NCBI RefSeq assembly: GCF_028368935.1
Contig: NZ_JAQNDK010000001.1
Coordinates: forward strand, 1,364,001 to 1,428,000
Length of the DNA: 64,000 nt
Source: Sorangium aterium
GTDB taxonomy: Bacteria; Myxococcota_A; Polyangia; Polyangiales; Polyangiaceae
Reading direction: 5' to 3'
Part shown: positions 1 through 64,000 of the stretch, piece by piece
Position numbering within the stretch: the stretch's first letter is position 1
Layout of the letters: each line of letters begins with the position of its first letter
Position numbers and translations under genes: made by a program
Notes under the pieces: model-generated
Told to the model about the DNA's origin: nothing
Database searches by the model: none
What the model saw: only the letters and a program-made list of their open reading frames with translations

Positions 1-1
1 A

Positions 2-19
2 AGGCGTCGTTCGACGCCT
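2..19. repeat. Perfect 18-base palindrome at window edge
   Basis: AGGCGTCG, a TT loop, then CGACGCCT form a perfect 8-base inverted repeat. It may be part of a terminator for the minus-strand operon that ends at 161, or belong to a gene to the left of the window. There is no T-tract on either side. Confidence 0.5.
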
Positions 20-125
20 CCCCCGCGGGCCCGCGACGCCCGCGCAGCGCCGCGCGTCGCTCGGGTCGACCTCCTCCCCAATACAGCCGCTAGCTCGCGA
101 TCGATCGCCGCCGCTCGTCCGCGAC

Positions 126-142
126 GGCCGCCCTCGGCGGCC
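126..142 (-). terminator. GC-rich hairpin after the PEGA operon
   Basis: GGCCGCC, a CTC loop and GGCGGCC form a perfect 7-base stem 18 bases past the last stop of the minus-strand kinase operon. No U-tract follows on that strand, so it is terminator-like or an mRNA-end stabiliser rather than a textbook intrinsic terminator. Confidence 0.4.
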
Positions 143-160
143 CGGAGCGCTGCGGTGCCT

Positions 161-1420
161 TCACCAGAACCGGCCGACGAGCCCTGCCCCGCCGAGCCCC
201 GGCCCGAGGATCGGCGCGGCCGAGAGCTCGAGCATCGGGCCGCCCGTGCGCGCGGGCGCGCGGTCCGTGCGCGCGGGCAGCGGCGGCGGGTTCGGCGTGT
301 CGAACGCGTAGAACACGAAGCCGCCGAGGGCGAACGCCGCGGCCGTGCCGAACAGGCCCATGGTCGCGTTCGCGAGCTCGTCGCGCGTGTCGAGGTGAGC
401 CTGGTAGTCGCCCAGCTCCTCCTCGGAGATCCCCTGCACCGCGCGCTTGTCCGCGATCTCGCGCGCCGTCTCCTCTTCAGCGAGGCTCGAGGTCAGCGTC
501 AGCACGCCGACGCCGGCGGACAGGACCCCCACGGCGACGAGGCCATAGGACATCTTCCGCTGGAAGGAGCTCGAGAGGCTCACCTCGACGAGACGGCGCT
601 CGCCGCGGCGGAGCGTCAGCTCGCGCGAGAACGGCGTGTGGCCGTTCTTCGTGGCGACGAAGAACCGCTTGCCAGGGGCGACCTGGAGGGGCGGCAGCGG
701 CGTCGTGCCGACGAGGCGCCCGTCCAGCGTGACCTGCGCGCCGACCGGGGCCTTCACCTGGAGGAGCGCCGGCCGCTCGCGCAGCTCCCGGTCGATCCCG
801 AGGATGTCCCCCTCGATCGCGACCACCTCGCGCTCCTCGTCGACGTGGCCGTCGGCCGTGATCTTGATCCGGTGCTTGCCCGGCTGCACCTCGGCCATCA
901 GCGGCACGTCGGCCAGCGCGCCGCCGTCGATGGACACGCGGGCCCCCGCGGTCGGCGAGGTGACGTTGATGCGGGTCCGCGGCCTGACGTCGGCCGGCGT
1001 CGCCTCCGCCGCGGCGGGCGCGGCGGGCGACGACGGAGCGCTCGCCTCGAGGCGCGCGGCCATCACCCCGAGCTCGCTCAGGGCGTCGGTCGCGTCCGCT
1101 CGTCGCCCGCCCTGCGGGACCTGCTCCAGGTAGCGCCGGTAGTTCGCGATGGCCGCCCGCAGCGCCTCGGGGCTCTGCTCGACCACGTACAGGCGCCGGT
1201 AGGCCTGGGCCAGCGAGAACAGGAGGGCGGGGCGCGGCGCCTTCCTGTACGCCGCCTCGAACGACTGCACCGCGTCGCGGTACCGTGTCGCGGCGTAGGC
1301 CTGGGCGCCGGCGTTGTAGAGCGCCTTCGCCTGCTCGATGTCCTCCTCCGCCGAGGCCGCGCTCGGCGCGAGCGCGGTCGCCGCGAGGGCCATGAGCACG
1401 GCGCATAGCGAGGTCTTCAT
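161..1420 (-). CDS. Exported TPR and PEGA-domain protein
   Basis: This 419-residue protein begins with a Sec-type signal peptide (MKTSLCAVLMALAATA, cleavage near ASAEE). A TPR-like helical region follows (residues about 25-120, with the motif YRDAVQSFEAAYRKAP). Two PEGA-type beta modules come next, around residues 150-290: TSPTAGARVSIDGG and VKAPVGAQVTLDGRLVGTTP. A hydrophobic stretch lies near residue 320 and the C terminus ends in aromatic VGRFW. PEGA domains are known to occur in surface or cell-envelope proteins; the substrate here is unknown. The start at 1420 gives the signal peptide and overlaps the upstream stop by ATGA, so translation is probably coupled. It is the last gene of a three-gene unit with an FG-GAP lipoprotein and a PEGA kinase. 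I infer a role in envelope signalling or assembly; no enzymatic motif is visible. Confidence 0.8.
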   Translation of the reverse strand: MKTSLCAVLMALAATALAPSAASAEEDIEQAKALYNAGAQAYAATRYRDAVQSFEAAYRKAPRPALLFSLAQAYRRLYVVEQSPEALRAAIANYRRYLEQVPQGGRRADATDALSELGVMAARLEASAPSSPAAPAAAEATPADVRPRTRINVTSPTAGARVSIDGGALADVPLMAEVQPGKHRIKITADGHVDEEREVVAIEGDILGIDRELRERPALLQVKAPVGAQVTLDGRLVGTTPLPPLQVAPGKRFFVATKNGHTPFSRELTLRRGERRLVEVSLSSSFQRKMSYGLVAVGVLSAGVGVLTLTSSLAEEETAREIADKRAVQGISEEELGDYQAHLDTRDELANATMGLFGTAAAFALGGFVFYAFDTPNPPPLPARTDRAPARTGGPMLELSAAPILGPGLGGAGLVGRFW

Positions 1421-4200
1421 CGGCGGATCGGGACTCCTTCGTGGACGCGGAGCGCGCCGTCGCTGAGCACCGCGAGATCGTCGACCCCATCGCCGAGGAC
1501 GTCGCACGTCGCGATCGCGGAGCCGCCGGGGAGGCCATCGAGCTTGCGGAGCTCGCGCTGGCCGAGGTCATGGCAGTCCGCCGCGCCCTCGCTGCACACG
1601 TCGAGCGCGTAGGCCGCGCTGCGCGTCAGCACGACGAGCGACCTCCCCGCCCCCGCGTCCACACGGGCGAAGTCGGCGCTGGTGACCTCGCTCGCCAGGT
1701 CCTCGAGACCGGGGTCGGGCGCCTCGAGCTCGATCGGCGCCTCGATCGCGCCATCGCCCGTGTTCCAGAAGACGGCGAGCCGGCTCGCGGTGATCCTGCG
1801 GGTACCTGGCGCCAGCTCGTACGCGATGCCCACGACGTCCGCGTGCCCGTCGCCGTCCATGTCGCCGGCGCGGAGCCCCCCGTACAGCCTGTGAGGCGCG
1901 GGCGCGAAGGCCGCCTCCGGCGCCTCGAAGGCGCCGCTCGCGCTACGGCGCACGAGGGCGATCGCGCCGGCCAGGGCCGGCGTCCCCGCCCCCGCCGCCG
2001 CGTCCTCCTCCGCGACCTCGATCGGCAGCGAGAGGACGAGCTCATCGGTTCCATCGCTGTCGAGATCGACGGCGACCCCATCCAGCGCCCACGCGGGCTC
2101 CCGGGAGGGAACAAGCTCCGCGGGGAGCGAGACGCGGTGCTTGGCCTCGTCGACCATGGCGATGGCGCCCGAGTCGACCGCCGGCAGGAGCCAGAGCTCG
2201 GCCGAGCCCCGGGAGGAGCCAGGGCTCGGAGGTGCGATCGTCAGCGAGGCGACCTCCGCCCGATCGCCCCCGAAGCGGCCGGCGATGCTCCTCACGGCGC
2301 GCAGCTCGCCTGCCTGCCGCACGTCGCCCGAGCGGACGAGCGGCAGCGGCGGCAGCAGCGACCGCGAGCTGCTGCCCTCGATGAGGCTGAACGCGACGTC
2401 CCCGCCGTGCGAGAAGAGCACGCTGATGTCGTCCACGGCGTCGTCCGGCTCGGGGAGCCGCACCGCCGCGATGTCGAGGAGCCCCTCGAAGGCGCCGAGC
2501 CGCACCGGCGGCTCCGGCGCCTTCATGTACCGGCCGAAGCAGACGGCCAGCGTCGGGTGATCCGCGCTCGACAGCGAGCTCCCGGCGCTCTCGGCGAACG
2601 AGAGGTCCGGCAGGAGGTCACCGTCGAAGTCGCCCACGACGAAGCTCGAGACGTTGCCCAGCGTCGGGATCTTGAGCTCGTTGAGCTTGAAGTCGGAGGC
2701 CTGCGCGCCGGGGACGCCGTTGAAGAACGTCAGATCCGTCGCGTCCGCGGAGCCGGCGACGACGTCGGGCGCGCCGTTGCCGGTCAGGTCTGCGATCACC
2801 GCGCTGGTCCAGCGCCGGCCGTTCGCCGGCGCGAGCCGGCCGAACTCGACCTGGTAGGGAGGAGACGGCCGGGCCTCTCCGAGCCTCACGGCGTCGGGGT
2901 CCACGATGTCGATCACGCCGTCGCCGTTGAGATCACCGATCGCGACGGGGGCCCCGAAGCCGGGCAAGCGCTCGGAGCTCATGTCGCCCGCCGGGTACGA
3001 GAGATCGCCGTACGGCGCCATGTCGCCGAACGCGCCGCCGCCTGCGCCCTCGGCGACGTCGAGCTCGTAGCAAGGCGCGTCCGCGGGCAAGCGGGAGTCA
3101 GGCTGCGCGCACGTGGCGCCCACGAGCAGATCGAGGACGCCGTCGCCTGTCACGTCCCGGAGGAAGGCCGCGCCCGCGAGCCGCGCGCCGGCCGGGAGCT
3201 CCACCGCTGTGTGCGCGCCGTCGTCCGGCGAGTAGATATGCACGGCCGAGTCGTCCGTGAGGGCGACGACCACCTCGTGGAGCGGGCCGCCGCCGAGCTC
3301 CGCGCTCGCGAGCGGGCCGGCGAGGTCGCGCAGCCCGCGCTGCCGATCGATGAGCGACAGCCGGCCGCTCTCCGACCCCTGCACGACGGCGATGACGTCC
3401 TCCGGCGCCGCCCCACGCATGTCGGTCCCGACGACCAGGGCGACCCACGTCTGTCCGTCCTCGCGCGTGCTTCCGACGGGCAAGAGCCGCGCGCCGCGGA
3501 GCGTCGTCGTCTCGGACGCCGCGCCGAGCAGCGAACCCAGGCGAAACACCGACGCGAGCACGGGGACCGGCGCGAACGTGCGGCCGGGCTCGCCGCTCAG
3601 GATCGCCACGCCAGGCCCCACGCTGAGCGCGATGTCCGTCGTCCCGTCGTCGGTGAGGCGCGCGAGCGCGGGCGTGTCCCCCGCGGAGGGGATCGACACC
3701 TGGGTCCCCACCGTGCTGTTCGCATCGAAATAGAGCGCCTCGAGGCTCGTCGAGCCGACGCCCACGAGGTCGCCGCGGCCGTCGCCGTCGAGATCACCCG
3801 TGATCAGCCGCTGCGCGCCGAGCGGCAGCGCGGCGCCGAGCGGCTTGAAATTGCCCGTGGAGACGCGGCACACGCGGTCGACCCCGCAGCCCCACCCGCT
3901 CGGGCACTCGTGGTCCACGTCGTCGCACGAGAAGCGGCACTCGTTCTCGCTTCCGGCCGGGTTGCACATGGTCTTCGAGGCCGCGCCCTGCGCATCCCGC
4001 GTCGTCACCTCGCAGGGCTCGCTGGCCTCGAAGCAGTCGCAGTCCTCGTTGCGCGACGGCTCGATGACGCCGTTGCCGCACACGCCCGGGGAGATCTCGC
4101 CGAGCTCCTCGCATCCGGTCGAGCCGGCAGCCGCGACGAGCAGCGCCGCGGCACCCCCGATCGCCCGCACCCGTCGCCTGAAGCTGGGCCGCGCGCGCAT
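1417..4200 (-). CDS. Large FG-GAP/VCBS-repeat lipoprotein
   Basis: This 927-residue protein starts with basic residues and a hydrophobic segment ending in GSTGC, a plausible lipobox with Cys30. A Cys-rich stretch follows (residues about 30-100, including CGNGVIEP and CPSGWGCG), as seen in many myxobacterial surface lipoproteins. Most of the rest is a series of FG-GAP/VCBS blades with Asp-rich Ca-binding loops, for example GDLDGDGRGD, GDLNGDGVID, GDFDGDLLPD and GDMDGDGHAD. Such blades normally fold into a beta-propeller that binds ligands or partners on the cell surface. The gene lies 2 bases after the kinase stop and overlaps the next gene by 4 bases, so the three are almost certainly one transcript. 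The start at 4200 is chosen because it yields the signal sequence. The longer overlapping reading frame upstream is a shadow of the kinase gene. Confidence 0.85.
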   Translation of the reverse strand: MRARPSFRRRVRAIGGAAALLVAAAGSTGCEELGEISPGVCGNGVIEPSRNEDCDCFEASEPCEVTTRDAQGAASKTMCNPAGSENECRFSCDDVDHECPSGWGCGVDRVCRVSTGNFKPLGAALPLGAQRLITGDLDGDGRGDLVGVGSTSLEALYFDANSTVGTQVSIPSAGDTPALARLTDDGTTDIALSVGPGVAILSGEPGRTFAPVPVLASVFRLGSLLGAASETTTLRGARLLPVGSTREDGQTWVALVVGTDMRGAAPEDVIAVVQGSESGRLSLIDRQRGLRDLAGPLASAELGGGPLHEVVVALTDDSAVHIYSPDDGAHTAVELPAGARLAGAAFLRDVTGDGVLDLLVGATCAQPDSRLPADAPCYELDVAEGAGGGAFGDMAPYGDLSYPAGDMSSERLPGFGAPVAIGDLNGDGVIDIVDPDAVRLGEARPSPPYQVEFGRLAPANGRRWTSAVIADLTGNGAPDVVAGSADATDLTFFNGVPGAQASDFKLNELKIPTLGNVSSFVVGDFDGDLLPDLSFAESAGSSLSSADHPTLAVCFGRYMKAPEPPVRLGAFEGLLDIAAVRLPEPDDAVDDISVLFSHGGDVAFSLIEGSSSRSLLPPLPLVRSGDVRQAGELRAVRSIAGRFGGDRAEVASLTIAPPSPGSSRGSAELWLLPAVDSGAIAMVDEAKHRVSLPAELVPSREPAWALDGVAVDLDSDGTDELVLSLPIEVAEEDAAAGAGTPALAGAIALVRRSASGAFEAPEAAFAPAPHRLYGGLRAGDMDGDGHADVVGIAYELAPGTRRITASRLAVFWNTGDGAIEAPIELEAPDPGLEDLASEVTSADFARVDAGAGRSLVVLTRSAAYALDVCSEGAADCHDLGQRELRKLDGLPGGSAIATCDVLGDGVDDLAVLSDGALRVHEGVPIRR

Positions 4201-4202
4201 GC

Positions 4203-5936
<1,734 letters not shown>

Positions 5937-6129
5937 GAGAAATCCACGGAGAGCGTACACGGGGAGCCCGGCGCAGCCCAGGGCCCCGAGCGTCGCAAAC
6001 CGGCGAGAGCTCTGTGCTCCGGCCTCCGGCGGGCGGGCGCAGCGTGGAGCGTCCCTCCGGCGTCGCATGGCGCGTCGCTGCGTCGAGGCCCGACCTAGGC
6101 GCCCCGCGCGCAGGAGGTCGCCGCAAGGG

Positions 6130-6349
6130 CCACCCGGTGGCCCCGAACGGGTGAGGCGCCTTCCGCGCGGCGCCCGCTCGAACGAGCAATACGCCTCCTT
6201 CTCCTCACGTCTCTCCTCCTCGCGCTTCCCGCTCACGGTGAGGCGGTTGTCCGAGAACGACGCGCCGACATCATGAGGTTCCAGGGACTCCAATCCAAGG
6301 AGGCTCCTGACAGAGCCAGTTTGTTCTCCTGGCGACGAATGATGTTCAT
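6130..6349 (-). pseudogene. Decayed Hsp20 (small heat-shock protein) gene
   Basis: A strong ribosome site (AAGGAGG) precedes an ATG at 6349 that opens MNIIRRQENKLALS and then WSPWNLMM, like the N terminus of small heat-shock proteins. That frame stops after about 38 codons. In another frame, bases about 6174-6258 encode DNRLTVSGKREEERREEKEA followed by YCSFER. This is the hallmark alpha-crystallin block of Hsp20 (G/D-NRLT-I/V-SGKRE, then Y-x-x-x-ER). Further traces (GRRLTRSGPP) resemble the usual FxRSFxLP strand. A deletion and frameshifts separate the pieces and the C-terminal IxV region is gone. A 17-base palindrome (GGGCCACC c GGTGGCCC, 6127-6143) sits at the decayed end. The bases on either side (5937-6129 and 6350-6591) hold nothing else I can name. 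Confidence 0.72.
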
Positions 6350-6591
6350 GACAGCCTCCTTTCGGTGCGTTGCGCCGCACTCCCTCCCTCGCGGAGCCGG
6401 CGTGACCAGAGGCCACGAGGGAAACGATGTAACGGGACGCTGACGTAGCGCCTCGCGCGGAGAACGGGCAAATACGGCAATCTTGGCACTGTCACGACAG
6501 CATCGGGGCGCCGTCCAGCGACGACCATGACCTGAACGCTATGGTAGGGCCGTTGCCGCTCATGTAACGTTGCGCCCGTAGCCGAGGGCGC

Positions 6592-7722
6592 ATGGAACAG
6601 CACGAGCCGAGATCCAAGGTGCTGGTCGTCGATGACAACGAACAGAACCGCGCGCTCGCCCAGGCCACGCTCGAGGACGACGGCTACGAGGTCGTGCTCG
6701 CCGTCACGGGAGAGGAGGCCCTCGAGCAATTCGAGCGCCACAAGCCGGATTGCGTGCTCCTCGACGTGCGGATGCCGGGGATGGACGGGTTCGCCGTGTG
6801 CTCCCGGCTCCGCAGCCTGCCCGAGGGCGCGAGCACGCCGATCGTGTTCTTGACGGCGCTCCGCGACGTCGACACGTTCGATAGCGCGCTTCGCGCCGGG
6901 GGCGACGACTTCCTGACGAAGCCGATCCGCCCGTCGGAACTGCTCGTGCGGGTGCAGGCCGCCCTGCGGCTGCGGCGGCTCGGCGCGGAGCTGCGCGACC
7001 ACGTCGAGCTCGTCCGGCAGCAGCGCGACGCGCTGATGCGCCTCCAGCTCCAGAAAGAGCGGCTCACGGCGTTCGTCGTGCACGATCTGAAGAACCCCGT
7101 CAGCAGCATGGACCTGCACGCGCAGTTCCTGCTCCGGGACCGCGCGCTCCCGGAGGAGGCGCGCGACTCCGCGCGGCACATCCGCGACCAGGCGCGCGCC
7201 CTGCTGCGGCTCATCTACAACCTGCTCGACATCAGCAAGAGCGAGGAGGGGAGGCTCGCCCCCGAGCGAGCGAGCGTCGATCTCCGCGCGCTCGTCCTCG
7301 AGGTGTTCGCCGCGCTCGACCTGCGCGCGAGCTCCCGCTCGATCTCCCTGCGCGAGACCGTCGAGGCGCCCGCCGTCCGGGCCGACCCGGACCTGCTCCG
7401 CCGCACGATCGAGAACCTCCTCGAGAACGCGATCGTCCACGCCCCGCCCGGGACGGCGGTGACCGTGAGCGCCGTGAAGCGCGGCGCCGAGGTGGAGATC
7501 CGCGTCGCGGACGCGGGGCCGGGCATCCCCGCCGAGCTGCGCGAGCAGGTGTTCGATCGCTTCGTCCAGCTCGGAGGCGACGCTCCAGCCCTCCACCGCG
7601 CCGGCCGCGGCCTCGGGCTCGCGTTCTGCAAGATGGCCGTCGAGGCGCACGGCGGGACCATCCGGATCGAGGACAACGCGCCTGGCGCCGTGTTCTGTGT
7701 GAGGTTCCCCGATGACCCATGA
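6592..7722 (+). CDS. Hybrid sensor kinase, REC-HisKA-HATPase
   Basis: This 376-residue protein has an N-terminal receiver (residues 8-125, acidic pair DD at 14-15, phospho-acceptor Asp58 in LLDVRMPGMDG, Lys110 in LTKP). A coiled linker leads to a HisKA domain with His164 in FVVHDLKNP and a HATPase_c domain with N box ENLLENAIVHA and G boxes DAGPGIP and GRGLGLAF. There is no membrane segment or signal peptide, so it is cytoplasmic. The REC-first order suggests its kinase activity is gated by phosphorelay from another kinase. Its stop overlaps the start of the next histidine kinase by 11 bases, which points to co-translation and a joint pathway. Neither protein carries a DNA-binding output domain. 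Confidence 0.92.
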   Translation: MEQHEPRSKVLVVDDNEQNRALAQATLEDDGYEVVLAVTGEEALEQFERHKPDCVLLDVRMPGMDGFAVCSRLRSLPEGASTPIVFLTALRDVDTFDSALRAGGDDFLTKPIRPSELLVRVQAALRLRRLGAELRDHVELVRQQRDALMRLQLQKERLTAFVVHDLKNPVSSMDLHAQFLLRDRALPEEARDSARHIRDQARALLRLIYNLLDISKSEEGRLAPERASVDLRALVLEVFAALDLRASSRSISLRETVEAPAVRADPDLLRRTIENLLENAIVHAPPGTAVTVSAVKRGAEVEIRVADAGPGIPAELREQVFDRFVQLGGDAPALHRAGRGLGLAFCKMAVEAHGGTIRIEDNAPGAVFCVRFPDDP

Positions 7723-9721
7723 AATCTCCTCCGCCGAGCGCCTGCCTGCACCCGAGCCGGCGCCCCAGGCACCTGGCGCTCGCCAGCTCGACGACGGCAC
7801 GTTCCGCCTGCTCATCGACGCGGCGCCCGACGCCATGGTGGTCGTCGACGAACAGGGACGTATCGTGTTCGTCAACGTCCAGACCGAGCGAATGTTCGGC
7901 TACACGCGCGGCGAGCTCATCGGGCAGGCGATCGAGATCCTGCTCCCGGAGCGATTCCAGCGGTCTCACGTCGCGAACCGCTCGGCGTTCATCGCCGCGC
8001 CCAGGGCGCGCCCCATGGGGTCGGGGCTGGAGCTGTTCGGCCGCCGGAGGGACGGCAGCGAGTTCCCGGTCGAGATCAGCCTCAGCCCGCTGGCGACCGA
8101 GGGGGGCACCCTCTTCTCGAGCGCCATCCGCGACATCGGCGACCGCAAGCGCCTGGAGGCCGTGGCGCAACGCACGAGCGACCTCCTGCGGAGCGCGGTG
8201 GAGAGCTTCCAGGGCGCGTTCGCCGTGTTCGACGCGCAGGATCGGCTCGCGCTCTGCAACAGCGTGTACCGGCACTGGCTCGGCGCGCGGGTGGACGGCC
8301 CCATGGTCGGGCGGAGCTATGATGAGATCCTCGGCGAGAGCCTCGCCGCGGGGCTGTTCGCCCTCGGCGGCGAGCCTCCGGCCGCCCTCCGCGAGAGGAT
8401 GCTCGCGTACCACGCGGAGCCGAATGGCACGCTGGATCTCTGCACGAGCGACGGGCGCAGCCTGCGCGCGACCGAGCGCCGCACGGCCGAGGGCGGGACC
8501 GTGTGCACCCTCTGGGACATGACCGGCGACGTGCAGCGCGAGGAGGAGCTCCGCAAGGCGCGGGGCATCGCCGAGGCCGCGAGCTCCGCGAAGAGCGAGT
8601 TCCTCGCCTCGATGAGCCACGAGCTCCGCACGCCGCTCAACGCGATCCTCGGCTTCGCCCAGCTCTTGCACCGCGACAGGAAGACGCCGCTCACCGATCG
8701 CCAGAAGGAGCGGATAGAGCACGTCCTCAAGGGCGGCGAGCACCTGCTCAAGCTCATCGACGACATCCTGGACCTCTCGCGCATCGAGGCGGGCCGCGTC
8801 ACTGTGTCGATCGAGCCGGTGAACGTCCCCGAGGTGCTGGCCGAGGTGAAGACGACGCTCGACCCGATGGCCCAGCGCGCCGGGATCGAGATCGCGCTCG
8901 CGCCCCTCCCCGCGGAGCTCCCGAAGATCACGGCGGATCGCACGCGCTTCGCGCAGATCCTCATGAACTACGGCTCGAACGCGATCAAGTACGGCCGCAG
9001 GGGGGGCCGCGCCACGATCGCGGTCTCGATGCCGGAGGACGGGGTCGTGAAGATCTGCGTGATCGACAACGGCATCGGCATCCCCCAGGAGCAGCACGCG
9101 AAGATCTTCCAGCCCTTCCAGCGCGCCGGTCAGGAGACGGGCCCGATCGAGGGGACCGGGATCGGCCTCGCCATCACGAAGCGGCTCGCGGAGCTCATGG
9201 GCGGCGGCGTCGGCTTCGCCAGCATCCCGGGCGAAGGGTCCGAGTTCTGGATCGAGCTCCCGGCGCACCAGGAGCCGCCGGCGGTCGCCGCCCCGGCGCA
9301 GGCGGGCGCGCGCCTGGAGGCGTCGCCGCTCGCCGGGCCCGGCGGCGTCCGTCATTCGGTCCTGTACGTCGAAGACAACCCGTCGAACATCGCGTTCATG
9401 GAGGAGCTCATCTCCGAGTTCGAGCGTGTCCACCTGATCACCGCGCCGAACGCCGAGATCGGCATCGAGCTCGCGCGCTCGCGTCAACCCGAGGTCGTCA
9501 TCATGGACATCAACCTCCCCGGGATGAGCGGCTACGAGGCCATGCGCAAGCTCGAAGAGTGGCCGGAGACGCGCGACATCCCCGTGATCGCGCTCAGCGC
9601 GGCGGCGATGGCCCGGGATACCCGCCGCGCCGAGCAGGCCGGGTTCTACCGGTACCTGACCAAGCCGGTGAGGGTCGACGAGCTGACCACCGTCCTCGAG
9701 GAGCTCCTCCTCCCGACGTAG
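7712..9721 (+). CDS. Hybrid histidine kinase, PAS-PAS-HisKA-HATPase-REC
   Basis: This 669-residue cytoplasmic kinase has a PAS domain at about residues 32-145, with a PAC end (IRDIGDRKRLE), and a second PAS-like domain at 160-280. HisKA follows with His303 in SMSHELRTPLN. The HATPase domain has a N box written MNYGSNAIKYG and G motifs DNGIGIP and GTGIGLAIT. A C-terminal receiver spans about 548-669 with Asp599 in VVIMDINLPGMSG and Lys in LTKP. All phosphotransfer residues are present. It overlaps the REC-HisKA gene before it by 11 bases and lies 14 bases before a phosphotransferase gene, so the three form a likely operon. The PAS signal is unknown; no haem or flavin signature could be assigned. 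Confidence 0.92.
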   Translation: MTHEISSAERLPAPEPAPQAPGARQLDDGTFRLLIDAAPDAMVVVDEQGRIVFVNVQTERMFGYTRGELIGQAIEILLPERFQRSHVANRSAFIAAPRARPMGSGLELFGRRRDGSEFPVEISLSPLATEGGTLFSSAIRDIGDRKRLEAVAQRTSDLLRSAVESFQGAFAVFDAQDRLALCNSVYRHWLGARVDGPMVGRSYDEILGESLAAGLFALGGEPPAALRERMLAYHAEPNGTLDLCTSDGRSLRATERRTAEGGTVCTLWDMTGDVQREEELRKARGIAEAASSAKSEFLASMSHELRTPLNAILGFAQLLHRDRKTPLTDRQKERIEHVLKGGEHLLKLIDDILDLSRIEAGRVTVSIEPVNVPEVLAEVKTTLDPMAQRAGIEIALAPLPAELPKITADRTRFAQILMNYGSNAIKYGRRGGRATIAVSMPEDGVVKICVIDNGIGIPQEQHAKIFQPFQRAGQETGPIEGTGIGLAITKRLAELMGGGVGFASIPGEGSEFWIELPAHQEPPAVAAPAQAGARLEASPLAGPGGVRHSVLYVEDNPSNIAFMEELISEFERVHLITAPNAEIGIELARSRQPEVVIMDINLPGMSGYEAMRKLEEWPETRDIPVIALSAAAMARDTRRAEQAGFYRYLTKPVRVDELTTVLEELLLPT

Positions 9722-9735
9722 CGCGCCGAGGCTGG

Positions 9736-10503
9736 ATGGTCGACGAGCAGGTATTCAAGGGCGGCGTGAACACCGTGCGCCGGCGCGGCGACAGGGTCTA
9801 CCGGCCGGCGACGGCGGCCACGCCTGCCATCCACCGGCTGCTGCGGCACCTCCGCGCGGCGGGCTTCGACGCGGCGCCGGAGCCGCTCGGGTGCGACGAC
9901 GAGGGGAACGAGGTGCTGTCGTACCTCGATGGCGATGTACACAACCCGCTCCCGGCCGAGCTGCGCACTCCCGAGCTCCTCGCGTCCGCCGCCACCCTGC
10001 TGCGCCGGTTCCACGACGCCAGCGCGACGTTCGTGTCGGAGCCTGACGACCGGTGGCAGCTCCCGCCTCGCCCACCGGCCGAGGTGATCTGTCACGGCGA
10101 CCTCGCGCCCTACAACTGTGTCGTCCGCGACGGCCGGGTCGTCGGCTTCATCGATTTCGATACCGCTCATCCGGGCCCGCGCGTGTGGGACGTGGCGTAC
10201 GCTGTCTATCGTTTCGCGCCGCTGCACGCGCCGAGCAACCCGGACAGCGCCGGCAGCCCCGAGGACCAGGCGCGGCGCGCAGCTCGGTTCTGCCGCGCTT
10301 ATGGCTTCGCGCCCGGGCCCCTGTTGCTCGACACCGTGGCCGACCGGCTGGCGGCGCTGCTCGCCTCCATGCGCGCGCGGGCCGCGGCCGGCGACACGGC
10401 ATCTCAGGCGCACATCGCGGCCGGGCACCCTGCGTTGTACGAAGAGGACATCCGCTATTTGCGGGCGCAGCGCGATCGGCTGCTGCGGGCATTCACCCCG
10501 TGA
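9736..10503 (+). CDS. APH-fold phosphotransferase
   Basis: This 255-residue protein belongs to the aminoglycoside phosphotransferase/choline kinase fold. Brenner's motif HGDLAPYNCVV (residues about 116-126) and the Mg-binding loop IDFDTAHPG (about 136-144) are intact. The N-terminal lobe is short (FKGGVNTVRRRGDRVYR resembles the usual nucleotide-loop start). The family phosphorylates small hydroxylated molecules with ATP or GTP; the substrate cannot be read from sequence, and drug resistance is only one option. The ATG at 9736 is 14 bases after the histidine-kinase stop and keeps the first beta strands. Location in a signalling operon may mean co-expression only. Confidence 0.8.
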   Translation: MVDEQVFKGGVNTVRRRGDRVYRPATAATPAIHRLLRHLRAAGFDAAPEPLGCDDEGNEVLSYLDGDVHNPLPAELRTPELLASAATLLRRFHDASATFVSEPDDRWQLPPRPPAEVICHGDLAPYNCVVRDGRVVGFIDFDTAHPGPRVWDVAYAVYRFAPLHAPSNPDSAGSPEDQARRAARFCRAYGFAPGPLLLDTVADRLAALLASMRARAAAGDTASQAHIAAGHPALYEEDIRYLRAQRDRLLRAFTP

Positions 10504-10614
10504 TGAGCCGACACCTCCCGCCAGCCATCGAGGGGCCCAGAGGGAGCCGGGCTCGGAGGCGCTCCGTATCCAGGCCAACATGGAGAACGAGCGCGCGCGC
10601 CGCGAGCGGAAGTC

Positions 10615-11481
10615 CTAGCCACCGTCGACCCCCGACGGGCCCTCGAGCGACCCGAGAGCGCGGCGGGCCACCGCCCGCACGGCGGCGTCCGGATCGCGCT
10701 CGGCGAGCCACACGAAACGCTCCTCCGCCCGCGCGATCTCGCTTCCCCTCGCGCCCGCGCGCATCGCGACGAGCGCCCGGATCGCGGCGCGCCGCACGCC
10801 GCCCTGCTCGTGTCGGAGCAGCGTCGTCAGAGGACGCACCGCCTCGCGCGCGGCGCTCGGGGCGGCCCGCGAGAGCCCGCGCGCGGCCGCCTCGACCACG
10901 GGCGGGTACGGATGCTCGAGCGCCTCGAGCAGCGCCGCGCGGTGGTGAAGCGCGCTCTCCGGATGTCGCGCGAGGAGCTCCGCCGCGCTCAGGGCGATCC
11001 TGCGGGACGCCGGCGCGAGGAGCGCCGCCACGACGTCGGCCGGCACGCCCTTCCCCGCCTGCGGGCCCAGCCGGCGCAGCGCATCGAGCACGCTGACCCG
11101 GGCGAGGATCTGCTCGTGACGCACGGACGAGGCCGAGCAGCACATGGGCGAGCACCGCTCCCCGAGCGGCTCGCGCAGCGTCTCGACGAGCACCGGCACC
11201 GCGACGGCGGCGCGACGGCCCATCCTCCCGAGCGTTCGCGCAACGTGGCCGCGCAGGTGCGCGACGTCCAGACGTGCATAGAGCTTCTCGTCGTACCCCT
11301 CGGCAGGACGTCGCAGGCCGAGAGCCCGCACCAGAAGGTCGGCCGAGAGCTCGGCGGGCACCGGACCGCGGCCGAACGGCATGAGCGCTCTGACCGACGC
11401 GTGCCACAGCGCGCGACGCTGCGGCTCCCGGAGGAGCGCCTCGAGGACATCCGCCGGCCGCCGGCGATCGGCCGTGCTCAT
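10615..11481 (-). CDS. HEAT-repeat protein
   Basis: This 288-residue protein is built of helical repeats. Successive helix pairs with the HEAT pattern are visible: HVARTLGRMGRRAAVAVP, VLDALRRLGPQAGKGVP, AAIRALVAMRAGARG and VRAVARRALGSLEG. Such proteins act as binding scaffolds; no catalytic motif is present. A mid-protein CSPMCCSASS segment has three Cys but no clear metal-site spacing. The gene converges with the phosphotransferase gene and is separated from it by about 110 bases. A short overlapping frame upstream (11478-11732) has an ATGA junction with this start but no recognisable content. Confidence 0.75.
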   Translation of the reverse strand: MSTADRRRPADVLEALLREPQRRALWHASVRALMPFGRGPVPAELSADLLVRALGLRRPAEGYDEKLYARLDVAHLRGHVARTLGRMGRRAAVAVPVLVETLREPLGERCSPMCCSASSVRHEQILARVSVLDALRRLGPQAGKGVPADVVAALLAPASRRIALSAAELLARHPESALHHRAALLEALEHPYPPVVEAAARGLSRAAPSAAREAVRPLTTLLRHEQGGVRRAAIRALVAMRAGARGSEIARAEERFVWLAERDPDAAVRAVARRALGSLEGPSGVDGG

Positions 11482-11775
11482 CTGCTGACCTCGCGCAACG
11501 CCCGCTCGAATCCCATCCTGCGAAGACCCTCGCCGTGACCGGGCATCTTCCCGCGAAACGCGAGGCCGGCCGCCAGGGGTGGTATCTTAACACACGCGGT
11601 GGAGCTCACGTTCGAGACGGCCAACAGGCCTGCACATATCGCACCTTCCGCTCCTCGACGCGTCGACCCCACCACGTTGTCATCCAGGCTCAGCCCGTTC
11701 GCCGGCGGTCGTTCCGATCTGCGACGAGCCAATTTCGCTCGACGAAGCCGCGCTCGATCGGCGTAGCGTGGCTGT

Positions 11776-12468
11776 ATGACCCAAAGGCGCGATCATGCCC
11801 TCTCCTGCACGACGCTCTTGCTCATCGCGTGTGGACTGGCCGGCTGCGGCAAGGCCTCCACGCCGCCCGCGGCCGCCCCCGAGCCGCTCGCACCTCTCAC
11901 GTTCCGGCGATCGGCGGACGACATCATCCTCGCGGCGAAGCTGCCGCCCGAGACCGCGCCCCGCGCGTCGCTCGAGATCCACCGCCTCGACGCCTACGCC
12001 GCGTGCAACGCGGCGCAGGTGCGCCTCTCCGCCAGCGTGAGCGCGCGCGCGGACGCGGGGCCGAGCGCGCTCACGCTGTCGAGCCTCGTCATCGGCGGCC
12101 TGGGGCTCGCGGGCGGCATCGCCACCACCGCGCTCGCCGCGGGCCTCGAAGCCAAGCCGCCCCCGGTGGGCACGCCGTCGCTCCCGGACGCGGAGCCGCC
12201 GGACGTGGACGGCAAGACGGGCGTGATCGTGGCGGGCGTCGTCACGGGCGTCGTCGTCGTGGGCGCCGTCGTCGGAACGCTCCTGCTCGCCGGCGGTGAC
12301 GACGACGACCACAAGCACAAGCTCGATCTGGGCGTCGGCGGCGCAGGGGGGCTCCGCGACGCCATCCGCGCCTTCGAGGCCGCGTGCCCGGACGAGCCCC
12401 CCGAGGACGCCCTCGCCGCGTGCATCGACAGGGCGCGCGCCCTCCGCAAGGCCTGCGCAGCCCGGTGA
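11776..12468 (+). CDS. Small lipoprotein with internal membrane segments
   Basis: This 230-residue protein has a lipoprotein signal ending LAGC (Cys24), so it should be acylated and anchored in the cell envelope. Two Gly/Val/Ala-rich hydrophobic stretches follow (residues about 95-120, IGGLGLAGGIATTALAAGL, and about 155-180, VIVAGVVTGVVVVGAVVGTL), then an Asp/His loop DDDDHKHK. Four Cys lie downstream of the lipobox. I do not recognise a family. Similar two-hydrophobic-segment lipoproteins are common in Sorangium-type genomes. It reads toward, and ends 19 bases from, the convergent nucleoside-hydrolase-like gene. Confidence 0.65.
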   Translation: MTQRRDHALSCTTLLLIACGLAGCGKASTPPAAAPEPLAPLTFRRSADDIILAAKLPPETAPRASLEIHRLDAYAACNAAQVRLSASVSARADAGPSALTLSSLVIGGLGLAGGIATTALAAGLEAKPPPVGTPSLPDAEPPDVDGKTGVIVAGVVTGVVVVGAVVGTLLLAGGDDDDHKHKLDLGVGGAGGLRDAIRAFEAACPDEPPEDALAACIDRARALRKACAAR

Positions 12469-12487
12469 CGCGGGCTCCGCCGGCGGC

Positions 12488-13390
12488 TCAGCGCGCGAGC
12501 ACGTCGAGGAAGCGCTCCTCGTGGAACGCGACCGAGATGCGCGTGTTCGTGCCCTCCATGGCCCGCGCCCCCCATTCGCCCTTCTCGCGGTAGATCTCGA
12601 CCTCGACGAAGTCGCAGACGCGCTCGTCGAGCGCGCAGGCGGCCGCCACGAGATCGTGCATCGCCTTGCCGACGCCCTTGTCTGCCAGGTACCGACCGAG
12701 CGCGTCGATCATCCCCGTCAGGCCGCTCCGCGGCGATCGCCCGGAGACCCGGCGGCCCAGCGCCTCGCGCATGGCCTCGGTGTAGACGACCCCGTGACAG
12801 ACGTTCTTCGAGACGAACCTGCGCTCTCCGATCTGCGGTGAGGCGAGCAGCGCGAGCGTCTCCCGGGGCGCGCCGCCGGGGTTATAGCTCGGGCAGGTGA
12901 GGCGCCCGCGGAACTTCTCGAGCGGCTCGGCGACCAGGTTGTCCCCCGCGAAGCCGCCTTGCTGGACCCAGCGAGCGAGCCGGAGCCCGGGGGCGTCCTT
13001 GAACGCCTTGCCGATGTTCTTGGGCGCGGCCCCGACGAGCACCGTGGCGTCCGGATCGCGGAGCAGCTCGGCGAGCAGCGCGGGGCCGCCCGCGACCTCG
13101 CCGACCGGGTGCTCCAGGATGCCGGGGCCGTAGCACGCCTTGTGGAAGCCGGAGACCCGCGCCTTCTTGCCCTCGCTCGTCGCCCACCACGCGGGGCCGT
13201 GCAGGGCGCCGATCGGGACCTCCGGCCGCCCGCAGCGATCCAGACCCCAGCGGACGAGCCGGCACTGATCCTCGGAGCCGGGCGTGACGAGCACGCCGAG
13301 CAGCTCGACGTCGGGGTGATCGGCGAGCCAGAGCAGCGTCATGAAGTCATCCGGGTCCGCGGTCTCCATCTCGAAGATCATGCGCTTCAC
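12488..13390 (-). CDS. Nucleoside-hydrolase-like protein
   Basis: This roughly 300-residue protein resembles the inosine/uridine-preferring nucleoside hydrolase fold. The N terminus METADPDDFMTLLWLADHP matches the D-x-D-P-x-x-DD calcium and ribose site, but the first Asp is Glu here (ETADPDD). Later segments (VLVGAAPKNIGKAFKDAP, and HDLVAAACALDERVC with its HD pair) fit the family's C-terminal Asp/His region. The family splits N-glycosidic bonds of nucleosides with Ca2+; the changed first residue and the Trp/Lys-rich insert near residue 90 leave the substrate open. I chose GTG at 13390 because GAGGTG lies just before it; an ATG at 13381 is nearly as good. It is divergent from the methyltransferase-like gene. 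Confidence 0.7.
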   Translation of the reverse strand: MKRMIFEMETADPDDFMTLLWLADHPDVELLGVLVTPGSEDQCRLVRWGLDRCGRPEVPIGALHGPAWWATSEGKKARVSGFHKACYGPGILEHPVGEVAGGPALLAELLRDPDATVLVGAAPKNIGKAFKDAPGLRLARWVQQGGFAGDNLVAEPLEKFRGRLTCPSYNPGGAPRETLALLASPQIGERRFVSKNVCHGVVYTEAMREALGRRVSGRSPRSGLTGMIDALGRYLADKGVGKAMHDLVAAACALDERVCDFVEVEIYREKGEWGARAMEGTNTRISVAFHEERFLDVLAR

Positions 13391-13537
13391 GCCGCACCTC
13401 CATGCCATCGCGCGGTAGAGCAAAATCGATTAGGCTCGATCCGAGCGGGCAGCCGGAGAGACGACCGGCCGTACGACGGAGCCAGCGCTCGACCCGCGCG
13501 GCTGCGCGCGGCCAGGCCGCACGACCCCGAGGAGCGA

Positions 13538-14377
13538 ATGAAGCGCATACACCTGTTCGAGATAGAGGATTTCAGCTGGTTTCCCGGGTGGCTACGGGCC
13601 TGCATGACTCGCCTGATCGTGGTCATGCACAGGGCGCTTGGCACGAGCGAGGCGCTGTCCGAGCTGATCGCCAGAGCATTGAAGGAGTCGAACACATCGA
13701 ACATCATCGACCTCTGCTCCGGGAGCGGCGGGCCGATGATCGACGTCGTGCGGATCCTGCGCGAGAGGCCCGGGTTCGAGGACATCCAGCTGACACTCAC
13801 GGACCTGTACCCGAGCAAGGAGGCGGCGGAGCTCATCAACAACCAAAAAGGGAGCAACGTGTCCTACCAGACGAGCCCGGTGGACGCCACGAAGATCGAC
13901 GGGGAGACGCCTGGTTCCGCGGGCGTCGCGGGCCTCGCGGGTCTCAGGGGTCTCAGGACGATGGTCAGCAGCTTTCATCACATGAGGCCGGACGGCGCGA
14001 GGAAGATACTGGAGTCGGCCCAGAAGAGCAGGCAGCCGATCTGTATCTTCGAGATCAGCGACAACAGTCATCCGATGTTCCTCGGGTGGCTCGCCCTCCC
14101 GATCAACTTCGTGATGTGCCTCCTCATCACGCCCCTTGCGAGGCCCATGACCCTGCGGCAGCTCGTCTTCACCTATATCGTGCCGATCATCCCGCTGTGC
14201 TTCGCATGGGATGGCGCGGTCTCGAACGCGAGGACCTACACGCTCGATGATCTGGATGAGCTGCTGAGCGGGCTCCGAAGTGAAGATTACCGATGGGAGA
14301 AGGGAGTGACCGGCGGGAGGGCGAAGAAGCTCTATCTGCTCGGCATTCCCACCGGCGACGCCGGCTCCGGCGGCTGA
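13538..14377 (+). CDS. Methyltransferase-like protein with hydrophobic C-terminal part
   Basis: This 279-residue protein carries a class I SAM-binding motif, NIIDLCSGSGGPMID (residues about 51-65), followed by an acidic strand-2 end LTLTDLYPS, consistent with a SAM-dependent methyltransferase Rossmann fold. The middle has an unusual Gly/Leu run (GVAGLAGLRGLRTMVSSFHHM). After about residue 180 two hydrophobic stretches occur (LGWLALPINFVMCLLITPLA and QLVFTYIVPIIPLCFAW), so it may sit at the membrane and act on a lipophilic substrate. The ATG at 13538 has GAGGAG a few bases before it. The upstream longer frame is antisense to the nucleoside hydrolase and not real. The substrate is unknown. Confidence 0.75.
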   Translation: MKRIHLFEIEDFSWFPGWLRACMTRLIVVMHRALGTSEALSELIARALKESNTSNIIDLCSGSGGPMIDVVRILRERPGFEDIQLTLTDLYPSKEAAELINNQKGSNVSYQTSPVDATKIDGETPGSAGVAGLAGLRGLRTMVSSFHHMRPDGARKILESAQKSRQPICIFEISDNSHPMFLGWLALPINFVMCLLITPLARPMTLRQLVFTYIVPIIPLCFAWDGAVSNARTYTLDDLDELLSGLRSEDYRWEKGVTGGRAKKLYLLGIPTGDAGSGG

Positions 14378-14396
14378 GCCGCTCCGACGCGGACGA

Positions 14397-14412
14397 ACCG
14401 GTACGTACCGGT
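14397..14412. promoter_or_regulatory. Perfect 16-base palindrome upstream of the STAS gene
   Basis: ACCGGTACGTACCGGT is its own reverse complement. It lies 19 bases after the methyltransferase stop and about 190 bases before the PAS-PAS-STAS start, in a 227-base gap. A dimeric repressor site is a reasonable guess. Confidence 0.4.
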
Positions 14413-14604
14413 CGTACGGATCACCGGAGATCGCGCGGCGAGCGTGGTCCGATGCTGTATGTCCCCCTCGTGCGTTCCGACGATTGGATTAAGGCCATGC
14501 CTTCGTGCGCGTCGCGGATTGCGCCCTACTATTCGTGTGCGGTCATCGATCTACCTTGTGATGCGCAATCCCGGTATGCCTGTCCGGTTGCGGAGGGGAA
14601 CACG

Positions 14605-15765
14605 ATGGCTGACGCAAACGGAGCACTGAGCTCGCTGGATGACTTTATCGCACACTCTACGGAGATGCTGTTCGTCGCCGGGGGCGACGGCGCGCTGCTG
14701 CGATGGAGCGACGCGCTGGGGCAGACGATCGGCCCAGCGCTCGCGCACGGAACCCCGTTGACCGAGCTCTTCCACCCGGAGGACCGCGGCGCGCTCACCA
14801 CGAGGTGGGAGCAAGTGCGGGGAAGCACCGCCCCCGTCCATGTCCACGGCCGCGTCATGAGCGCGGAGCGCAGCTACAAACCGCTCTCGTGCGTGGTGCG
14901 CGGCGCGCGCCAGGATGGGCTGGTCTACGGCTCGTTCCGTGACGCGCCGACTGGCGATGGCGCGCTCGACGAGCTGACTGAGCTGAGGGCCCGGGACAGG
15001 ATGCTCCGCGCCTTGATCCACGCTCTTCCGATAGCGGTGTGGGCCGTCGATCCCGACGGAACGTACCTCTACCATGAAGGCAAGGGGCTCGAGGCCAGCG
15101 GCCATCGGCCTGGGCAGCACGTCGGGGCGAACATCTTCGAGCTCTACGGCGACGCCATGGGCGCCATCACGCGCGCGCTGGCCGGTGACCATGTGCACGG
15201 GCTGGCCGAGGCCCATGGCTGCGTCTGGGAGAGCTGGATTCTCCCCCTCGGGGAGACGACCGGGCAAGTCAGCTCTGTCCTCGGGTTCTCGCTCGACGTG
15301 ACGGAGGCGCAGCGCGCGCAGCAGGCCCTCCAGACCAAGCTCGACGTGATCGAGGCCCAGCAGCGGGTCATCCGCGAGCTCGCGGCGCCGATCATCGAGG
15401 TATGGGACGGCGTGCTGGCGCTGCCCATGATCGGCGTCGTCGACAGCGCGAGGACGGCCGACGCGATGGAGAGCCTGCTCGACGCGATCGCGAGCCGCGG
15501 GGCGCGCTTCGCGGTCCTGGACCTCACCGGCGTGCAGATGGTGGACACGAAGGTCGCCGATCACCTGATCAAGCTCGTGCGGGCCATCCAGCTGCTCGGC
15601 GCCGAGGGCATCATCTGCGGCATCCGCCCGACCGTGGCGCAGACGATGGTGACGCTGGGTCTCGACCTCAGCGCCATCGTGACCAAGGCCAACCTGCGGG
15701 CCGGCCTGATGCACTGCATGCAGCGCTTGACCCCGCGCGCGGCGCCGCGAGCGCCGTCGAGCTAA
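14605..15765 (+). CDS. PAS-PAS-STAS protein (RsbR-like)
   Basis: This 386-residue protein has two PAS-type sensor domains (residues about 10-115 and 130-235; the second ends GFSLDVTEAQRAQQ), a coiled linker, then a C-terminal STAS domain (about 262-378). The STAS part reads like RsbR co-antagonists of stressosomes: the phospho-site motif VQMVDTKVADH keeps Thr315 (equivalent to B. subtilis RsbR Thr205), and the first site has Ser281 in VVDSARTAD where Thr171 would be. Phosphorylation by an RsbT-type kinase is therefore plausible, but no RsbS, RsbT or PP2C gene is adjacent. The ATG at 14605 has GGAGGGGAA before it. The stop overlaps the antisense stop of a decayed extension of the neighbouring gene. 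Confidence 0.85.
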   Translation: MADANGALSSLDDFIAHSTEMLFVAGGDGALLRWSDALGQTIGPALAHGTPLTELFHPEDRGALTTRWEQVRGSTAPVHVHGRVMSAERSYKPLSCVVRGARQDGLVYGSFRDAPTGDGALDELTELRARDRMLRALIHALPIAVWAVDPDGTYLYHEGKGLEASGHRPGQHVGANIFELYGDAMGAITRALAGDHVHGLAEAHGCVWESWILPLGETTGQVSSVLGFSLDVTEAQRAQQALQTKLDVIEAQQRVIRELAAPIIEVWDGVLALPMIGVVDSARTADAMESLLDAIASRGARFAVLDLTGVQMVDTKVADHLIKLVRAIQLLGAEGIICGIRPTVAQTMVTLGLDLSAIVTKANLRAGLMHCMQRLTPRAAPRAPSS

Positions 15766-15908
15766 GGCCCCGCGACGGGGAGCACGTCAATCGGCAGGAT
15801 GGTCCCGTCGTTGCACGTCACCCAGGGCCCCGTGAACGGCGGGATGCCGCTGGCGTACGGCGGGGCGCTGTGGAAATCGCCGTCCTCGAAATCCTCGATG
15901 ACGAGGCC
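15762..15908 (-). pseudogene. In-frame coding remnant beyond the TGA of the repeat lipoprotein
   Basis: Directly after the TGA (15909-15911) the same frame continues for 48 sense codons to a TAG at 15762-15764. The codons are almost all G/C-ending and read GLVIEDFEDGDFHSAPP, ending GPWVTCNDGTILPIDVLPVA with a final GP. FEDGD and the W-x-x-x-NDGT spacing resemble the start of carbohydrate-binding-like domains found in myxobacterial secreted proteins. The segment looks like real C-terminal coding sequence cut off by a nonsense codon. The TAG overlaps the convergent gene's TAA. It could be a mutation, a sequencing error or genuine readthrough. Confidence 0.6.
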
Positions 15909-17144
15909 TCATATCGCGCAGATGAACAGCCCCTGGCAGTCCGGATCGGAGCAATCCGCGAGACCGTCCGCGTCGTCGTCATAGCCGTTGCTGCACGCCC
16001 AATCGGTGTTCTCGAGCCCCGGTGCGCAGTACGGCTGCGACTGGCAGTCCGCATCAGCGCAATCCGCGAAGCCGTCCCCGTCGTCATCGGCGCCGTTGCT
16101 GCACGTCCAGTCGGTGTCCTCGCGCACCGGTGCGCAGTAGGGCTGCCACTGACAGTCCGGATCGGAGCAATCCGCGAGGCCATCCCCGTCGTCGTCGTAG
16201 CCGTTGGTGCAGGCCACATCGGTGTTCTCGTACACCGGCGAGCAGTATGGATACCCCTGGCAGTCCGGATCGGAGCAATCCGGGAGGCCGTCCCCGTCGT
16301 CGTCCCAGCCGTTACTGCACTCCCAATCGGTGTCCTCGCCCACCGGCACGCAGTACGGCTGCCACTGGCATTCCGGATCGGAACAATCCGCGAGGCCATC
16401 CCCGTCGTCGTCATAGCCATTGCTGCAGGCCACATCGGTGTTCTCGTACACCGGCGAGCAGTACGGATACCCCTGGCAGTCCGGATCGGAGCAATCCGGG
16501 AGGCCGTCCCCATCGTCGTCCCAGCCGTTGCTGCACTCCCAATCGGTGTCCTCACCCACCGGCGCGCAGAACGGATACCCCTGGCATTCCGGATCGGAAC
16601 AATCCGCGAGACCGTCCCCGTCGTCATCGTAGCCGTTGCTGCAGGCCACATCGGTGTTCTCGTACAGCGGCGTGTCGTCGACCCCGATGACGATGTCGAT
16701 CCTTCCATGCCCGACGGAAATGACATCGCTGTCTGCCCGGAACTGGAACGCCACGGTCGTCGTCGTGCCTTCGCCGATGAAGACCCCCACCGGATTCGCC
16801 GACGTGAGGGACGCCGAGACGGGCTGGAAGCCGACGCCCGTCGATCGCTCGAGGACCCAGCCCGGCTGGAGGAATACGTTGTAGCCACCGACCGGCAGCA
16901 CCTCCGTGAGCACCGGCGCGTCGCTCCCTCCGTAGATGGTCCGCACCGTCGGGCCGTAGATATCGAACCGTGCCTGGGACAGGCGGTAGGTCGCGCCCGA
17001 GGAGCTGCTCCCGACGAGGGCCAGGCTGAGCGAGCCGACATCCGACTCCTGCTCGGCGTCGTCCGGCGCGGCCGCCGTGCAGCCGACCGGGATCGCAGCA
17101 ATGGCCAGGACCGAACATACGAAGAGTTGTCGCAAGTGTCTCAT
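15909..17144 (-). CDS. Lipoprotein with seven Asp/Cys-rich repeats
   Basis: This 411-residue protein has a lipoprotein signal (MRHLRQLFVC onward, lipobox IPVGC, Cys22). A beta-rich N-terminal domain spans about residues 40-160 (ATYRLSQARFDIYG, GGYNVFLQPGW). Seven tandem units of about 36 residues follow, each of the form C-S/T-NG-x-DDDGDGLxDCSDP-D/E-CQ with a closing Cys. The DDDGDG loops look like Ca-binding EF-hand or thrombospondin-3-type loops, and the paired Cys probably form disulfides outside the cytoplasm. Units 1-2 and 3-4 are nearly identical, a duplicated 72-residue dimer. The annotated stop is TGA at 15909-15911, but good coding sequence continues past it (see the remnant entry). 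The function is probably surface adhesion or scaffolding. Confidence 0.85.
   Translation of the reverse strand: MRHLRQLFVCSVLAIAAIPVGCTAAAPDDAEQESDVGSLSLALVGSSSSGATYRLSQARFDIYGPTVRTIYGGSDAPVLTEVLPVGGYNVFLQPGWVLERSTGVGFQPVSASLTSANPVGVFIGEGTTTTVAFQFRADSDVISVGHGRIDIVIGVDDTPLYENTDVACSNGYDDDGDGLADCSDPECQGYPFCAPVGEDTDWECSNGWDDDGDGLPDCSDPDCQGYPYCSPVYENTDVACSNGYDDDGDGLADCSDPECQWQPYCVPVGEDTDWECSNGWDDDGDGLPDCSDPDCQGYPYCSPVYENTDVACTNGYDDDGDGLADCSDPDCQWQPYCAPVREDTDWTCSNGADDDGDGFADCADADCQSQPYCAPGLENTDWACSNGYDDDADGLADCSDPDCQGLFICAI
15912..16664 (-). repeat. Tandem 108-base coding repeats (216-base dimer period)
   Basis: Seven head-to-tail 108-base units encode the Asp/Cys-rich repeats of the lipoprotein. 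The 216-base period is nearly exact between the first two dimers, which suggests recent unequal recombination. These are coding repeats and not a CRISPR array: there are no unique spacers of constant length. Confidence 0.85.
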
Positions 17145-17544
17145 AATGACCCTCGTATCAGAGCCGGCCGCGCGTGAGAAGCGAGATTCGTGAGCGATCC
17201 ATAACGTCGCGCGGCCGTTGCCCGTTGCCCCGTTGCCCCGTTGCCCCGTTGCCCGTGGGGCGTAGGTCGTGCGTCGCCGGCCGTCAGCCGTCAGCCTCCG
17301 GCCGTCAGCCATCTATGGTTAGTTGCGCAATCCCCCGCCATCATTCATCGCGGCCGTCGCGCCCCCCGGCCATCGCCTCGCCGCTTCTCGTCGCCCGCAT
17401 CGCCTCGCGCCTGCCATCGCCTCCTCTCGCAGCCCATCCCCCGCTGTCGGCTCGCATCACACGCCATCGTCGCCCGGGCCGTTCCGAGATCGCGCCGCGC
17501 CCGGCGCGCCCCTCGCCGGGCGGGCCGGGCGCGATCCGCTCGGG
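17145..17544. other. 400-base intergenic region with short tandem repeats
   Basis: No gene is supported here. About 4-5 copies of a 9-base unit CGTTGCCCC lie at 17215-17256, and three CCGTCAGC copies follow at about 17280-17310. The rest is C-rich imperfect repetition of CATCGCC-like words. It probably holds the promoter of the repeat lipoprotein (near 17150-17200) and decayed DNA. I see no clear terminator for the GST gene ending at 17545. Confidence 0.6.
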
Positions 17545-18213
17545 TCAACCGTTCGGCGCCGGCGCGTCGACGGCCTCGGCGGCCTTCGCGTGCCGCGCTT
17601 GCTCCCGGAAGTAGCCCTCCCGCTCCTCGGCGAAGGCGCGCGCCACGCTGGGACGTCCGTGGAGGCGCGCATGGTACGCGGCGAGCGCCGGCCAGGAGTT
17701 CAGGTCGATCGGCGTGACCACGGACCAGTTGAGCACCGCGAAGAGGTACGCGTCGGCGACCGAGAAGCGGTCGAGCAGGAACTCCCGCCCTTCGAGCCGT
17801 TCGGCCACCCAGCCGAGGCGGCGCGGCGCCCCGGCCAGCGCATAGGCCTTGACCTCGGGCGCGGCCGTCTTGTTCAGCAGCGGGCTGTAGACCGCCTTGT
17901 GGAGCTCGCTCCCGATGAAGCCGAGCCACTGCTGGAGGCGCGCCCGGCCGAGCGGATCCCGCGGCGCGAGCTCCGCCTTCGGGAACCGATCCGCCACGAG
18001 CTGAAGGATCGCCGCGTTCTCGGCGAGGATCTCGCCTCCTTCGATCTCGAGCGCAGGGACGAACCCGAGCGGGTGGATCGCATGGTAATCGGCGCCCCCC
18101 ACGGTCCGCTTCGTCTTCAGGTCGACCTCCACATACGAGGCCTCCGCGCCGGCCTCGTACAAGGCGATGCGCGTGGCGAGAGAACATGCGAGCGGAGCGA
18201 AATAGAGCTTCAT
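17545..18213 (-). CDS. Beta-class-like glutathione S-transferase
   Basis: This 222-residue protein matches bacterial GstA-type enzymes. The thioredoxin-like N domain begins MKLYFAPLACSLATRIAL, with Cys10 and Ser11 at the beta-class active site, and continues through VDLKTKRT and the cis-Pro loop LGFVPALEIEGG to the glutathione-binding ENAAIL. The C-terminal helical domain has FSVADAYLFAVLNW, the N-capping box region. It would conjugate glutathione to electrophiles or act as a thiol reductase in the cytoplasm. CAGGAGG precedes the ATG at 18213. It is divergent from a LysR-type regulator across 76 bases, so the regulator probably controls it. Confidence 0.88.
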   Translation of the reverse strand: MKLYFAPLACSLATRIALYEAGAEASYVEVDLKTKRTVGGADYHAIHPLGFVPALEIEGGEILAENAAILQLVADRFPKAELAPRDPLGRARLQQWLGFIGSELHKAVYSPLLNKTAAPEVKAYALAGAPRRLGWVAERLEGREFLLDRFSVADAYLFAVLNWSVVTPIDLNSWPALAAYHARLHGRPSVARAFAEEREGYFREQARHAKAAEAVDAPAPNG

Positions 18214-18289
18214 GAAAACCTCCTGACGGCGCTCAAGGTGCGCCTCGCGGGGCTGTGCGTCCAACGCATCGTCGTGATAGGGTCTATGC

Positions 18290-19258
18290 GTGTCACGCAT
18301 ACCGCCTCCCCCTGCGCCTCCTGCCATCGGACCGCGGCCTCAGCTCGAGATCCGCGATCTGGAGCTCGTGCTCTCGCTGGCGGCCGCCGGGAGCACGGCC
18401 GGCGCCGCCTCGGCGATGCACATCACGCAGTCCGCCGTGAGCCGGGCGCTCGCCCAGGCGGAGGAGCGGGTCGGCGCGCTCCTCTTCGAGCGCACCGCGC
18501 GCGGGGTCACGCCGACGGCCGCGGGTGAGCGGCTCATCGCGGGGGCCGGGCTCGTCCTCGCGCAGCTCCGGGAGCTCGAGCGAGAGGTCGCGGCGCCGGT
18601 CGCCGCGACGACGCGCGTCCGCCTCGTGTGCGAGTGCTACACGGCGTACCGCTGGCTGCCCTCCGCGATGACGAGCCTCCGGCGCAGGCTGCCCCGCCTC
18701 GAGATCGTGCTCGCGGTCGAGCACACCCACGATCCGGTCTCCGCGCTCGTCCGGGGGGACATCGACGTCGCGCTGCTCACCACGTCGTCCCTGCCGAGCG
18801 ACCGCGAGGCGGGTTGCGCGCTCGTGGAGCGGCCGCTCTTCTCGGACGAGATCATCTTCGTGCTCTCGACCTCGCACCCGCTCGCGGGGCGGGCTTCGCT
18901 CACGCGCGACCACCTCCGCGAGGGCCCGCTGATCACGCCGAACGCGACGCCGGCCGAGGCGCGCTGGTTCATGAGCGCCGTCTTCGGACGGCAGCGGCCC
19001 AAGATCGAGCTCCTGCGGTTCCCGCTCACGGAGGCCGTTGTCGACGCGGCGCGCGCCGGGATGGGGATCGCGACCCTCTCGGAATGGGTGGCGGAAGCCT
19101 ATCTCAGCAGCGGCGACCTGGTGGTCAAACGGCTCTCGAGCGGCCCGCTCCGCCGGCCCTGGCGGATCGCGTTCCGGCGCGCGTTCGCCGACGCCGCGGA
19201 GCGCCTGATCGCCGCCCTCGAGAGCTCGGCGCCGCGGCTCTACACGCGCGCCGGGTGA
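18290..19258 (+). CDS. LysR-family transcriptional regulator
   Basis: This 322-residue protein has a typical LysR helix-turn-helix (residues about 20-80: LELVLSLAAAGSTAGAAS, then ITQSAVSRALAQAEERVG and LFERTARGVTPTAAG) followed by a periplasmic-binding-like effector domain (about 105-300). It starts with GTG at 18290; a Pro-rich tail of about 15 residues precedes the DNA-binding domain. The effector domain with CECYTAYRWLP resembles MetR-like members, but the ligand is unknown. It is divergent from the GST gene, a layout in which LysR proteins commonly activate the neighbour and repress themselves. It converges with argC 12 bases downstream. Confidence 0.88.
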   Translation: MSRIPPPPAPPAIGPRPQLEIRDLELVLSLAAAGSTAGAASAMHITQSAVSRALAQAEERVGALLFERTARGVTPTAAGERLIAGAGLVLAQLRELEREVAAPVAATTRVRLVCECYTAYRWLPSAMTSLRRRLPRLEIVLAVEHTHDPVSALVRGDIDVALLTTSSLPSDREAGCALVERPLFSDEIIFVLSTSHPLAGRASLTRDHLREGPLITPNATPAEARWFMSAVFGRQRPKIELLRFPLTEAVVDAARAGMGIATLSEWVAEAYLSSGDLVVKRLSSGPLRRPWRIAFRRAFADAAERLIAALESSAPRLYTRAG

Positions 19259-19270
19259 CCCGGGTGGCGC

Positions 19271-20236
19271 TCAGTCGAGGCCGGTGGCCTCCGGCGCGCC
19301 CAGCATCAGGTTCAGGTTCTGCACCGCCGCGCCGGAGGCGCCTTTGCCGAGGTTGTCGAGGCGCGCCACGACCAGGATCTGGTCCGGCTTGCCGAACACG
19401 AACACGTCGAGTCGGTTCGTGTCGTTGCACTCCAGCGCGCCGAGATAGCCGTCCTCCAGCGCGCCCTGGCCGCCGAGCGGCATCACCCGGATGAACGGCT
19501 CGCCGGCGTAATAGGACGCGTAGAGCTCGTGGACCGCGGCGGGCGTCGCCGGCCGCGCCAGGGCGTCCGCGAACAGGGGCACCGAGACGAGCATGCCTTT
19601 GTAGAAGTCGCCCACGACCGGCTGGAACAGGGGCGACCTGTCGAGGCCGGCGATCGCCTGCATCTCCGGCAGGTGCTTGTGCTGCATCGTGAGCCCGTAC
19701 GGGCGCGGGCCGCGGAGCTGCTCGCGGCGCGCCCCGTCGGCCTGCTCGTAGGCCTGGATCATCTTGCGCCCGCCGCCGCTGTAGCCGGTGAGCGAGTGCG
19801 CGATCACGCGGGCGTCCCTGGGAAGGAGCCCCTGCTCGACGAGCGGCGCCACGAGCGCGAGGAACCCGGTCGCGTGGCACCCGGGGACGGCGACGCGCCG
19901 CGCGCCGCGGACGGCCTCGCGCTGGCCGGGGCGGAGCTCCGGGAAGCCGTACACCCACCCGTCGGCCGTGCGGTGCGCGGTGCTCGGATCGATGACGCGC
20001 GTCCTCGGGTTCTCGATCCACCCGATGGATTCGCGGGCGGCGTCGTCGGGCAGGCACGTGATGAGCACATCCGCCTCGTTGATCAGCGCGCGGCGCGCCG
20101 CCGGGTCCTTGCGGCGGTCCGGGTCGATCTCGAGCAGCTGGAGGTCGCGGCGGCCCTGCAGCCGCTCGCGGATCTGGAGCCCCGTCGTACCTTCCTGCCC
20201 GTCGATGAACACCCGATGCATGGTGGCCGTGTCCAT
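19271..20236 (-). CDS. argC: N-acetyl-gamma-glutamyl-phosphate reductase, type 2
   Basis: This 321-residue protein carries the NADP-binding start VFIDGQEGTTGLQIRERL (residues 9-26) and the catalytic Cys in VPGCHATGF (Cys120). Other family segments are VIDPSTAHRT, GYSGGGRKMI, and HKHLPEM with the catalytic His. The length of about 310-320 and these motifs fit the shorter type 2 ArgC. It reduces N-acetyl-glutamyl-5-phosphate to the semialdehyde in arginine synthesis, in the cytoplasm. No other arg gene is adjacent, as is common in myxobacteria. The start may instead be the internal ATG six codons in (MHRVFIDG). Confidence 0.92.
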   Translation of the reverse strand: MDTATMHRVFIDGQEGTTGLQIRERLQGRRDLQLLEIDPDRRKDPAARRALINEADVLITCLPDDAARESIGWIENPRTRVIDPSTAHRTADGWVYGFPELRPGQREAVRGARRVAVPGCHATGFLALVAPLVEQGLLPRDARVIAHSLTGYSGGGRKMIQAYEQADGARREQLRGPRPYGLTMQHKHLPEMQAIAGLDRSPLFQPVVGDFYKGMLVSVPLFADALARPATPAAVHELYASYYAGEPFIRVMPLGGQGALEDGYLGALECNDTNRLDVFVFGKPDQILVVARLDNLGKGASGAAVQNLNLMLGAPEATGLD

Positions 20237-20275
20237 ACGCCGACCGCGCCCCCGGGACCAGCGCTTCGCGCTAGC

Positions 20276-20536
20276 TCACCGGCGGCTCTGCGGCGCCCAG
20301 GCGCATCCGCCGTCGCACGGCTCTTCGAGGTGCTCCCCTCGCGCCCTGGCGCTGACCATCTGGATCAACCCCAGCGTCCAGCACATCGGGCATCCGCCCA
20401 CCGCTACGAGCGCGACTGGCAACAGCGCCATCGACAGCCAGAGGGACGCGCGCGCGACAAGCACCGAGGCCACGAGGGCCGCGAGGCAGATCGCCCCACG
20501 CGCGAAGTGCTCCACAAGGCTCCTGCTCATGAACAT
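20276..20536 (-). CDS. Small DUF2892-like membrane protein
   Basis: This 86-residue protein has two hydrophobic segments (ARGAICLAALVASVLVA and WLSMALLPVALVAVGGC), then a Cys pair in GGCPMCWTLGLIQ and a C-terminal CDGGC. The RG start and GCPMCW end resemble DUF2892/YgaP-type inner-membrane proteins. The ATG at 20536 has GAGGAG before it and lies 2 bases after the sigma-factor stop, so it is co-translated with it. The four Cys could bind metal or sense redox state. Its function is not established. Confidence 0.7.
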   Translation of the reverse strand: MFMSRSLVEHFARGAICLAALVASVLVARASLWLSMALLPVALVAVGGCPMCWTLGLIQMVSARARGEHLEEPCDGGCAWAPQSRR

Positions 20537-20538
20537 GG

Positions 20539-21141
20539 CTAATTTCTCCTCTCCTCCCCTCCCCGCACCCACGAGGCGGAAGGCGCGCCCTCCTGCCGGA
20601 GGACCTCCCGCCGCACCAGCTGCCGCGCCCGGTGCAGACGGCTCTTCATGGCCGCCTCGCCGAGCCCGAGCATCTGGCACACCTCCTCGCCCGTCAGCCC
20701 CTCGACGTCGCGCAGCACGAGCACCTCTCGATAGGGCCGCTCCAGCACGGCGATGGCCTCATGCACGGCGCGGACCAGCCGCCAGCGCTCGAATGCTGCC
20801 TGAGGGTCGAGATCGCCCGAGGGCACCGCGTCGATGTCGTCCACCCGATCTCCCAGCCGCGCGCGCTCTTGCGCGAAGGGGCGAAGCATGCGCAGGCACG
20901 CGTTCCGGACCACCGTCATCAGCCAGGAGAGGACGCCCGGATCGCGCGCCACCTCGGGGCGGCGCGCGAGCTTCGTGAAGGCCTCCTGGACCGCATCGTC
21001 GGCGTCGAAGGCGTCGCGGCACGCGCGCAGCCCGAAGCGGTACACGCGGTCATGGTAAGCGCGGACGAGCAGCTCCAGCGCGCCGTCATCGCCGCGCGCC
21101 GCCGCCGTGAAGACCGGCTCGTGTGCTCTCGATGCTTCCAT
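20539..21141 (-). CDS. ECF-family RNA polymerase sigma factor
   Basis: This 200-residue sigma-70-family protein has region 2 (residues about 20-95: LLVRAYHDRVYRFGLRACRD, ADDAVQEAFTKLAR) and region 4 (about 125-180: VLERPYREVLVLRDVEGLTG, EEVCQMLGLGEAAMKSRLHR). There is no region 3, as expected for ECF factors. No anti-sigma gene with a ZAS motif is next to it; instead two small DUF2892-like membrane proteins flank it with gaps of 8 and 2 bases. Either could be a membrane-bound regulator or simply a target. Confidence 0.9.
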   Translation of the reverse strand: MEASRAHEPVFTAAARGDDGALELLVRAYHDRVYRFGLRACRDAFDADDAVQEAFTKLARRPEVARDPGVLSWLMTVVRNACLRMLRPFAQERARLGDRVDDIDAVPSGDLDPQAAFERWRLVRAVHEAIAVLERPYREVLVLRDVEGLTGEEVCQMLGLGEAAMKSRLHRARQLVRREVLRQEGAPSASWVRGGEERRN

Positions 21142-21149
21142 TCAGCGCC

Positions 21150-21362
21150 TCAGCTCCGCTGGAGGGGGCATGTGGATCTGCCGATCAGAGCGTACCCGAA
21201 GCACGTGCCCGAGAGCGCCGTAAATATCATGTACACGCCCGACAGACCGAACACGGTGAGGCGCGTCACGAGCGTCAGCGGCGCCGCCCAGGCGCACACC
21301 AGCAGCGCAAGTGCACCGAGACCACGCAGCAACCGATCCATCTTCCCCACATTGCTTTTCAT
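21150..21362 (-). CDS. DUF2892-like inner-membrane protein
   Basis: This 70-residue protein starts MKSNVGKMDRLLRGLGALAL and has two hydrophobic segments, then FTALSGTCFGYALIG and a CPL end. N-x-G-x-x-DR-x-x-R at the start and C-x-x-Y-x-x-x-G-x-x-x-CP at the end are the DUF2892 signature. GGAGGAG precedes the ATG at 21362. It is first in a three-gene unit with the ECF sigma factor (8-base gap) and the second small membrane protein. Its function is unknown; relatives are often linked to sulfur or redox proteins. Confidence 0.78.
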   Translation of the reverse strand: MKSNVGKMDRLLRGLGALALLVCAWAAPLTLVTRLTVFGLSGVYMIFTALSGTCFGYALIGRSTCPLQRS

Positions 21363-21453
21363 GAGCTCCTCCATCCTTCGCCCGGAGAAGCCCCGACGCG
21401 GGGTGGAGGATTCACGAAATCGTTGCGCCGACGGCGCAGAAAGCGACCGAGCG

Positions 21454-21510
21454 ACGCCTACGCGACGCGTCCACGCCTGCGCGACGCATCCACGCCTACG
21501 CGATGCGTCC
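21454..21510. repeat. Three 19-base tandem repeats
   Basis: The unit ACGCCTACGCGACGCGTCC occurs three times in a row (21454-21472, 21473-21491, 21492-21510) with one or two changes each, and a partial fourth copy follows. It lies between the patatin stop and the DUF2892 start, in the likely promoter region of the sigma operon. Confidence 0.7.
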
Positions 21511-21568
21511 ACGCCGCGCAGCTCCAGGGGCCATCGAGCGCGCCGGCCACGGCCAACGCTCGCCGCGC

Positions 21569-24500
21569 TCAAGCCGGAGCGACGCGGCCAGCGACGTCGC
21601 CGGGTCCGACGGCGCGGGGCTCGGGGCGAAGATCCTCCACGGTGCTCGCCCATATTTTGCCCGCGCTCGTCGTCACGTCGTCCAGCGTGCACACGACCTC
21701 GCGAGCGAGCGCCTCGCCGAGCAGCCGGTACGCCTCGAACTGGGCTTCGTCGAAGAACTGATCCGCGGTCGTCTGGTGTGGGAACTCGGGGTAAGACTCC
21801 GCGTAACGCTGGACGTCGAGCGGCAGTCCGGGCAAGAGGCCAGCCTTCACGTAGACCACCGTGACCTCCTTGGCCGGCTCGGTCATCGCGCCCGGATCCC
21901 GCTTGAACTTCCCCACCAGGATCGGCGTGCGTGGGGTGCGCTGCTCCCAGGCGCCTCGCGGATCCTTCGGGCGAACGCGCTCCAGGTCCTCGCGCTTCAG
22001 CTCGAAGTCGAGCCCGCGGTCCACGCGCAGGATCCGCGCCGCCTTCGCGAGCTCGTCGCACGTCCACTCGGGATCGGCGCCGGCGTCGATGCACAGGATG
22101 AGCTCGCACTCCCGCTCGACGAGCGTGGTCAGTCCCAGGTTGTCGTGGTGACCGCCGTCGGAGACGAAGACCAGCGTGTCGCTCTCCTTGTTCCGCGCGA
22201 AGATCTCTTTGACGTGATAGGCGCTCCAGAAGTGCGCCCACCGCCGGAAGAGCACGAGCTGCTTGCCGGCGCGCCTCGCAAAGCGCGGGTTCCGGACCCA
22301 GACCCCGAGACCGCAGTTGAGCAGGGTGAGGACGACGCGCGCCCACCGCGGGATCAGCGTGCCGCCCTGGCTGTTCACGGCTGCAGCGCTGATGGCGATC
22401 GAATGGGCCAGGGTGAGCGCGTCGCCATAGGCCTCGGCCGGCCCCCACCCGGTCGCGGGCCCGCCGACGGCGTAGGGGCTGAATTCGAACCGCGCGGTGC
22501 CCCGTTTGTAGAGGACCGGGTCGTCCGAACCGGGGGTGTTGACCGTGGCGGTCACGACGTGGAGCGGCGCGCCGCGGTGCGGCCCGCCCAGGTTCCAGGG
22601 CGCCGGGTCCGCCGCGTACGTCCTCTCGACGCGCGGCTTGTTTGAGGGCCTCAACGCGGCGAGCGGCCAGGCAGAAGGCGAATCGCTGGCCGCTCGGTCG
22701 GAGTCGCCAGGCAGCGACAGGTATGCACGGCGGATCTGGTTGCCCCAGAACCTGTTGATGCCCGCGTAGTTCCTCGACGTCAGGAAGCTGAGCCCGATGA
22801 ACACCAGGCAGAGCGTCGCCCCGAACGTCAGCTCGACGACCTTCATCGGGTCCTGCTGGACAGGCACATGGACGAGCCCATCGATCGACCGAGCGAACTC
22901 GATCGGCGCGAAGAGCAGCCACTGAAGCATGCTCGCCCATGCCGACGTGACGCCCTTCACGACATCGTAGAGATCCGTGAACCTGAGCGCGAACACCTGT
23001 CCGCTGACGACGACCCCGATGACCGCGAGGAGCTGCTCGCGTTTCAGGCGACTCAGCAGGACAGCGAGCGCGACGGCCAGGGCAGCGCACAGCGCGAGGA
23101 GGGTGAGCAGGGGATCGGCCCGCAGCGCGAGCAGAGAGCCCCACGTGAGCACCACGAGCAGCGCCGCGCGAGCGGCGAGCCAGGTCCCCGCCTCGTGGAC
23201 GGACGGCCACGAGAAGAGGATCCCGAGATACATGACGAGCAGGGCGGCGAGAAGGACACCCCCTACCAACGCCACGACGAACACGAGGAGGTCGAGCACC
23301 GGGAGATCTTTCGCGATCGCGCCAGGCAACGTGCCCGGGTCCACGGAGGCCGTGGTGAAGAAGAGGGATCGCGCCCCGTCAAGGTGGCAGACGACCGTGG
23401 TCACGCCGTACTCGACCACGCGCGCGAGGAACGCCTTCGGCGACCTCGCGCTCGAGTGGTGGAGGAACACGAGGGCCGCGAACCCGGCGGTGAGGAGCGA
23501 CAGCGCATTGGCGATCGCGCCGACGAAGATCATGATGAGCGGCTGGAGCGTGTTGGCGGTGAGGCCGATTCCGCCGGGGATGAGGTAATCGCCTCGCAGG
23601 CGGATCCTGTCGAGGAGGCGGTTCCATGAGGCGGCTTCCAGCGGGTCGAAGCGGCGCTCGCGCTCGGCGTCCCCCTTCGGGCGAGGGCCGGACGTCCGGG
23701 CCGTGAGCGCGCCCCCCGCCCAGCCGCCGCCGGACACGGAGCTCATGTAATCGACGTACCTCAGGATCACCTCACCGCTCTTCGTCGGGATCGTGGCCAG
23801 CCCTTTCAGGAAGCCGAGGCAGATGGTCGCCGAGCGGATGCCTCCGCCGGAGAGCGATAGCCCGATGACGTGCGCGCCGCGCGGATCGCCGTCGCCCGCG
23901 GCCTCGTGCTTCAGGTTCGCCGCGCGGCGCCGCGCCTGGATCCACTCGGCCTCGAGCGCGCGAAGCCGACCGATGTCGGGGTACACGGCCTCGTCCCTCG
24001 AGGGCCTCTCGGAGGACTCCCACGACTGCAGGATCGTCAGCAGCGTGCCGAGGATCAGCATGAGGAAGACGATGAACGAGCAACCCGCCTTGTAGAGCAG
24101 GTTGGTGTGCTCGTTCCCGTGGACCGCGTACCACAGCGCCACCCCCCATACGGTGAGGAACGTGCTGACCAGCAGACCGACGGCGATCAAGAGCCCGCCG
24201 CGGCTCATGCGCTTGAGCCGGCTCGAGCCCGCTGCTGGGGGTGGATCCTGCAGCGGGCGCCGGAAGAAGCCCCACAGGACAAACGCCTGAGGCGCCATGG
24301 ACAGCAAGAAGACCAAGGTGATCGGGACCGCGTGCGCCGCGGCGCTGGCGAGCGCGCCGCGCTGCTCGATGACCGGAGTGACGAGCTTCGGCGGCACTCT
24401 GAAAAGCACCGCCGCGACGATCAGGCAATAGGGCACCAGGAGCCGCCGAACGCGCGGATGCAGCTCGCCAAGGAAGCGCCTTAGCCATGGCCACGGGCTG

Positions 24501-24625
24501 CGCTGCCCGTTTCGCGGCCCCTGCCGATCCGGCGCATCACCGACGCGGGCGCTCCCTTGCCGCAGCGCGCGCCCTCCGTCCGGCGGAGTGGGCTTGGTCA
24601 TCGGGTGCTCGTCGAGTTGGGACAT
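21569..24625 (-). CDS. Membrane-anchored patatin-like phospholipase
   Basis: This roughly 1018-residue protein combines many membrane segments with a split patatin-type hydrolase. Three or four N-terminal hydrophobic segments lie in the first 200 residues. The oxyanion loop LSLSGGGIRSATICLGFL and nucleophile motif SSVSGGGWAGG (Ser about 298) follow. A block of further membrane segments spans about 340-590, and the catalytic Asp is in FVSDGGHHDNLGL (about residue 824). The Ser-Asp dyad of patatin lipases is therefore present. The nucleophile elbow is GxSxG-like but reads VSGGG, as in cytosolic-PLA2/lysophospholipase relatives. I infer hydrolysis of membrane lipids. The ATG at 24625 has GGGGA before it; a GTG at 24637 is the alternative. 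Confidence 0.82.
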   Translation of the reverse strand: MSQLDEHPMTKPTPPDGGRALRQGSARVGDAPDRQGPRNGQRSPWPWLRRFLGELHPRVRRLLVPYCLIVAAVLFRVPPKLVTPVIEQRGALASAAAHAVPITLVFLLSMAPQAFVLWGFFRRPLQDPPPAAGSSRLKRMSRGGLLIAVGLLVSTFLTVWGVALWYAVHGNEHTNLLYKAGCSFIVFLMLILGTLLTILQSWESSERPSRDEAVYPDIGRLRALEAEWIQARRRAANLKHEAAGDGDPRGAHVIGLSLSGGGIRSATICLGFLKGLATIPTKSGEVILRYVDYMSSVSGGGWAGGALTARTSGPRPKGDAERERRFDPLEAASWNRLLDRIRLRGDYLIPGGIGLTANTLQPLIMIFVGAIANALSLLTAGFAALVFLHHSSARSPKAFLARVVEYGVTTVVCHLDGARSLFFTTASVDPGTLPGAIAKDLPVLDLLVFVVALVGGVLLAALLVMYLGILFSWPSVHEAGTWLAARAALLVVLTWGSLLALRADPLLTLLALCAALAVALAVLLSRLKREQLLAVIGVVVSGQVFALRFTDLYDVVKGVTSAWASMLQWLLFAPIEFARSIDGLVHVPVQQDPMKVVELTFGATLCLVFIGLSFLTSRNYAGINRFWGNQIRRAYLSLPGDSDRAASDSPSAWPLAALRPSNKPRVERTYAADPAPWNLGGPHRGAPLHVVTATVNTPGSDDPVLYKRGTARFEFSPYAVGGPATGWGPAEAYGDALTLAHSIAISAAAVNSQGGTLIPRWARVVLTLLNCGLGVWVRNPRFARRAGKQLVLFRRWAHFWSAYHVKEIFARNKESDTLVFVSDGGHHDNLGLTTLVERECELILCIDAGADPEWTCDELAKAARILRVDRGLDFELKREDLERVRPKDPRGAWEQRTPRTPILVGKFKRDPGAMTEPAKEVTVVYVKAGLLPGLPLDVQRYAESYPEFPHQTTADQFFDEAQFEAYRLLGEALAREVVCTLDDVTTSAGKIWASTVEDLRPEPRAVGPGDVAGRVAPA

Positions 24626-24806
24626 CGTTCCCCGCACGGGTTCCAGGCGTCGCAGGCCTGCCTGGCGCAGCGGATCCCCGTGCGCCGACGGCAGGCGTCT
24701 CGCGCGACCTCACGAGAGCGGACGACGTATCGTACGGAAAATTGGGGAGCGATGGGGGCGTCGAGACGCGCGCGGCCCCGCGCGCCGCGCCGGGCGGCGC
24801 TTCCCG

Positions 24807-25208
24807 TCAGCCTGGACGGTTTCGCATGAAGTCCGCCACCTCGGCGAAGCGCTGGTCGAGGAAGGCGCGGAGGGGCGCGGGCACGTCGAGCTCGGCCATG
24901 GCGGCCCGCATGCAGCGCATCCAGGCGTCGCGCATCGCCACGTCGACCGGGACGCGGGCGTGGCGCATCCGCAGCCGCGGGTGGCCGTGCGCCGCGATGT
25001 AGTCCTGCGGCCCGCCCAGCCAGCCGATCAGGAAGAGCGCGAATCGATCGCGGCTCTCGCGGGCGACCTGGCCGCCCTCGTCGCAGACGTGGAGGCGCGC
25101 GAGCGCCGGCTCGTCGCGGCCCATGAGGTCGTAGAAGCGCTCGACGAGCCGGCGCACCGCCGGCTCGCCGCCCAGCAGATCGAAAGGGGTCTCGGACGGC
25201 TCGGCCAT
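24807..25208 (-). CDS. Group II truncated haemoglobin
   Basis: This 133-residue protein has the 2-on-2 globin pattern of the TrHbO (group II) class. Helix B carries RLVERFYDLMGRD with the B10 Tyr, and the F region has HGHPRLRMRHARVPV with the haem-ligating His. It continues with MRDAWMRCMRAAM containing the G8 Trp, as in group II. It binds haem and O2/NO in the cytoplasm; roles in nitrosative or oxygen stress are known for the family. It is followed 47 bases on by the minus-strand FAD monooxygenase stop. I do not see operon coupling. Confidence 0.9.
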   Translation of the reverse strand: MAEPSETPFDLLGGEPAVRRLVERFYDLMGRDEPALARLHVCDEGGQVARESRDRFALFLIGWLGGPQDYIAAHGHPRLRMRHARVPVDVAMRDAWMRCMRAAMAELDVPAPLRAFLDQRFAEVADFMRNRPG

Positions 25209-25255
25209 GGGCGATGCCCTCTACCGGATCTGCGCCGGCGCTGCACGCCGCCGGC

Positions 25256-26794
25256 TCAAGCCGCGACCGAGCTGCCGCAGGCCGCGCCGAACCACGCGGT
25301 GAGCGCGCGGCGCAGCCGGCGGTGGGCGGAGGCCTCGGGCTCGCCTGCCGCGGCCGCCCAGGCCACGTAGCCGTCGGGGCGAATCAGCATCGCCTCCGCC
25401 GGGCGCGGCAGCGCTGCGCAGCGCGCGCTCACGACGTCCACGCGATCGCCCCAGGGCGCAGCCACGCCGCCGAGCGCGGCGCCGCCGGTCAGATCCAGCA
25501 GCACGCCCCTGGCCCCGTGCATGAGCTGCGCGACCCGCGTCTCCCCCTTCTGCGTCGTCAGCGGGACGTCCGGCGCCCATCGCCCGAGCAGCGGATGCTG
25601 CTCGCCGGGCTCGGTCGGCATCTCGTAACGGACGTCGGCCGCGTCCAGCATCTCGACGACATACCGCAGGCTCTCCTCGTGCTTGAGCAGCTCGCCGACC
25701 AGCTCGCGCAGCGCGGCGACGCGCTCGTCCCGCATCATCAGCGCGCCCTGCGCCCGGGTGTGCATGATCACGCGTTTGCCCTCGGGGTGCCGCTCCGCGT
25801 GGTAGGTGTCGAGGAGCCCCGACGGCGCCCAGCCGCGGACCTCCGCGGCCAGCTTCCAGCCGAGGTTCACCGCGTCCTGCAATCCGGTGGTGAGGCCTGG
25901 CCCGCCGGCGGGGAGATGGATGTGCGCCGCGTCGCCCACGAGCAGCACGCGGCCCGCGCGGTACGTATCCGCCTGCCGGCTGGCGTCGGTGAACCGAGAC
26001 AACCACCGCACCTCGCGGACGGGCAGATCCTCGCCGAGCGCCGCGCGAACGCTGGCCTGCAGCTCGTCGAGCGTCATCGGCGCGTCGCGATCGAAGTCCT
26101 GCGGATACGGCTCCGAGGTGACCACGCGAAACACGCCCGCTCCCAGGGGAACCAGGGCGATCCCGCCGAGCCCGAAGCGAACGCGGCGACCACCGGAGAG
26201 GACGAGGTGCCCGTCCTCCGTCGCGCCCTCGGCCAGCGTGACGTCGGCGAGGCGCAGGAGCCGAGAGGGCGGGAGACCAGGGAAGCCGATCCCGGACAGC
26301 TTGCGCACCGCGCTGCGGCCGCCGTCACACCCCACCACGAAGCGCGCTCGAAGCGGGTAGCCGCCGTCCGGGCCTCGGACGGCGACGGTCGCGCCCTCCC
26401 CGTCCTGATCCAGCCCGATGAGCTCGTGACCTCGACGGATCTCCGTCGTCAGCTCGCGCGCCCGCTCCTCCAGCAGCGCCTCTATGCGCGCCTGATGGAT
26501 GCTCAGGAAGCGCCTGGAGACGCGCGCGTCGTCGCCGCCGAGGGCCAGCGGGATCCCGCCGAAGTGCACGAAGCGCGTCATTTCTGCGGCGCTCTGCTCC
26601 GCGCGAAAGCGATCGAGAAGGCCCCTGTGGTCGAGGATCTCCACGGCGCGCCCGCCGAGGCCGAGCGCCTTGGAGAGCCCCGTGGGCTCGGGCAACCGCT
26701 CCAGCACGACGGGGCGCACGCCGGCCAGCCGCAGCTCGCAGGCCAGCATCAAGCCGGTCGGACCGCCGCCCACGATGACGACATCGACGTTCAT
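25256..26794 (-). CDS. Rox-like FAD-dependent aromatic monooxygenase
   Basis: This 512-residue class A flavoprotein monooxygenase has the Rossmann motif VIVGGGPTGLMLACEL (residues 6-21), the DG motif FVVGCDGGRSAVRKL and the second FAD motif RVLLVGDAAHIHLPAGGPGL. The segments SRFTDASRQADTYRAGRV and LLDTYHAERHPEGKRV strongly recall rifampicin monooxygenases and polyketide hydroxylases. A thioredoxin-like C-terminal domain is present. The usual PPTGGQGLN loop is LPAGGPGLT here, a substitution near the flavin. AAGGAG precedes the ATG at 26794. The neighbouring TetR regulator, 86 bases upstream on the same strand, suggests drug- or phenolic-inducible expression. The substrate (rifamycin, polyketide, phenol) is inferred only. 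Confidence 0.87.
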   Translation of the reverse strand: MNVDVVIVGGGPTGLMLACELRLAGVRPVVLERLPEPTGLSKALGLGGRAVEILDHRGLLDRFRAEQSAAEMTRFVHFGGIPLALGGDDARVSRRFLSIHQARIEALLEERARELTTEIRRGHELIGLDQDGEGATVAVRGPDGGYPLRARFVVGCDGGRSAVRKLSGIGFPGLPPSRLLRLADVTLAEGATEDGHLVLSGGRRVRFGLGGIALVPLGAGVFRVVTSEPYPQDFDRDAPMTLDELQASVRAALGEDLPVREVRWLSRFTDASRQADTYRAGRVLLVGDAAHIHLPAGGPGLTTGLQDAVNLGWKLAAEVRGWAPSGLLDTYHAERHPEGKRVIMHTRAQGALMMRDERVAALRELVGELLKHEESLRYVVEMLDAADVRYEMPTEPGEQHPLLGRWAPDVPLTTQKGETRVAQLMHGARGVLLDLTGGAALGGVAAPWGDRVDVVSARCAALPRPAEAMLIRPDGYVAWAAAAGEPEASAHRRLRRALTAWFGAACGSSVAA

Positions 26795-26880
26795 ACGCGC
26801 TCTCCTTGTTGAGAAACGATCGATTGACAACGATTGATCAGCGACTACCTGCGGGCGACGGCGGATCAACGAGGCTCACG

Positions 26881-27528
26881 TCACGTGGTCTCTCCGGCGC
26901 CCGCGCGGCCGCCCCACCCAGGCGTGGTCACGCCATCCAGCACGAGGCTCACGGTCTGCTCGCCGAGGCGCGCGGCGAGCTCGAGATCGCACGAGAGGCG
27001 CGCCCGAAGGTCCGAGAAGCGCGGCCCGAAGATGCCGATCCCGGCCAGCGCCCCGACGACGGTGCAATAAAGGAGCTCGAAATCGCAGTCTTGCCGGAAC
27101 ACCCCGCTGGCTTGACCTCGCTCGTAGAGATCGCGCAGCTGCGATGGCAGCATCGCGAGCGTCGCGGGCGGCGCGGCCTGCCAGCCGCTCATCGCCTCGT
27201 GCATCGCGAGCGGCATGCACAGCGGGCGCGAGAGGAGCAGCCGGAAGAACATCGTGAACGCGCGCCAGAGCCCCTCGCGCGGCTCGAGCGCCGCCGACGC
27301 CTCGAGCGCCGGCCGCCACCCCTCGATGAGGCCGGACCACTGGTCCTCGAGGACCGCGCGGTAGAGGCCATCTTTGCTCCCGAAGTGATGGTAGATCATG
27401 CGCTCGTTGACCCGGGCGCGTCGCACGATGGCGTGCACGCGGGCCCCCTCGGGCCCATGCCGCGCGAACTCCTCGGCGGCGGCGTCGAGGAGCGCCCGCC
27501 GCGTCTCCTTTTTCTCGTCTGCCGGCAT
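26881..27528 (-). CDS. TetR-family repressor
   Basis: This 215-residue protein has a TetR helix-turn-helix in the first 60 residues (TRRALLDAAAEEFARHGPEG, then VNERMIYHHFGSKDGLYRAV) and a helical ligand domain. It precedes the flavin monooxygenase gene on the same strand by 86 bases, so they may form one transcript. A palindrome, GTAAAT-N4-ATTTAC, sits 3 bases upstream of its ATG and is almost certainly its operator, implying autorepression. The inducer is unknown but may be the monooxygenase substrate. Confidence 0.9.
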   Translation of the reverse strand: MPADEKKETRRALLDAAAEEFARHGPEGARVHAIVRRARVNERMIYHHFGSKDGLYRAVLEDQWSGLIEGWRPALEASAALEPREGLWRAFTMFFRLLLSRPLCMPLAMHEAMSGWQAAPPATLAMLPSQLRDLYERGQASGVFRQDCDFELLYCTVVGALAGIGIFGPRFSDLRARLSCDLELAARLGEQTVSLVLDGVTTPGWGGRAGAGETT

Positions 27529-27531
27529 CAG

Positions 27532-27547
27532 GTAAATGTTTATTTAC
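27532..27547. promoter_or_regulatory. TetR operator candidate
   Basis: GTAAAT, a GTTT spacer and ATTTAC form a perfect inverted repeat that is strikingly AT-rich for this genome. It ends 4 bases upstream of the TetR start codon, so bound repressor would block transcription or initiation. The arms and spacing fit a TetR dimer site. Confidence 0.7.
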
Positions 27548-27892
27548 TCATGAACGGGCGGCGGTCAAGGGCGCGATCCGGCCGCGTCCCCTCTCGAGGG
27601 GACGAGGCGCCCGGCGCGAGCTCTTCCATCTCGGCCTCGGCGGTCGGGCCCGCGTTGGGTCCATGCCTCCCGGGCGGCTGGGTCCTCTTCCGCTGTGGCC
27701 CGATGTGGGCTCAACCGGCCGCCTCCAGCACGGCGCACCGGACGCGGAGCTCGGCCCCGCGGACAACGCGCGATCGAGCGGCGCCAGACTTCACCGATTC
27801 GACTCGTCAGAGAAAACCGGCGATTCCTTGGGCCTCTTGCTGTAGGCTCGGCCCCAGGTCAGGTCTGGCCCCTGGCCAATGTGCTTGTTGGC
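27548..27892. other. 345-base divergent intergenic region
   Basis: This lies between the TetR gene (minus) and the Cys-rich lipoprotein (plus). I see no gene. A short palindrome CCCCTC-TC-GAGGGG lies near 27590-27603. A less GC-rich stretch near 27795-27845 (CAGAGAAAACCGGCGATTCC) is the likely promoter zone of the lipoprotein, but no clear -35/-10 pair stands out. Confidence 0.5.
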
Positions 27893-29569
27893 ATGAACCA
27901 GAAAACGACATTCCTCCCTGCGTTGGTGCTCGCTGCGGGCACGCTCACGGTGAACCTGACAGGCTGCGAGCTCATCGTCGCCGTCGATCGCAGCCGGATC
28001 TCCGACACGGGCGGCGCTGGCGGCGCCGGCGGGACCGGTGGCTCCGGAGGCGGCACGACGACGAGCAGCAGCGCCAGCTCGTCGTCAGGCACCGGCGGCT
28101 CGGGCGGCAACGGCGGCTCGGATGGCAACGGCGGCTCGGGCGGCAACGGCGGCTCGGAAGGCACCGGCGGCTTGGATGGCAACGGCGGCTCGGGCGGCAC
28201 CGGCGGCTCGGAAGGCACCGGCGGCTCGGACGGCACTGGTGGCGCAATGGCATGCCCCGGCGGCGCGACACCGTGCGACACGATCGGCGATTGCCCGGCC
28301 CCGGCCACGGAGTGCGTGAAGGCCACGTGCGAAGCGCGGTGCTGCGGCACGACCAACGTGCCCGACGGCACCGTCACGACGGCGGGCCAGGCGGCGGGGG
28401 ACTGCAAGCAGCAGGTCTGCGACGGCAGAGGCGGCACGACGTCGATCCGCGACGACACCGACAAGCCGGCCGACGACGAATGCAACGTCGGCACGTGCCC
28501 GGGCGGCGCTCCGGGCAGCTCACCGAAGACCGCTGGCACGAGGTGCACCACCGGCGGCAAGGTCTGCGACGGTAGCGGCGCCTGCGTCGGCTGCCTCTCG
28601 GGCACCGACTGCACCGCGCCCCAGATCTGCGATCCGGGGGGCACGCACGCGTGCGTCAACGTGTCGTGCACCGACGGCCTGCAGAACGGCGGCGAGACCG
28701 ACGTCGACTGCGGCGGCATCGACGACGGCTCCGGCTGCGCGCCCTGCGCCGACGACCTGGAGTGCGCGCTCGGTTCGGACTGCGCGAGCGGCTACTGCAA
28801 CACGGCCGGCAGGTGCGCGACGCCCGGCTGCATGGACACCGACCAGAACGGCAACGAGACCGACGTCGACTGCGGCGGCGCCTCCTTCCAGGGCGCTCCG
28901 GCCTGCGACAAGTGCGGTGTCGGGAAGACGTGCGGCGTCGCGGACGACTGCACAACGGGCATCTGCAGCGGCGGCACCTGCGCGGCCAGGCCGGACGGCG
29001 CGCCCTGCGTGACCAACGCCGAGTGCTCCAGCGCGCGCTGCGTTGACTCCGTCTGCTGCGACACGGCGTGCACCGGCGCCTGCCAGGCGTGCTCCGCGGC
29101 CAAGAAGCTCAGCGGCGTCGACGGCGCCTGCGGCTACATCGCGGCCGGCGGCGATCCGGACGACGAGTGCCCGGACGCGGGCGCGGCGTCGTGCGGAACC
29201 AACGGGTTCTGCGACGGTACAGGCGCCTGCCAGCGCTACGCAGCGGGCACGGTGGTGCCGTCCGTGCAGACACCGGGCGATTGCCAGCAGCTCGTGTGCA
29301 ACGGCGCCGGCGGCATCACGCCGGACGAAGACGTCAACGATGTCCCGGTGTCAGCGACCGTCTGCTTGATGGACGCCGCGTGCACGGGCACGCCGGCCAC
29401 GCCGAGCTTCACGATGGCGCCGGCGGGCACCGACTGCACCCCCGACGGCCTGCCCGGCAGGACGGTGTGCGGCGGCGGGCTCGCGGCAGGCACGTGCGTC
29501 GAGTGCAACGACGACTCGAGCTGCACCTCGCCCGCCACGTGCAACACGACGACGAACGCCTGCGAGTGA
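27893..29569 (+). CDS. Cys-rich lipoprotein with Gly-rich linker
   Basis: This 558-residue surface protein has a lipoprotein signal with lipobox LTGC (Cys25). A long low-complexity linker follows (residues about 40-120) made of GG-S/N/D/E repeats such as GGSGGNGGSDGNGG. The rest is a series of Cys-rich modules with patterns like C-x-x-x-x-CxDGxxNGxETDVDCGG, CDxCGVGKTC, and CSSARCVDSVCCDTACTGAC. Such modules are widespread in myxobacterial secreted proteins, where they are inferred to be disulfide-bonded surface or adhesion domains. No enzymatic motif is visible. The ATG at 27893 is the one that yields the signal peptide; upstream in-frame codons are non-coding. A strong intrinsic terminator follows at about 29585-29620. 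Confidence 0.85.
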   Translation: MNQKTTFLPALVLAAGTLTVNLTGCELIVAVDRSRISDTGGAGGAGGTGGSGGGTTTSSSASSSSGTGGSGGNGGSDGNGGSGGNGGSEGTGGLDGNGGSGGTGGSEGTGGSDGTGGAMACPGGATPCDTIGDCPAPATECVKATCEARCCGTTNVPDGTVTTAGQAAGDCKQQVCDGRGGTTSIRDDTDKPADDECNVGTCPGGAPGSSPKTAGTRCTTGGKVCDGSGACVGCLSGTDCTAPQICDPGGTHACVNVSCTDGLQNGGETDVDCGGIDDGSGCAPCADDLECALGSDCASGYCNTAGRCATPGCMDTDQNGNETDVDCGGASFQGAPACDKCGVGKTCGVADDCTTGICSGGTCAARPDGAPCVTNAECSSARCVDSVCCDTACTGACQACSAAKKLSGVDGACGYIAAGGDPDDECPDAGAASCGTNGFCDGTGACQRYAAGTVVPSVQTPGDCQQLVCNGAGGITPDEDVNDVPVSATVCLMDAACTGTPATPSFTMAPAGTDCTPDGLPGRTVCGGGLAAGTCVECNDDSSCTSPATCNTTTNACE

Positions 29570-29584
29570 TCGCGACAGCGTGGA

Positions 29585-29620
29585 GGGCGCCCGGGGCGAC
29601 CTGGGCGCCTTCTTCGTTTT
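29585..29620 (+). terminator. Rho-independent terminator after the Cys-rich lipoprotein
   Basis: GGCGCCC (29586-29592) pairs with GGGCGCC (29603-29609) across a 10-base loop, with an outer G-T pair, and is followed by TTCTTCGTTTT. It begins 15 bases past the stop codon. Confidence 0.7.
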
Positions 29621-29700
29621 GTCGGCGCGCTCGGGGTGCAGCAGACCTCGAGGCGAGAACGATCGCAAAGACCGGTCGGCCGTCGCGAGCCGACTCCGTA

Positions 29701-30258
29701 CTATGCGCGCGACAGGCGCACCTCGACCTCCCGCTCCACGTAGGCCCACTCCTCCGTCTCGCGCAGCCTGCCCACGAGCTCGTCGAAGGCGCCGGCGTCG
29801 CCCTCGGCGAACTCGAACCAGGTCAGGAAGTCGAACGGGCCGCCGAGGTCCCGGCTGTGGTAGAGCCGCCTTGCGACGGCCGGCAGGTAGTCGAGGCCAA
29901 TCTTGATATGGCGCGACCGCGCCTCGAAGATGGCCCGCCGCTCGTCCTGCGCGAGCGCCCACCACGCCTTCGATTTTCTGAGCGGGATCAGCGCCGCCTG
30001 CGCGCTCGACGCCCGGCCGAGGTCTTCCTGAACGGCGATGAGGCGCCTTCTCTCCTCGAGCTCGACATAACGCTCGTTGCTCCTCACGCCGCTCAGCACC
30101 CAGGCCGCCTCCGGCGGCGCGACGAAGGTGCTCCCCTCGATGCGCTGCAGCCGCGGCGCCGCGGGTAACCCCTCGCCTCGCACCGTGATCATCCGCTCGA
30201 CCCGCCACTCCCCGGCGGAACCCGCGACGAAACTCACCCGAACAGGACTTCCTTCCAT
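29701..30258 (-). CDS. Chlorite-dismutase-family haem protein
   Basis: This 185-residue protein contains the core motifs of the chlorite dismutase family: GVRSNERYVELEERRRLI, KSKAWWALAQDERRAIFEAR, then SRHIKIGLDYLPAVARRLYH and FDFLTWFEFAEGDAGAFDEL. The His in SRHIKIG aligns, as far as I can judge by eye, with the region holding the proximal haem ligand. LYHS followed by DFLTWFE resembles true Cld lineages more than the coproheme decarboxylase ChdC branch. It is shorter than typical Clds (about 240). No perchlorate reductase or haem-synthesis gene is nearby, so chlorite detoxification, another peroxidase-like reaction, or a structural relative are all open. The ATG at 30258 has GGAG before it. 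Confidence 0.72.
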   Translation of the reverse strand: MEGSPVRVSFVAGSAGEWRVERMITVRGEGLPAAPRLQRIEGSTFVAPPEAAWVLSGVRSNERYVELEERRRLIAVQEDLGRASSAQAALIPLRKSKAWWALAQDERRAIFEARSRHIKIGLDYLPAVARRLYHSRDLGGPFDFLTWFEFAEGDAGAFDELVGRLRETEEWAYVEREVEVRLSRA

Positions 30259-30470
30259 GGCTCGCTCCGAGACGACGGCAATGCCGGACGAACGCCATTG
30301 CCGCCGACGGCGGGGCGGCCCGACCACACGCCCTCTCGGCACGAGAGCGCGCCGGGAAGGCAGCTGCGGTCAGGCCCACCGCGCGGGTCGAGGCCGGCGC
30401 GCACCGCGATGACAGTGCGCGGACACGGGTTTCGCCGTCGTTTCCGCGCGATGATTTTCCGTCGCCCGGG

Positions 30471-31490
30471 TCAGCTCAGGACAAGATAGGAGTCGCCGAA
30501 CTCGTGACAGAGATACCCTGCCTGCTCCGCGTGGGCGTTCGCGCGGTGGAGCAGCGAGGCCGGCGCGAAAGCCTCGAGGAGCCGGAAGTGGCTCTCGGTC
30601 GGATCGTGCACGCCGGTCAGGAGCCCGTCGACCACCCTCGGCCGGAAGCCGTGGTGAAGGATCAGATCGGTGATCCCCGGCCCGGCCCGCAGCTCACCCC
30701 CGTGCTGGGCGGCGCAGCCCTCGAGGGCGCGCGTCACCGTCGTGCCGACCGCGATGACGCGGCGCCCGCTCGCCTTGGCCTCACGCACCGCAGCCACCGT
30801 CTCTTCCGGGATGTCGAAGCGCTCCGGCAGCGGGAGCAAGGCGTCGAGCGCCGGATCGCCGGTCGACGAGATCCCCGCGGCGTGGGTGAGCGAGGCGATC
30901 CGGACGCCGCGGCGGATCAGCTCGAGCAAGAGCCCCCAGACGAGCGGCCGCCCGGCCGACGGGAGCTCGGCGCAGAGAGGCCGGCTCGCATAACGCGTCT
31001 GCGCATGCCAGATCTCGAGCGGGCCCGCGACGTACGCATACTGGATCGGGCGCCCCCTCCGGTAGAGCGCCGACCAGAGCGCGGCGCCCCGCTCCCGAAA
31101 GGCGATCTCCACGAGGCGCGCCGCGGTCCTCCGCTCGATCACGGCCGACAGATCGTCTCCGAACGTCACCGCGTCCCCCGGGCCCAGGGCGGGCGGCGCC
31201 GGGCGCTCCTCGGTGCGCGTGTGCCAGTCGCCGGCGCCGAACAGCAGGGCCGAATAGCGCCCCTCGGACAGCTCGCCGATGAGGCGGACCTCCACCTCCT
31301 CACCGCGCTCGGTCGCGCCGTGGAGCGAGGCCGGCAGCGTGGCGCCGTCGTTGACGACCAGGAGATCACCCGGCTCGAGGAGCGCGGGCAGATCGGCGAT
31401 GCGCGCGTCGCGCAGGCGCCCCTCTCGCGGGTCCACGTGGAGGAGCCGCTCCTCCAGCGGGCTCTCGCGGGGCCACGTGGCGGGGCTCAT
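30471..31490 (-). CDS. Divergent QueA-like SAM:tRNA ribosyltransferase-isomerase
   Basis: This 339-residue protein follows the QueA fold along its whole length: LLEPGDLLVVNDGATLPASL, RRVIAVGTTVTRALEG, then FRPRVVDGLLTGVHDPTESH and the end GYLCHEFGDSYLVLS. Genuine QueA transfers the ribosyl part of SAM to preQ1-tRNA in queuosine synthesis. However, the signature PTAGLHF of canonical enzymes reads PSAGRPL here, and the N-terminal region is shortened, so it may be a paralogue with another substrate. It overlaps the upstream SDR gene by 4 bases (ATGA). No tgt or other que gene is adjacent. Confidence 0.72.
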   Translation of the reverse strand: MSPATWPRESPLEERLLHVDPREGRLRDARIADLPALLEPGDLLVVNDGATLPASLHGATERGEEVEVRLIGELSEGRYSALLFGAGDWHTRTEERPAPPALGPGDAVTFGDDLSAVIERRTAARLVEIAFRERGAALWSALYRRGRPIQYAYVAGPLEIWHAQTRYASRPLCAELPSAGRPLVWGLLLELIRRGVRIASLTHAAGISSTGDPALDALLPLPERFDIPEETVAAVREAKASGRRVIAVGTTVTRALEGCAAQHGGELRAGPGITDLILHHGFRPRVVDGLLTGVHDPTESHFRLLEAFAPASLLHRANAHAEQAGYLCHEFGDSYLVLS

Positions 31491-32299
31491 GGCGCCTCCG
31501 GGAGCCGCGCGGCCTCTACGCGCGCGCCGCTCGGCACCTCGCCGGCGCGGCCGACGAGCCCGACGACGCGCCTCGCCACGTCCGCAGGATCGGCCAGCGT
31601 GCTCGGGTCGGCGTCGGGGATGGCCTCGGCGTGCATCCGCGTGTTCATCTCGCCCGGGTCCACCGCGTAGAACGAGACGCCCGTGCCCTCGAGCTCGGCG
31701 GCCCAGGTGCGGCTCAGGTGATCGAGCGCCGCCTTCGACGCGCCGTAGGCGCCCCACCGCGGATAGGCGTTCACCGACGCGTCCGAGCTGATGTGGACGA
31801 CGACCCCGCGCCGCCGCAGCGCCATCGCGCCGGCGATCACCTTCGTCAGGCGGAACGGGCCGACCACGTTGACCTCGAGCACCCGCCCGAGATCCTCGCA
31901 CTCGGTGTCGAGCAGGATCGGCAGCGGCGTCTTGCCGAGCGTGCTCGCGTTGTGGATGAGCAGGTCGATCGGCCCGACCAGCGCCGCCGCCGCGCCGGCG
32001 ATCGCGTGCGTCTGGCCCTTGTCCCCGATGTCCGCCGCGAGCGCGTGCGCCTCCCCGCCCTGCGCGGCGATCTCGGCCGCGACGGCCTCGAGCGCCACGC
32101 GCTCGCGCGCCACCAGGACCACCTTCGCGCCCTGCCGGGCGAGCTCCCGGGCGAGCGCGGCGCCGAGCCCGCGGCTCGCCCCGGTGACCAGCGCCGCCCG
32201 CGGCGCGAACCGCTCGCCCCGCGCGGCGCGGGGGAGCGACGGACGGGAGCTCGCTCCGGCCTGGATCAGCGCCTCGCTTCCGGTCGATTCGTCGTTCAT
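31487..32299 (-). CDS. Short-chain dehydrogenase/reductase
   Basis: This 270-residue classical SDR has a 30-residue N-terminal extension, the NAD(P) motif TGASRGLGAALARELA, the structural NxAS in LLIHNASTLG, catalytic Ser in HISSDASVN and the YxxxK pair in YGASKAALDH. The substrate is not predictable. It is co-translated with the QueA-like gene and divergent from an XRE-cupin regulator across 90 bases that contain palindromic sites, so the SDR and QueA-like pair is the likely regulated target. Confidence 0.88.
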   Translation of the reverse strand: MNDESTGSEALIQAGASSRPSLPRAARGERFAPRAALVTGASRGLGAALARELARQGAKVVLVARERVALEAVAAEIAAQGGEAHALAADIGDKGQTHAIAGAAAALVGPIDLLIHNASTLGKTPLPILLDTECEDLGRVLEVNVVGPFRLTKVIAGAMALRRRGVVVHISSDASVNAYPRWGAYGASKAALDHLSRTWAAELEGTGVSFYAVDPGEMNTRMHAEAIPDADPSTLADPADVARRVVGLVGRAGEVPSGARVEAARLPEAP

Positions 32300-32345
32300 G
32301 GTGCCTTCCTCCTCGACACCAGCCTAATCCGCGCCGGTCCTCTTG

Positions 32346-32374
32346 TTGGAGCGCTCTCCAATCTCTTGGAAGAG
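32346..32374. promoter_or_regulatory. Twin palindromes between SDR and XRE-cupin genes
   Basis: TTGGAG-CGCT-CTCCAA (32346-32361) and CTCTT-GG-AAGAG (32363-32374) are two perfect inverted repeats one base apart, together holding three TTGGA half-sites. They lie in the 90-base divergent gap, 16 bases before the regulator start, where an XRE-cupin protein could control both directions. Confidence 0.6.
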
Positions 32375-32377
32375 TGC

Positions 32378-32383
32378 TAATCT
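32378..32383 (+). promoter_or_regulatory. Possible extended -10 for a leaderless XRE-cupin mRNA
   Basis: TAATCT preceded by TG one base earlier gives an extended -10 shape. Its distance to the ATG at 32390 is 6 bases, so transcription could start at the start codon itself. No Shine-Dalgarno sequence is visible before that ATG. This is an inference only. Confidence 0.3.
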
Positions 32384-32389
32384 CCGGTC

Positions 32390-32950
32390 ATGGACCAGGA
32401 CACGGAGCTCTCGGGGCGGCTCGCGAAGAACATCAAGCAGCTGCGCGAGGCGCGCGGGCTGACGCAGCAGCAGCTGGCCAAGCTCGCCGGCGTGCCCCGG
32501 GCGACCTGGGCGCACCTCGAGTCCGGCGCGGCGAACCCGACGCTCGGCGTGCTGCACCGGGCCGCCGCCGCGCTCCAGGTCTCCATCGAGGAGATGCTCT
32601 CCGCGCCCCGCGCCACGTGCCAGCTCTACGCGCGCGACACGCTCCCCACGCGCTCTCCCGGGCAGGCGTTCGTCCGCAAGCTCCTGCCGGACCCGATCCC
32701 GGGCATGGAGATGGATCGCATCGAGATCCCCCCGGGCGGGCGGATGACGGGCGTCCCGCACACCCCGGGCACCCGCGAGTACCTGACGTGCGAGTCGGGG
32801 GGGCTGCTGCTCGTGGTCGGGGGCGAGCGGTTCACGCTCGGCGCGGGCGACGTCGCGGTGTTCCGCGGCGATCAGCGCCACTCGTACAACAACCCCGGCA
32901 AGCAGCCGGCGGTCGGCTACTCGGTCGTGGTCCTCGCGCGCGTGGTCTGA
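32390..32950 (+). CDS. XRE-family regulator with cupin domain
   Basis: This 186-residue protein has an N-terminal helix-turn-helix (residues about 10-65: LREARGLTQQQLAKLAGVPR, WAHLESGAANPTLGVLHRAA) and a C-terminal cupin_2 barrel (about 95-180: IPPGGRMTGVPHTPGTREYL, GDVAVFRGDQRHSYNNPG). The family usually binds a small effector in the cupin. Metal-site residues are partly present (His in PHTPGTRE and QRHSY). It is divergent from the SDR and QueA-like operon with two palindromes between, so it probably controls that operon and itself. Confidence 0.88.
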   Translation: MDQDTELSGRLAKNIKQLREARGLTQQQLAKLAGVPRATWAHLESGAANPTLGVLHRAAAALQVSIEEMLSAPRATCQLYARDTLPTRSPGQAFVRKLLPDPIPGMEMDRIEIPPGGRMTGVPHTPGTREYLTCESGGLLLVVGGERFTLGAGDVAVFRGDQRHSYNNPGKQPAVGYSVVVLARVV

Positions 32951-33068
32951 CGAGAGCGCTCGACGTCGGCGCTTCTTCGCCTGGAGAGCGCCGCGCACGC
33001 GAGCAGCGCGTACACCGCCCCTCCGCCGCCCCTCCGCCGCCCCTCCGATTGCGCCTCGCGGGCCAGCG

Positions 33069-35249
33069 CTATCCGGCCGCCAGCATCGGTTCCGCCCGGT
33101 GCCGGGCATAGTGCTCGATGGCCTCGGGCACGGACGGCAATGCGGCGCGGCGGCGGCTGTGGAGCCCTCCCTGGCGAGGCAGGTTGGCCCGGAGCCCGAG
33201 GGTGCGCGCGGGGCAGGCGTGCACCGCGCGCGACGGCAGGCCGAGCGCGTCGCACATCATCCTCGCCCAGGAGGCGAAGCTCAGGACCCCGTCGTTCGCA
33301 ACGTGCCATACGCCCTCGGCCTGATCGATCGCGAGATCCAGGCACGCGTGCGCCAGGTGCGGCAGGTAGGTGGGCGACACGAAGAGATCGTCCGCGGCGC
33401 GGAAGGGCTCCCCGCGCTGCACGATCGACAGCGCGAGCGCGGCGAAGCTGCGCGCCTCGAGCGGCCCGAACAGGCTGCCCGTGCGGACGACCAGCGCGCC
33501 CGGCAGCGCGTCGAGCGCGCCCCTCTCCCCCAGCGCCTGCGCCTCGCCGCACGCGTTGATGGGCGCGACCGGGTCATCCTCGATGTACGGCTCGGGCTTG
33601 CTCCCGTCGAACACGAAGGCCGACGAGAACATCACCAGCCGCGCGCCGCGGCGCCGGCACGCCTCCGCCAGCAGGGTCGGCCCGACCACGTTGGCGCGGC
33701 GGCACGCCTCGATCTCGTCCTCGGCCTCGTGCACGCGCGTGTAGCCCGCCGCGTTGATCACGAGCCACGGGCCGACCTCCACGAGCGCGCGATCCACGGC
33801 CGACGCGTCGGCGATGTCGAGGTCGCTGCGCGCCATGGCCCGGACATGGAGGCCGCGCTCCTCGCACGCGCGCGTCAGCGCCGCGCCGCGCGCCCCGCCC
33901 GCGCCCGTGATCAGGATCGGGCGCTCGCGCGGCCTGTAGATGCCCCGCGCGGCGGAGCGCGGCGCCCCGTAGAGCAGCCGCTCGTCGCGGCCCCACCAGC
34001 CCGGAGCCCCGGCGAGCGGGTGCTCGCTCCGGCCGGTGGACGCGAGCTCCTTCGCGACCACCGCGAGCGCCGTGGGGCGCGGCGCGGGCCCCCGCACATC
34101 GAAGGCCCCCGGCTCGTAATGGCCGCGCGCCTGGGTGACCAGGCTGTCCCAGTCGTACGCGCCGAAGGCCGACCACAGCGTCACCGCCCGCACGTCGGCG
34201 CCCTCCGCGCGGGCCGCTTGCGCGCCCTCCCAGGCCTCGACCAGCCAGCGGATCTGCTCCTCCGGCGTGCACCCGAGGTGGACCTCGGTGATCGCGATGG
34301 GCGTCATGTACCGCTGCCACACCTCGCGCAGCGCGTCGCGGTGTCCGAGGATCCCCTCCTCCCGCACGCGCACCGCCTCCACGTCGGCGTACGCATCGCG
34401 CCCGTTCCCGCCGTGCGTCCAGGAGGGGTAAAGCTCGAGGCGGTGATCGAGGAACCGTTCGCTCGTCAGGTAATAGTTCACGCCGATCACGTCCGGCGGG
34501 CACGGCTCCGCCGCGAGCTGCGCGAGCTCCTCCTCGGTCGCGCCGCAGTCGAGGAGGTGCCGGTGGAGGGGGTGCGCGGCGCCCACGCGCCCGCACAGGA
34601 GATCGAGGCTCAGCCAACGCCGGTGGTTCTCGAACGCGGCCTGGTACGCGAGCCTGGGCGTGCTGGCGGTCGCGCCGAAATCCTCCGTCTGCACGAGCCG
34701 CGCGTCCGGGCGCGCGCGCCGGATCGCGTGCATCGCGGCCGCAGTGGCGCGCGTCTCCACGAGCAGCGCGCGCAGGAACGAGGCCGAGTCCCGGCGGTGC
34801 GGGTACCAGTGTCCGTAGAGCGCGCTGAAGCGCGCGGTCGTGAGCGGCTCGTTGACCGGCGTGAAATCGCGCACCCACGGGTAGCGCTCCGCCACCGCGC
34901 CGGCGAACTCCGCGAGGCCGCTCGCGAAGCTGTCCTCCATCAGGCTCGTCCACGGCGGCCCGCTGCCGTGGTGCACGAGCCCGACGATCACGTCGACGCC
35001 GAGCTCTCTCAGCCGGTGGAGCCGCTGGTCTGCCCAGGAAAAATCGGCGCTCCGCAGGCCGCTCGGCGCCGTGCGCTCCCAGAGGACGGGATACCGGACG
35101 GCCCTCATGCCGAGCCCCGCGAGCAGGTCGAGGTCGGCGATGCGCTCGTGGTGGCCCGTGCGCTCCAGCTGGTCGAAGTACCGGTCGCCGACGCGGTTGA
35201 TCGTGCACTCGACGCCGCCCCAGAGCGCGATCCCTGCGCCGTCTCTCAT
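33069..35249 (-). CDS. GH1 glycosidase fused to an RmlD-like reductase domain
   Basis: This 726-residue protein has two domains. Residues about 1-405 are a glycoside hydrolase family 1 TIM barrel with acid/base Glu134 in DFTPVNEPL and nucleophile Glu322 in IAITEVHLG, both intact. Residues about 443-715 resemble dTDP-4-dehydrorhamnose reductase RmlD: Rossmann GAGGARGAAL, INAAGYTRVHEAEDE, and FSSAFVFDGSKPEPY. The expected catalytic YxxxK (as in N-x-Y-G-x-x-K) reads NACGEAQALGE, with Cys567 for Tyr and Gln571 for Lys, so normal reductase chemistry is unlikely. It follows the GH2 gene by 91 bases in a run with UDP-galactopyranose mutase and a glycosyltransferase. No signal peptide is present, so it acts in the cytoplasm, perhaps on a nucleotide sugar or oligosaccharide. 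Confidence 0.88.
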   Translation of the reverse strand: MRDGAGIALWGGVECTINRVGDRYFDQLERTGHHERIADLDLLAGLGMRAVRYPVLWERTAPSGLRSADFSWADQRLHRLRELGVDVIVGLVHHGSGPPWTSLMEDSFASGLAEFAGAVAERYPWVRDFTPVNEPLTTARFSALYGHWYPHRRDSASFLRALLVETRATAAAMHAIRRARPDARLVQTEDFGATASTPRLAYQAAFENHRRWLSLDLLCGRVGAAHPLHRHLLDCGATEEELAQLAAEPCPPDVIGVNYYLTSERFLDHRLELYPSWTHGGNGRDAYADVEAVRVREEGILGHRDALREVWQRYMTPIAITEVHLGCTPEEQIRWLVEAWEGAQAARAEGADVRAVTLWSAFGAYDWDSLVTQARGHYEPGAFDVRGPAPRPTALAVVAKELASTGRSEHPLAGAPGWWGRDERLLYGAPRSAARGIYRPRERPILITGAGGARGAALTRACEERGLHVRAMARSDLDIADASAVDRALVEVGPWLVINAAGYTRVHEAEDEIEACRRANVVGPTLLAEACRRRGARLVMFSSAFVFDGSKPEPYIEDDPVAPINACGEAQALGERGALDALPGALVVRTGSLFGPLEARSFAALALSIVQRGEPFRAADDLFVSPTYLPHLAHACLDLAIDQAEGVWHVANDGVLSFASWARMMCDALGLPSRAVHACPARTLGLRANLPRQGGLHSRRRAALPSVPEAIEHYARHRAEPMLAAG

Positions 35250-35340
35250 GAGGCGAGCCCCCCGCCAGCACCGTCGCCCGTCGGTCCGGCGCGCGCCCGT
35301 AGGCCTCCACGACGGCCCGCCCCACCCTGCCCGCGCGCCG

Positions 35341-37269
35341 TCATCGCGGCGCGCCCATGTCCGCGAACCCGGGCATGTCCGCCAGCGCCGGCATGTCCGC
35401 CATCCCCCCGTCGATCGACGCCGAGGGCGCCTCGTTCGGGCCGAGCAGCGAGATCCCCTGCGTCGCCGCCGCGATGCTGTGCAGCGGGAACTTCGGCGTG
35501 CGGTCGGCGTACAGGAGGCCGTTCGCCTCCTGGTACGTGTCGGCGAACTGCGTGTAACAGAAGCCGGCCAGGAGCTCGAGGGAGTTGATCACCTTCATGA
35601 GCGCCGTGTAGCGCTCGGCGAGCTCCTCCGGGGTCCTGCACGCCGAGTACCCCCACGTGCCGCTCTCGCCGCTCACGGGCGCGACCGCGATCCCGCCGAA
35701 CTCCGACAGCACGATCGCGGTCTCGTGGCTGACGGACGGATCGAGCACGAGGGCGCGGCCCCCGGGCCTCTCCCGCTTCAGCAGCTTGGGCACCACGTCG
35801 TGCGCAAAGTAGCGGCCAGCGATGCGCTCGGGCGACGGATCGTAGTCGTGGATCCCGATGATGTCGGTCGCCACGCTCTCCCACCCGTCGTTGCCGATGA
35901 CCGGCCTCGTGTAGTCCATCGATCTCGTCAGGTGATAGAGCGCCTGCACGTAGTGCCTCTCGTTCGCGTTGTCGGGCAGGTTCGGGACGCCCCACGACTC
36001 GTTGATCGGCACCCACGCGACGATGCACGGGTGGCTGAGATCCCGCCGGATCGCCTCCAGCCACTGCCGCGCGAGCCGCTCGATCGACCTGCGCGTGTGG
36101 CGGTAGGCGCTCGGCATCTCCTCCCAGACGAGCAGGCCGAGCTTGTCGGCCCAGTACAGGTACCGCGGATCCTCGATCTTCTGGTGCTTCCTCGCGCCGT
36201 TGAAGCCCATCTGCTTCGTGAGCTCGACGTCGCGGCGCAGCGCCTCGTCGTCGGGGGCGGTCATCCCCGTCCCGTCCCAGTAGCCCTGGTCGAGCACCAT
36301 CCGGAGCAGGTACGCCCGCCCGTTCAGGAGGAAGCGGTCGCCGCGGACGGCCACCGAGCGCAGCGCCGTGTAGCTCTTCACGCGGTCGATCACCATGCCG
36401 GCCTGATCGTAGAGGACGATGTCGGCGTCGATCAGCGTCGGGCGCTCGGGGCACCACAGGAGCTCGTTGCGGAAGTCGTCGATGCCCGGATCGGAGAGCG
36501 TGATGCGCCGGTGAACCTCCCCGGCCACGACCGTGTACTGATCGTTCGCGATCGTCATGTCGCCGATCCGCAGCCGCACCCCGACGCGCGCGCCCTCCAC
36601 CGGCGCGTTGGCCACGTGGACCTCGACCGCGATCTCCCAGCGCTCGAGGTTCGGGGTCCACCTGAGGTAATCGACGTGCATGCGCGGCACGCGCTCGAGC
36701 CACACCGTCTGCCAGATCCCCGTCGTCCGCGGGTACCAGATGGAGTGAGGCTCGAGCTTCCAGTCCTGCTTGCCGCGAGGCTTCGCGAGCTCGTTCGGAT
36801 CGTCGTACGCCTGCACCACGATCGTGACGCCCTCGCGCCCCTTGGCGTGCGCCGTGATGTCGATCTCGAACGGCGTGTAACCGCCCTCGTGATCACCGGC
36901 GAAGCTGCCGTCGATCCACACCCTGGCCAGGTAGTCCACGGCGCCGAAGTGCAGGATGAGCCGCTCGGACGCGTCCAGCTCCGGCACCTGGACCCGCCGT
37001 CGATACCAGCAGGCCTTGAAGAAGCCGGTGTTGCCGATCCCGCTCCGCGGCGTCTCCGGGGCGAACGGCACCTCGATCGTCCGGTCGAAGCGCGCGTCGG
37101 CCGGGGAGGACCACTCCGCCCGGGGGTCGAGCGCGAACTCCCAGGGCCCGTTCAGCGAGGTCCAGCCTTCTCGCCGGAGCAGAGGGCGCGGGTAACCTTG
37201 GCCGCCGCTGTCGGCCGTCGGCGGCACCGAACCTGGAATACCGATCTGTGCGAGGTGCTGTCGAGACAT
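35341..37269 (-). CDS. Glycoside hydrolase family 2 protein
   Basis: This 642-residue protein has the three-part GH2 layout: sugar-binding domain (residues about 30-200, with WTSLNGPWEFALDP and AGDHEGGYTPFEIDI), immunoglobulin-like domain (about 200-305) and TIM barrel (about 305-600). The acid/base Glu424 (PINESWG) and nucleophile Glu523 (LSEFGG) are present. A short repetitive tail MADMPALADMPGFADMGAPR closes the protein. There is no signal peptide. Substrates in this family include beta-galactosides, glucuronides and mannosides; the exact one is unknown. It starts 8 bases after the glf stop and is probably co-transcribed. Confidence 0.9.
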   Translation of the reverse strand: MSRQHLAQIGIPGSVPPTADSGGQGYPRPLLRREGWTSLNGPWEFALDPRAEWSSPADARFDRTIEVPFAPETPRSGIGNTGFFKACWYRRRVQVPELDASERLILHFGAVDYLARVWIDGSFAGDHEGGYTPFEIDITAHAKGREGVTIVVQAYDDPNELAKPRGKQDWKLEPHSIWYPRTTGIWQTVWLERVPRMHVDYLRWTPNLERWEIAVEVHVANAPVEGARVGVRLRIGDMTIANDQYTVVAGEVHRRITLSDPGIDDFRNELLWCPERPTLIDADIVLYDQAGMVIDRVKSYTALRSVAVRGDRFLLNGRAYLLRMVLDQGYWDGTGMTAPDDEALRRDVELTKQMGFNGARKHQKIEDPRYLYWADKLGLLVWEEMPSAYRHTRRSIERLARQWLEAIRRDLSHPCIVAWVPINESWGVPNLPDNANERHYVQALYHLTRSMDYTRPVIGNDGWESVATDIIGIHDYDPSPERIAGRYFAHDVVPKLLKRERPGGRALVLDPSVSHETAIVLSEFGGIAVAPVSGESGTWGYSACRTPEELAERYTALMKVINSLELLAGFCYTQFADTYQEANGLLYADRTPKFPLHSIAAATQGISLLGPNEAPSASIDGGMADMPALADMPGFADMGAPR

Positions 37270-37277
37270 GGGTCTGT

Positions 37278-38402
37278 TCAGGCAGCGACGGTCACCGCCG
37301 CGCCGTCGAGCGTGGCTTCGCGGATCTGGTCGAAGGTGGCGAGGGCCTGACCGACGACCTGGTCCATGTTGTAGTACCGGTAGGTCGCGAGCCTCCCGAC
37401 GAAGCGGACGTTCGGCGTGGCCTCGGCGAGGGCCTTGTACTTCCGGTACAGCTCCCCGTTCTCGGGCCGCGGCACCGGGTAATAGGGGTCGCCCTCGTCT
37501 CTCGGGAACTCGTACACGACGCTCGTCTTCGGGTGCTCTTGCCCCGTGAGGTACTTGAACTCCGTGATGCGGGTGTAGTCGTGCTCATTCGGGTAGTTGA
37601 TGACCGCGTTCGGCTGGAAGACCTCCCTGTCGTGCGTATCGAACTTGAATTCGATTGATCGGTAGGGAAGCTTCCCGTAGCGGAAGTCGAAGAACGCGTC
37701 CACAGGCCCGGTATAGATCATCTCCCTGAAGCTCACCTCGTTCATGAACTCGCGATAGTCGGTGTTCAGGAGCACACGGATATTCTTGTGGTCGAGCATG
37801 TTCTCGAACATCCGCGTGTAGCCGCGCAGCGGCATCGCCTGGAACTCGTCCGTGAAGTACCGGGAATCGTGGTTCGTGCGCGCCGGCACGCGCGAGGCGA
37901 CCGCGGCGTCGAGCTCCGACGGGTCGAGGCCCCACTGCTTCCGCGTGTAGTTGCGAAAGAACTTCTCATAGAGCTCCCGGCCCACCTTGCTGACGACCGC
38001 GTCCTCGGAGGTGCGGCAGTGCTTGATCGGCTCGGCGACGCGCGCGAAGAACGCCTCGACCTCGGCGGGCGAGTAGCTGGTTCCGTAGAGGGCGTTGACC
38101 GTATCCACGTTGATCGGGAACGGGACGAGCTTGCCGTCGACGTGCGCGAGCACGTGGTGCTCGTACGGGCGCCAGCCGGTGAACTGCGACAGGTAGCGGA
38201 AGATGCGCGGCGACGCCGTGTGGAAGATGTGGGGACCGTACTTGTGGATGAGGATCCCGGCGTCGTCGTAGCAGTCGTACGCGTTGCCGCCGATGTGAGG
38301 CCTCTTGTCGCACAGGAGGACCGACCGGTTCATCTGCGAGGCGAGGCGCTCCGCGAGCACGCTGCCAGCGAACCCGGCGCCGACGATCAGGTAGTCGAAC
38401 AC
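37278..38402 (-). CDS. glf: UDP-galactopyranose mutase
   Basis: This 374-residue FAD enzyme converts UDP-galactopyranose to UDP-galactofuranose. The FAD motif is VGAGFAGSVLAERLA near the N terminus, followed by DKRPHIGGNAYD and GPHIFHT, the conserved flavin and substrate segments. Later come YTRKQWG and the Arg-containing RFVGRLATYRYYNMDQV. The GTG at 38402 is preferred: GAGGGG lies 7-12 bases before it and the FAD strand begins at once (VFDYLIVG). A longer in-frame start at 38495 would add 31 residues. It overlaps the glycosyltransferase stop by 16 bases, so the two are coupled. Galactofuranose is a component of surface glycans in many bacteria. Confidence 0.93.
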   Translation of the reverse strand: MFDYLIVGAGFAGSVLAERLASQMNRSVLLCDKRPHIGGNAYDCYDDAGILIHKYGPHIFHTASPRIFRYLSQFTGWRPYEHHVLAHVDGKLVPFPINVDTVNALYGTSYSPAEVEAFFARVAEPIKHCRTSEDAVVSKVGRELYEKFFRNYTRKQWGLDPSELDAAVASRVPARTNHDSRYFTDEFQAMPLRGYTRMFENMLDHKNIRVLLNTDYREFMNEVSFREMIYTGPVDAFFDFRYGKLPYRSIEFKFDTHDREVFQPNAVINYPNEHDYTRITEFKYLTGQEHPKTSVVYEFPRDEGDPYYPVPRPENGELYRKYKALAEATPNVRFVGRLATYRYYNMDQVVGQALATFDQIREATLDGAAVTVAA

Positions 38403-39541
38403 GGTACGTCCCCTCCCGTCCGGGCGGCCGATGGACGCTTGGATTGGAGTGTGTCGGCGATGAGCGTCGACATCGATCGCCATGTCCTGTCCCATGACGT
38501 CGCGCTCACCATCTCGTCCGCGATCGCGACGTGCTCCTCCCGCGGCCCAGAGAGCGCCGCATCGACCGCGGCCGTGAAGGTCGAGGCGTCGGCGATGTGG
38601 ACCGCCTTCTTGTCGCCGTACGGCGTGACAACGTCACGGATGGCGGTGGAGACGACCGGCTTCCCCGCGGCGAGGTACTCGAGCGTCTTCGTCGGGCTGA
38701 TGAACCGGGTCGCCTCGTTGAGCGCGAACGGCATGATGGCGACGTCCCAGCCGCGGAGATAGGCCGGGAGATCCTGATACGGTCTCTGGCCGAGCCAGTG
38801 GATGTTCGGCCGCCGGGGCAGCGTGGCGGGGTCGATCTTCACGACCGGCCCGAGCATCACGAGCTGGAAGTCGGGCCGCTCCTTGGCCACACGGGCGACG
38901 AGATCGATGTCGAGCCGCTCGTCGATGACGCCGAAGAACCCGAGGCGCGGCCTCGGGACGCCGCGCTGGTCGTCCGGCTCCGAGGTCTGCCCGCGCGCCT
39001 TCGCGAAGTGGGCCGCGTCGACGCTGCTCGGGAAGGCGTACACCGACGGGTGGTGGGCGCGCTTCGCCTCGTAGAGGCTCTGGCCGCCGGTGAACACGAG
39101 ATCGGCCCGCGCGAACAGCTCGCGCTCCCGATCCCGGAGCAGCGGCGGGGCGCCCCGGAAGGCGGAAAGTTCATCCATGCAGTCGTAAACGACGAGCGAT
39201 GGCTCCACGTCGGCGGCGATGGGCAGCGACATCGGCGTGTACAACCATAGGATCGGCTGCCGGATGTCCTGCTCCCGCACGAGAGAGTTGAGCAGGTGTC
39301 GCTGCTGCGCGAGGGCCTCCTCCGGCTCGGCGCGGCGGCGGAGGTGGGGGACGATGACGGTGAGATTGGCCTCGACGTGCCTCGCGTCGAGCCTCGGGGG
39401 CCCGTCCTCGAACATGGGCTCTTCGACGAAATAGACCCGCCTCTCCTGCGCGAAGCGACTCATCAAGTGGTTGGGTCGCTGGAAGACGAAGTTCCAGCGC
39501 AGGTGCGAGAAACAGAGGAGATCCGGCCCGGCCTGCTTCAT
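38387..39541 (-). CDS. GT4-type glycosyltransferase
   Basis: This 384-residue GT-B protein begins PDLLCFSHLRWNFVFQRPNH, an N terminus often found in glycosyltransferases near galactofuranose genes. It has the C-terminal donor-site region RFISPTKTLEYLAAGKPVVS with the EYLAxGxPVV motif. It uses a nucleotide sugar; given the overlapping mutase gene, UDP-galactofuranose is a reasonable inferred donor. It is cytoplasmic with no membrane segment. It is first in the run glycosyltransferase, glf, GH2, GH1-RmlD. Confidence 0.85.
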   Translation of the reverse strand: MKQAGPDLLCFSHLRWNFVFQRPNHLMSRFAQERRVYFVEEPMFEDGPPRLDARHVEANLTVIVPHLRRRAEPEEALAQQRHLLNSLVREQDIRQPILWLYTPMSLPIAADVEPSLVVYDCMDELSAFRGAPPLLRDRERELFARADLVFTGGQSLYEAKRAHHPSVYAFPSSVDAAHFAKARGQTSEPDDQRGVPRPRLGFFGVIDERLDIDLVARVAKERPDFQLVMLGPVVKIDPATLPRRPNIHWLGQRPYQDLPAYLRGWDVAIMPFALNEATRFISPTKTLEYLAAGKPVVSTAIRDVVTPYGDKKAVHIADASTFTAAVDAALSGPREEHVAIADEMVSATSWDRTWRSMSTLIADTLQSKRPSAARTGGDVPCSTT

Positions 39542-40244
39542 CTTGTCTCCGATTTCTGTGATTGGGATCGTACCGCGCCAGGTCTTAGCAAGTTACGCGC
39601 CGGCGACGGGATGGAGCCATCGACCGTCACGTCGCGTCACGTCGCGACCGGGCGAGGTCACGGCCTTGAAAACTGCGCCAATCCGCTACATGACCCGCGC
39701 GGCGCGCCGAACAGCGAGGTGCTCTCGCCTGCGTTGTGCTCGGTGAGCGCGATACGGATGAACCTGTCACGGATGAGCAAGACGCGCCGCGTTCAGGCGT
39801 TTCCTGCTGGGGCCTCGCAAAAGCCGCAACTGGGCTGCACCCTGATAGGCGCCTCAGGAGGCGAGAACGGTTGTGGATGCAGGATGCTTGCCGGGGGCTC
39901 TCTCCGGCAGGGCGCTGTCCGCGCGTTCCGTGTCCGCGCGTCAGCGCGCGAGGCGAGAGAAGAAGGCTCGAATCGACGGAATGCACATCGCTCCTGGTCC
40001 CCGCAGAACCGCCGAGGCTGCGCGCCTGCCGAGGCGCAGCGGCCGGCACGCGGGCCAACGGCGGCAGAGATCGCTCCTGCTGACGCCGTGCGCTCGCAGC
40101 GAGAGCGACCGTCGGAACAGGGCCGCTCGTGGCCCGACGGGCGCCGCAGCGGCGGTCATGGCGCGCTCCTTGCTGCTTACTCGCCGACAGGGCGCCGCCT
40201 GCTAGGGCGGGCAGGAGGGTTCAGCCGGACCTCGAGCGATGGGC
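39542..40244. other. About 700 bases without a convincing gene
   Basis: This lies between the LOG gene stop and the glycosyltransferase start. Open frames here on both strands have no recognisable domain and atypical residue use. The stretch is less GC-rich than its neighbours around 39740-39870. A direct repeat TCACGTCGCG occurs twice at 39627-39646 and GTCCGCGCGT twice near 39917-39940. It probably includes the glycosyltransferase promoter and a decayed gene. Confidence 0.5.
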
Positions 40245-40835
40245 TTACCGTTCGCCGGGCGTCATCCACTTGGCCTCGGCGCTCGGGCGCCACGCGGCCA
40301 GCAGCTCCAGGAGGGCCGGCGCATCGTCGGCGACCTGCAGCACGGCGCGATGAGCCGGCTTCATGAACTGCTCGGCCACCACGTGATCGAGAAACGCGAT
40401 GAGCGGGCGGTAATACCCCGCCACGTCGAGCAGCCCGACCGGCTTGTCCTGAGAGCCGAGCTGCGTCCAAGTCCACACCTCGAACAGCTCTTCCAGCGTC
40501 CCGACGCCCCCCGGCAGGGCGATGAACGCGTCCGCGAGGGCGGCCATCTCCGCCTTGCGCTGGTGCATCGTCTCGACCACGCGGAGCTCGGTCAGCCCGC
40601 GGTGCTCGATCTCCCGCTGGTTGAGGAACCCCGGGATGACGCCGATCACCTCACCGCCGCGCGCGAGCGCCGCGTCGGCGACCGCGCCCATGAGCCCGAC
40701 GCGGCCACCCCCGTACACGAGCCCGATCCCTCTCGCCGCCAGGAGCTCACCGAGCCGCACGGCCGCCTCGCGGTAGGCCGGCGATACGCCGGGGTTCGAC
40801 CCGCAGTAAACGCAGATCCTGGAGAGCGTTCTCAT
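40245..40835 (-). CDS. LOG-family phosphoribohydrolase
   Basis: This 196-residue protein carries the LOG signatures [16 protein letters not shown] and [17 protein letters not shown] (PGGxGTxxE), with the nucleotide-fold start [13 protein letters not shown] enzymes release the base from cytokinin nucleoside monophosphates, or cleave AMP-like nucleotides, in one step in the cytoplasm. The ATG at 40835 keeps the CVYCGS strand. It lies downstream of the tss operon but is separated from it by a hairpin and about 150 bases, so it is a separate unit. Confidence 0.92.
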
Positions 40836-40951
40836 GGGCGCGAGCCTACGCCGGCAGGCGAGCTCGTCCAAGCGGGGATCGGTGGGCCAGCGCGCCGTGG
40901 GAGGTAACATTCCCCCCGGCGGCGCGCCCTCGCCCCCCCGCGCCGCGGCCT

Positions 40952-40976
40952 GGCACCGCCGCGTGGCGGCGGTGCC
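40952..40976 (-). terminator. Hairpin after the tssBC end of the T6SS operon
   Basis: GGCACCGCCGC, a GTG loop and GCGGCGGTGCC form a perfect 11-base stem 12 bases past the tssC stop. It lacks a U-tract but is strong enough to end or protect the transcript. Confidence 0.6.
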
Positions 40977-40988
40977 GTGGCCGGCGGC

Positions 40989-42473
40989 TCACTCCTTGTC
41001 GAGCTTGCCGACGAGGCTCAGCGTGAAGAACGCGCCCATGTACTTGAAGTGCGGGCGCACCTGCATGTCGACCTTGTACCAGCCGGCGTTACCCGGCACC
41101 TCGGTCACGATGATCTTCGCCTTGCGGAGCGGCCTGCGCCCGCGCGTCGCCGCGGAGACGACGTCCTGATCGGCGACGTACTGGCCGATCCAGTCGTTGA
41201 GCTCCTTCTCGAGATCGGCGCGCTCCTTCCACGTACCGATCTGCTCGCGCTGCAGCACCTTCAGGTAGTGCGCGATGCGGCACATGATGAACATGTACGG
41301 CAGCTGCGTGCCGAGCCGGTAGTTCATCTCGGCCGCCCTGCCCTCGTCGCTCTGCCCGAAGAACTTCGCCTTCTGGGCGGAGTTGGCCGAGAAGAAGGCG
41401 GCGTTGTCCGAGTCCTTGCGGAACGTGAGCCCGATGAAGCCCTCCTCGGAGAGCTCGAACTCGCGCCGCTCGGTGAGCATGATCTCGGTCGGCACCTTCG
41501 TCTGGATCTCGCCCATCGCCTCGTACTGGTGGAGCGGCAGGTTCTCGACGGAGCCGCCCGCCTGGGGGCCGATGATGTTCGGACACCAGCGGTACTTGGC
41601 GAAGCTGTCGGCGAGCCGGGTGGCGAAGGCGTACGTCGCGTTGCCCCAGCAGTACGCGTCGTGCTTGCCGACCACGTCCTCCTCGTAGTTGAACGCCTTC
41701 ACCGGGACGGTGTTGGCGCCGAAGGGCAGGCGGAGCAGGAAGCGCGGCATCACGAGCCCGACGTAGCGCGCGTCCTCGGTCTCGCGGAACGCGTTCCACT
41801 TCGTGTACTGCGGCCCCTCGAAGAGCGCCTTGAGGTCCTTCAGGTTGGGCAGCCCCTGGAAGTCCTTCAGGCCGAAGAACTGCGGTCCGGCCGCCGCGAT
41901 GAAGGGCGCGTGCGACATCGTCGCGACAGCGGCGCACTTCTGCAGGAGCGCGATGTCCTGCGGGCCCGGGCCGAACTCGTAGTTCGCGATGATCGCGCCG
42001 ACCGGCTTGCCGCCGAACTGCCCGAACTCGGCCGAGTAGACGATCTTGTAAAGGCCGCTCTTCGGCACCTCGGGGGCGTCCTCGAAATCGGCGAGGAGGT
42101 CCTCCTTGGAGCAGTTGAGCATCTCGACCTTGACGTTCTCGCGGAAGTCACACCGGTCGATGACGAACTTGAGGCCGCGCCACGCGGACTCGAGCTTCTG
42201 GAAGCTCGGGTTGTGGAGGATCTCGTCGATCTGCCGCGACAGCTTGACGTCGATCTCCGCGATCAGCGCGTCGACGAAGGCCTTGTCGACCTTCTCCCCC
42301 TCGCGCCGCGGGGCGACGAGCTCCGAGATGAAGGCCTGCACGCCCCGCTTGGCGATATCGTACCCCTCATCGCCGGGCGTCATCTTCGTCTCGGCGAGGA
42401 TCTCGTCGAGCAGCGACCCGCCCTCGAGGGTCTGGACGCCCGCGCTCCCCGCGGCCTGTGTCTCCGTCGCCAT
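40989..42473 (-). CDS. tssC: T6SS contractile sheath large subunit
   Basis: This 494-residue TssC/VipB/EvpB-type protein contains family blocks such as HNPSFQKLESAWRGLKFVID, KEDLLADFEDAPEVPKSGLY, and LLRLPFGANTVPVKAFNYEE. With TssB it builds the sheath whose contraction propels the Hcp tube. The length matches the family (about 490-500). It starts 3 bases after tssB, as usual for these interlocked partners, and is the last gene of the minus-strand T6SS run. There is no truncation. Confidence 0.97.
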   Translation of the reverse strand: MATETQAAGSAGVQTLEGGSLLDEILAETKMTPGDEGYDIAKRGVQAFISELVAPRREGEKVDKAFVDALIAEIDVKLSRQIDEILHNPSFQKLESAWRGLKFVIDRCDFRENVKVEMLNCSKEDLLADFEDAPEVPKSGLYKIVYSAEFGQFGGKPVGAIIANYEFGPGPQDIALLQKCAAVATMSHAPFIAAAGPQFFGLKDFQGLPNLKDLKALFEGPQYTKWNAFRETEDARYVGLVMPRFLLRLPFGANTVPVKAFNYEEDVVGKHDAYCWGNATYAFATRLADSFAKYRWCPNIIGPQAGGSVENLPLHQYEAMGEIQTKVPTEIMLTERREFELSEEGFIGLTFRKDSDNAAFFSANSAQKAKFFGQSDEGRAAEMNYRLGTQLPYMFIMCRIAHYLKVLQREQIGTWKERADLEKELNDWIGQYVADQDVVSAATRGRRPLRKAKIIVTEVPGNAGWYKVDMQVRPHFKYMGAFFTLSLVGKLDKE

Positions 42474-42476
42474 CGC

Positions 42477-42977
42477 TTACTCCCCTTCCTTGTCGAGCCC
42501 GAGCTCGCTCACGATCTTGTTGCGCTGAGCCGGGTCGCTCAGGATCTGCTGAATCTTGTTGCGGAACGCCTTCTCGTTTCCGAGCGGGCCCTTGAGGGCC
42601 GTCAGCGCGGCGCGCAAGTCGAGCAGCTTCTTGAGCTCCGGCACCTGGTTCGCGATCGCCTCGGGCTCCATGTCGCTCAGGCGGCGGAACTTGAGGTTGA
42701 CCGTGAGCTCGCTGTTCTCCTGCTCGGACAGGACGTCCTTCACGTTGAAGGTGAGCGCGAGCTTCTGCTCGCTCATGACCTTCTGGAAGTTGTCCTTGTC
42801 CACGTTGATGGGCTTGCGGTCCTCGAGGGGCCGCGGATCCGGCCGCTGCGTGTAGTCGCCGAGCATCAGGAGCTTCAGCGGCAGCTCGACGTCCTCCTTC
42901 GCGTTCCCGGTGGCCGGCTTGTACGTGATGTTCACGCGCTCTTTCGGCGCGACCGATCCCTCTTTCGATCCGCTCAT
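42477..42977 (-). CDS. tssB: T6SS contractile sheath small subunit
   Basis: This 166-residue TssB/VipA protein shows the conserved start ERVNITYKPATGNAKEDVEL, then LPLKLLMLGDYTQRPDPRPLE and INVDKDNFQKVMSEQKLAL. It pairs with TssC to form the sheath. It is separated from tssA by 151 bases and precedes tssC by 3 bases. Both are cytoplasmic until sheath assembly. Confidence 0.97.
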   Translation of the reverse strand: MSGSKEGSVAPKERVNITYKPATGNAKEDVELPLKLLMLGDYTQRPDPRPLEDRKPINVDKDNFQKVMSEQKLALTFNVKDVLSEQENSELTVNLKFRRLSDMEPEAIANQVPELKKLLDLRAALTALKGPLGNEKAFRNKIQQILSDPAQRNKIVSELGLDKEGE

Positions 42978-43128
42978 CGCAGGCTCCTTTCCCCGTCAGC
43001 AGCGGGCGGAGCGCCCGCAGGCCGAACGAGCATAGAACAAAACCCCCGCCCCTCGGGCAAGCTTCTCGGCGCGACGCGCATCCGCCCTCGTGCCCCTCGT
43101 CGCCAACCTGGGTTCCTCGGCATCCCGC

Positions 43129-44808
43129 TCACTCCCCCAGCGACAGCTTCAAGGCGAGCGCCGCGTCGAGCTGGCAGACCCGCTCGAAGCAGAGCGTCTC
43201 CTTCGCCTTGGCCTCGGGGGTGGCCTCGTAGCCCTGGTTCAGGACCCGGTAGCACGTGTACAGCGCGGCGTAGAGCTCCGCGCAGAGATCCGGCTGCCAG
43301 GTGGTCAGTCGGTGGTGGTCGACGAGGTGCTCCAGCGCCTCGAGCTGCGCCCGCGCCACGAGGAACTGGGACAGCTCGATGTTGATCTGGGCCATCGCGA
43401 GCCTCACGCGGAAGCGGTCCAGCGCCGACGGAGCCGCGGCCGCGGCCTTCTCGAGGAGCGCCATCGCGTCGATGGGCTGCTGGTTCGCGACGAGCCCTCG
43501 GGCCTCGGAGAGCGGTTTGTCGAGGTAGCTCCGCGGCCTCGCCGGGGCTGCGGCGCCGCTCGCACCCGAGCCGCCGAGCGCGGCCGCGACCTCGGACGAG
43601 AGCCAGGCCTGCGTCTCGCCGTCCGCGAACGGCGTACCGTCGCTGAACTTGAGGGTCGGCAGGAGCGGCGCGCGGAGCAGCAGGGCGCCCACCTCGACGA
43701 GCACCGCCCGCTTGGCGTCGGCGTAGTCGTCGCCGAGCTGCTCGAGCGCGTTCGCGACGTACCGGTGCGGATCGAGCCAGAGAGGGTAGCTCTGCGCGTA
43801 CTCGTCGGCGACCTGCAGCAGATCGGCGAACGCCCCCTGGCTCGTGAGCGCCGGGAGCGTCTGCAGCACGTGCTCGGGCGGCGGCGGGATCGCCGTGCTG
43901 CCCGTCGGAGACGACGCGCCCGGATCGTCGAGGAGGTCGACCCAGAGCCCGACCCGCAGGATGCGGTACGCGGACGCCCGCTTCGGATCCGCCGCCCGGA
44001 GCGCGTCGCCCGCGCGCGCCATCAGGGGCGAGCACTTGCCGAGGGCGGTGAGCGCCGAGTCCTCGTCGACGATCGCCTCGAGGCTGAGCGCCGGATCGCC
44101 CGCGGCGGCCACGGCCACGGGCGCGGGCGGCGGCGCGGCGGCCGCCGGCGTGGCCGCCGGCGGTGCCTCGACCTTCGGCGGCTCGACCCGCGGAGGAGGA
44201 GGCGGCGGAGGAGGAGGAGGAGGAGGCGGCGGCGGCGCCTCCGCGGGCAGGCTCGCGACGAGGCTGCGGACCGCGTTCCGCAGCGGGCCGAGCCCTCCGT
44301 AGGCGTCGCCGAGCTTGTCGGCGAGGTCGACGTCCAGGGCGCGGCTCACCTGGTCGATGGCGTTCACAACGTCGCGGTCCGCGGCGGAGACGGCGAGGCC
44401 GGAGAGCGTCCCTGCCGCGAGGTCTCCGAACCAGGAGCACAGGTTGCCGCGCGCCTTGGGCCGCTTGATCGCGGGATACATGGTGTCCCAGAACGCGTTG
44501 CTCAGCTCTTGCACGAGCACGAGCCCGTCGAGCAGGCCGGGCAGCTTGTCGACCTGCGACTTCGCCGCCGCGTAGTAGAGAGCGACGCGGAAGTCCTTTG
44601 ACTTCTCGCTCAGGAGCTCATCGGCGACGCTCGCGATGCGCCCCCAGTCGACCTTGCCGCCCGCGAGCGACTGCAGCTTGTCGACCTCGTTCTTGAGGCC
44701 CTCGAACGCCTCGTCGTAGGTGACGTCGGCGCCGACGCCGCCGTTGATGGGCGCGAACAGCGCCTCGATCCGCTCTTTGGATTGTTGGACGGCGTCTTCA
44801 GCGGCCAT
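43129..44808 (-). CDS. tssA: T6SS cap/assembly protein TssA (VasJ type)
   Basis: This 559-residue protein has an ImpA-type N-terminal domain (residues about 15-140: INGGVGADVTYDEAFEGLKN, AFWDTMYPAIKRPKARGN). A run of 15 consecutive prolines in a Pro/Ala linker lies near residue 195. The C-terminal helical region is of the VasJ kind (ADLLQVADEYAQSYPLWLDP, VARAQLEALEHLVDHHRLTT, LCFERVCQLDAALALKLSLG). TssA organises baseplate docking and sheath polymerisation. The Pro run is unusually long. It lies between tagF and tssB. Confidence 0.93.
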   Translation of the reverse strand: MAAEDAVQQSKERIEALFAPINGGVGADVTYDEAFEGLKNEVDKLQSLAGGKVDWGRIASVADELLSEKSKDFRVALYYAAAKSQVDKLPGLLDGLVLVQELSNAFWDTMYPAIKRPKARGNLCSWFGDLAAGTLSGLAVSAADRDVVNAIDQVSRALDVDLADKLGDAYGGLGPLRNAVRSLVASLPAEAPPPPPPPPPPPPPPPRVEPPKVEAPPAATPAAAAPPPAPVAVAAAGDPALSLEAIVDEDSALTALGKCSPLMARAGDALRAADPKRASAYRILRVGLWVDLLDDPGASSPTGSTAIPPPPEHVLQTLPALTSQGAFADLLQVADEYAQSYPLWLDPHRYVANALEQLGDDYADAKRAVLVEVGALLLRAPLLPTLKFSDGTPFADGETQAWLSSEVAAALGGSGASGAAAPARPRSYLDKPLSEARGLVANQQPIDAMALLEKAAAAAPSALDRFRVRLAMAQINIELSQFLVARAQLEALEHLVDHHRLTTWQPDLCAELYAALYTCYRVLNQGYEATPEAKAKETLCFERVCQLDAALALKLSLGE

Positions 44809-44950
44809 GGGGCGCGCAGGATATCAAGGCGTCCTGGGTGTGGACGGCGAATCAGACGACGATTGCATGGCGGCTCCGGCGGTGAGCCGGACGGCGCACC
44901 GGAGCGGCCGCGCGCGGGGTGGAGCGGGTGCCTTCGGCCCGGCCATCGGC

Positions 44951-45925
44951 TCAGCCGAGGGCTTCCAGGAAGCTGTCGAGCGACAGGTCGGTCCGGGCGA
45001 CGAGCGCGTCGAGCTCCGGCCCGAGCGCATGTCGGGAAACGTGCTCCTCGACCCGTGGAGGTCCGCAGAGATCGGCGATGTGTTCGGCCTGGGTGGTCGG
45101 CGCGATCATCTCGCGGAACGAGCCCACGTGGGGGGGACCGAGGTGGAGGAGCAGGGTGCGCTGGGGTGTCCAGAACGCGTTCATCAGCGTGCGTCCCCAT
45201 TTCGACAGGCGGCGGGTCATGTCCATCCACACGGCGGCGGCGTAGGCGTCTCCTGCGCCGAGCGGCAGCCTGAGGGCGAGCCCTGTCCTAGGGAGCTCCT
45301 GACCGCGGAATGGGATCACCGAGTCGAGGATGTTCTGCAGCACCCAGAAGCGGCTCGCGTCGGTGCCGAAGCCGGCGTCCCAGAGCGCCTTCATCGGCTG
45401 GGTCCTCAGCCACGCGCGGTAGGCGGCGTGCGCCGCGTCGGGGTCGTCGAGCGACGGCGGCGCGATCTGGGAGACGCGGTGGAGGAAGGCGTCGACGGGC
45501 AGGGTCCTGCCGTTCGCAGCGGCGTCGTGGGCTGCGGCGAGGAGGGGGAAGAGGGTGATGGGGAGCGACGGCCCGGCGGAGACGAGTTGATCGTAATCGT
45601 AGGACCCGAACACCACCATCGGGTAGAGCCGCCCGGCGTTATCGCCGCTGGCGGCCCAGGCGCCCACGAGCCCGCGGGTGGGCGGCTCGTCGCCCTTCGG
45701 TTCGCCGTGGAAGACGAAGAGGCCCAGGGCGGTCTGGTAGTGCGCGTCGAAATGGGCGCCCATGGCGCGCCGGGCGAAATCGATGGACGCGCCCAGCCAG
45801 CGGTCGAAGGCCGCGAGCTCTTCTCCGCCTGCGTTCAGCCGGATGAAATCGCCCGTGGCGGGCAGCTTGCCGAAGCAGCCGATCTGCGGCGGAGCGGCAG
45901 GGCCCTTCTTGCGGCGCCAGAACAT
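44951..45925 (-). CDS. tagF: T6SS-associated TagF-family protein
   Basis: This 324-residue protein begins IGCFGKLPATGDFIRLNAGG, the hallmark of the TagF/ImpM (DUF2094) family, followed by the FDRWLGASIDFAR and YPMVVFGSYDYDQ segments. TagF is known as a post-translational repressor of T6SS in some species, where it is tied to FHA/PpkA signalling; a TagH/FHA protein is encoded nearby. It is set apart from tssM by about 530 bases containing two inverted palindromic elements. Confidence 0.92.
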   Translation of the reverse strand: MFWRRKKGPAAPPQIGCFGKLPATGDFIRLNAGGEELAAFDRWLGASIDFARRAMGAHFDAHYQTALGLFVFHGEPKGDEPPTRGLVGAWAASGDNAGRLYPMVVFGSYDYDQLVSAGPSLPITLFPLLAAAHDAAANGRTLPVDAFLHRVSQIAPPSLDDPDAAHAAYRAWLRTQPMKALWDAGFGTDASRFWVLQNILDSVIPFRGQELPRTGLALRLPLGAGDAYAAAVWMDMTRRLSKWGRTLMNAFWTPQRTLLLHLGPPHVGSFREMIAPTTQAEHIADLCGPPRVEEHVSRHALGPELDALVARTDLSLDSFLEALG

Positions 45926-45985
45926 GACTGCTGGGAGTGAACCACGAACCGCTCACCGAGCGCTACCACCTTCCCGGTTGCGGGG

Positions 45986-46179
45986 GAGCGTGCGGGGAGG
46001 GAGCCGGGCGCGCGGGGGCGGCGGGGGGCCCTCCCGCGAACTCGCGCCTTTTGGTGGCCATTGCCACATGCGCGGATGAGCCGAGATCATTCGCGTCCCG
46101 CTCCGGCGCGGGCCGGCGCTCGGATTCGCGGGGCCCTCCCCCGCCGCCCCCGCGCGCCCGGCCCCCTCCCCGCACGCTC
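45986..46179. repeat. Palindromic element copy 1 between tssM and tagF
   Basis: Arms of 55 bases (45986-46040 and 46125-46179) are inverted copies with about 48 of 55 matching by eye, around a central region of about 84 bases. Transcribed, it would form a long GC-rich hairpin. The central sequence is homologous, inverted, to that of the second element at 46248-46444. No open reading frame in it is convincing. Confidence 0.8.
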
Positions 46180-46247
46180 CGTTCCAGTCCGCGCGACCCG
46201 TCCCCCCGTCCAGGATCCTTGCCCCTCTCTTCCCCCCTTTTCACAAA

Positions 46248-46444
46248 GAGCCAGCGGGGGAGGGGGTGTCGTGCGGGGGGCCGGCGGGGTAGGGCCCCGC
46301 GAACCCGAGCGCCGGCCCGCATCGGAGCGCCTCGCGCCCGGTCTCGGCTCCCCCGTTCTCACGGCAACGGCCCCCCAAAAGGCGCGAGTTCGCGGGAGGG
46401 GCCCCCGCCGGCCCCCCGCACGACACCCCCTCCCCCGCTGGCTC
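46248..46444. repeat. Palindromic element copy 2, inverted relative to copy 1
   Basis: Arms of 57 bases (46248-46304 and 46388-46444) are nearly perfect inverted copies (about 50 matches) around a central region of about 83 bases. The centre reads, on the opposite strand, like the centre of copy 1 (shared CTCGCGCCTTTTGG and GGGCCGGCGCTCGG). Only 15 bases separate it from the tssM stop, so it could end or stabilise the tssM mRNA. The 68 bases between the copies are C-rich. Confidence 0.82.
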
Positions 46445-46458
46445 CGTTGCTGTCTACC

Positions 46459-49400
46459 TCACCCTTTGCCGAAGCGATCGCCGATGCTGGCAGGGCAGTT
46501 GGTCGCCCGGAAGAAGCTCGTCGGGAACGGGTGGTTCCCGCGGGTCGGCCGGATCTCCATGGTCACGATCACAGGCGGCGCGGTCATCTGCCAGGTCACC
46601 GTGAACAGCTCGTCGTTGTCCTTCTGGGCGGTGGTCGTCCCGGCCTCGAAGAGCCGGAAGATCCCCCACGGCCCTTCGCGCACGAGCTCCTCGTCGAGCC
46701 CGCCCGCGCCGCGCACCTGGATCCTCGCGCCCTTCGCGCCTTCGCCCGGCCAGTTGAAGGTGTGCCAGAACTCCTTCTCGTTGCGATAGAGCCTCTTCTG
46801 GCCGTCGACCTCGAAGACCACCTCGCTCACGATCGGGCTGACCGTCTTCATGTTGATGTGGAAGACGACCTTCGGCTCCGCCCCGCCGCTGCTCCCGAAG
46901 AGCGCGTCGGAGATCTCGTTCGAGCGCCGGAGGCAGTTGTACAGGTTCGCGCTGAACGGCGTGAACGGCTTCGCCGCCTGCGGCTGCCCCGACAGGTGGG
47001 CCTTCGGGAAGAACTCGTGCCCGACCTGGTAGTGGAAGCCCTTGAGGTACGTCTCGTAGAAGCCCCAGAGCACCCCGTCCTTCGGCTTGAAGAAGGCCAT
47101 CGCGTCCTCGAGCGACGCGTCGCGCGACGAGGCGAGGTTGAACGGGTAGCGGTCCTTGATCTTGTCGCGGTAGTGCGGCCAGACCTCGACCTCCCAGATC
47201 CCGCTCGCCGCGCCGCCTGCGCGCCGCACGACGGCCTTGTACGCCTGCCGGAGGGGGTTCATGAGGAGCGGCTCCATCAGCCGCTGCCCGTTCTGGTCCA
47301 TCGAGAGCAGCAGCCCCTGGGTCTCCTTCACCGCGTCCTGGAACGCCTCCGTGGCCTTCGAGGTGTCCGCGTCCGGCGGCCCGTCCTCGACGACGCTCAT
47401 CTCCCCTGCCAGCCGCTCGAGGTGGCCCACGTACTGGCCGAGCTTGGGCGGGGGCGGCGGGGGCTGCCCTTCGCCTGCCGGCGGCTGGGGCACCCCGAAG
47501 CTGGCCATCGACTCGAACTTGTCGGGCACCGGATCGTAGTGCTCGCGCTGGTTCCCCGTGAGCATCGAGTCGACCCGCACGCCCGTCCGCCGATCGACCT
47601 TCTGCGCGATCATGTCCTTGGCCCTGTCGAGCAGGCCGCCGTCCGCCGTCAGCAGGCTCGGCTTCTCGTCCTTCCCGAACTGCGTCTCGTCCGAGAGCCG
47701 CTGGAGCAGCCGCCGGTAGGGCCAGTCGGGCGTGGAGAGCACCCTGAACTCGTGGATCGCGTCCCGGTTCGTCTTCGGGACGTCGACCTGGATGTCGCGG
47801 AAGAACGCCTCCCACTGCGCGATGTACGCGTTGTCGTAGTCCTGCCGGACGCGGTCGAGCTCCTTCTGGATCTGGTCGCCCTGCCGCTTCTCGTCGCTCG
47901 ACAGCGGGAGCACCCAGAGCTCGCGCTCGAGCTTCTTCCTCCCCTCCTTCAGCGACTCGAGCACCTGCGCGTGCCCCTTGGCCGTGTAGGGCCCCTGCAC
48001 CTCGAACCACGTCCCGCCCCGGTTCTTCTGCGCGCTGTGGATGACGGTCAGCACCTCGGACCGATCCGCGAACATCTCGTTGAGCGACACCGGCGGGTAC
48101 TTCAGGTTCTCCGGCGTGTTCGGCCCCGACTCGTCGTACTTCTGATCGATCAGGCTCGTTACAAACTGATCGTAGTAGCGCTTCGTCGGGTCGACCCGCA
48201 GCAGGTCGGCGCGCGCCCGGGCGATGAGCGGCTCGTTCAGCTCCTCGGCCTCGAGCTTCTTCCGCCGCACGAGGTCGATGTAATACGCGACGTGCGGCGT
48301 GAGCCGCTCCTTGAGCTCGCTCTCGGGCAGATCGGTGAACGGCTTCAGGGTGTCGGCCCAGACCTGGACGAGCCGCCCGGTCTGCCACCGCGCCGCCTGC
48401 TCATCCATGTGGCCCTGGTACTCCTTGCCGAGCAGGAGATAGCTCCGCAGGGCGTTGTAGCCGTCCAGGAACTCCCCTTCGCGCACCTTCTCGAGCTTCG
48501 CCTCGAGCTGCGCCTTCGCAGGGCTGACGAAGCCCTGCTTCAAGCTCATGATGTACTGGCCCATCGTCGGCGGGAACAGCTTGTCCCCCTGGAACATGAA
48601 CCAGCCGTACTCGATCGGCGTGTTCTCGACGTAACCGTCGAGCTTCCCCACGTGCTCCTGCAGCCGATCGAGCTTGTCGATGTTCGCGCGCACGTTCGGC
48701 GGCGTGCCGGCCCGCCCGGACCAGTCCACGAACGCGATCTCGTCCGAGATGCGCCGGGTCTCGGCGACGAGCGCCTTGTTGTTGAAGTACGAGATCAGCG
48801 CCGGCAGGAGGAACAGCAGCGCCACGAGCGCCGCGGCCGCCGCGACCAGGATCCGCTGCATCCGCCGCCGCCGAAGCTCCGCCTCGGAGCGCGCGGCGAG
48901 GTCCTGATCCGGGAAGACAACGTTGGTGAAAACGTCGTGCAGGAAGAAGCTCTTCGACTCCTTCGGGACCGCGGCGTCCTCCTCGCCCTCGCCGAGCCCC
49001 GCGCGGAGCCCGAACGCGCGCCCCATCGCCCCGACCACGCGGTCGAGCGGCCGCCCCTCCTGGACGCCGCTCGTGAAGTAGAACCCGCGCAGGATCGGCG
49101 TGGGCGCCGCGCCCGCCTTGGGCGCGAACGCCGCCGCGATGAAGTCCGACAGGTTGCGCTTCACCGCCGCGAACTCGAGCGGGAACTGGTAGCTCTTCTC
49201 CTTCACCTCGCGGTTGCGCTCGCCGATGAGCCGCTTCGTCAGCCGCGCGTGGAGCTTCTCGACGAGCACGTCGAACTCGCGGTCGAAGATCTTCCCGGGC
49301 TCGTCCTTGTTCTCGTCGAGCCGCACGGTGGCGCCCCACGCCTGGGCGCGCTCGCTCTTCTTCAGGTCGCCGAAGTACTCGGTGAAGCCCGCCACCAGGT

Positions 49401-50175
49401 CGCTCTTCGTGAAGAGCACGTAGACCGGCAGGACCATGTGCAGCGTCTGCTGCATCTCGTCGATGCGCGCGCGGATCTTCTTGCCGGTCTGATCGATCTG
49501 CTCGTCGCTCGCGTCGAGCAGCTCGCTCAGGCTCACCGCGACGATGACGCCGTTCAGCGGCTTGTGCTCGCGGTGCTGCAGCAGGGTCTCGAGGAACGCC
49601 ATCCACTCGTCGTGGTCGTCGCTCTCGGTCGTGTACCGGCCGGCCGTGTCGAGGAGGATCGCCTCGTTCGTGAACCACCACTCGCAGTTCCTCGTGCCGC
49701 CGACGCCGCGCACGCCGGTGCGCTCGGGGTCGACGTACGGGAACACGAGCCCGGAGTGCCGGAGGGCAGTGGTCTTGCCTGCCCCGGGCGGGCCGACCAT
49801 CACGTACCAGGGGAGGACGTAGAGCGCGTCGGCGCCCCGCTTGCCCCCGCCGAGCTTCGAGGCCTTGAGCGCGGCGATGCCCTCCTGCATCTGCCGGTTG
49901 AGCTCCTGGATCTCCGCGCGCCGCTCCGGCTTCGCGTTGATCACCTGCTCCTGCGCCTGCTGCGCGATCGCCTTCTCGAGCGCCCGCGCGGCGCGCGCCG
50001 CGCGGATGCGCCTATAGATCGCCAGCCCGACGAGCACCGCGAGGACGACCGCCGTCGCCACGAGCGGGATCTCGATCGGGAACGCCTCGGCCCCCTCCCC
50101 TGCCGCCGGGCGCAGCATGAACCACACTCCCCACACGGCGGTGAGGAACAGGGCGCTCAGGATCCACAGCCACAT
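46459..50175 (-). CDS. tssM: T6SS inner-membrane protein TssM (IcmF)
   Basis: This 1238-residue protein has two N-terminal membrane segments (residues 1-20 and about 36-54), then a cytoplasmic NTPase-like domain with an intact Walker A GPPGAGKTTALRH (128-140). A third membrane segment lies near 443-465 (ILVAAAAALVALLFLLPALI), followed by the large periplasmic IcmF-related part ending in a beta-rich domain (about 1120-1238). With TssL and TssJ it forms the trans-envelope complex. Many TssM proteins lack the Walker motif; here it is complete. It is 41 bases downstream of tssL. Confidence 0.95.
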   Translation of the reverse strand: MWLWILSALFLTAVWGVWFMLRPAAGEGAEAFPIEIPLVATAVVLAVLVGLAIYRRIRAARAARALEKAIAQQAQEQVINAKPERRAEIQELNRQMQEGIAALKASKLGGGKRGADALYVLPWYVMVGPPGAGKTTALRHSGLVFPYVDPERTGVRGVGGTRNCEWWFTNEAILLDTAGRYTTESDDHDEWMAFLETLLQHREHKPLNGVIVAVSLSELLDASDEQIDQTGKKIRARIDEMQQTLHMVLPVYVLFTKSDLVAGFTEYFGDLKKSERAQAWGATVRLDENKDEPGKIFDREFDVLVEKLHARLTKRLIGERNREVKEKSYQFPLEFAAVKRNLSDFIAAAFAPKAGAAPTPILRGFYFTSGVQEGRPLDRVVGAMGRAFGLRAGLGEGEEDAAVPKESKSFFLHDVFTNVVFPDQDLAARSEAELRRRRMQRILVAAAAALVALLFLLPALISYFNNKALVAETRRISDEIAFVDWSGRAGTPPNVRANIDKLDRLQEHVGKLDGYVENTPIEYGWFMFQGDKLFPPTMGQYIMSLKQGFVSPAKAQLEAKLEKVREGEFLDGYNALRSYLLLGKEYQGHMDEQAARWQTGRLVQVWADTLKPFTDLPESELKERLTPHVAYYIDLVRRKKLEAEELNEPLIARARADLLRVDPTKRYYDQFVTSLIDQKYDESGPNTPENLKYPPVSLNEMFADRSEVLTVIHSAQKNRGGTWFEVQGPYTAKGHAQVLESLKEGRKKLERELWVLPLSSDEKRQGDQIQKELDRVRQDYDNAYIAQWEAFFRDIQVDVPKTNRDAIHEFRVLSTPDWPYRRLLQRLSDETQFGKDEKPSLLTADGGLLDRAKDMIAQKVDRRTGVRVDSMLTGNQREHYDPVPDKFESMASFGVPQPPAGEGQPPPPPPKLGQYVGHLERLAGEMSVVEDGPPDADTSKATEAFQDAVKETQGLLLSMDQNGQRLMEPLLMNPLRQAYKAVVRRAGGAASGIWEVEVWPHYRDKIKDRYPFNLASSRDASLEDAMAFFKPKDGVLWGFYETYLKGFHYQVGHEFFPKAHLSGQPQAAKPFTPFSANLYNCLRRSNEISDALFGSSGGAEPKVVFHINMKTVSPIVSEVVFEVDGQKRLYRNEKEFWHTFNWPGEGAKGARIQVRGAGGLDEELVREGPWGIFRLFEAGTTTAQKDNDELFTVTWQMTAPPVIVTMEIRPTRGNHPFPTSFFRATNCPASIGDRFGKG

Positions 50176-50216
50176 CGGAAGTCTCCCTCGGGAACAGCAG
50201 AGAACGGCGGAGTCGC

Positions 50217-50894
50217 CTAGGTCCCCGTGCTGATCAGCTTCTTGATCTGGTCGGCCACGCCCTCCGCGTCCGAGGCCACGACGAGCCGGAGCACGATGAC
50301 CACGAGGACGGCCAGCACGAGCAGCCCGAGCGCGATGGCCAGGTAGGGCAGCTCGCGGCGCACCGCGTTCGCCCCGCCGTCCTTGCGCTCCGCGTTCGGC
50401 GCGAGGACCTCACCGCCGCCCTCGGAGACAGCGACGTGGTTGCCCACGCCCTCGATCACGGCGCCGAGGCCCTCCTGCTGGCGCAGACGATATTTCCCCT
50501 GGAAGCCGAGGGCCAAGCAGAGGAAGTAGATTTGCGCGACGTGGTTCCTGCCGCGCTGGCCGTAGAGGTTGTCGAGGTTCGTGAAGAACCCGTCGCCGGC
50601 CGTGTTCAGCTGGAAGAACTGGAACTGCAGCGGGTTCTGGAGCCACTGCGTCCTCCCCGGCCAGTTCGAGTTGAAGATCACCTCGTCGGCGAAGGCCGCG
50701 AGCGCGAACTTCGCGTCGATCATGTCCTGCTCGGGGATGCGCGCTTCCCGCCCGTTCTGCATCATCGTGTCGAACAGGCCGAGGACGCGCCGCTGGAGGA
50801 TGTCGGGCGCCGGGAGGTCGCGCGAGTTCCTGAGCTGCAGGATCAGCGAGAGCACGTCGGAGCACACAAAGTACATCGTCTGCGAGAGGCTCAT
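50217..50894 (-). CDS. tssL: T6SS membrane protein TssL (DotU)
   Basis: This 225-residue DotU-type protein has a cytoplasmic helical domain (MYFVCSDVLSLILQLRNSRD, DAKFALAAFADEVIFNSNWP, NHVAQIYFLCLALGFQGKYR) and one C-terminal membrane anchor (ELPYLAIALGLLVLAVLVVI). It lacks the peptidoglycan-binding OmpA domain that some TssL proteins have. It pairs with TssM in the inner membrane. It lies between tssK and tssM. Confidence 0.95.
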   Translation of the reverse strand: MSLSQTMYFVCSDVLSLILQLRNSRDLPAPDILQRRVLGLFDTMMQNGREARIPEQDMIDAKFALAAFADEVIFNSNWPGRTQWLQNPLQFQFFQLNTAGDGFFTNLDNLYGQRGRNHVAQIYFLCLALGFQGKYRLRQQEGLGAVIEGVGNHVAVSEGGGEVLAPNAERKDGGANAVRRELPYLAIALGLLVLAVLVVIVLRLVVASDAEGVADQIKKLISTGT

Positions 50895-50928
50895 GGGCTC
50901 CTCACCCGGAGGGGGCGGCCTGACACGT

Positions 50929-52290
50929 TCACTTTCCTGCCGGGACGGCGATCAGCCGGAGATCGACCTTTTGCGGTTCGATCGGCTGGTAGATAGCGAT
51001 CGTGCCAGAGCCGAGGATATCGTTCCAGTAATCGCCATTCTGGTTGACGCGGAGGTAGACGAGGCCCGGCTTGATCGGGATGGCGCCCGGCGGCCGGTAC
51101 TCGATGGCGACGTTCACGCCGGGCGTCGCGGAGTGCAGGATGTGCCCGATCTGCGTCCACGAGCCGATCTTGAGCAGGCGCGGGAGCCGCTCGCGCAGCG
51201 TGGCCTCGTCCGTGCCCTTCGCCTCGAGGAACATCTCGTGGCTGCGGGGCAGCTTCGGGTCCTCGAACCTGCCGAGGTACATGCCGTCCTCGCGCTTCTC
51301 GAGCGGCACGATGACGAACTGCTCCGTGACAACCTCGTTGATGAGCCTCCAGGCCCGGTCGAACATCGGCTCGAGGACGCCATCGAGCTCGAGGTAGTTG
51401 AACTTGGGGATCGTCGTCGGATCGCTGTCGGTCGCTGCAAAGGTGCAGAGCTCTCCGATGAGCGAGCCGAGGACGACATAACACTGCTCCGGGTGCGCGC
51501 CGCCGTGGTCGACGAGGTGCGACACGATCGGGATGTACGAGTTCAGGGTATGGAGCAGCCAGAACTTGGTGAGGTCGGAGGCCTGGAAGTCGACCGACGC
51601 CGCGCTCCGCATCCGCCGCCCCTCGACGAGCGACTTCTGCTTGCCGACGAGCGCCGAGAGCACGCGGCGGAGGCCGGACATGATGTGATCCGACGTGTTG
51701 ATGCGGAGGACCGACGGGATGAAGCTCTTCCGCAGGGCGATCGCGCCGGAGCTGTCGCGGACGAGCTGCGCGATGCGCACGGTCTGGTAGGCGTCGCGCG
51801 GCTCGGTGCCGAAGAGGAGCCGCAGGTTGGTGCGGGCCCAGGTGACCGACTGCTCGTTGCGCCCGGAGTTCACGTCCGGGACCGTCGTCTGGGCGGCCAC
51901 GAACCGCTGGGCGGGGCCTACCTTCGCAGGGTCCAGGCTGATGTTCGCCGCGGTCTCGCGCAGGTTCGGGATGCCGAGGAAGACGTCGAGCGTCTTCAAG
52001 GCGGCCGGGAAGGCGCCCTCGAGCGGCCGCGCCTCGACCTGGTCTTCGCCGCGATCGCCGATGAAGAACGGCGTGCCGTCGGGGAAGACGCCGTGGCATT
52101 TGACCACCTTGAACTGCCCAGCGGAGAGCGCTCGCTCATCGAACTGGGCGGACGTGATGCCCCAGTCATAGCCAACGACGGCGTGGAGGCGCGCGTGGAG
52201 CAGCGTCTCGTGGTAGGCGTCCGTTTGCTGCAGGTGCTGAGGGGTCATGAAGAGCCCCTCGGTCCAGACCGGCTTGCGCGGGTGAATCAT
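50929..52290 (-). CDS. tssK: T6SS baseplate protein TssK
   Basis: This 453-residue protein matches TssK throughout: the start KPVWTEGLFMTPQHLQQTDA, a middle segment LWLLHTLN-like (KFWLLHTLNSYIPIVSHLVD) and the C-terminal region VNVAIEYRPPGAIPIKPGL. TssK trimers connect the baseplate to the TssL/TssM complex. It lies 34 bases before tssL, consistent with the usual JKLM order. Confidence 0.96.
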   Translation of the reverse strand: MIHPRKPVWTEGLFMTPQHLQQTDAYHETLLHARLHAVVGYDWGITSAQFDERALSAGQFKVVKCHGVFPDGTPFFIGDRGEDQVEARPLEGAFPAALKTLDVFLGIPNLRETAANISLDPAKVGPAQRFVAAQTTVPDVNSGRNEQSVTWARTNLRLLFGTEPRDAYQTVRIAQLVRDSSGAIALRKSFIPSVLRINTSDHIMSGLRRVLSALVGKQKSLVEGRRMRSAASVDFQASDLTKFWLLHTLNSYIPIVSHLVDHGGAHPEQCYVVLGSLIGELCTFAATDSDPTTIPKFNYLELDGVLEPMFDRAWRLINEVVTEQFVIVPLEKREDGMYLGRFEDPKLPRSHEMFLEAKGTDEATLRERLPRLLKIGSWTQIGHILHSATPGVNVAIEYRPPGAIPIKPGLVYLRVNQNGDYWNDILGSGTIAIYQPIEPQKVDLRLIAVPAGK

Positions 52291-52471
52291 GTCGCCCGTC
52301 CAGTCTTATCAGATGTGCCGTGCGCGGCGTCGCGAAAGCGGGTCGGGCGCGGGGAGCGACGACGCTGCGCTGCGCGCATCGGACCGCTCGTCGTCGACGG
52401 GGACCGCGCGGTCACGTCGCGCACGTCGCGTGGACTGCAGCTGGGAGGACGACCTGCGCGCGCCACGGCCA

Positions 52472-53263
52472 TCACTTCCCCGGGCGAGCGGGCGCCTCCG
52501 GCGCGGCCACCTTCTTCGGCAGGCTGAGCCGGCGAACGGCGCTCGCGTTGGGGAACATCGACTCGTCGAACTCGACCCCGTTGTCGATCTTTGTCGAGTC
52601 GATGAAGAACGCGACCCGCGGATCGGCCACGGGCGGACCAGCGTCGGACTCGCGGCCGCCGCACTGGGCCTCTCCGGGCGGGAGCGGGAATTCGTAGAAG
52701 GTCTTCCAGCTGTTGCCCTTCGGGCTGTGGAACAGGGCGGCGCCGACGAGGTGGCTCGCGTCGGGCAGGCGCTCGAACTTCACCTCGACGAGGTCGTTCG
52801 GGAAGACCTCGACCTCGTCGACCTTGGCGAGGTCGTCCTCGAGCGTCTCCTTGTCCTTGAGGAGGATCTGGTCGTACGTCGCGTTCTCCATGCGCGCGCT
52901 GCTCTTCAGCTGGTAGAGCCGCACGACCACGGGCCGGGGGTTCCCGTTCTCGTTGGGGTTGATGTTGTCGGACGCGTAGATCGAGAGCGTCACGATCTGG
53001 ACGTCGCACGGCTCGGGGGCCGCGGGCGGCGGCGCGGCGGACGTGCAGCCCGAGACCGCGGCGGGCAGCGCGGCGCCGAGGCCGACCGCGAAGGTCGCCG
53101 CCGCGATGGTTGCCGCGACCTTCGCCGGGGCCGCCCCGCGGAGGAGCGACGCCGGCCGACGTCGAGGCCCCGGCCGGCGCGCCGAGCCCTCCCCTGCGGG
53201 GGAGGGCGAACGCGGCTCCCCGATCCACATCGAACGCTGTAGGAGCTTGGCGAACGGGACCAT
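52472..53263 (-). CDS. tssJ: T6SS outer-membrane lipoprotein TssJ
   Basis: This 263-residue protein has a lipobox VSGC (Cys73) after a hydrophobic segment, then a TssJ-type beta-sandwich (VQIVTLSIYASDNINPNENG, PVVVRLYQLKSSARMENATY, VEVFPNDLVEVKF). Acylated TssJ sits in the outer membrane and contacts TssM. The 72 residues before the lipid Cys are too long for a plain lipoprotein signal. The first 40 are Arg/Ser/Pro-rich and may be non-coding, but no in-frame start closer to the hydrophobic segment is evident. It lies 181 bases before tssK. Confidence 0.9.
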   Translation of the reverse strand: MVPFAKLLQRSMWIGEPRSPSPAGEGSARRPGPRRRPASLLRGAAPAKVAATIAAATFAVGLGAALPAAVSGCTSAAPPPAAPEPCDVQIVTLSIYASDNINPNENGNPRPVVVRLYQLKSSARMENATYDQILLKDKETLEDDLAKVDEVEVFPNDLVEVKFERLPDASHLVGAALFHSPKGNSWKTFYEFPLPPGEAQCGGRESDAGPPVADPRVAFFIDSTKIDNGVEFDESMFPNASAVRRLSLPKKVAAPEAPARPGK

Positions 53264-53333
53264 GCTCCGCCCAATTTATGCGGAGTCTCGCGGCCAGTAC
53301 AACTTTCGGTGTGCGAGCGGCGTCGATCGGTTC

Positions 53334-53363
53334 GTTTCAGTCCGATTCAGTCCGTTTCAGTCC
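53334..53363. repeat. Three decamer repeats across the clpV stop
   Basis: GTTTCAGTCC, GATTCAGTCC and GTTTCAGTCC stand in tandem. The third copy includes the clpV stop codon (TGA on the minus strand). The copies downstream would each offer another stop or similar ending, which suggests slippage at the gene end. Confidence 0.6.
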
Positions 53364-56062
53364 GAGAACGAGATCGTGAAGTTCTTTTCGGCGTCGACCC
53401 CGATCTGGAGCCGCTTGGGGAGCGGCCCCTCCGCCATCTTCTCGAGGACGGCGACCGAGAGCAGCGGGAGGAGCGACGCCCGGAGGATATGGTCGATGTT
53501 GCGCGCCCCCGTGTCGACCTCGGTGCAGCGCGCCGCGATCGTCTCGACGAGCGCGTCCGAGTACGACGCCTCGATCCGCTGGCTCTTGCGCAGGCGGTCG
53601 ACGAGCGCGTCGAGCTTGAGCCGCGTAATCTCGCCGAGCGCGTCGGGCGAGATCGGCAGGTACGGCACCGTCGTCATGCGCGCGAGCAGCGCCGGCTTGA
53701 AGTGCGCGGAGAGCGTCGGCTTGATCGACTCGACGATCTCCTTGATGAACTCGCCGTCCGCGTCGAGGCGGCGCGACGGGTCTTCTTCCCGCGCGGCGAC
53801 CGTCATGTTCGTGATCTTGTCGGTCGCGAGGTTGCTCGTCAGGATGATGACCGTGTTCTTGAAGTCGACGAGCCGCCCCTCGCCGTCGCTCAGCATGCCC
53901 TTGTCGAACACCTGGTAGAACAGGTTCATCACGTCGGGGTCGGCCTTCTCGACCTCGTCGAGGAGCACCACCGTGTAGGGCCGCTGGCGCACGGCCTCGG
54001 TGAGCATGCCGCCCTCGCCGTAGCCGACGTAGCCCGGGGGCGAGCCGATGAGCCGGGAGACCGTGTGCTTCTCCTGGAACTCGGACATGTTGATGACCGT
54101 CATCATCCGCTCGCCGCCGAACATGAGGTCGGCGATCCCGAGCGCGGTCTCCGTCTTGCCGACGCCGCTGGGCCCCACGAGCAGGAACACGCCCTGCGGC
54201 GTGCTCAGCGGCTTCAGGCCCGCGCGCGCGCTCCGGAGCTCCTTCGAGATGCTCACGATGCCGTGCGTCTGCCCCTTGATCCGCCGGGTCAGCCGGTCCT
54301 CCATCTCGAGGAGCGCCTTCACGTCGTCCTGGACCATCTTGCCGACGGGGATGCCCGTCCACGCCGCGACCACGCTCGCGACCATGGCCTCGTCGACGTC
54401 CGGCCGGATCAGCGGCACCTCGCCCTGGCTCTGCTTGAGCTCGTCGAGGGCCTTCACGACGTCACGGCGCGCGGCGTCCCGCTCCTCGTTCGTCTTGGCC
54501 TCGTCCATCTTCTTGCGGGCGTCGATGACCCGCTGCGTGCCCGCCGTCTCCTTCGCGTAGTCGGCGCGCACCGACTCGAGCTCGGCCTTCGCCTTGGCGA
54601 GCTTGTCCTTGAGCTCCGCGACCCGCTCTTGATCGATGTGGACGCCCTTGTCCCGATCCCGCTCGAGCGCCTTGAGCTCGGTCTCGGCGTTCACGATGAG
54701 GATCTCGGCGTCCTCGACCGCGGCGGGGCGCTGCTGCAGCGCGACCTTCACCCGGGCCGCACAGGTGTCGAGCAGGTCGACCGCCTTGTCCGGCAGCTGC
54801 CTCCCGGTCAGGTAGCGCGCCGACAGCCGCACGGCCGCGGTCACCGCCTCATCCTGGATGATGACGTTGTGGGCCGCTTCGAACTTCGGCCGGAGCCCCC
54901 GGAGCATGACGACGGCCGCCGGCTCGCTCGGCTCGTCGACCTTCACCGGCTGGAAGCGCCGCTCGAGGGCGGCGTCCTTCTCGAAATATTTCTTGTACTC
55001 GCTCCACGTCGTGGCCGCGATCGTCCGGAGCTCGCCGCGGGCGAGCGCCGGCTTGAGCAGGTTGGCCGCGTCGCCGCCGCCTTGCTGGCCGCCCGCGCCG
55101 ATGAGCGTGTGCGCCTCGTCGATGAAGAGGATGATCGGCTTCGACGACCCCTTCACCTCGGCGATCACCTGCTTCATCCGGTTCTCGAACTCGCCCTTCA
55201 CGCCGGCCCCTGCCTGGAGCAGCCCCATGTCGAGCCCGAGGATGTCGACGCCCTGCAGGAGCGGCGGCACCTTCGGGTTCTCCGGCGTGCTCTCGACGAT
55301 GAGCAGCGCGAGCCCCTCGACGAGCGCCGTCTTCCCGACGCCCGCGTCGCCGACGATGATCGGGTTGTTCTTGCGCCGCCGCGCGAGGATATCGATCACC
55401 TGCCGGATCTCCCGCTCGCGGCCGAAGATCGGATCGATCTGCCCCGCGCGCGCCTTCCCCGTGTAGTCGACGCAGAACTTCGCCAGCGCCGAATCGGGCC
55501 CGGCGCTCGCCATCCCGGCCGGCAGCTTCCCGGCCCCGGGCGCGCCCGCGCCCGCCGAGGCCGCCGCGGCCTCGGCCTCCTCCTTGGAGCCGGAGACGAT
55601 CTTGGAGAGGTTGTTCTTGAGATCGTCTTTCGAGATGCCCTCGAGGTACGCGCCGATGCTGCTCACCGAGTACCGGGTCGGCTGCTGGACGAGGCGCTGG
55701 AAGAGCACGCCGCTCCGGACCCGGTGGTAGCCGTACTCCATGGATCCGACGAGATAGGCGTCCTGCATCCACTCGAGCATCGTCGGCGAGAGCACGGGCC
55801 TCCCGGCGTTGCCTTTCCTCAGCTCTTCCAGGCTGCGCTGGAGCGCGGCGCGGAGGTGCGACGGGTCGAGATCATAGTGGGATACGAGAAACGCGATGTC
55901 GGAGTTCGCGTCGTCGAGCAGCGCGAGGAGCAGGTGCTCGAGCGTGACCTCGTAGTGGCGCGCGTTGACACACTGGCCAATCGCCGCCTCGAGGGCAGAG
56001 GTGCAGTTCTTTGTGAGTCGCTTGACGATGGCTTTGGTGTCGACGAGCTGCATGCGCGGCAT
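53357..56062 (-). CDS. tssH: T6SS AAA+ ATPase ClpV
   Basis: This 901-residue Clp/HSP100-family protein has an N-terminal repeat domain (residues about 10-150), a first AAA module with Walker A GDAGVGKT (238-245), a coiled middle domain near 450-530 and a second AAA module with GPSGVGKTETALG. Its N domain and length fit ClpV (TssH), which disassembles contracted TssB/TssC sheaths, rather than ClpB. Context within the T6SS run supports this. An in-frame ATG three codons later is an equally possible start. It lies 36 bases after the lytic transglycosylase stop. Confidence 0.95.
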   Translation of the reverse strand: MPRMQLVDTKAIVKRLTKNCTSALEAAIGQCVNARHYEVTLEHLLLALLDDANSDIAFLVSHYDLDPSHLRAALQRSLEELRKGNAGRPVLSPTMLEWMQDAYLVGSMEYGYHRVRSGVLFQRLVQQPTRYSVSSIGAYLEGISKDDLKNNLSKIVSGSKEEAEAAAASAGAGAPGAGKLPAGMASAGPDSALAKFCVDYTGKARAGQIDPIFGREREIRQVIDILARRRKNNPIIVGDAGVGKTALVEGLALLIVESTPENPKVPPLLQGVDILGLDMGLLQAGAGVKGEFENRMKQVIAEVKGSSKPIILFIDEAHTLIGAGGQQGGGDAANLLKPALARGELRTIAATTWSEYKKYFEKDAALERRFQPVKVDEPSEPAAVVMLRGLRPKFEAAHNVIIQDEAVTAAVRLSARYLTGRQLPDKAVDLLDTCAARVKVALQQRPAAVEDAEILIVNAETELKALERDRDKGVHIDQERVAELKDKLAKAKAELESVRADYAKETAGTQRVIDARKKMDEAKTNEERDAARRDVVKALDELKQSQGEVPLIRPDVDEAMVASVVAAWTGIPVGKMVQDDVKALLEMEDRLTRRIKGQTHGIVSISKELRSARAGLKPLSTPQGVFLLVGPSGVGKTETALGIADLMFGGERMMTVINMSEFQEKHTVSRLIGSPPGYVGYGEGGMLTEAVRQRPYTVVLLDEVEKADPDVMNLFYQVFDKGMLSDGEGRLVDFKNTVIILTSNLATDKITNMTVAAREEDPSRRLDADGEFIKEIVESIKPTLSAHFKPALLARMTTVPYLPISPDALGEITRLKLDALVDRLRKSQRIEASYSDALVETIAARCTEVDTGARNIDHILRASLLPLLSVAVLEKMAEGPLPKRLQIGVDAEKNFTISFSD

Positions 56063-56098
56063 GCTAACCGAGGCGCGCCCTCGTCCGAAAGCGCCTCG

Positions 56099-57967
56099 TC
56101 AGCCTCGCCCCTTGCGCTTCTTCTCCGCGGCCTCCGGGGCGCGGCCCTCGGCCCCGCTCGCGTCTCCGCGCTCCCGCGCGGGCGCCTTGGCCCCCCCGCG
56201 GGTCGCGTCGCCGCGCGGCGCCGCGTCGCGGGCGCCGTCGTCCTTCTCCTGCGCGGCGAGCGATTCGCCGGCCGCGACGCGGTCCACCATGTCGGGCCGT
56301 ATCCGCAGCTTGAGCAGGGCGCCGACGCGGAGCTTTTGGTCCGGCTCAATACGGTTATCGCGCGCGACGTCCTCGACGTCTATGACGAACTGCCGCGCCA
56401 CGCCGATCAGCGTATCGCCGGGCGCGACGCGGTAGAGCATCACCTCGCGCGCGGACCGCGACTGCGCGCGCGCGGCGCGCGTCCGCGGCGGGGCGCTGGC
56501 CGCGTCGTCGTCGGACGAGCCCTCCGGGCCGTCGTCGAGCGACGACATCGCCACGGGATCGCGCATCGAGCGTCGCTTGCCGAGCGCAGGCCGGCCGTCG
56601 TCGTCCACGTCCGTCTCCGCCGTCTCGGCCGCCCGCTTCCGCGCGGGCTTCGGGAGGAGCGAGAGCAGGCTCTCGTCGTCCCGGCTCCCCCTCCGCGGCG
56701 CGAAGTCGCGCCCGCCGAGCAGGTCGACCGGATCGAGGATCGACGCGTCGTCCGTGGAGAGCACGTCCGTGGAGAGCATCGCGGGCAGGGCGGCCTGCGC
56801 TCGCGCCAGCGTGTCCGACGGGAGCATCACGAGGAAGTCCCCCCGTCCGGGCGGCACGCGGTCCCCCAGGATGTCGGGGTTCAGCTTCCGCAGCGTCGAG
56901 GTCCCGACGCCGGCGGCCTTCGCCAGCGTCTTGAGCGGCGTCCCCGGGGACACCGCGATCTCGGCGGCGTCGATCGGCCGGCTCACCGCGACCTCATCGA
57001 ACCCGAACCGCTCCAGGTTGTTCGCGACGATCGCCGCCGCCCCGATCTTCGGCACGTACGCGGCCGTCTCCGAGGGGATCGCCTCCTGGCGCGCCAGCTC
57101 GTTGAAGTCGGACGTCCCGTAGCGATCGATGCGGTCGAGCAGCTGCTCGTAGCCCATGTTGTAGGCCGCGAGCGCGAGATCCCAGCTGCCGAAGCGCAGG
57201 TAGAGATCGCGCAGGTGGTGAGCCGCCGCCTGCGTGGCGAGGCGCGGGTTCTTCCGCTGGTCGAGGTGCCGCGTCTGCTGGAGCCCGTAGACCGCGCCGG
57301 TGGCGGGCATGAACTGCCAGAGCCCGACGGCGCCGACCGGCGATTTCGCCCGCGGGTCGAAGCCGCTCTCGATCATGGCCACCCAGAGGAGATCCTCCGG
57401 AAGCCGTCGTTCCCTGAGCTCGCCCTGGATCATCTCCTGGTACCGCCCGCTCCGCTTCAGCCACGTCTCGAACATCTGCCGCCCGCGGTCGGTGCGCGTG
57501 AAGAAGCGGACGTACTTGAGGGTGCGGCGCGACACGGCGAGCCGGAGGTCCGGCAGCTGCAGCTTCGAGAGCGCCTCGGCGCCGGCCGCGTCGAGATCGT
57601 CCACGTCGTCGGCGTAGCTGCCTTCCGCCGAGAACGCGCGCGGCGGCCGCGAGAAGCTCGGCCGGTCGACCTCGCACGCGGCGCCCTCCCGCGCGTCGCG
57701 CCCCGCGGCCTCGCGCAGCCGCCACAGCTCCCGCGACTCGCCCCCCGGCGGCGCTGCCGGGCCGTCGAGCCCGCGCGCAGGCGCCGCGGTCGGCGGCGGC
57801 GCCGCGGCGAGCGCCCCGACCGGCGCCGTCGCCCGCGGTGCCCCGAGCTGGTAGGTCGACACCGCCGACTGGACCGACGTGATCGCCGACTGGGGCGCCG
57901 CCATCCCGACCCCGTAGCCAAACGCCAGGGCCGAGACCAGGGGAGGGATCTTGTGGACGAGGCTCAT
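56099..57967 (-). CDS. MltD-like lytic transglycosylase with LysM
   Basis: This 622-residue protein has a hydrophobic N-terminal export signal (KIPPLVSALAFGYGVGM), then an SLT domain (residues about 175-310: catalytic Glu200 in AMIESGFDP, GLWQFMPATGAVYGLQ, AAYNMGYEQLLDRI). A LysM-like stretch lies near 325-395 (SPGTPLKTLAKAAGVGTSTL) and a clear LysM near 535-585 (YRVAPGDTLIGVARQFVIDV). A charged tail ends the protein. It cleaves peptidoglycan glycan strands in the periplasm. As first gene of the minus-strand T6SS run it probably opens the cell wall for the TssJLM complex, as specialised transglycosylases do elsewhere. I use ATG at 57967; a TTG at 57982 is possible. Confidence 0.85.
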   Translation of the reverse strand: MSLVHKIPPLVSALAFGYGVGMAAPQSAITSVQSAVSTYQLGAPRATAPVGALAAAPPPTAAPARGLDGPAAPPGGESRELWRLREAAGRDAREGAACEVDRPSFSRPPRAFSAEGSYADDVDDLDAAGAEALSKLQLPDLRLAVSRRTLKYVRFFTRTDRGRQMFETWLKRSGRYQEMIQGELRERRLPEDLLWVAMIESGFDPRAKSPVGAVGLWQFMPATGAVYGLQQTRHLDQRKNPRLATQAAAHHLRDLYLRFGSWDLALAAYNMGYEQLLDRIDRYGTSDFNELARQEAIPSETAAYVPKIGAAAIVANNLERFGFDEVAVSRPIDAAEIAVSPGTPLKTLAKAAGVGTSTLRKLNPDILGDRVPPGRGDFLVMLPSDTLARAQAALPAMLSTDVLSTDDASILDPVDLLGGRDFAPRRGSRDDESLLSLLPKPARKRAAETAETDVDDDGRPALGKRRSMRDPVAMSSLDDGPEGSSDDDAASAPPRTRAARAQSRSAREVMLYRVAPGDTLIGVARQFVIDVEDVARDNRIEPDQKLRVGALLKLRIRPDMVDRVAAGESLAAQEKDDGARDAAPRGDATRGGAKAPARERGDASGAEGRAPEAAEKKRKGRG

Positions 57968-58038
57968 TTGCGTGTGGTTCAACGTCGCACCATGTAGGCA
58001 AACCGGTCAACAAACCGGCCGGCCCGGGTGGGCGGGGG

Positions 58039-58084
58039 CTGGGCGGGCCGGCCTCGGCGCCCTCTGGGCGGGCCGGCCTCGGCG
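58039..58084. repeat. 25-base-period tandem repeat in divergent promoter region
   Basis: CTGGGCGGGCCGGCCTCGGCG occurs at 58039 and 58064 with a 25-base period, and a decayed third copy starts near 58090. It lies between the divergent lytic transglycosylase and tagH genes, where promoters of both would be. Confidence 0.6.
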
Positions 58085-58182
58085 TGGCCTCTGGGTGGGC
58101 CGCACGCGGACTGGCGGGCCGCATGGTGCGGATGGACGTCAGGCACTCCCGTCCGGCGGAGCGGGTCTGCTAGTCTGCACCC

Positions 58183-59475
58183 ATGCCGGCGGCGCTCTCG
58201 GCCCGCGTGTCCGACACCCAGGCCAACCAAAGCTTCGACGCTTCGTTCGAGCGCTTCCCTGTCCGGATCGGCAGGAATCAGCTGAACGACCTTCACATCG
58301 ACCGGCCCTACATCTCCCAGTTCCATGCGGCGGTGGACGTCCGCGATCGCCGGATCCTCGTGCGCGACCTCGGCTCCACCAACGGGACGATGTTCGCGGG
58401 GCACCGGCTGGCGCGCGACACCTCGGTGGACGTGAGCGGCCAGCCGGAGATCACGATCGGCCCGATCCAGATCCGGCTCGCGATCATCGAGGCGCCGCTG
58501 AAGTCCGAGAGCCCGAACGACGGCACGCTGCTCGGCACGGGCGGAGACAACCTCTCCGCGCTGATCAGCCCGCAGAAGCGCGCCGCCCCCGGCGGTGAAG
58601 ACCCGTACCTGCGGCAGGTCGTCCCGTACCTGGAGGCGTACCGGACCGCGTGGGCCGCGGTCTACCGGATGATCTGGGATCACCTCGCGCGCCTCCCGCC
58701 CGACGCGCGCCAGAGCTACCTGCGCCGGCTCGGCGAGGAGCACCCGAGCGTGCTCGCGGAGCGGGATTTCCAGAAGATCTCTCAGTACTACGGCGTCGAC
58801 TACCGCACGCTCGGCGAGCTGGCCCCGGCGAACGCGGCGTTCGCAGCGCTCTCCGAGCTGGCGGGCGCCCTCGCGCCCGGCACGAAGCCGCCCGACGACG
58901 TCGCGGGCATCGTCAACTTCGCGCGGCGGCTCCGCGACACGATGGAGGTCTTCCTGAAGTGCTTCGTGAGCTTGCGCGACGGCTATCAGGAGTTCGAGGC
59001 CGAGGTGCTGGCGCGCGATCGCTCCGCGGAGACGGACAAGGTCGCGAACGCGCAGGACGCGAAGGAGCTCGGCACGGTCCTGCTCACGCCGGTCGGGGGC
59101 CCGGACGCCGCGCGGCACCTCCACGAGATCTTCGTGGATGTCATGAGCCACCAGATCGCGCTCTTGAACGGCGTGATGGGGGGCGTGAGGTCGCTGCTCG
59201 TCAAGCTCTCCCCGAAGACGCTCGAGGAGAAGCTCGAGCGCGCGGGCAAGAAAGGCGGGCTGTTCTCGAACAGGTACGAGGAGCTCTGGAAGCTCTACGA
59301 GCGCCGCCACGGCGACTATTCGGGGGAGGACAAGGAGACTTTTCGGGAAATATTTGGCGAGCAGTTCTCTCGGGCGTACGCTGCGACCGCCGCAGAGGAC
59401 TATGGGTCGTCCGGCGAGTCGGGAGGCCGGAGCATCGTCCGCTTCCCCGGCTCTGGGAATCCGAACAAACGCTAG
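58183..59475 (+). CDS. tagH: T6SS FHA-domain protein TagH
   Basis: This 430-residue protein has an N-terminal FHA domain (residues about 25-100: RIGRNQLNDLHIDRPYISQF with the phosphothreonine-binding Arg and Ser, then RDLGSTNGTMF). A long helical C-terminal part is typical of TagH/ImpI proteins (LRDTMEVFLKCFVSLRDGYQ, NGVMGGVRSLLVKLSP, then KYERRH-like LYERRHGDYSGE and FGEQFSRAYA). FHA proteins bind phosphothreonine and help trigger T6SS firing. No PpkA kinase or PppA phosphatase lies in the window; other Ser/Thr kinases of the genome could serve. It is divergent from the minus-strand T6SS run. Confidence 0.9.
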   Translation: MPAALSARVSDTQANQSFDASFERFPVRIGRNQLNDLHIDRPYISQFHAAVDVRDRRILVRDLGSTNGTMFAGHRLARDTSVDVSGQPEITIGPIQIRLAIIEAPLKSESPNDGTLLGTGGDNLSALISPQKRAAPGGEDPYLRQVVPYLEAYRTAWAAVYRMIWDHLARLPPDARQSYLRRLGEEHPSVLAERDFQKISQYYGVDYRTLGELAPANAAFAALSELAGALAPGTKPPDDVAGIVNFARRLRDTMEVFLKCFVSLRDGYQEFEAEVLARDRSAETDKVANAQDAKELGTVLLTPVGGPDAARHLHEIFVDVMSHQIALLNGVMGGVRSLLVKLSPKTLEEKLERAGKKGGLFSNRYEELWKLYERRHGDYSGEDKETFREIFGEQFSRAYAATAAEDYGSSGESGGRSIVRFPGSGNPNKR

Positions 59476-59565
59476 CGCCCCAACACGGCGGGGCTTCGCG
59501 CGGCGAGCCGCGTCTTGGGCTCGCCGATCTTCGCCGGAGGCGCGGCCGAACGCGAGGCGCCGTTC

Positions 59566-60258
59566 ATGCGAATCAGGGAGAAAGTCGTAGCAGCAGGATG
59601 TCTGGCCGTGGCCGCGTGCCTCCTCGCCCCGATCGAGGCGGCCGCGCAGACGACGGTCCAACGCGATAAGAACTGGGCCACGGTCTCGGACGTGAGCCTC
59701 GTGCTGGGAAGCTCCGTCGTTTTCCTGATGCCGCGTGTCTATTACAGCGATCCGGAGGCCACCGTCGGCTGGAAGGGGCGCTGGCATTTCTCGGTCATGG
59801 CGCCCGCCATGACGATGACCGCGCTGACGCTGCTCGTGGACCTGCCGATCAAGAACGCGCTCGAGTCGACGCGCCCTGGCTGCTCGATCGACGAGACGAA
59901 GGCGGCTGTGTCCGACTCGGGCTGCGAGTCGTTCGGCGGCCCGTCGACGCACGCGTTCGCCTCCTGGGGCGCGACGGGCGCGGGGACGGGCATCTTCGTG
60001 GTCGACACGTTCCGCTACTCGTCTGGCCGCTTCAACGCCGGCGGCTTCATCGGCAATGTGGCCTTCCCTCTCACCGCCTCGGTCGTCACCACCATCGCCC
60101 GGAGCGTCGCCCCCGGCGACACGCGGCCGCACGAGAACGCCGGTCAGATCGCGATCGGCGGCGTCACCGGCTTCCTGAGCGGCCTCGCCGTCGGCACCGC
60201 CTACGCGATGCTCCAGCGCCCGAACTGCGGCTACGGCAACGCGCTGTTCTGCTGGTAG
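59566..60258 (+). CDS. PAP2-like phosphatase, exported or membrane
   Basis: This 230-residue protein starts with a signal peptide (MRIREKVVAAGCLAVAACLL, cleavage near AAAQ). PAP2 motif 1 reads KNALESTRP, matching K-x6-RP. Motif 2 (usually PSGH) reads PSTHAFAS. Motif 3 (usually SR-x5-H) is approximated by DTRPHENAGQ. His and Arg residues are largely kept, so phosphatase activity on lipid phosphates is plausible. Five or so hydrophobic stretches are present. It follows tagH by 90 bases on the same strand; the T6SS link is by position only. Confidence 0.72.
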   Translation: MRIREKVVAAGCLAVAACLLAPIEAAAQTTVQRDKNWATVSDVSLVLGSSVVFLMPRVYYSDPEATVGWKGRWHFSVMAPAMTMTALTLLVDLPIKNALESTRPGCSIDETKAAVSDSGCESFGGPSTHAFASWGATGAGTGIFVVDTFRYSSGRFNAGGFIGNVAFPLTASVVTTIARSVAPGDTRPHENAGQIAIGGVTGFLSGLAVGTAYAMLQRPNCGYGNALFCW

Positions 60259-60348
60259 CCGCCTCTCCGGCAGGCCCACTCCCCTCTCTCCGCCAGGCCT
60301 CCCTCCTCCCCTCGCTAGCAAGCCTCCCCCCGCTCGCTGGAGCGGCCA

Positions 60349-60469
60349 GGGGTCGTGGGGGAGCGCGGGGGGCAGGCCGAGGTTCGAGCAGATCACGCGC
60401 GCCGCGTCCGCGCCATGCGCGGGCAAGGCGCGCGTCCGGCGGGCCCCCCCGCGCTCCCTCTACGACCCC
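60349..60469. repeat. Palindromic element after the PAP2 gene
   Basis: Arms 60349-60373 and about 60443-60469 are inverted copies of GGGGTCGTGGGGGAGCGCGG and its flank, with a few gaps. An inner perfect stem ACGCGCGCC/GGCGCGCGT sits in the loop. It is similar in design, though not in exact sequence, to the two elements between tssM and tagF. It lies in a 374-base gap (60259-60632) that holds no gene. Confidence 0.7.
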
Positions 60470-60533
60470 CTACAGCGGTTTCCGCCCCCCTCTGCCCCAT
60501 GCCGAGCAGAGCGGCGGTCTCCCGCACAGGAGA

Positions 60534-60608
60534 CGGGCCCAGATCGGCGTTTTCGGCGCGCAAGCGCACTCCCGTGCGCTGAGCACCGAAAACGTCGAGG
60601 TGGGCCCG
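60534..60608. repeat. Nested three-part inverted repeat (cruciform)
   Basis: Three nested arm pairs face each other: CGGGCCCA/TGGGCCCG outside, GGCGTTTTCGG/CCGAAAACGTC in the middle with one G-T pair, and AGCGCAC/GTGCGCT inside around TCCC. It ends 24 bases before the stop of the convergent lipoprotein gene at 60633, so it may act as a terminator for that gene or belong to a repeat family. Confidence 0.8.
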
Positions 60609-60632
60609 TATCCGAAGCGGGCGACCGTCGCT

Positions 60633-61550
60633 CTAGTCCTGTCCGACGACGCGCTCCCAGAGCGGATCGTTCGACGAGAAGAGCGTATCTCGCTCCACCC
60701 GGAGGAATCGCTGGAACTCGACGCGGCGGAGCTCGCGGTCGCTGTCGCGGTTGCCGTCGTCGTGCTTCACGATCTTCACCCGCACCTGCTCGAGCAGCTG
60801 AATGCCGTTCGGCTTGTAGGAGACGTCGGTGCGCAGCACGTAGCGAGCGTAGAGCCCGCGCTCGGTGACGGAGGGCACCACCGCCGTCCGCTCCAGGTCG
60901 ACGGACGCCGCCTCGATCAGCCGTCCCCTTCGCGCGAGGTAGAAGTGGGCTCGTTGTCGGCAGTCGTCGGGATCAGGGCAGCTCTTCGTCTCGGCCACGA
61001 CGAGGTTGTCGTTGCCGAGGCGCACCGGGGACAGCTTGGTCCCCTTGGCGGGCGCGCGGAAGCTGCCGACCCCGTAGACGTCCGCGCGATCGCCGGCCGC
61101 TCGCACGAGCGCCACGAGGCCGCCCTCGTCGCCGTTCTCGAACTTGAGGACGCGCACCCATACGGCGCGAAGCCCCTCCGGCCCGGAGCGGATCTCGACC
61201 TCGTCGGGATCGATCTTGCGCGGCCAGCCGGACTTGGAGATGCCGCCGCGCAGGGTCTCGTTGGCGAACACGTAGTGGCCGGTACAGTCGACGTCGGTCG
61301 GTCCGATCCCGCGTTCCTCGCTGTAGCCGGGAATGACGACGCTCAGCCACTGGTCTGGGTCGAGGGTGCGGACGGCCGCCTTGCCGCCTGCCCCGCGCTT
61401 CGCAGGCGGCAGCTGGGTCGTGCACACCGGGATCGGATTCTGCTTGCGTGTCTGGAGCTCGCCGTGTGGCTGCTCTGGGTACGATCCGCAGCCCGCGAGG
61501 GCGGCGGCGAGCCCCAGGCCGACGACGGAGCCGAAGCGAACGATGCTCAC
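60633..61550 (-). CDS. Hypothetical lipoprotein
   Basis: This 305-residue protein has a lipoprotein signal with lipobox LAGC (Cys21) and starts with GTG at 61550. The rest is beta-rich (WLSVVIPGYSEERGIGPTDV, DCTGHYVFANETLRGG, YVLRTDVSYKPNGIQLLEQV) with two Cys pairs (CTTQ and DCTG; CPDPDDC). I do not recognise a family. It points away from the hcp genes and sits inside the T6SS locus; co-function is not shown. Confidence 0.7.
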   Translation of the reverse strand: MSIVRFGSVVGLGLAAALAGCGSYPEQPHGELQTRKQNPIPVCTTQLPPAKRGAGGKAAVRTLDPDQWLSVVIPGYSEERGIGPTDVDCTGHYVFANETLRGGISKSGWPRKIDPDEVEIRSGPEGLRAVWVRVLKFENGDEGGLVALVRAAGDRADVYGVGSFRAPAKGTKLSPVRLGNDNLVVAETKSCPDPDDCRQRAHFYLARRGRLIEAASVDLERTAVVPSVTERGLYARYVLRTDVSYKPNGIQLLEQVRVKIVKHDDGNRDSDRELRRVEFQRFLRVERDTLFSSNDPLWERVVGQD

Positions 61551-62067
61551 GCGCTCTTCGTATCATGCAAGGCGTCGCCAAGGCGAGTTCGCGACCCAAC
61601 GCCCTGGCCGGCCAACGGCTCTGGCCGGCCAACGGTTCTGGCCGGCCAGCCCGCCTCGTTCTCGGTGTCGGCGGTCGCACGCATGCCAGATCACGCTGCC
61701 GTCCCCCGCGTCGTCACGTTCCCCACACGCCCGCAACGCGATGGACACGCCCGCGTCCTCTTATGGAAGCGATGGCTTCGCGACGGAATATTGCGCGCTC
61801 TCAGGAACCAAACGCGAACCAAACCCCAACCAAAAGCGAACCGAATGCCAAGAAACCCGCGCTGCCCCGGGACACAAAAGTCTTGACGCTCCCAAGGAGG
61901 GAGTTACCTTCTGGACTCCCTGAGACGAACAGGGGTAGAGATACGATGAGAGTCTTATCTCTATGTCTCTTAACTCCTAGTCCCGACGGGGCGGACCGTC
62001 TGCCAGCGCGCAATGGGGCGTAGACTGAGCCCAGGCGGCGAGTTCTTGAAGGAAGAGGCATCTGATC
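61551..62067. other. 517-base hcp upstream region
   Basis: This lies between the divergent lipoprotein and hcp. It holds three 17-base repeats of CTGGCCGGCCAACGGCT (61604-61620, 61621-61637, a decayed copy at 61638-61654), an AC-rich stretch of CCAAACGCGAACC-like words at about 61803-61850, and a less GC-rich promoter region at 61880-61985 with two inverted repeats. The remaining frames look non-coding. Confidence 0.6.
61883..61963 (+). promoter_or_regulatory. Putative hcp promoter with two inverted repeats
   Basis: AGGGAGT-N10-ACTCCCT (61898-61921) and TAGAGATA-N12-TATCTCTA (61936-61963) are perfect inverted repeats in the least GC-rich part of the region. TTGACG at 61883 with TACCTT 16 bases after it, or TACGAT at 61942 alone, could be promoter elements. 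The hcp start is about 100 bases downstream, leaving room for a leader. This suggests dedicated regulation of hcp. Confidence 0.45.
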
Positions 62068-62580
62068 ATGGCGTTGCAAGCTCATCTCCAGTTGAAGGGC
62101 GTTACCCAGGGCCCCATCGATGGTTCGGTCACCCAGAAGGGTCGCGAGAAGACCATCGCTGTCATCTCGGTGCAGCATCAGGTCGTGAGCCCGCGTGATC
62201 CGGCGACCGGCATGCCCAGCGGGAAGCGCCAGCACAAGCCCTTCGTGATCACGAAGGAGCTCGACAAGTCGACCCCCCTTCTTTACAACGCCCTGGTCAC
62301 CAACGAGAGCATCTCGGAGTGGAAGCTCAAGTTCTACACGCCGGGCACCGCGGCCTCGAAGAACGTCGGCAAGGAGCAGAACCACTACACGGTCACGCTC
62401 ACGAACGCGACGGTCGCGAGCATCGACTTCCACATGGACAACACCCGCCTCACGGACGGCAGCAAGGACCGGCCGGAGTACGAGCGGATCTCGTTCACGT
62501 ACCAGAAGATCGAGTGGTCGTACGATGACGGCGACGGCGCGCGCCAGGCGGACGACGACTGGGAGACGCCGAACCAGTAG
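62068..62580 (+). CDS. hcp: T6SS tube protein Hcp, copy 1
   Basis: This 170-residue Hcp (TssD) protein shows the family signatures GPIDGSVTQKGREKTIAVIS, GKRQHKPFVITKELDKSTPL, and ISFTYQKIEWSYDDG. Hexamers stack into the inner tube that the sheath ejects. It ends ADDDWETPNQ, the typical D-D-W ending. An AGGAAGAGG-like ribosome site precedes the ATG. A near-perfect intrinsic terminator follows at once, so it can be made at high level apart from the downstream genes. Confidence 0.96.
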   Translation: MALQAHLQLKGVTQGPIDGSVTQKGREKTIAVISVQHQVVSPRDPATGMPSGKRQHKPFVITKELDKSTPLLYNALVTNESISEWKLKFYTPGTAASKNVGKEQNHYTVTLTNATVASIDFHMDNTRLTDGSKDRPEYERISFTYQKIEWSYDDGDGARQADDDWETPNQ

Positions 62581-62605
62581 CGTCTAGCGGTAGATGTCTC
62601 GTCGC

Positions 62606-62641
62606 ACCGGGCGGCCTTCGGGTCGCCCGGTTGCGTTTGTC
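62606..62641 (+). terminator. Strong intrinsic terminator after hcp copy 1
   Basis: ACCGGGCGGCC, a TTCG tetraloop and GGTCGCCCGGT form an 11-base stem with one G-T pair, followed by TGCGTTTGT. It starts 26 bases after the stop codon. Confidence 0.85.
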
Positions 62642-62661
62642 GTCCTGACGTTGGGGCATCA

Positions 62662-62787
62662 GAGCGGGGCGCATCTTCGTGCGCTACGGGCTCGGCCGCT
62701 AGGCAGGCGAGTGAGGCGTACGAAAGTACGCCGCAGCGAGCCGAACGAGGCGGATGAACCCGTAGCGCACGAAGATGCGCCCCGCTC
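62662..62787. repeat. 126-base element with perfect 29-base inverted ends
   Basis: Bases 62662-62690 and 62759-62787 are perfect reverse complements over 29 bases (arm begins GAGCGGGGCGCATC). The 68-base centre holds another perfect hairpin, GGCGTAC-GAAA-GTACGCC (62715-62732), whose loop is a GNRA tetraloop. The design fits a miniature inverted-repeat element or a stable structured RNA. It sits between the hcp copy 1 terminator and hcp copy 2 and contains no gene. Confidence 0.85.
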
Positions 62788-62845
62788 CAGAGGGTTCCTC
62801 AAAATCAGGCATGGCCATCACCCGCAGCAAGCTCAGAATGTTGGC

Positions 62846-63331
62846 ATGCCCCTCAGCGCCTACCTCAGACTCACCGGCGAAAGACAAGGGGAAATCAGGG
62901 GCTCCGTCACCCAGAAGGGGCGAGAAGGTAGCATCCTCGTCACCGAGGTATTCCACTCGCTGGTGGGGCCGCGCGACCCGGTCACCGGACGCCCGACGGG
63001 CAAGCGGATGCACAAGCCCTTCATCGTCACGAAGGACCTCGATCGGTCCACCCCGCTCCTCCTCAACGTCCTCAGCCACAACGAGAGCATCCCCCGCTGG
63101 GAGCTCCAGTTTTACAGGTCGATCGCGATCGGTATCGAGAAGCCAGTCTTCACGGTCCAGCTCACGAACGCGAACATCTCGAGCATCCAGTTCCACATGC
63201 TCAACGTGAGGAACCCGGTGCAAGCGCGCGCGCCCGAGCAGGAGGAGGTCGCGTTCACGTACCAGAAGGTCGTCTGGATCTGGAACGACGGGGGCGTCTC
63301 CGCGGAAGACGACTGGCTCACGCCGCGCTGA
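62846..63331 (+). CDS. hcp: T6SS tube protein Hcp, copy 2
   Basis: This 161-residue Hcp paralogue aligns with copy 1 along its length: GEIRGSVTQKGREGSILVTE, GKRMHKPFIVTKDLDRSTPL, VAFTYQKVVWIWNDGG and the D-D-W end. It differs in surface segments, so it may form mixed tubes, a second tube or carry different cargo. The ATG at 62846 matches the start of copy 1 (MPLSAYLRLTG beside MALQAHLQLKG); a longer upstream frame would run through the inverted-repeat element and is rejected. It lies 46 bases before tssE and is likely co-transcribed with it. Confidence 0.93.
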   Translation: MPLSAYLRLTGERQGEIRGSVTQKGREGSILVTEVFHSLVGPRDPVTGRPTGKRMHKPFIVTKDLDRSTPLLLNVLSHNESIPRWELQFYRSIAIGIEKPVFTVQLTNANISSIQFHMLNVRNPVQARAPEQEEVAFTYQKVVWIWNDGGVSAEDDWLTPR

Positions 63332-63377
63332 GCGGGCGGGCTTCCGCTCGAGGCGCGAGCTGATCTACGATCCCGCC

Positions 63378-63797
63378 GTGGCCGGTGCCTCCCTCCTCAC
63401 CCGAATCGCGCACGCGGCCGACCCGCACTCGACGGAGCGGCACACCTACCGGGATCACGACCTCGAGTCGGCCATCCTGACGCACCTCGGGCACATGCTG
63501 AACACCCGCCAGGGGAGCTCGCTGACCTGCCCGGACTACGGCCTGATGGAGGTCTCGGAGGTGCTGCATGAGTTCCCCGAGGCGATCGGCCTGGTGCAGC
63601 GCTCGCTCAAGAACTGCATCCAGACCTACGAGCCGCGGCTGAAGAACGTGCAGGTCCGGCACCTGCGCACGGACGCGATCCAGTCGATGGTCCTCGAGTT
63701 CGAGATCACCGCGCAGATTCACTTTCCCGATGGCCGGCGGCAGGCGCTCCGGCTCGGCGCTGCAGTGGACCAGAGCGGCAATGTCCGGATGACGTAG
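63378..63797 (+). CDS. tssE: T6SS baseplate wedge protein TssE
   Basis: This 139-residue gp25-like protein has SAILTHLGHMLNTRQGSSLT, CPDYGLMEVSEVLHEF and VLEFEITAQIHFPDGRR. The Arg-Gly-Glu-type block of phage gp25 (here NTRQGSS and PDYGL) is recognisable. It starts with GTG at 63378. TssE with TssF and TssG forms the baseplate wedge. It precedes tssF by 73 bases. Confidence 0.93.
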   Translation: MAGASLLTRIAHAADPHSTERHTYRDHDLESAILTHLGHMLNTRQGSSLTCPDYGLMEVSEVLHEFPEAIGLVQRSLKNCIQTYEPRLKNVQVRHLRTDAIQSMVLEFEITAQIHFPDGRRQALRLGAAVDQSGNVRMT

Positions 63798-63870
63798 CCC
63801 CCGCCCGGCGGCCCGGCTCACGGCGGTTGACAGCCTTCGGCCCCGGCGGTCGACTGGCGGTGGCGAGAGG

Positions 63871-64000
63871 ATGTTCAACAAGTACTACCAGGACGAGCTC
63901 ACCTACCTGCGGGATCTGGGGCGCGAGTTCGCCGCCGCCTACCCCGGGATCGCGCCCATGCTCGCGGAGAAAGGCGGGGACCCCGACGTCGAGCGCCTGC
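63871..64000 (+). CDS. tssF: T6SS baseplate protein TssF, 5' part only
   Basis: The first 43 codons of a gene that runs off the window. It starts MFNKYYQDELTYLRDLGREF, then AAAYPGIAPMLAEKGGDPDV, the conserved TssF/VasA/ImpG N terminus. GAGAGG precedes the ATG. TssG and VgrG are expected beyond the edge. Confidence 0.93.
   Translation, partial: MFNKYYQDELTYLRDLGREFAAAYPGIAPMLAEKGGDPDVERL

Follow-up and report, generated by a model that had tools for sequence, protein, structure and literature searches.

Small palindromic repeats of bacterial genomes are usually read as insertion sequences that have suffered deletions, the ends being the part that matters. The bacterial MITEs Correia/NEMIS, RUP, ERIC and YPAL are shorter than 200 bp and mostly non-coding, carry inverted repeats, form stable stem-loops, and show short duplications and empty versus filled sites; Correia, RUP and ERIC have TA at their termini, and YPAL makes duplications of 3-26 bp (PMC2229807). 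The REP elements and REPINs that go with Y1 transposases are also palindromic and present in many copies, measure 20-40 bp, and carry a GTAG or CGTC tag (PMC3733652, PMC3116915). It is also reported that flanking ORFs often receive their TAG stop codon from a GTAG REP (PMC3733652).

The window analysed here is a stretch of 64,000 nucleotides from the genome of Sorangium aterium, the source genome. At window positions 62068-63797 it holds a tandem pair of diverged hcp genes and, after them, a gene for a gp25-like baseplate protein, all three belonging to a type VI secretion cluster. A long palindrome lies between the hcp genes, and the features of the region are as follows.

62068 to 62580, plus strand: hcp copy 1, given as context (PF05638, E 1.9e-34).
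62606 to 62631, plus strand: terminator-like hairpin after hcp copy 1, outside the element and also kept in relatives that lack the element.
62659 to 62661, no strand: left target flank TCA (family target C-TNA-G).
62662 to 62787, plus strand in the orientation of the model: palindromic mobile element, multi-copy, its site empty in four relatives; covariance model R1.
62662 to 62690, plus strand: left arm, 29 nt, perfect complement of the right arm, with right-arm states at the differing blocks.
62700 to 62706, plus strand: 5' half of the internal-loop motif, TAGGCAG (UAGGGAG in the family; alignments A1-A3).
62715 to 62732, plus strand: apical hairpin GGCGTAC-GAAA-GTACGCC, its stem kept by covariation and its loop letters differing among copies.
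62742 to 62748, plus strand: 3' half of the internal-loop motif, CGAACGA (CGACCGA in the family; alignments A1-A3).
62759 to 62787, plus strand: right arm, 29 nt, perfect complement of the left arm.
62788 to 62789, no strand: right target flank CA, a degraded duplication, single copy in the empty site of G005 (...GGGGTGCCAGGG...).
62846 to 63331, plus strand: hcp copy 2, given as context (PF05638, E 4.5e-28).
Family-wide, without window coordinates: element end sequences GAGGGTGTT, GAAGGTCAGC, CAGCCTGTGGA and GAGCGGGG.

The geometry given in the preliminary description holds throughout. The palindrome is 126 nt long, its outermost 29 nt (62662-62690 and 62759-62787) are perfect reverse complements, and over 38 nt the arms are 92% complementary. 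The inner 7-base hairpin capped by a GNRA tetraloop is present as GGCGTAC (62715-62721), GAAA (62722-62725) and GTACGCC (62726-62732), and the whole stands, as described, after the terminator-like hairpin and ahead of hcp copy 2, with 58 bp between the end of the palindrome and the likely ATG. The palindrome strand, with three extra bases included, folds at -102.7 kcal/mol (z = -12.2), a value equalled by none of 200 shuffles, and the covariance model R1 matches this copy at 52.9 bits (E 5e-9).

This palindrome is itself an insertion, a single copy of a mobile element. A search of the 13.5-Mb source genome returned 45 matching stretches, and with opposite-strand matches removed these amount to 16 copies of near full length and about 10 truncated ones; each of five congeneric genomes has at most one copy of the window arm type, and that one is truncated. 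When these five genomes were searched with the joined flanks of ten copies (L001-L010; for L010, part of the flanks), the window site was found empty in G001, G003, G004 and G005, where the hcp1 terminator and the region upstream of hcp2 are present and 10-15 bases stand in place of the element and its near flanks, so that the insertion at this site is lineage-specific. At L002, five empty loci read GGCC-TGA-C, and the filled locus reads CC TGA, then the element from TAGCGGGG to CCCCGCTA, then TGA C. The insertion there is exact and has duplicated 3 bp, and the gene upstream has this TGA as its stop codon. At the window copy only CA remains duplicated in the flanks, and this copy is not at a stop codon. 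In the source genome stop codons are occupied by L002, L006, L007, L009, L010 and L016, with TAG as the codon at L006, L007 and L009. One element copy in G003 is identical, flanks included, to one in Sorangium cellulosum So ceGT47. Elsewhere, the copy at L155 lies between two direct repeats CTAACCGTTCAATCCACGC, that is, within another repeat.

The family reaches well beyond this species. The first sign was weak matches in G008, which belongs to another genus; they pointed to palindromes that share the inner hairpin but not the arms, and one of these, used as query, gave further matches in G008 and G003. In the alignment of nine such palindromes the blocks GTCGCGAGCG / CGCGCAGCAG and CAGGGAG / CGACCGACG are near-invariant, and between subfamilies the outer arms share little beyond the fact that they pair. 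The covariance model built from these nine sequences detects the family in 25 of the 116 genomes covered for the order, and at least 30 copies are present in some of them; in a phylum-wide sample only two matches fell outside the order, both weak (E 3e-5 and 8e-5). A pattern scan of named genomes followed by the model check added Minicystis rosea, Polyangium spp. and Sorangium cellulosum So ceGT47, together with a Byssovorax MAG and MAGs of Polyangiaceae or delta-proteobacterial/Myxococcales assignment, and none of the pattern matches from groups outside Polyangiales passed the model. The exact arm pattern of the window had no match among the named genomes, because the arm type is nearly species-specific. 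Two subfamilies coexist in the source genome, since L088 (1501-1625) carries a second arm type (GGCTCTG.. with the GTCGCGAGCG loop). Thus the element probably belongs to an order-wide Polyangiales family of non-autonomous, MITE-like elements of about 122-126 bp.

Across many genera, 122 distinct copies were available for the analysis of target choice. Their duplications are of two types, a 3-bp TNA, mostly in the context C-TNA-G and with arms GAGGG, GAAGG or GAGC, and a 4-bp YTAR with arms CAGCC or GCTC, and they vary in step on both sides of the element (TCA 23, TGA 3, TAA 1; CTAG, TTAG, CTAA, TTAA). Both lengths, on their different arm classes, share one core. With coding judged by the length of the open frame and by GC at codon positions instead of by annotation, 24 of 27 clear TNA copies sit exactly on a stop codon that ends a coding-like ORF, and 11 of 16 YTAR copies likewise lie at such a stop. 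The CTNAG sites of the same loci comprise 23 stops, 87 non-coding sites and 156 sites within genes; against the stop and non-coding sites taken together (23/110, 21%), the 24 of 27 gives p 7e-11, and the corresponding preference for CTAG gives p 7e-4. A strong preference for stop codons as insertion target is thereby shown. The duplication restores the stop codon, and host genes therefore stay intact. Polarity is nearly fixed in the TNA class (TCA 23 against TGA 3, p 9e-5; the copies are separate insertions, though from few genomes). In the TCA class the mRNA bears the complement of the strand that defines the loops; CTAG-class copies are flanked by genes on either side or on both.

What the family conserves is a folded core. 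Among 41 aligned matches, 92.3% of cells are paired and 39 of 43 pairs show double changes, counts that are biased toward the model to which this alignment was fitted and for which arm-to-arm copying is a partial alternative source; seen by eye, each arm is simply the reverse complement of the other. Covariation scores 0.623, while shuffled controls reach 0.154 and slid controls 0.123 at most, so the stems covary beyond both. The internal-loop motifs GUC/A, GA/GCA and tandem GA are near-invariant: over 33 rows, one letter mostly holds 80-100% of the column throughout GUC, GA, GCA and the greater part of tandem GA, though a few columns in GA fall below this, and the outer arm columns average a 57% majority letter. 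These loops persist even in distant genera whose arms are unrelated. The letters of the apical loop, by comparison, vary freely among copies, so the GNRA loop of the window copy is incidental, and we reject a conserved GNRA loop; the GNRA-capped hairpin is not supported as the signature of the element, the internal loops being the conserved parts.

The perfect arms require a different explanation from the one first offered, which took them as a sign of recent insertion or of selection on structure. Most source-genome copies have imperfect arms, left TGCAGATTCGTGTGATACGGG against right CCCGTAGCGCACGAAGATGC, with GA/GA and TGA/GCG blocks as typical mismatches; perfect arms are seen in the window copy and a few others, not family-wide. 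At every differing block the left arm of the window copy shows the right-arm state, and in L002 and L003 the outer block has been copied in the opposite direction. The copy-wide pattern thus indicates arm-to-arm copying, and judging from these sequence states the perfect arms of the window copy are best explained if the right arm served as template for the left; they would be neither ancestral nor conserved.

Overall, we consider it probable that the element is MITE-like, that an IS5-like DDE transposase mobilises it in trans and that selection maintains its folded core, with placement at stop codons. TNA and YTAR duplications are typical of IS5-family enzyme groups, and it is from the target duplications only that the type of transposase is suggested. 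A DDE transposase with IS5-family-like target choice would act on the element in trans; selection on the element itself would maintain the folded core, the likeliest reason being recognition of the folded hairpin by a protein of the transposition or host machinery; copies would reach stop codons through target choice, tolerance and possibly some benefit at gene ends; and quasi-palindrome correction from right arm to left would have given the window copy its perfect 29-bp ends. Three observations sit awkwardly with such a model. Ordinary MITEs should conserve their ends, whereas in this family it is the core that is conserved and the ends that vary; a 23:3 bias of TCA over TGA is unexpected for two equivalent ends; and the window copy has a degraded duplication and lies off the stop codons. 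As for an autonomous partner, no pairs of the same ends at IS-like spacing occur in G122 or in G076/G084, nor among the matches listed for the source genome (G000) and G113. Paired ends sit at element spacing, and the single ends that were inspected are truncated copies or contig ends. In the draft genome G084, element ends coincide with contig ends in seven contigs (C3, C49, C114, C167, C173, C179 and C185), which suggests many near-identical recent copies that break the assembly. In G113, contig C1 carries two shorter palindromes with the same arms (5907958-5908031 and 8445060-8445104, about 74 and 45 bp), which may derive from the element by internal deletion.

A fixed core with variable arms and the polarity, neither of which follows from simple end recognition, make recognition of a folded strand a serious alternative. 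Here a recombinase would bind not the end sequence but a folded single strand, either ssDNA or RNA later copied to DNA, and the arms might then drift as long as they pair, with fixed loops and a fixed polarity of insertion. Arms that differ wholly among subfamilies and yet remain paired around fixed loops agree with this, as do the 23:3 polarity relative to TCA and the lack, among the matches listed, of an autonomous partner with the same end sequences. The arm mismatches point the same way: counted by context on the model strand, G-T/T-G exceeds A-C/C-A by 39 to 21 (p 0.027), an excess read on copies chosen with a model of that same strand; the raw cell counts, 202 against 42, are inflated by the choice of model pairs. 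The G-T excess is thus only a weak sign of RNA. Against a folded-strand intermediate stand the precise 3- and 4-bp duplications, which are usual for DDE enzymes, a source genome without a Y1 (IS200/REP-type) transposase, and the capacity of arm-to-arm copying to yield covariation in palindromes as well. We regard this route as possible rather than likely, and hold to the same tentative degree the corresponding proposal that the hairpin is the unit of recognition, its loops bound, its paired arms free and stop codons targeted in one polarity. If hairpin recognition were true, one structured core would be carried by several kinds of ends and with two duplication lengths.

It is unlikely, in our judgement, that the family is an ordinary MITE derived from one insertion sequence, its core merely inherited and its covariation the product of arm copying without selection. 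Inverted ends and duplications fit MITEs, and arm copying is seen directly, from right to left in the window copy and reversed in the outer block of L002 and L003. Unconstrained copying, however, would remove mismatched loops, and the persistence of GUC/A, GA/GCA and tandem GA argues for selection on the core; two duplication lengths and different arm classes around a single core also speak against simple descent. Somewhat less probable still is an RNA role, in which selection at gene ends would act on a structured 3' UTR or terminator and mobility would be old or incidental. The very stable fold and conserved loops would suit such a role, and exact placement after the stop exceeds what tolerance would give, but the mRNA of the TCA class holds the wrong strand, the complement of the one that defines the loops, CTAG-class copies have genes on either or both sides, the copies are lineage-specific, and the window copy is off the stop codons. 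Finally, that a covariance model of GC-rich palindromes has gathered unrelated hairpins is very improbable: some matches are weak (E near 1e-5) and the reverse strand of a perfect palindrome scores too, but pattern matches outside Polyangiales fail the model, and the copies share a length, a target site and a stop-codon placement, none of which the model encodes.

The preliminary description had proposed a MITE or structured RNA of undescribed type, to be recognised by further copies, target-site duplications and covariation. That proposal stands in its dispersed copies, empty sites, duplications, covariation and conserved loops; the perfect arms and the GNRA hairpin have fallen away as its marks. 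Rfam 15 gave no match above the gathering score for the window region or for seven family loci, and on that negative a known RNA family is rejected; viral, phage and plasmid collections, each searched with different queries, likewise gave no match. We found no published description of the family in the open-access literature, most subscription papers lying outside that scope, and these small folded mobile elements are apparently undescribed so far.

Regardless of how they move, the elements can be placed among described systems. IS630-like insertion sequences in the source genome (L047, 2108-3316, and L048, 2398-3605; TAGTGC ends, 90% alike) are likewise flanked by CTAG, but their TAGTGC..GCACTA ends are unrelated to the element; an IS630 parent of the RUP/Correia type, with its 2-bp TA duplication, is rejected on these ends and on the duplications TCA, TGA and 4-bp YTAR. 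MRSC-65-2 is also a structured motif with dozens of copies per genome, yet it spans diverse phyla and has UYCCGG repeats (PMC11109978), whereas the palindromes have other motifs and are nearly confined to Polyangiales. With the TNA and YTAR groups of the IS5 family they share target sequence and duplication length; unlike these, they carry no transposase gene, and no insertion sequence with matching ends was found among the matches listed.

In behaviour, the nearest relatives are the MITEs of PMC2229807 and the GTAG REPs of PMC3733652. REPs are palindromic and numerous too, but the present family, at about 125 bp, has target duplications and no tag; a REP/REPIN-RAYT system is rejected, the source genome giving no match to Y1_Tnp and the alignments showing neither GTAG nor CGTC. 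Like the bacterial MITEs, the elements are short, non-coding, many and dispersed, with terminal inverted repeats, duplications, empty sites and stable stem-loops; unlike them, they combine a conserved core with variable arms, make TNA and YTAR duplications, and have stop codons as their main target. The family thus offers a natural system for the recognition of non-coding elements by structure, for the finding of gene ends and for the shaping of palindromes by arm copying, and it reverses the usual reading of small palindromic repeats: across several families of one order, it is the ends that differ and the folded core that persists.
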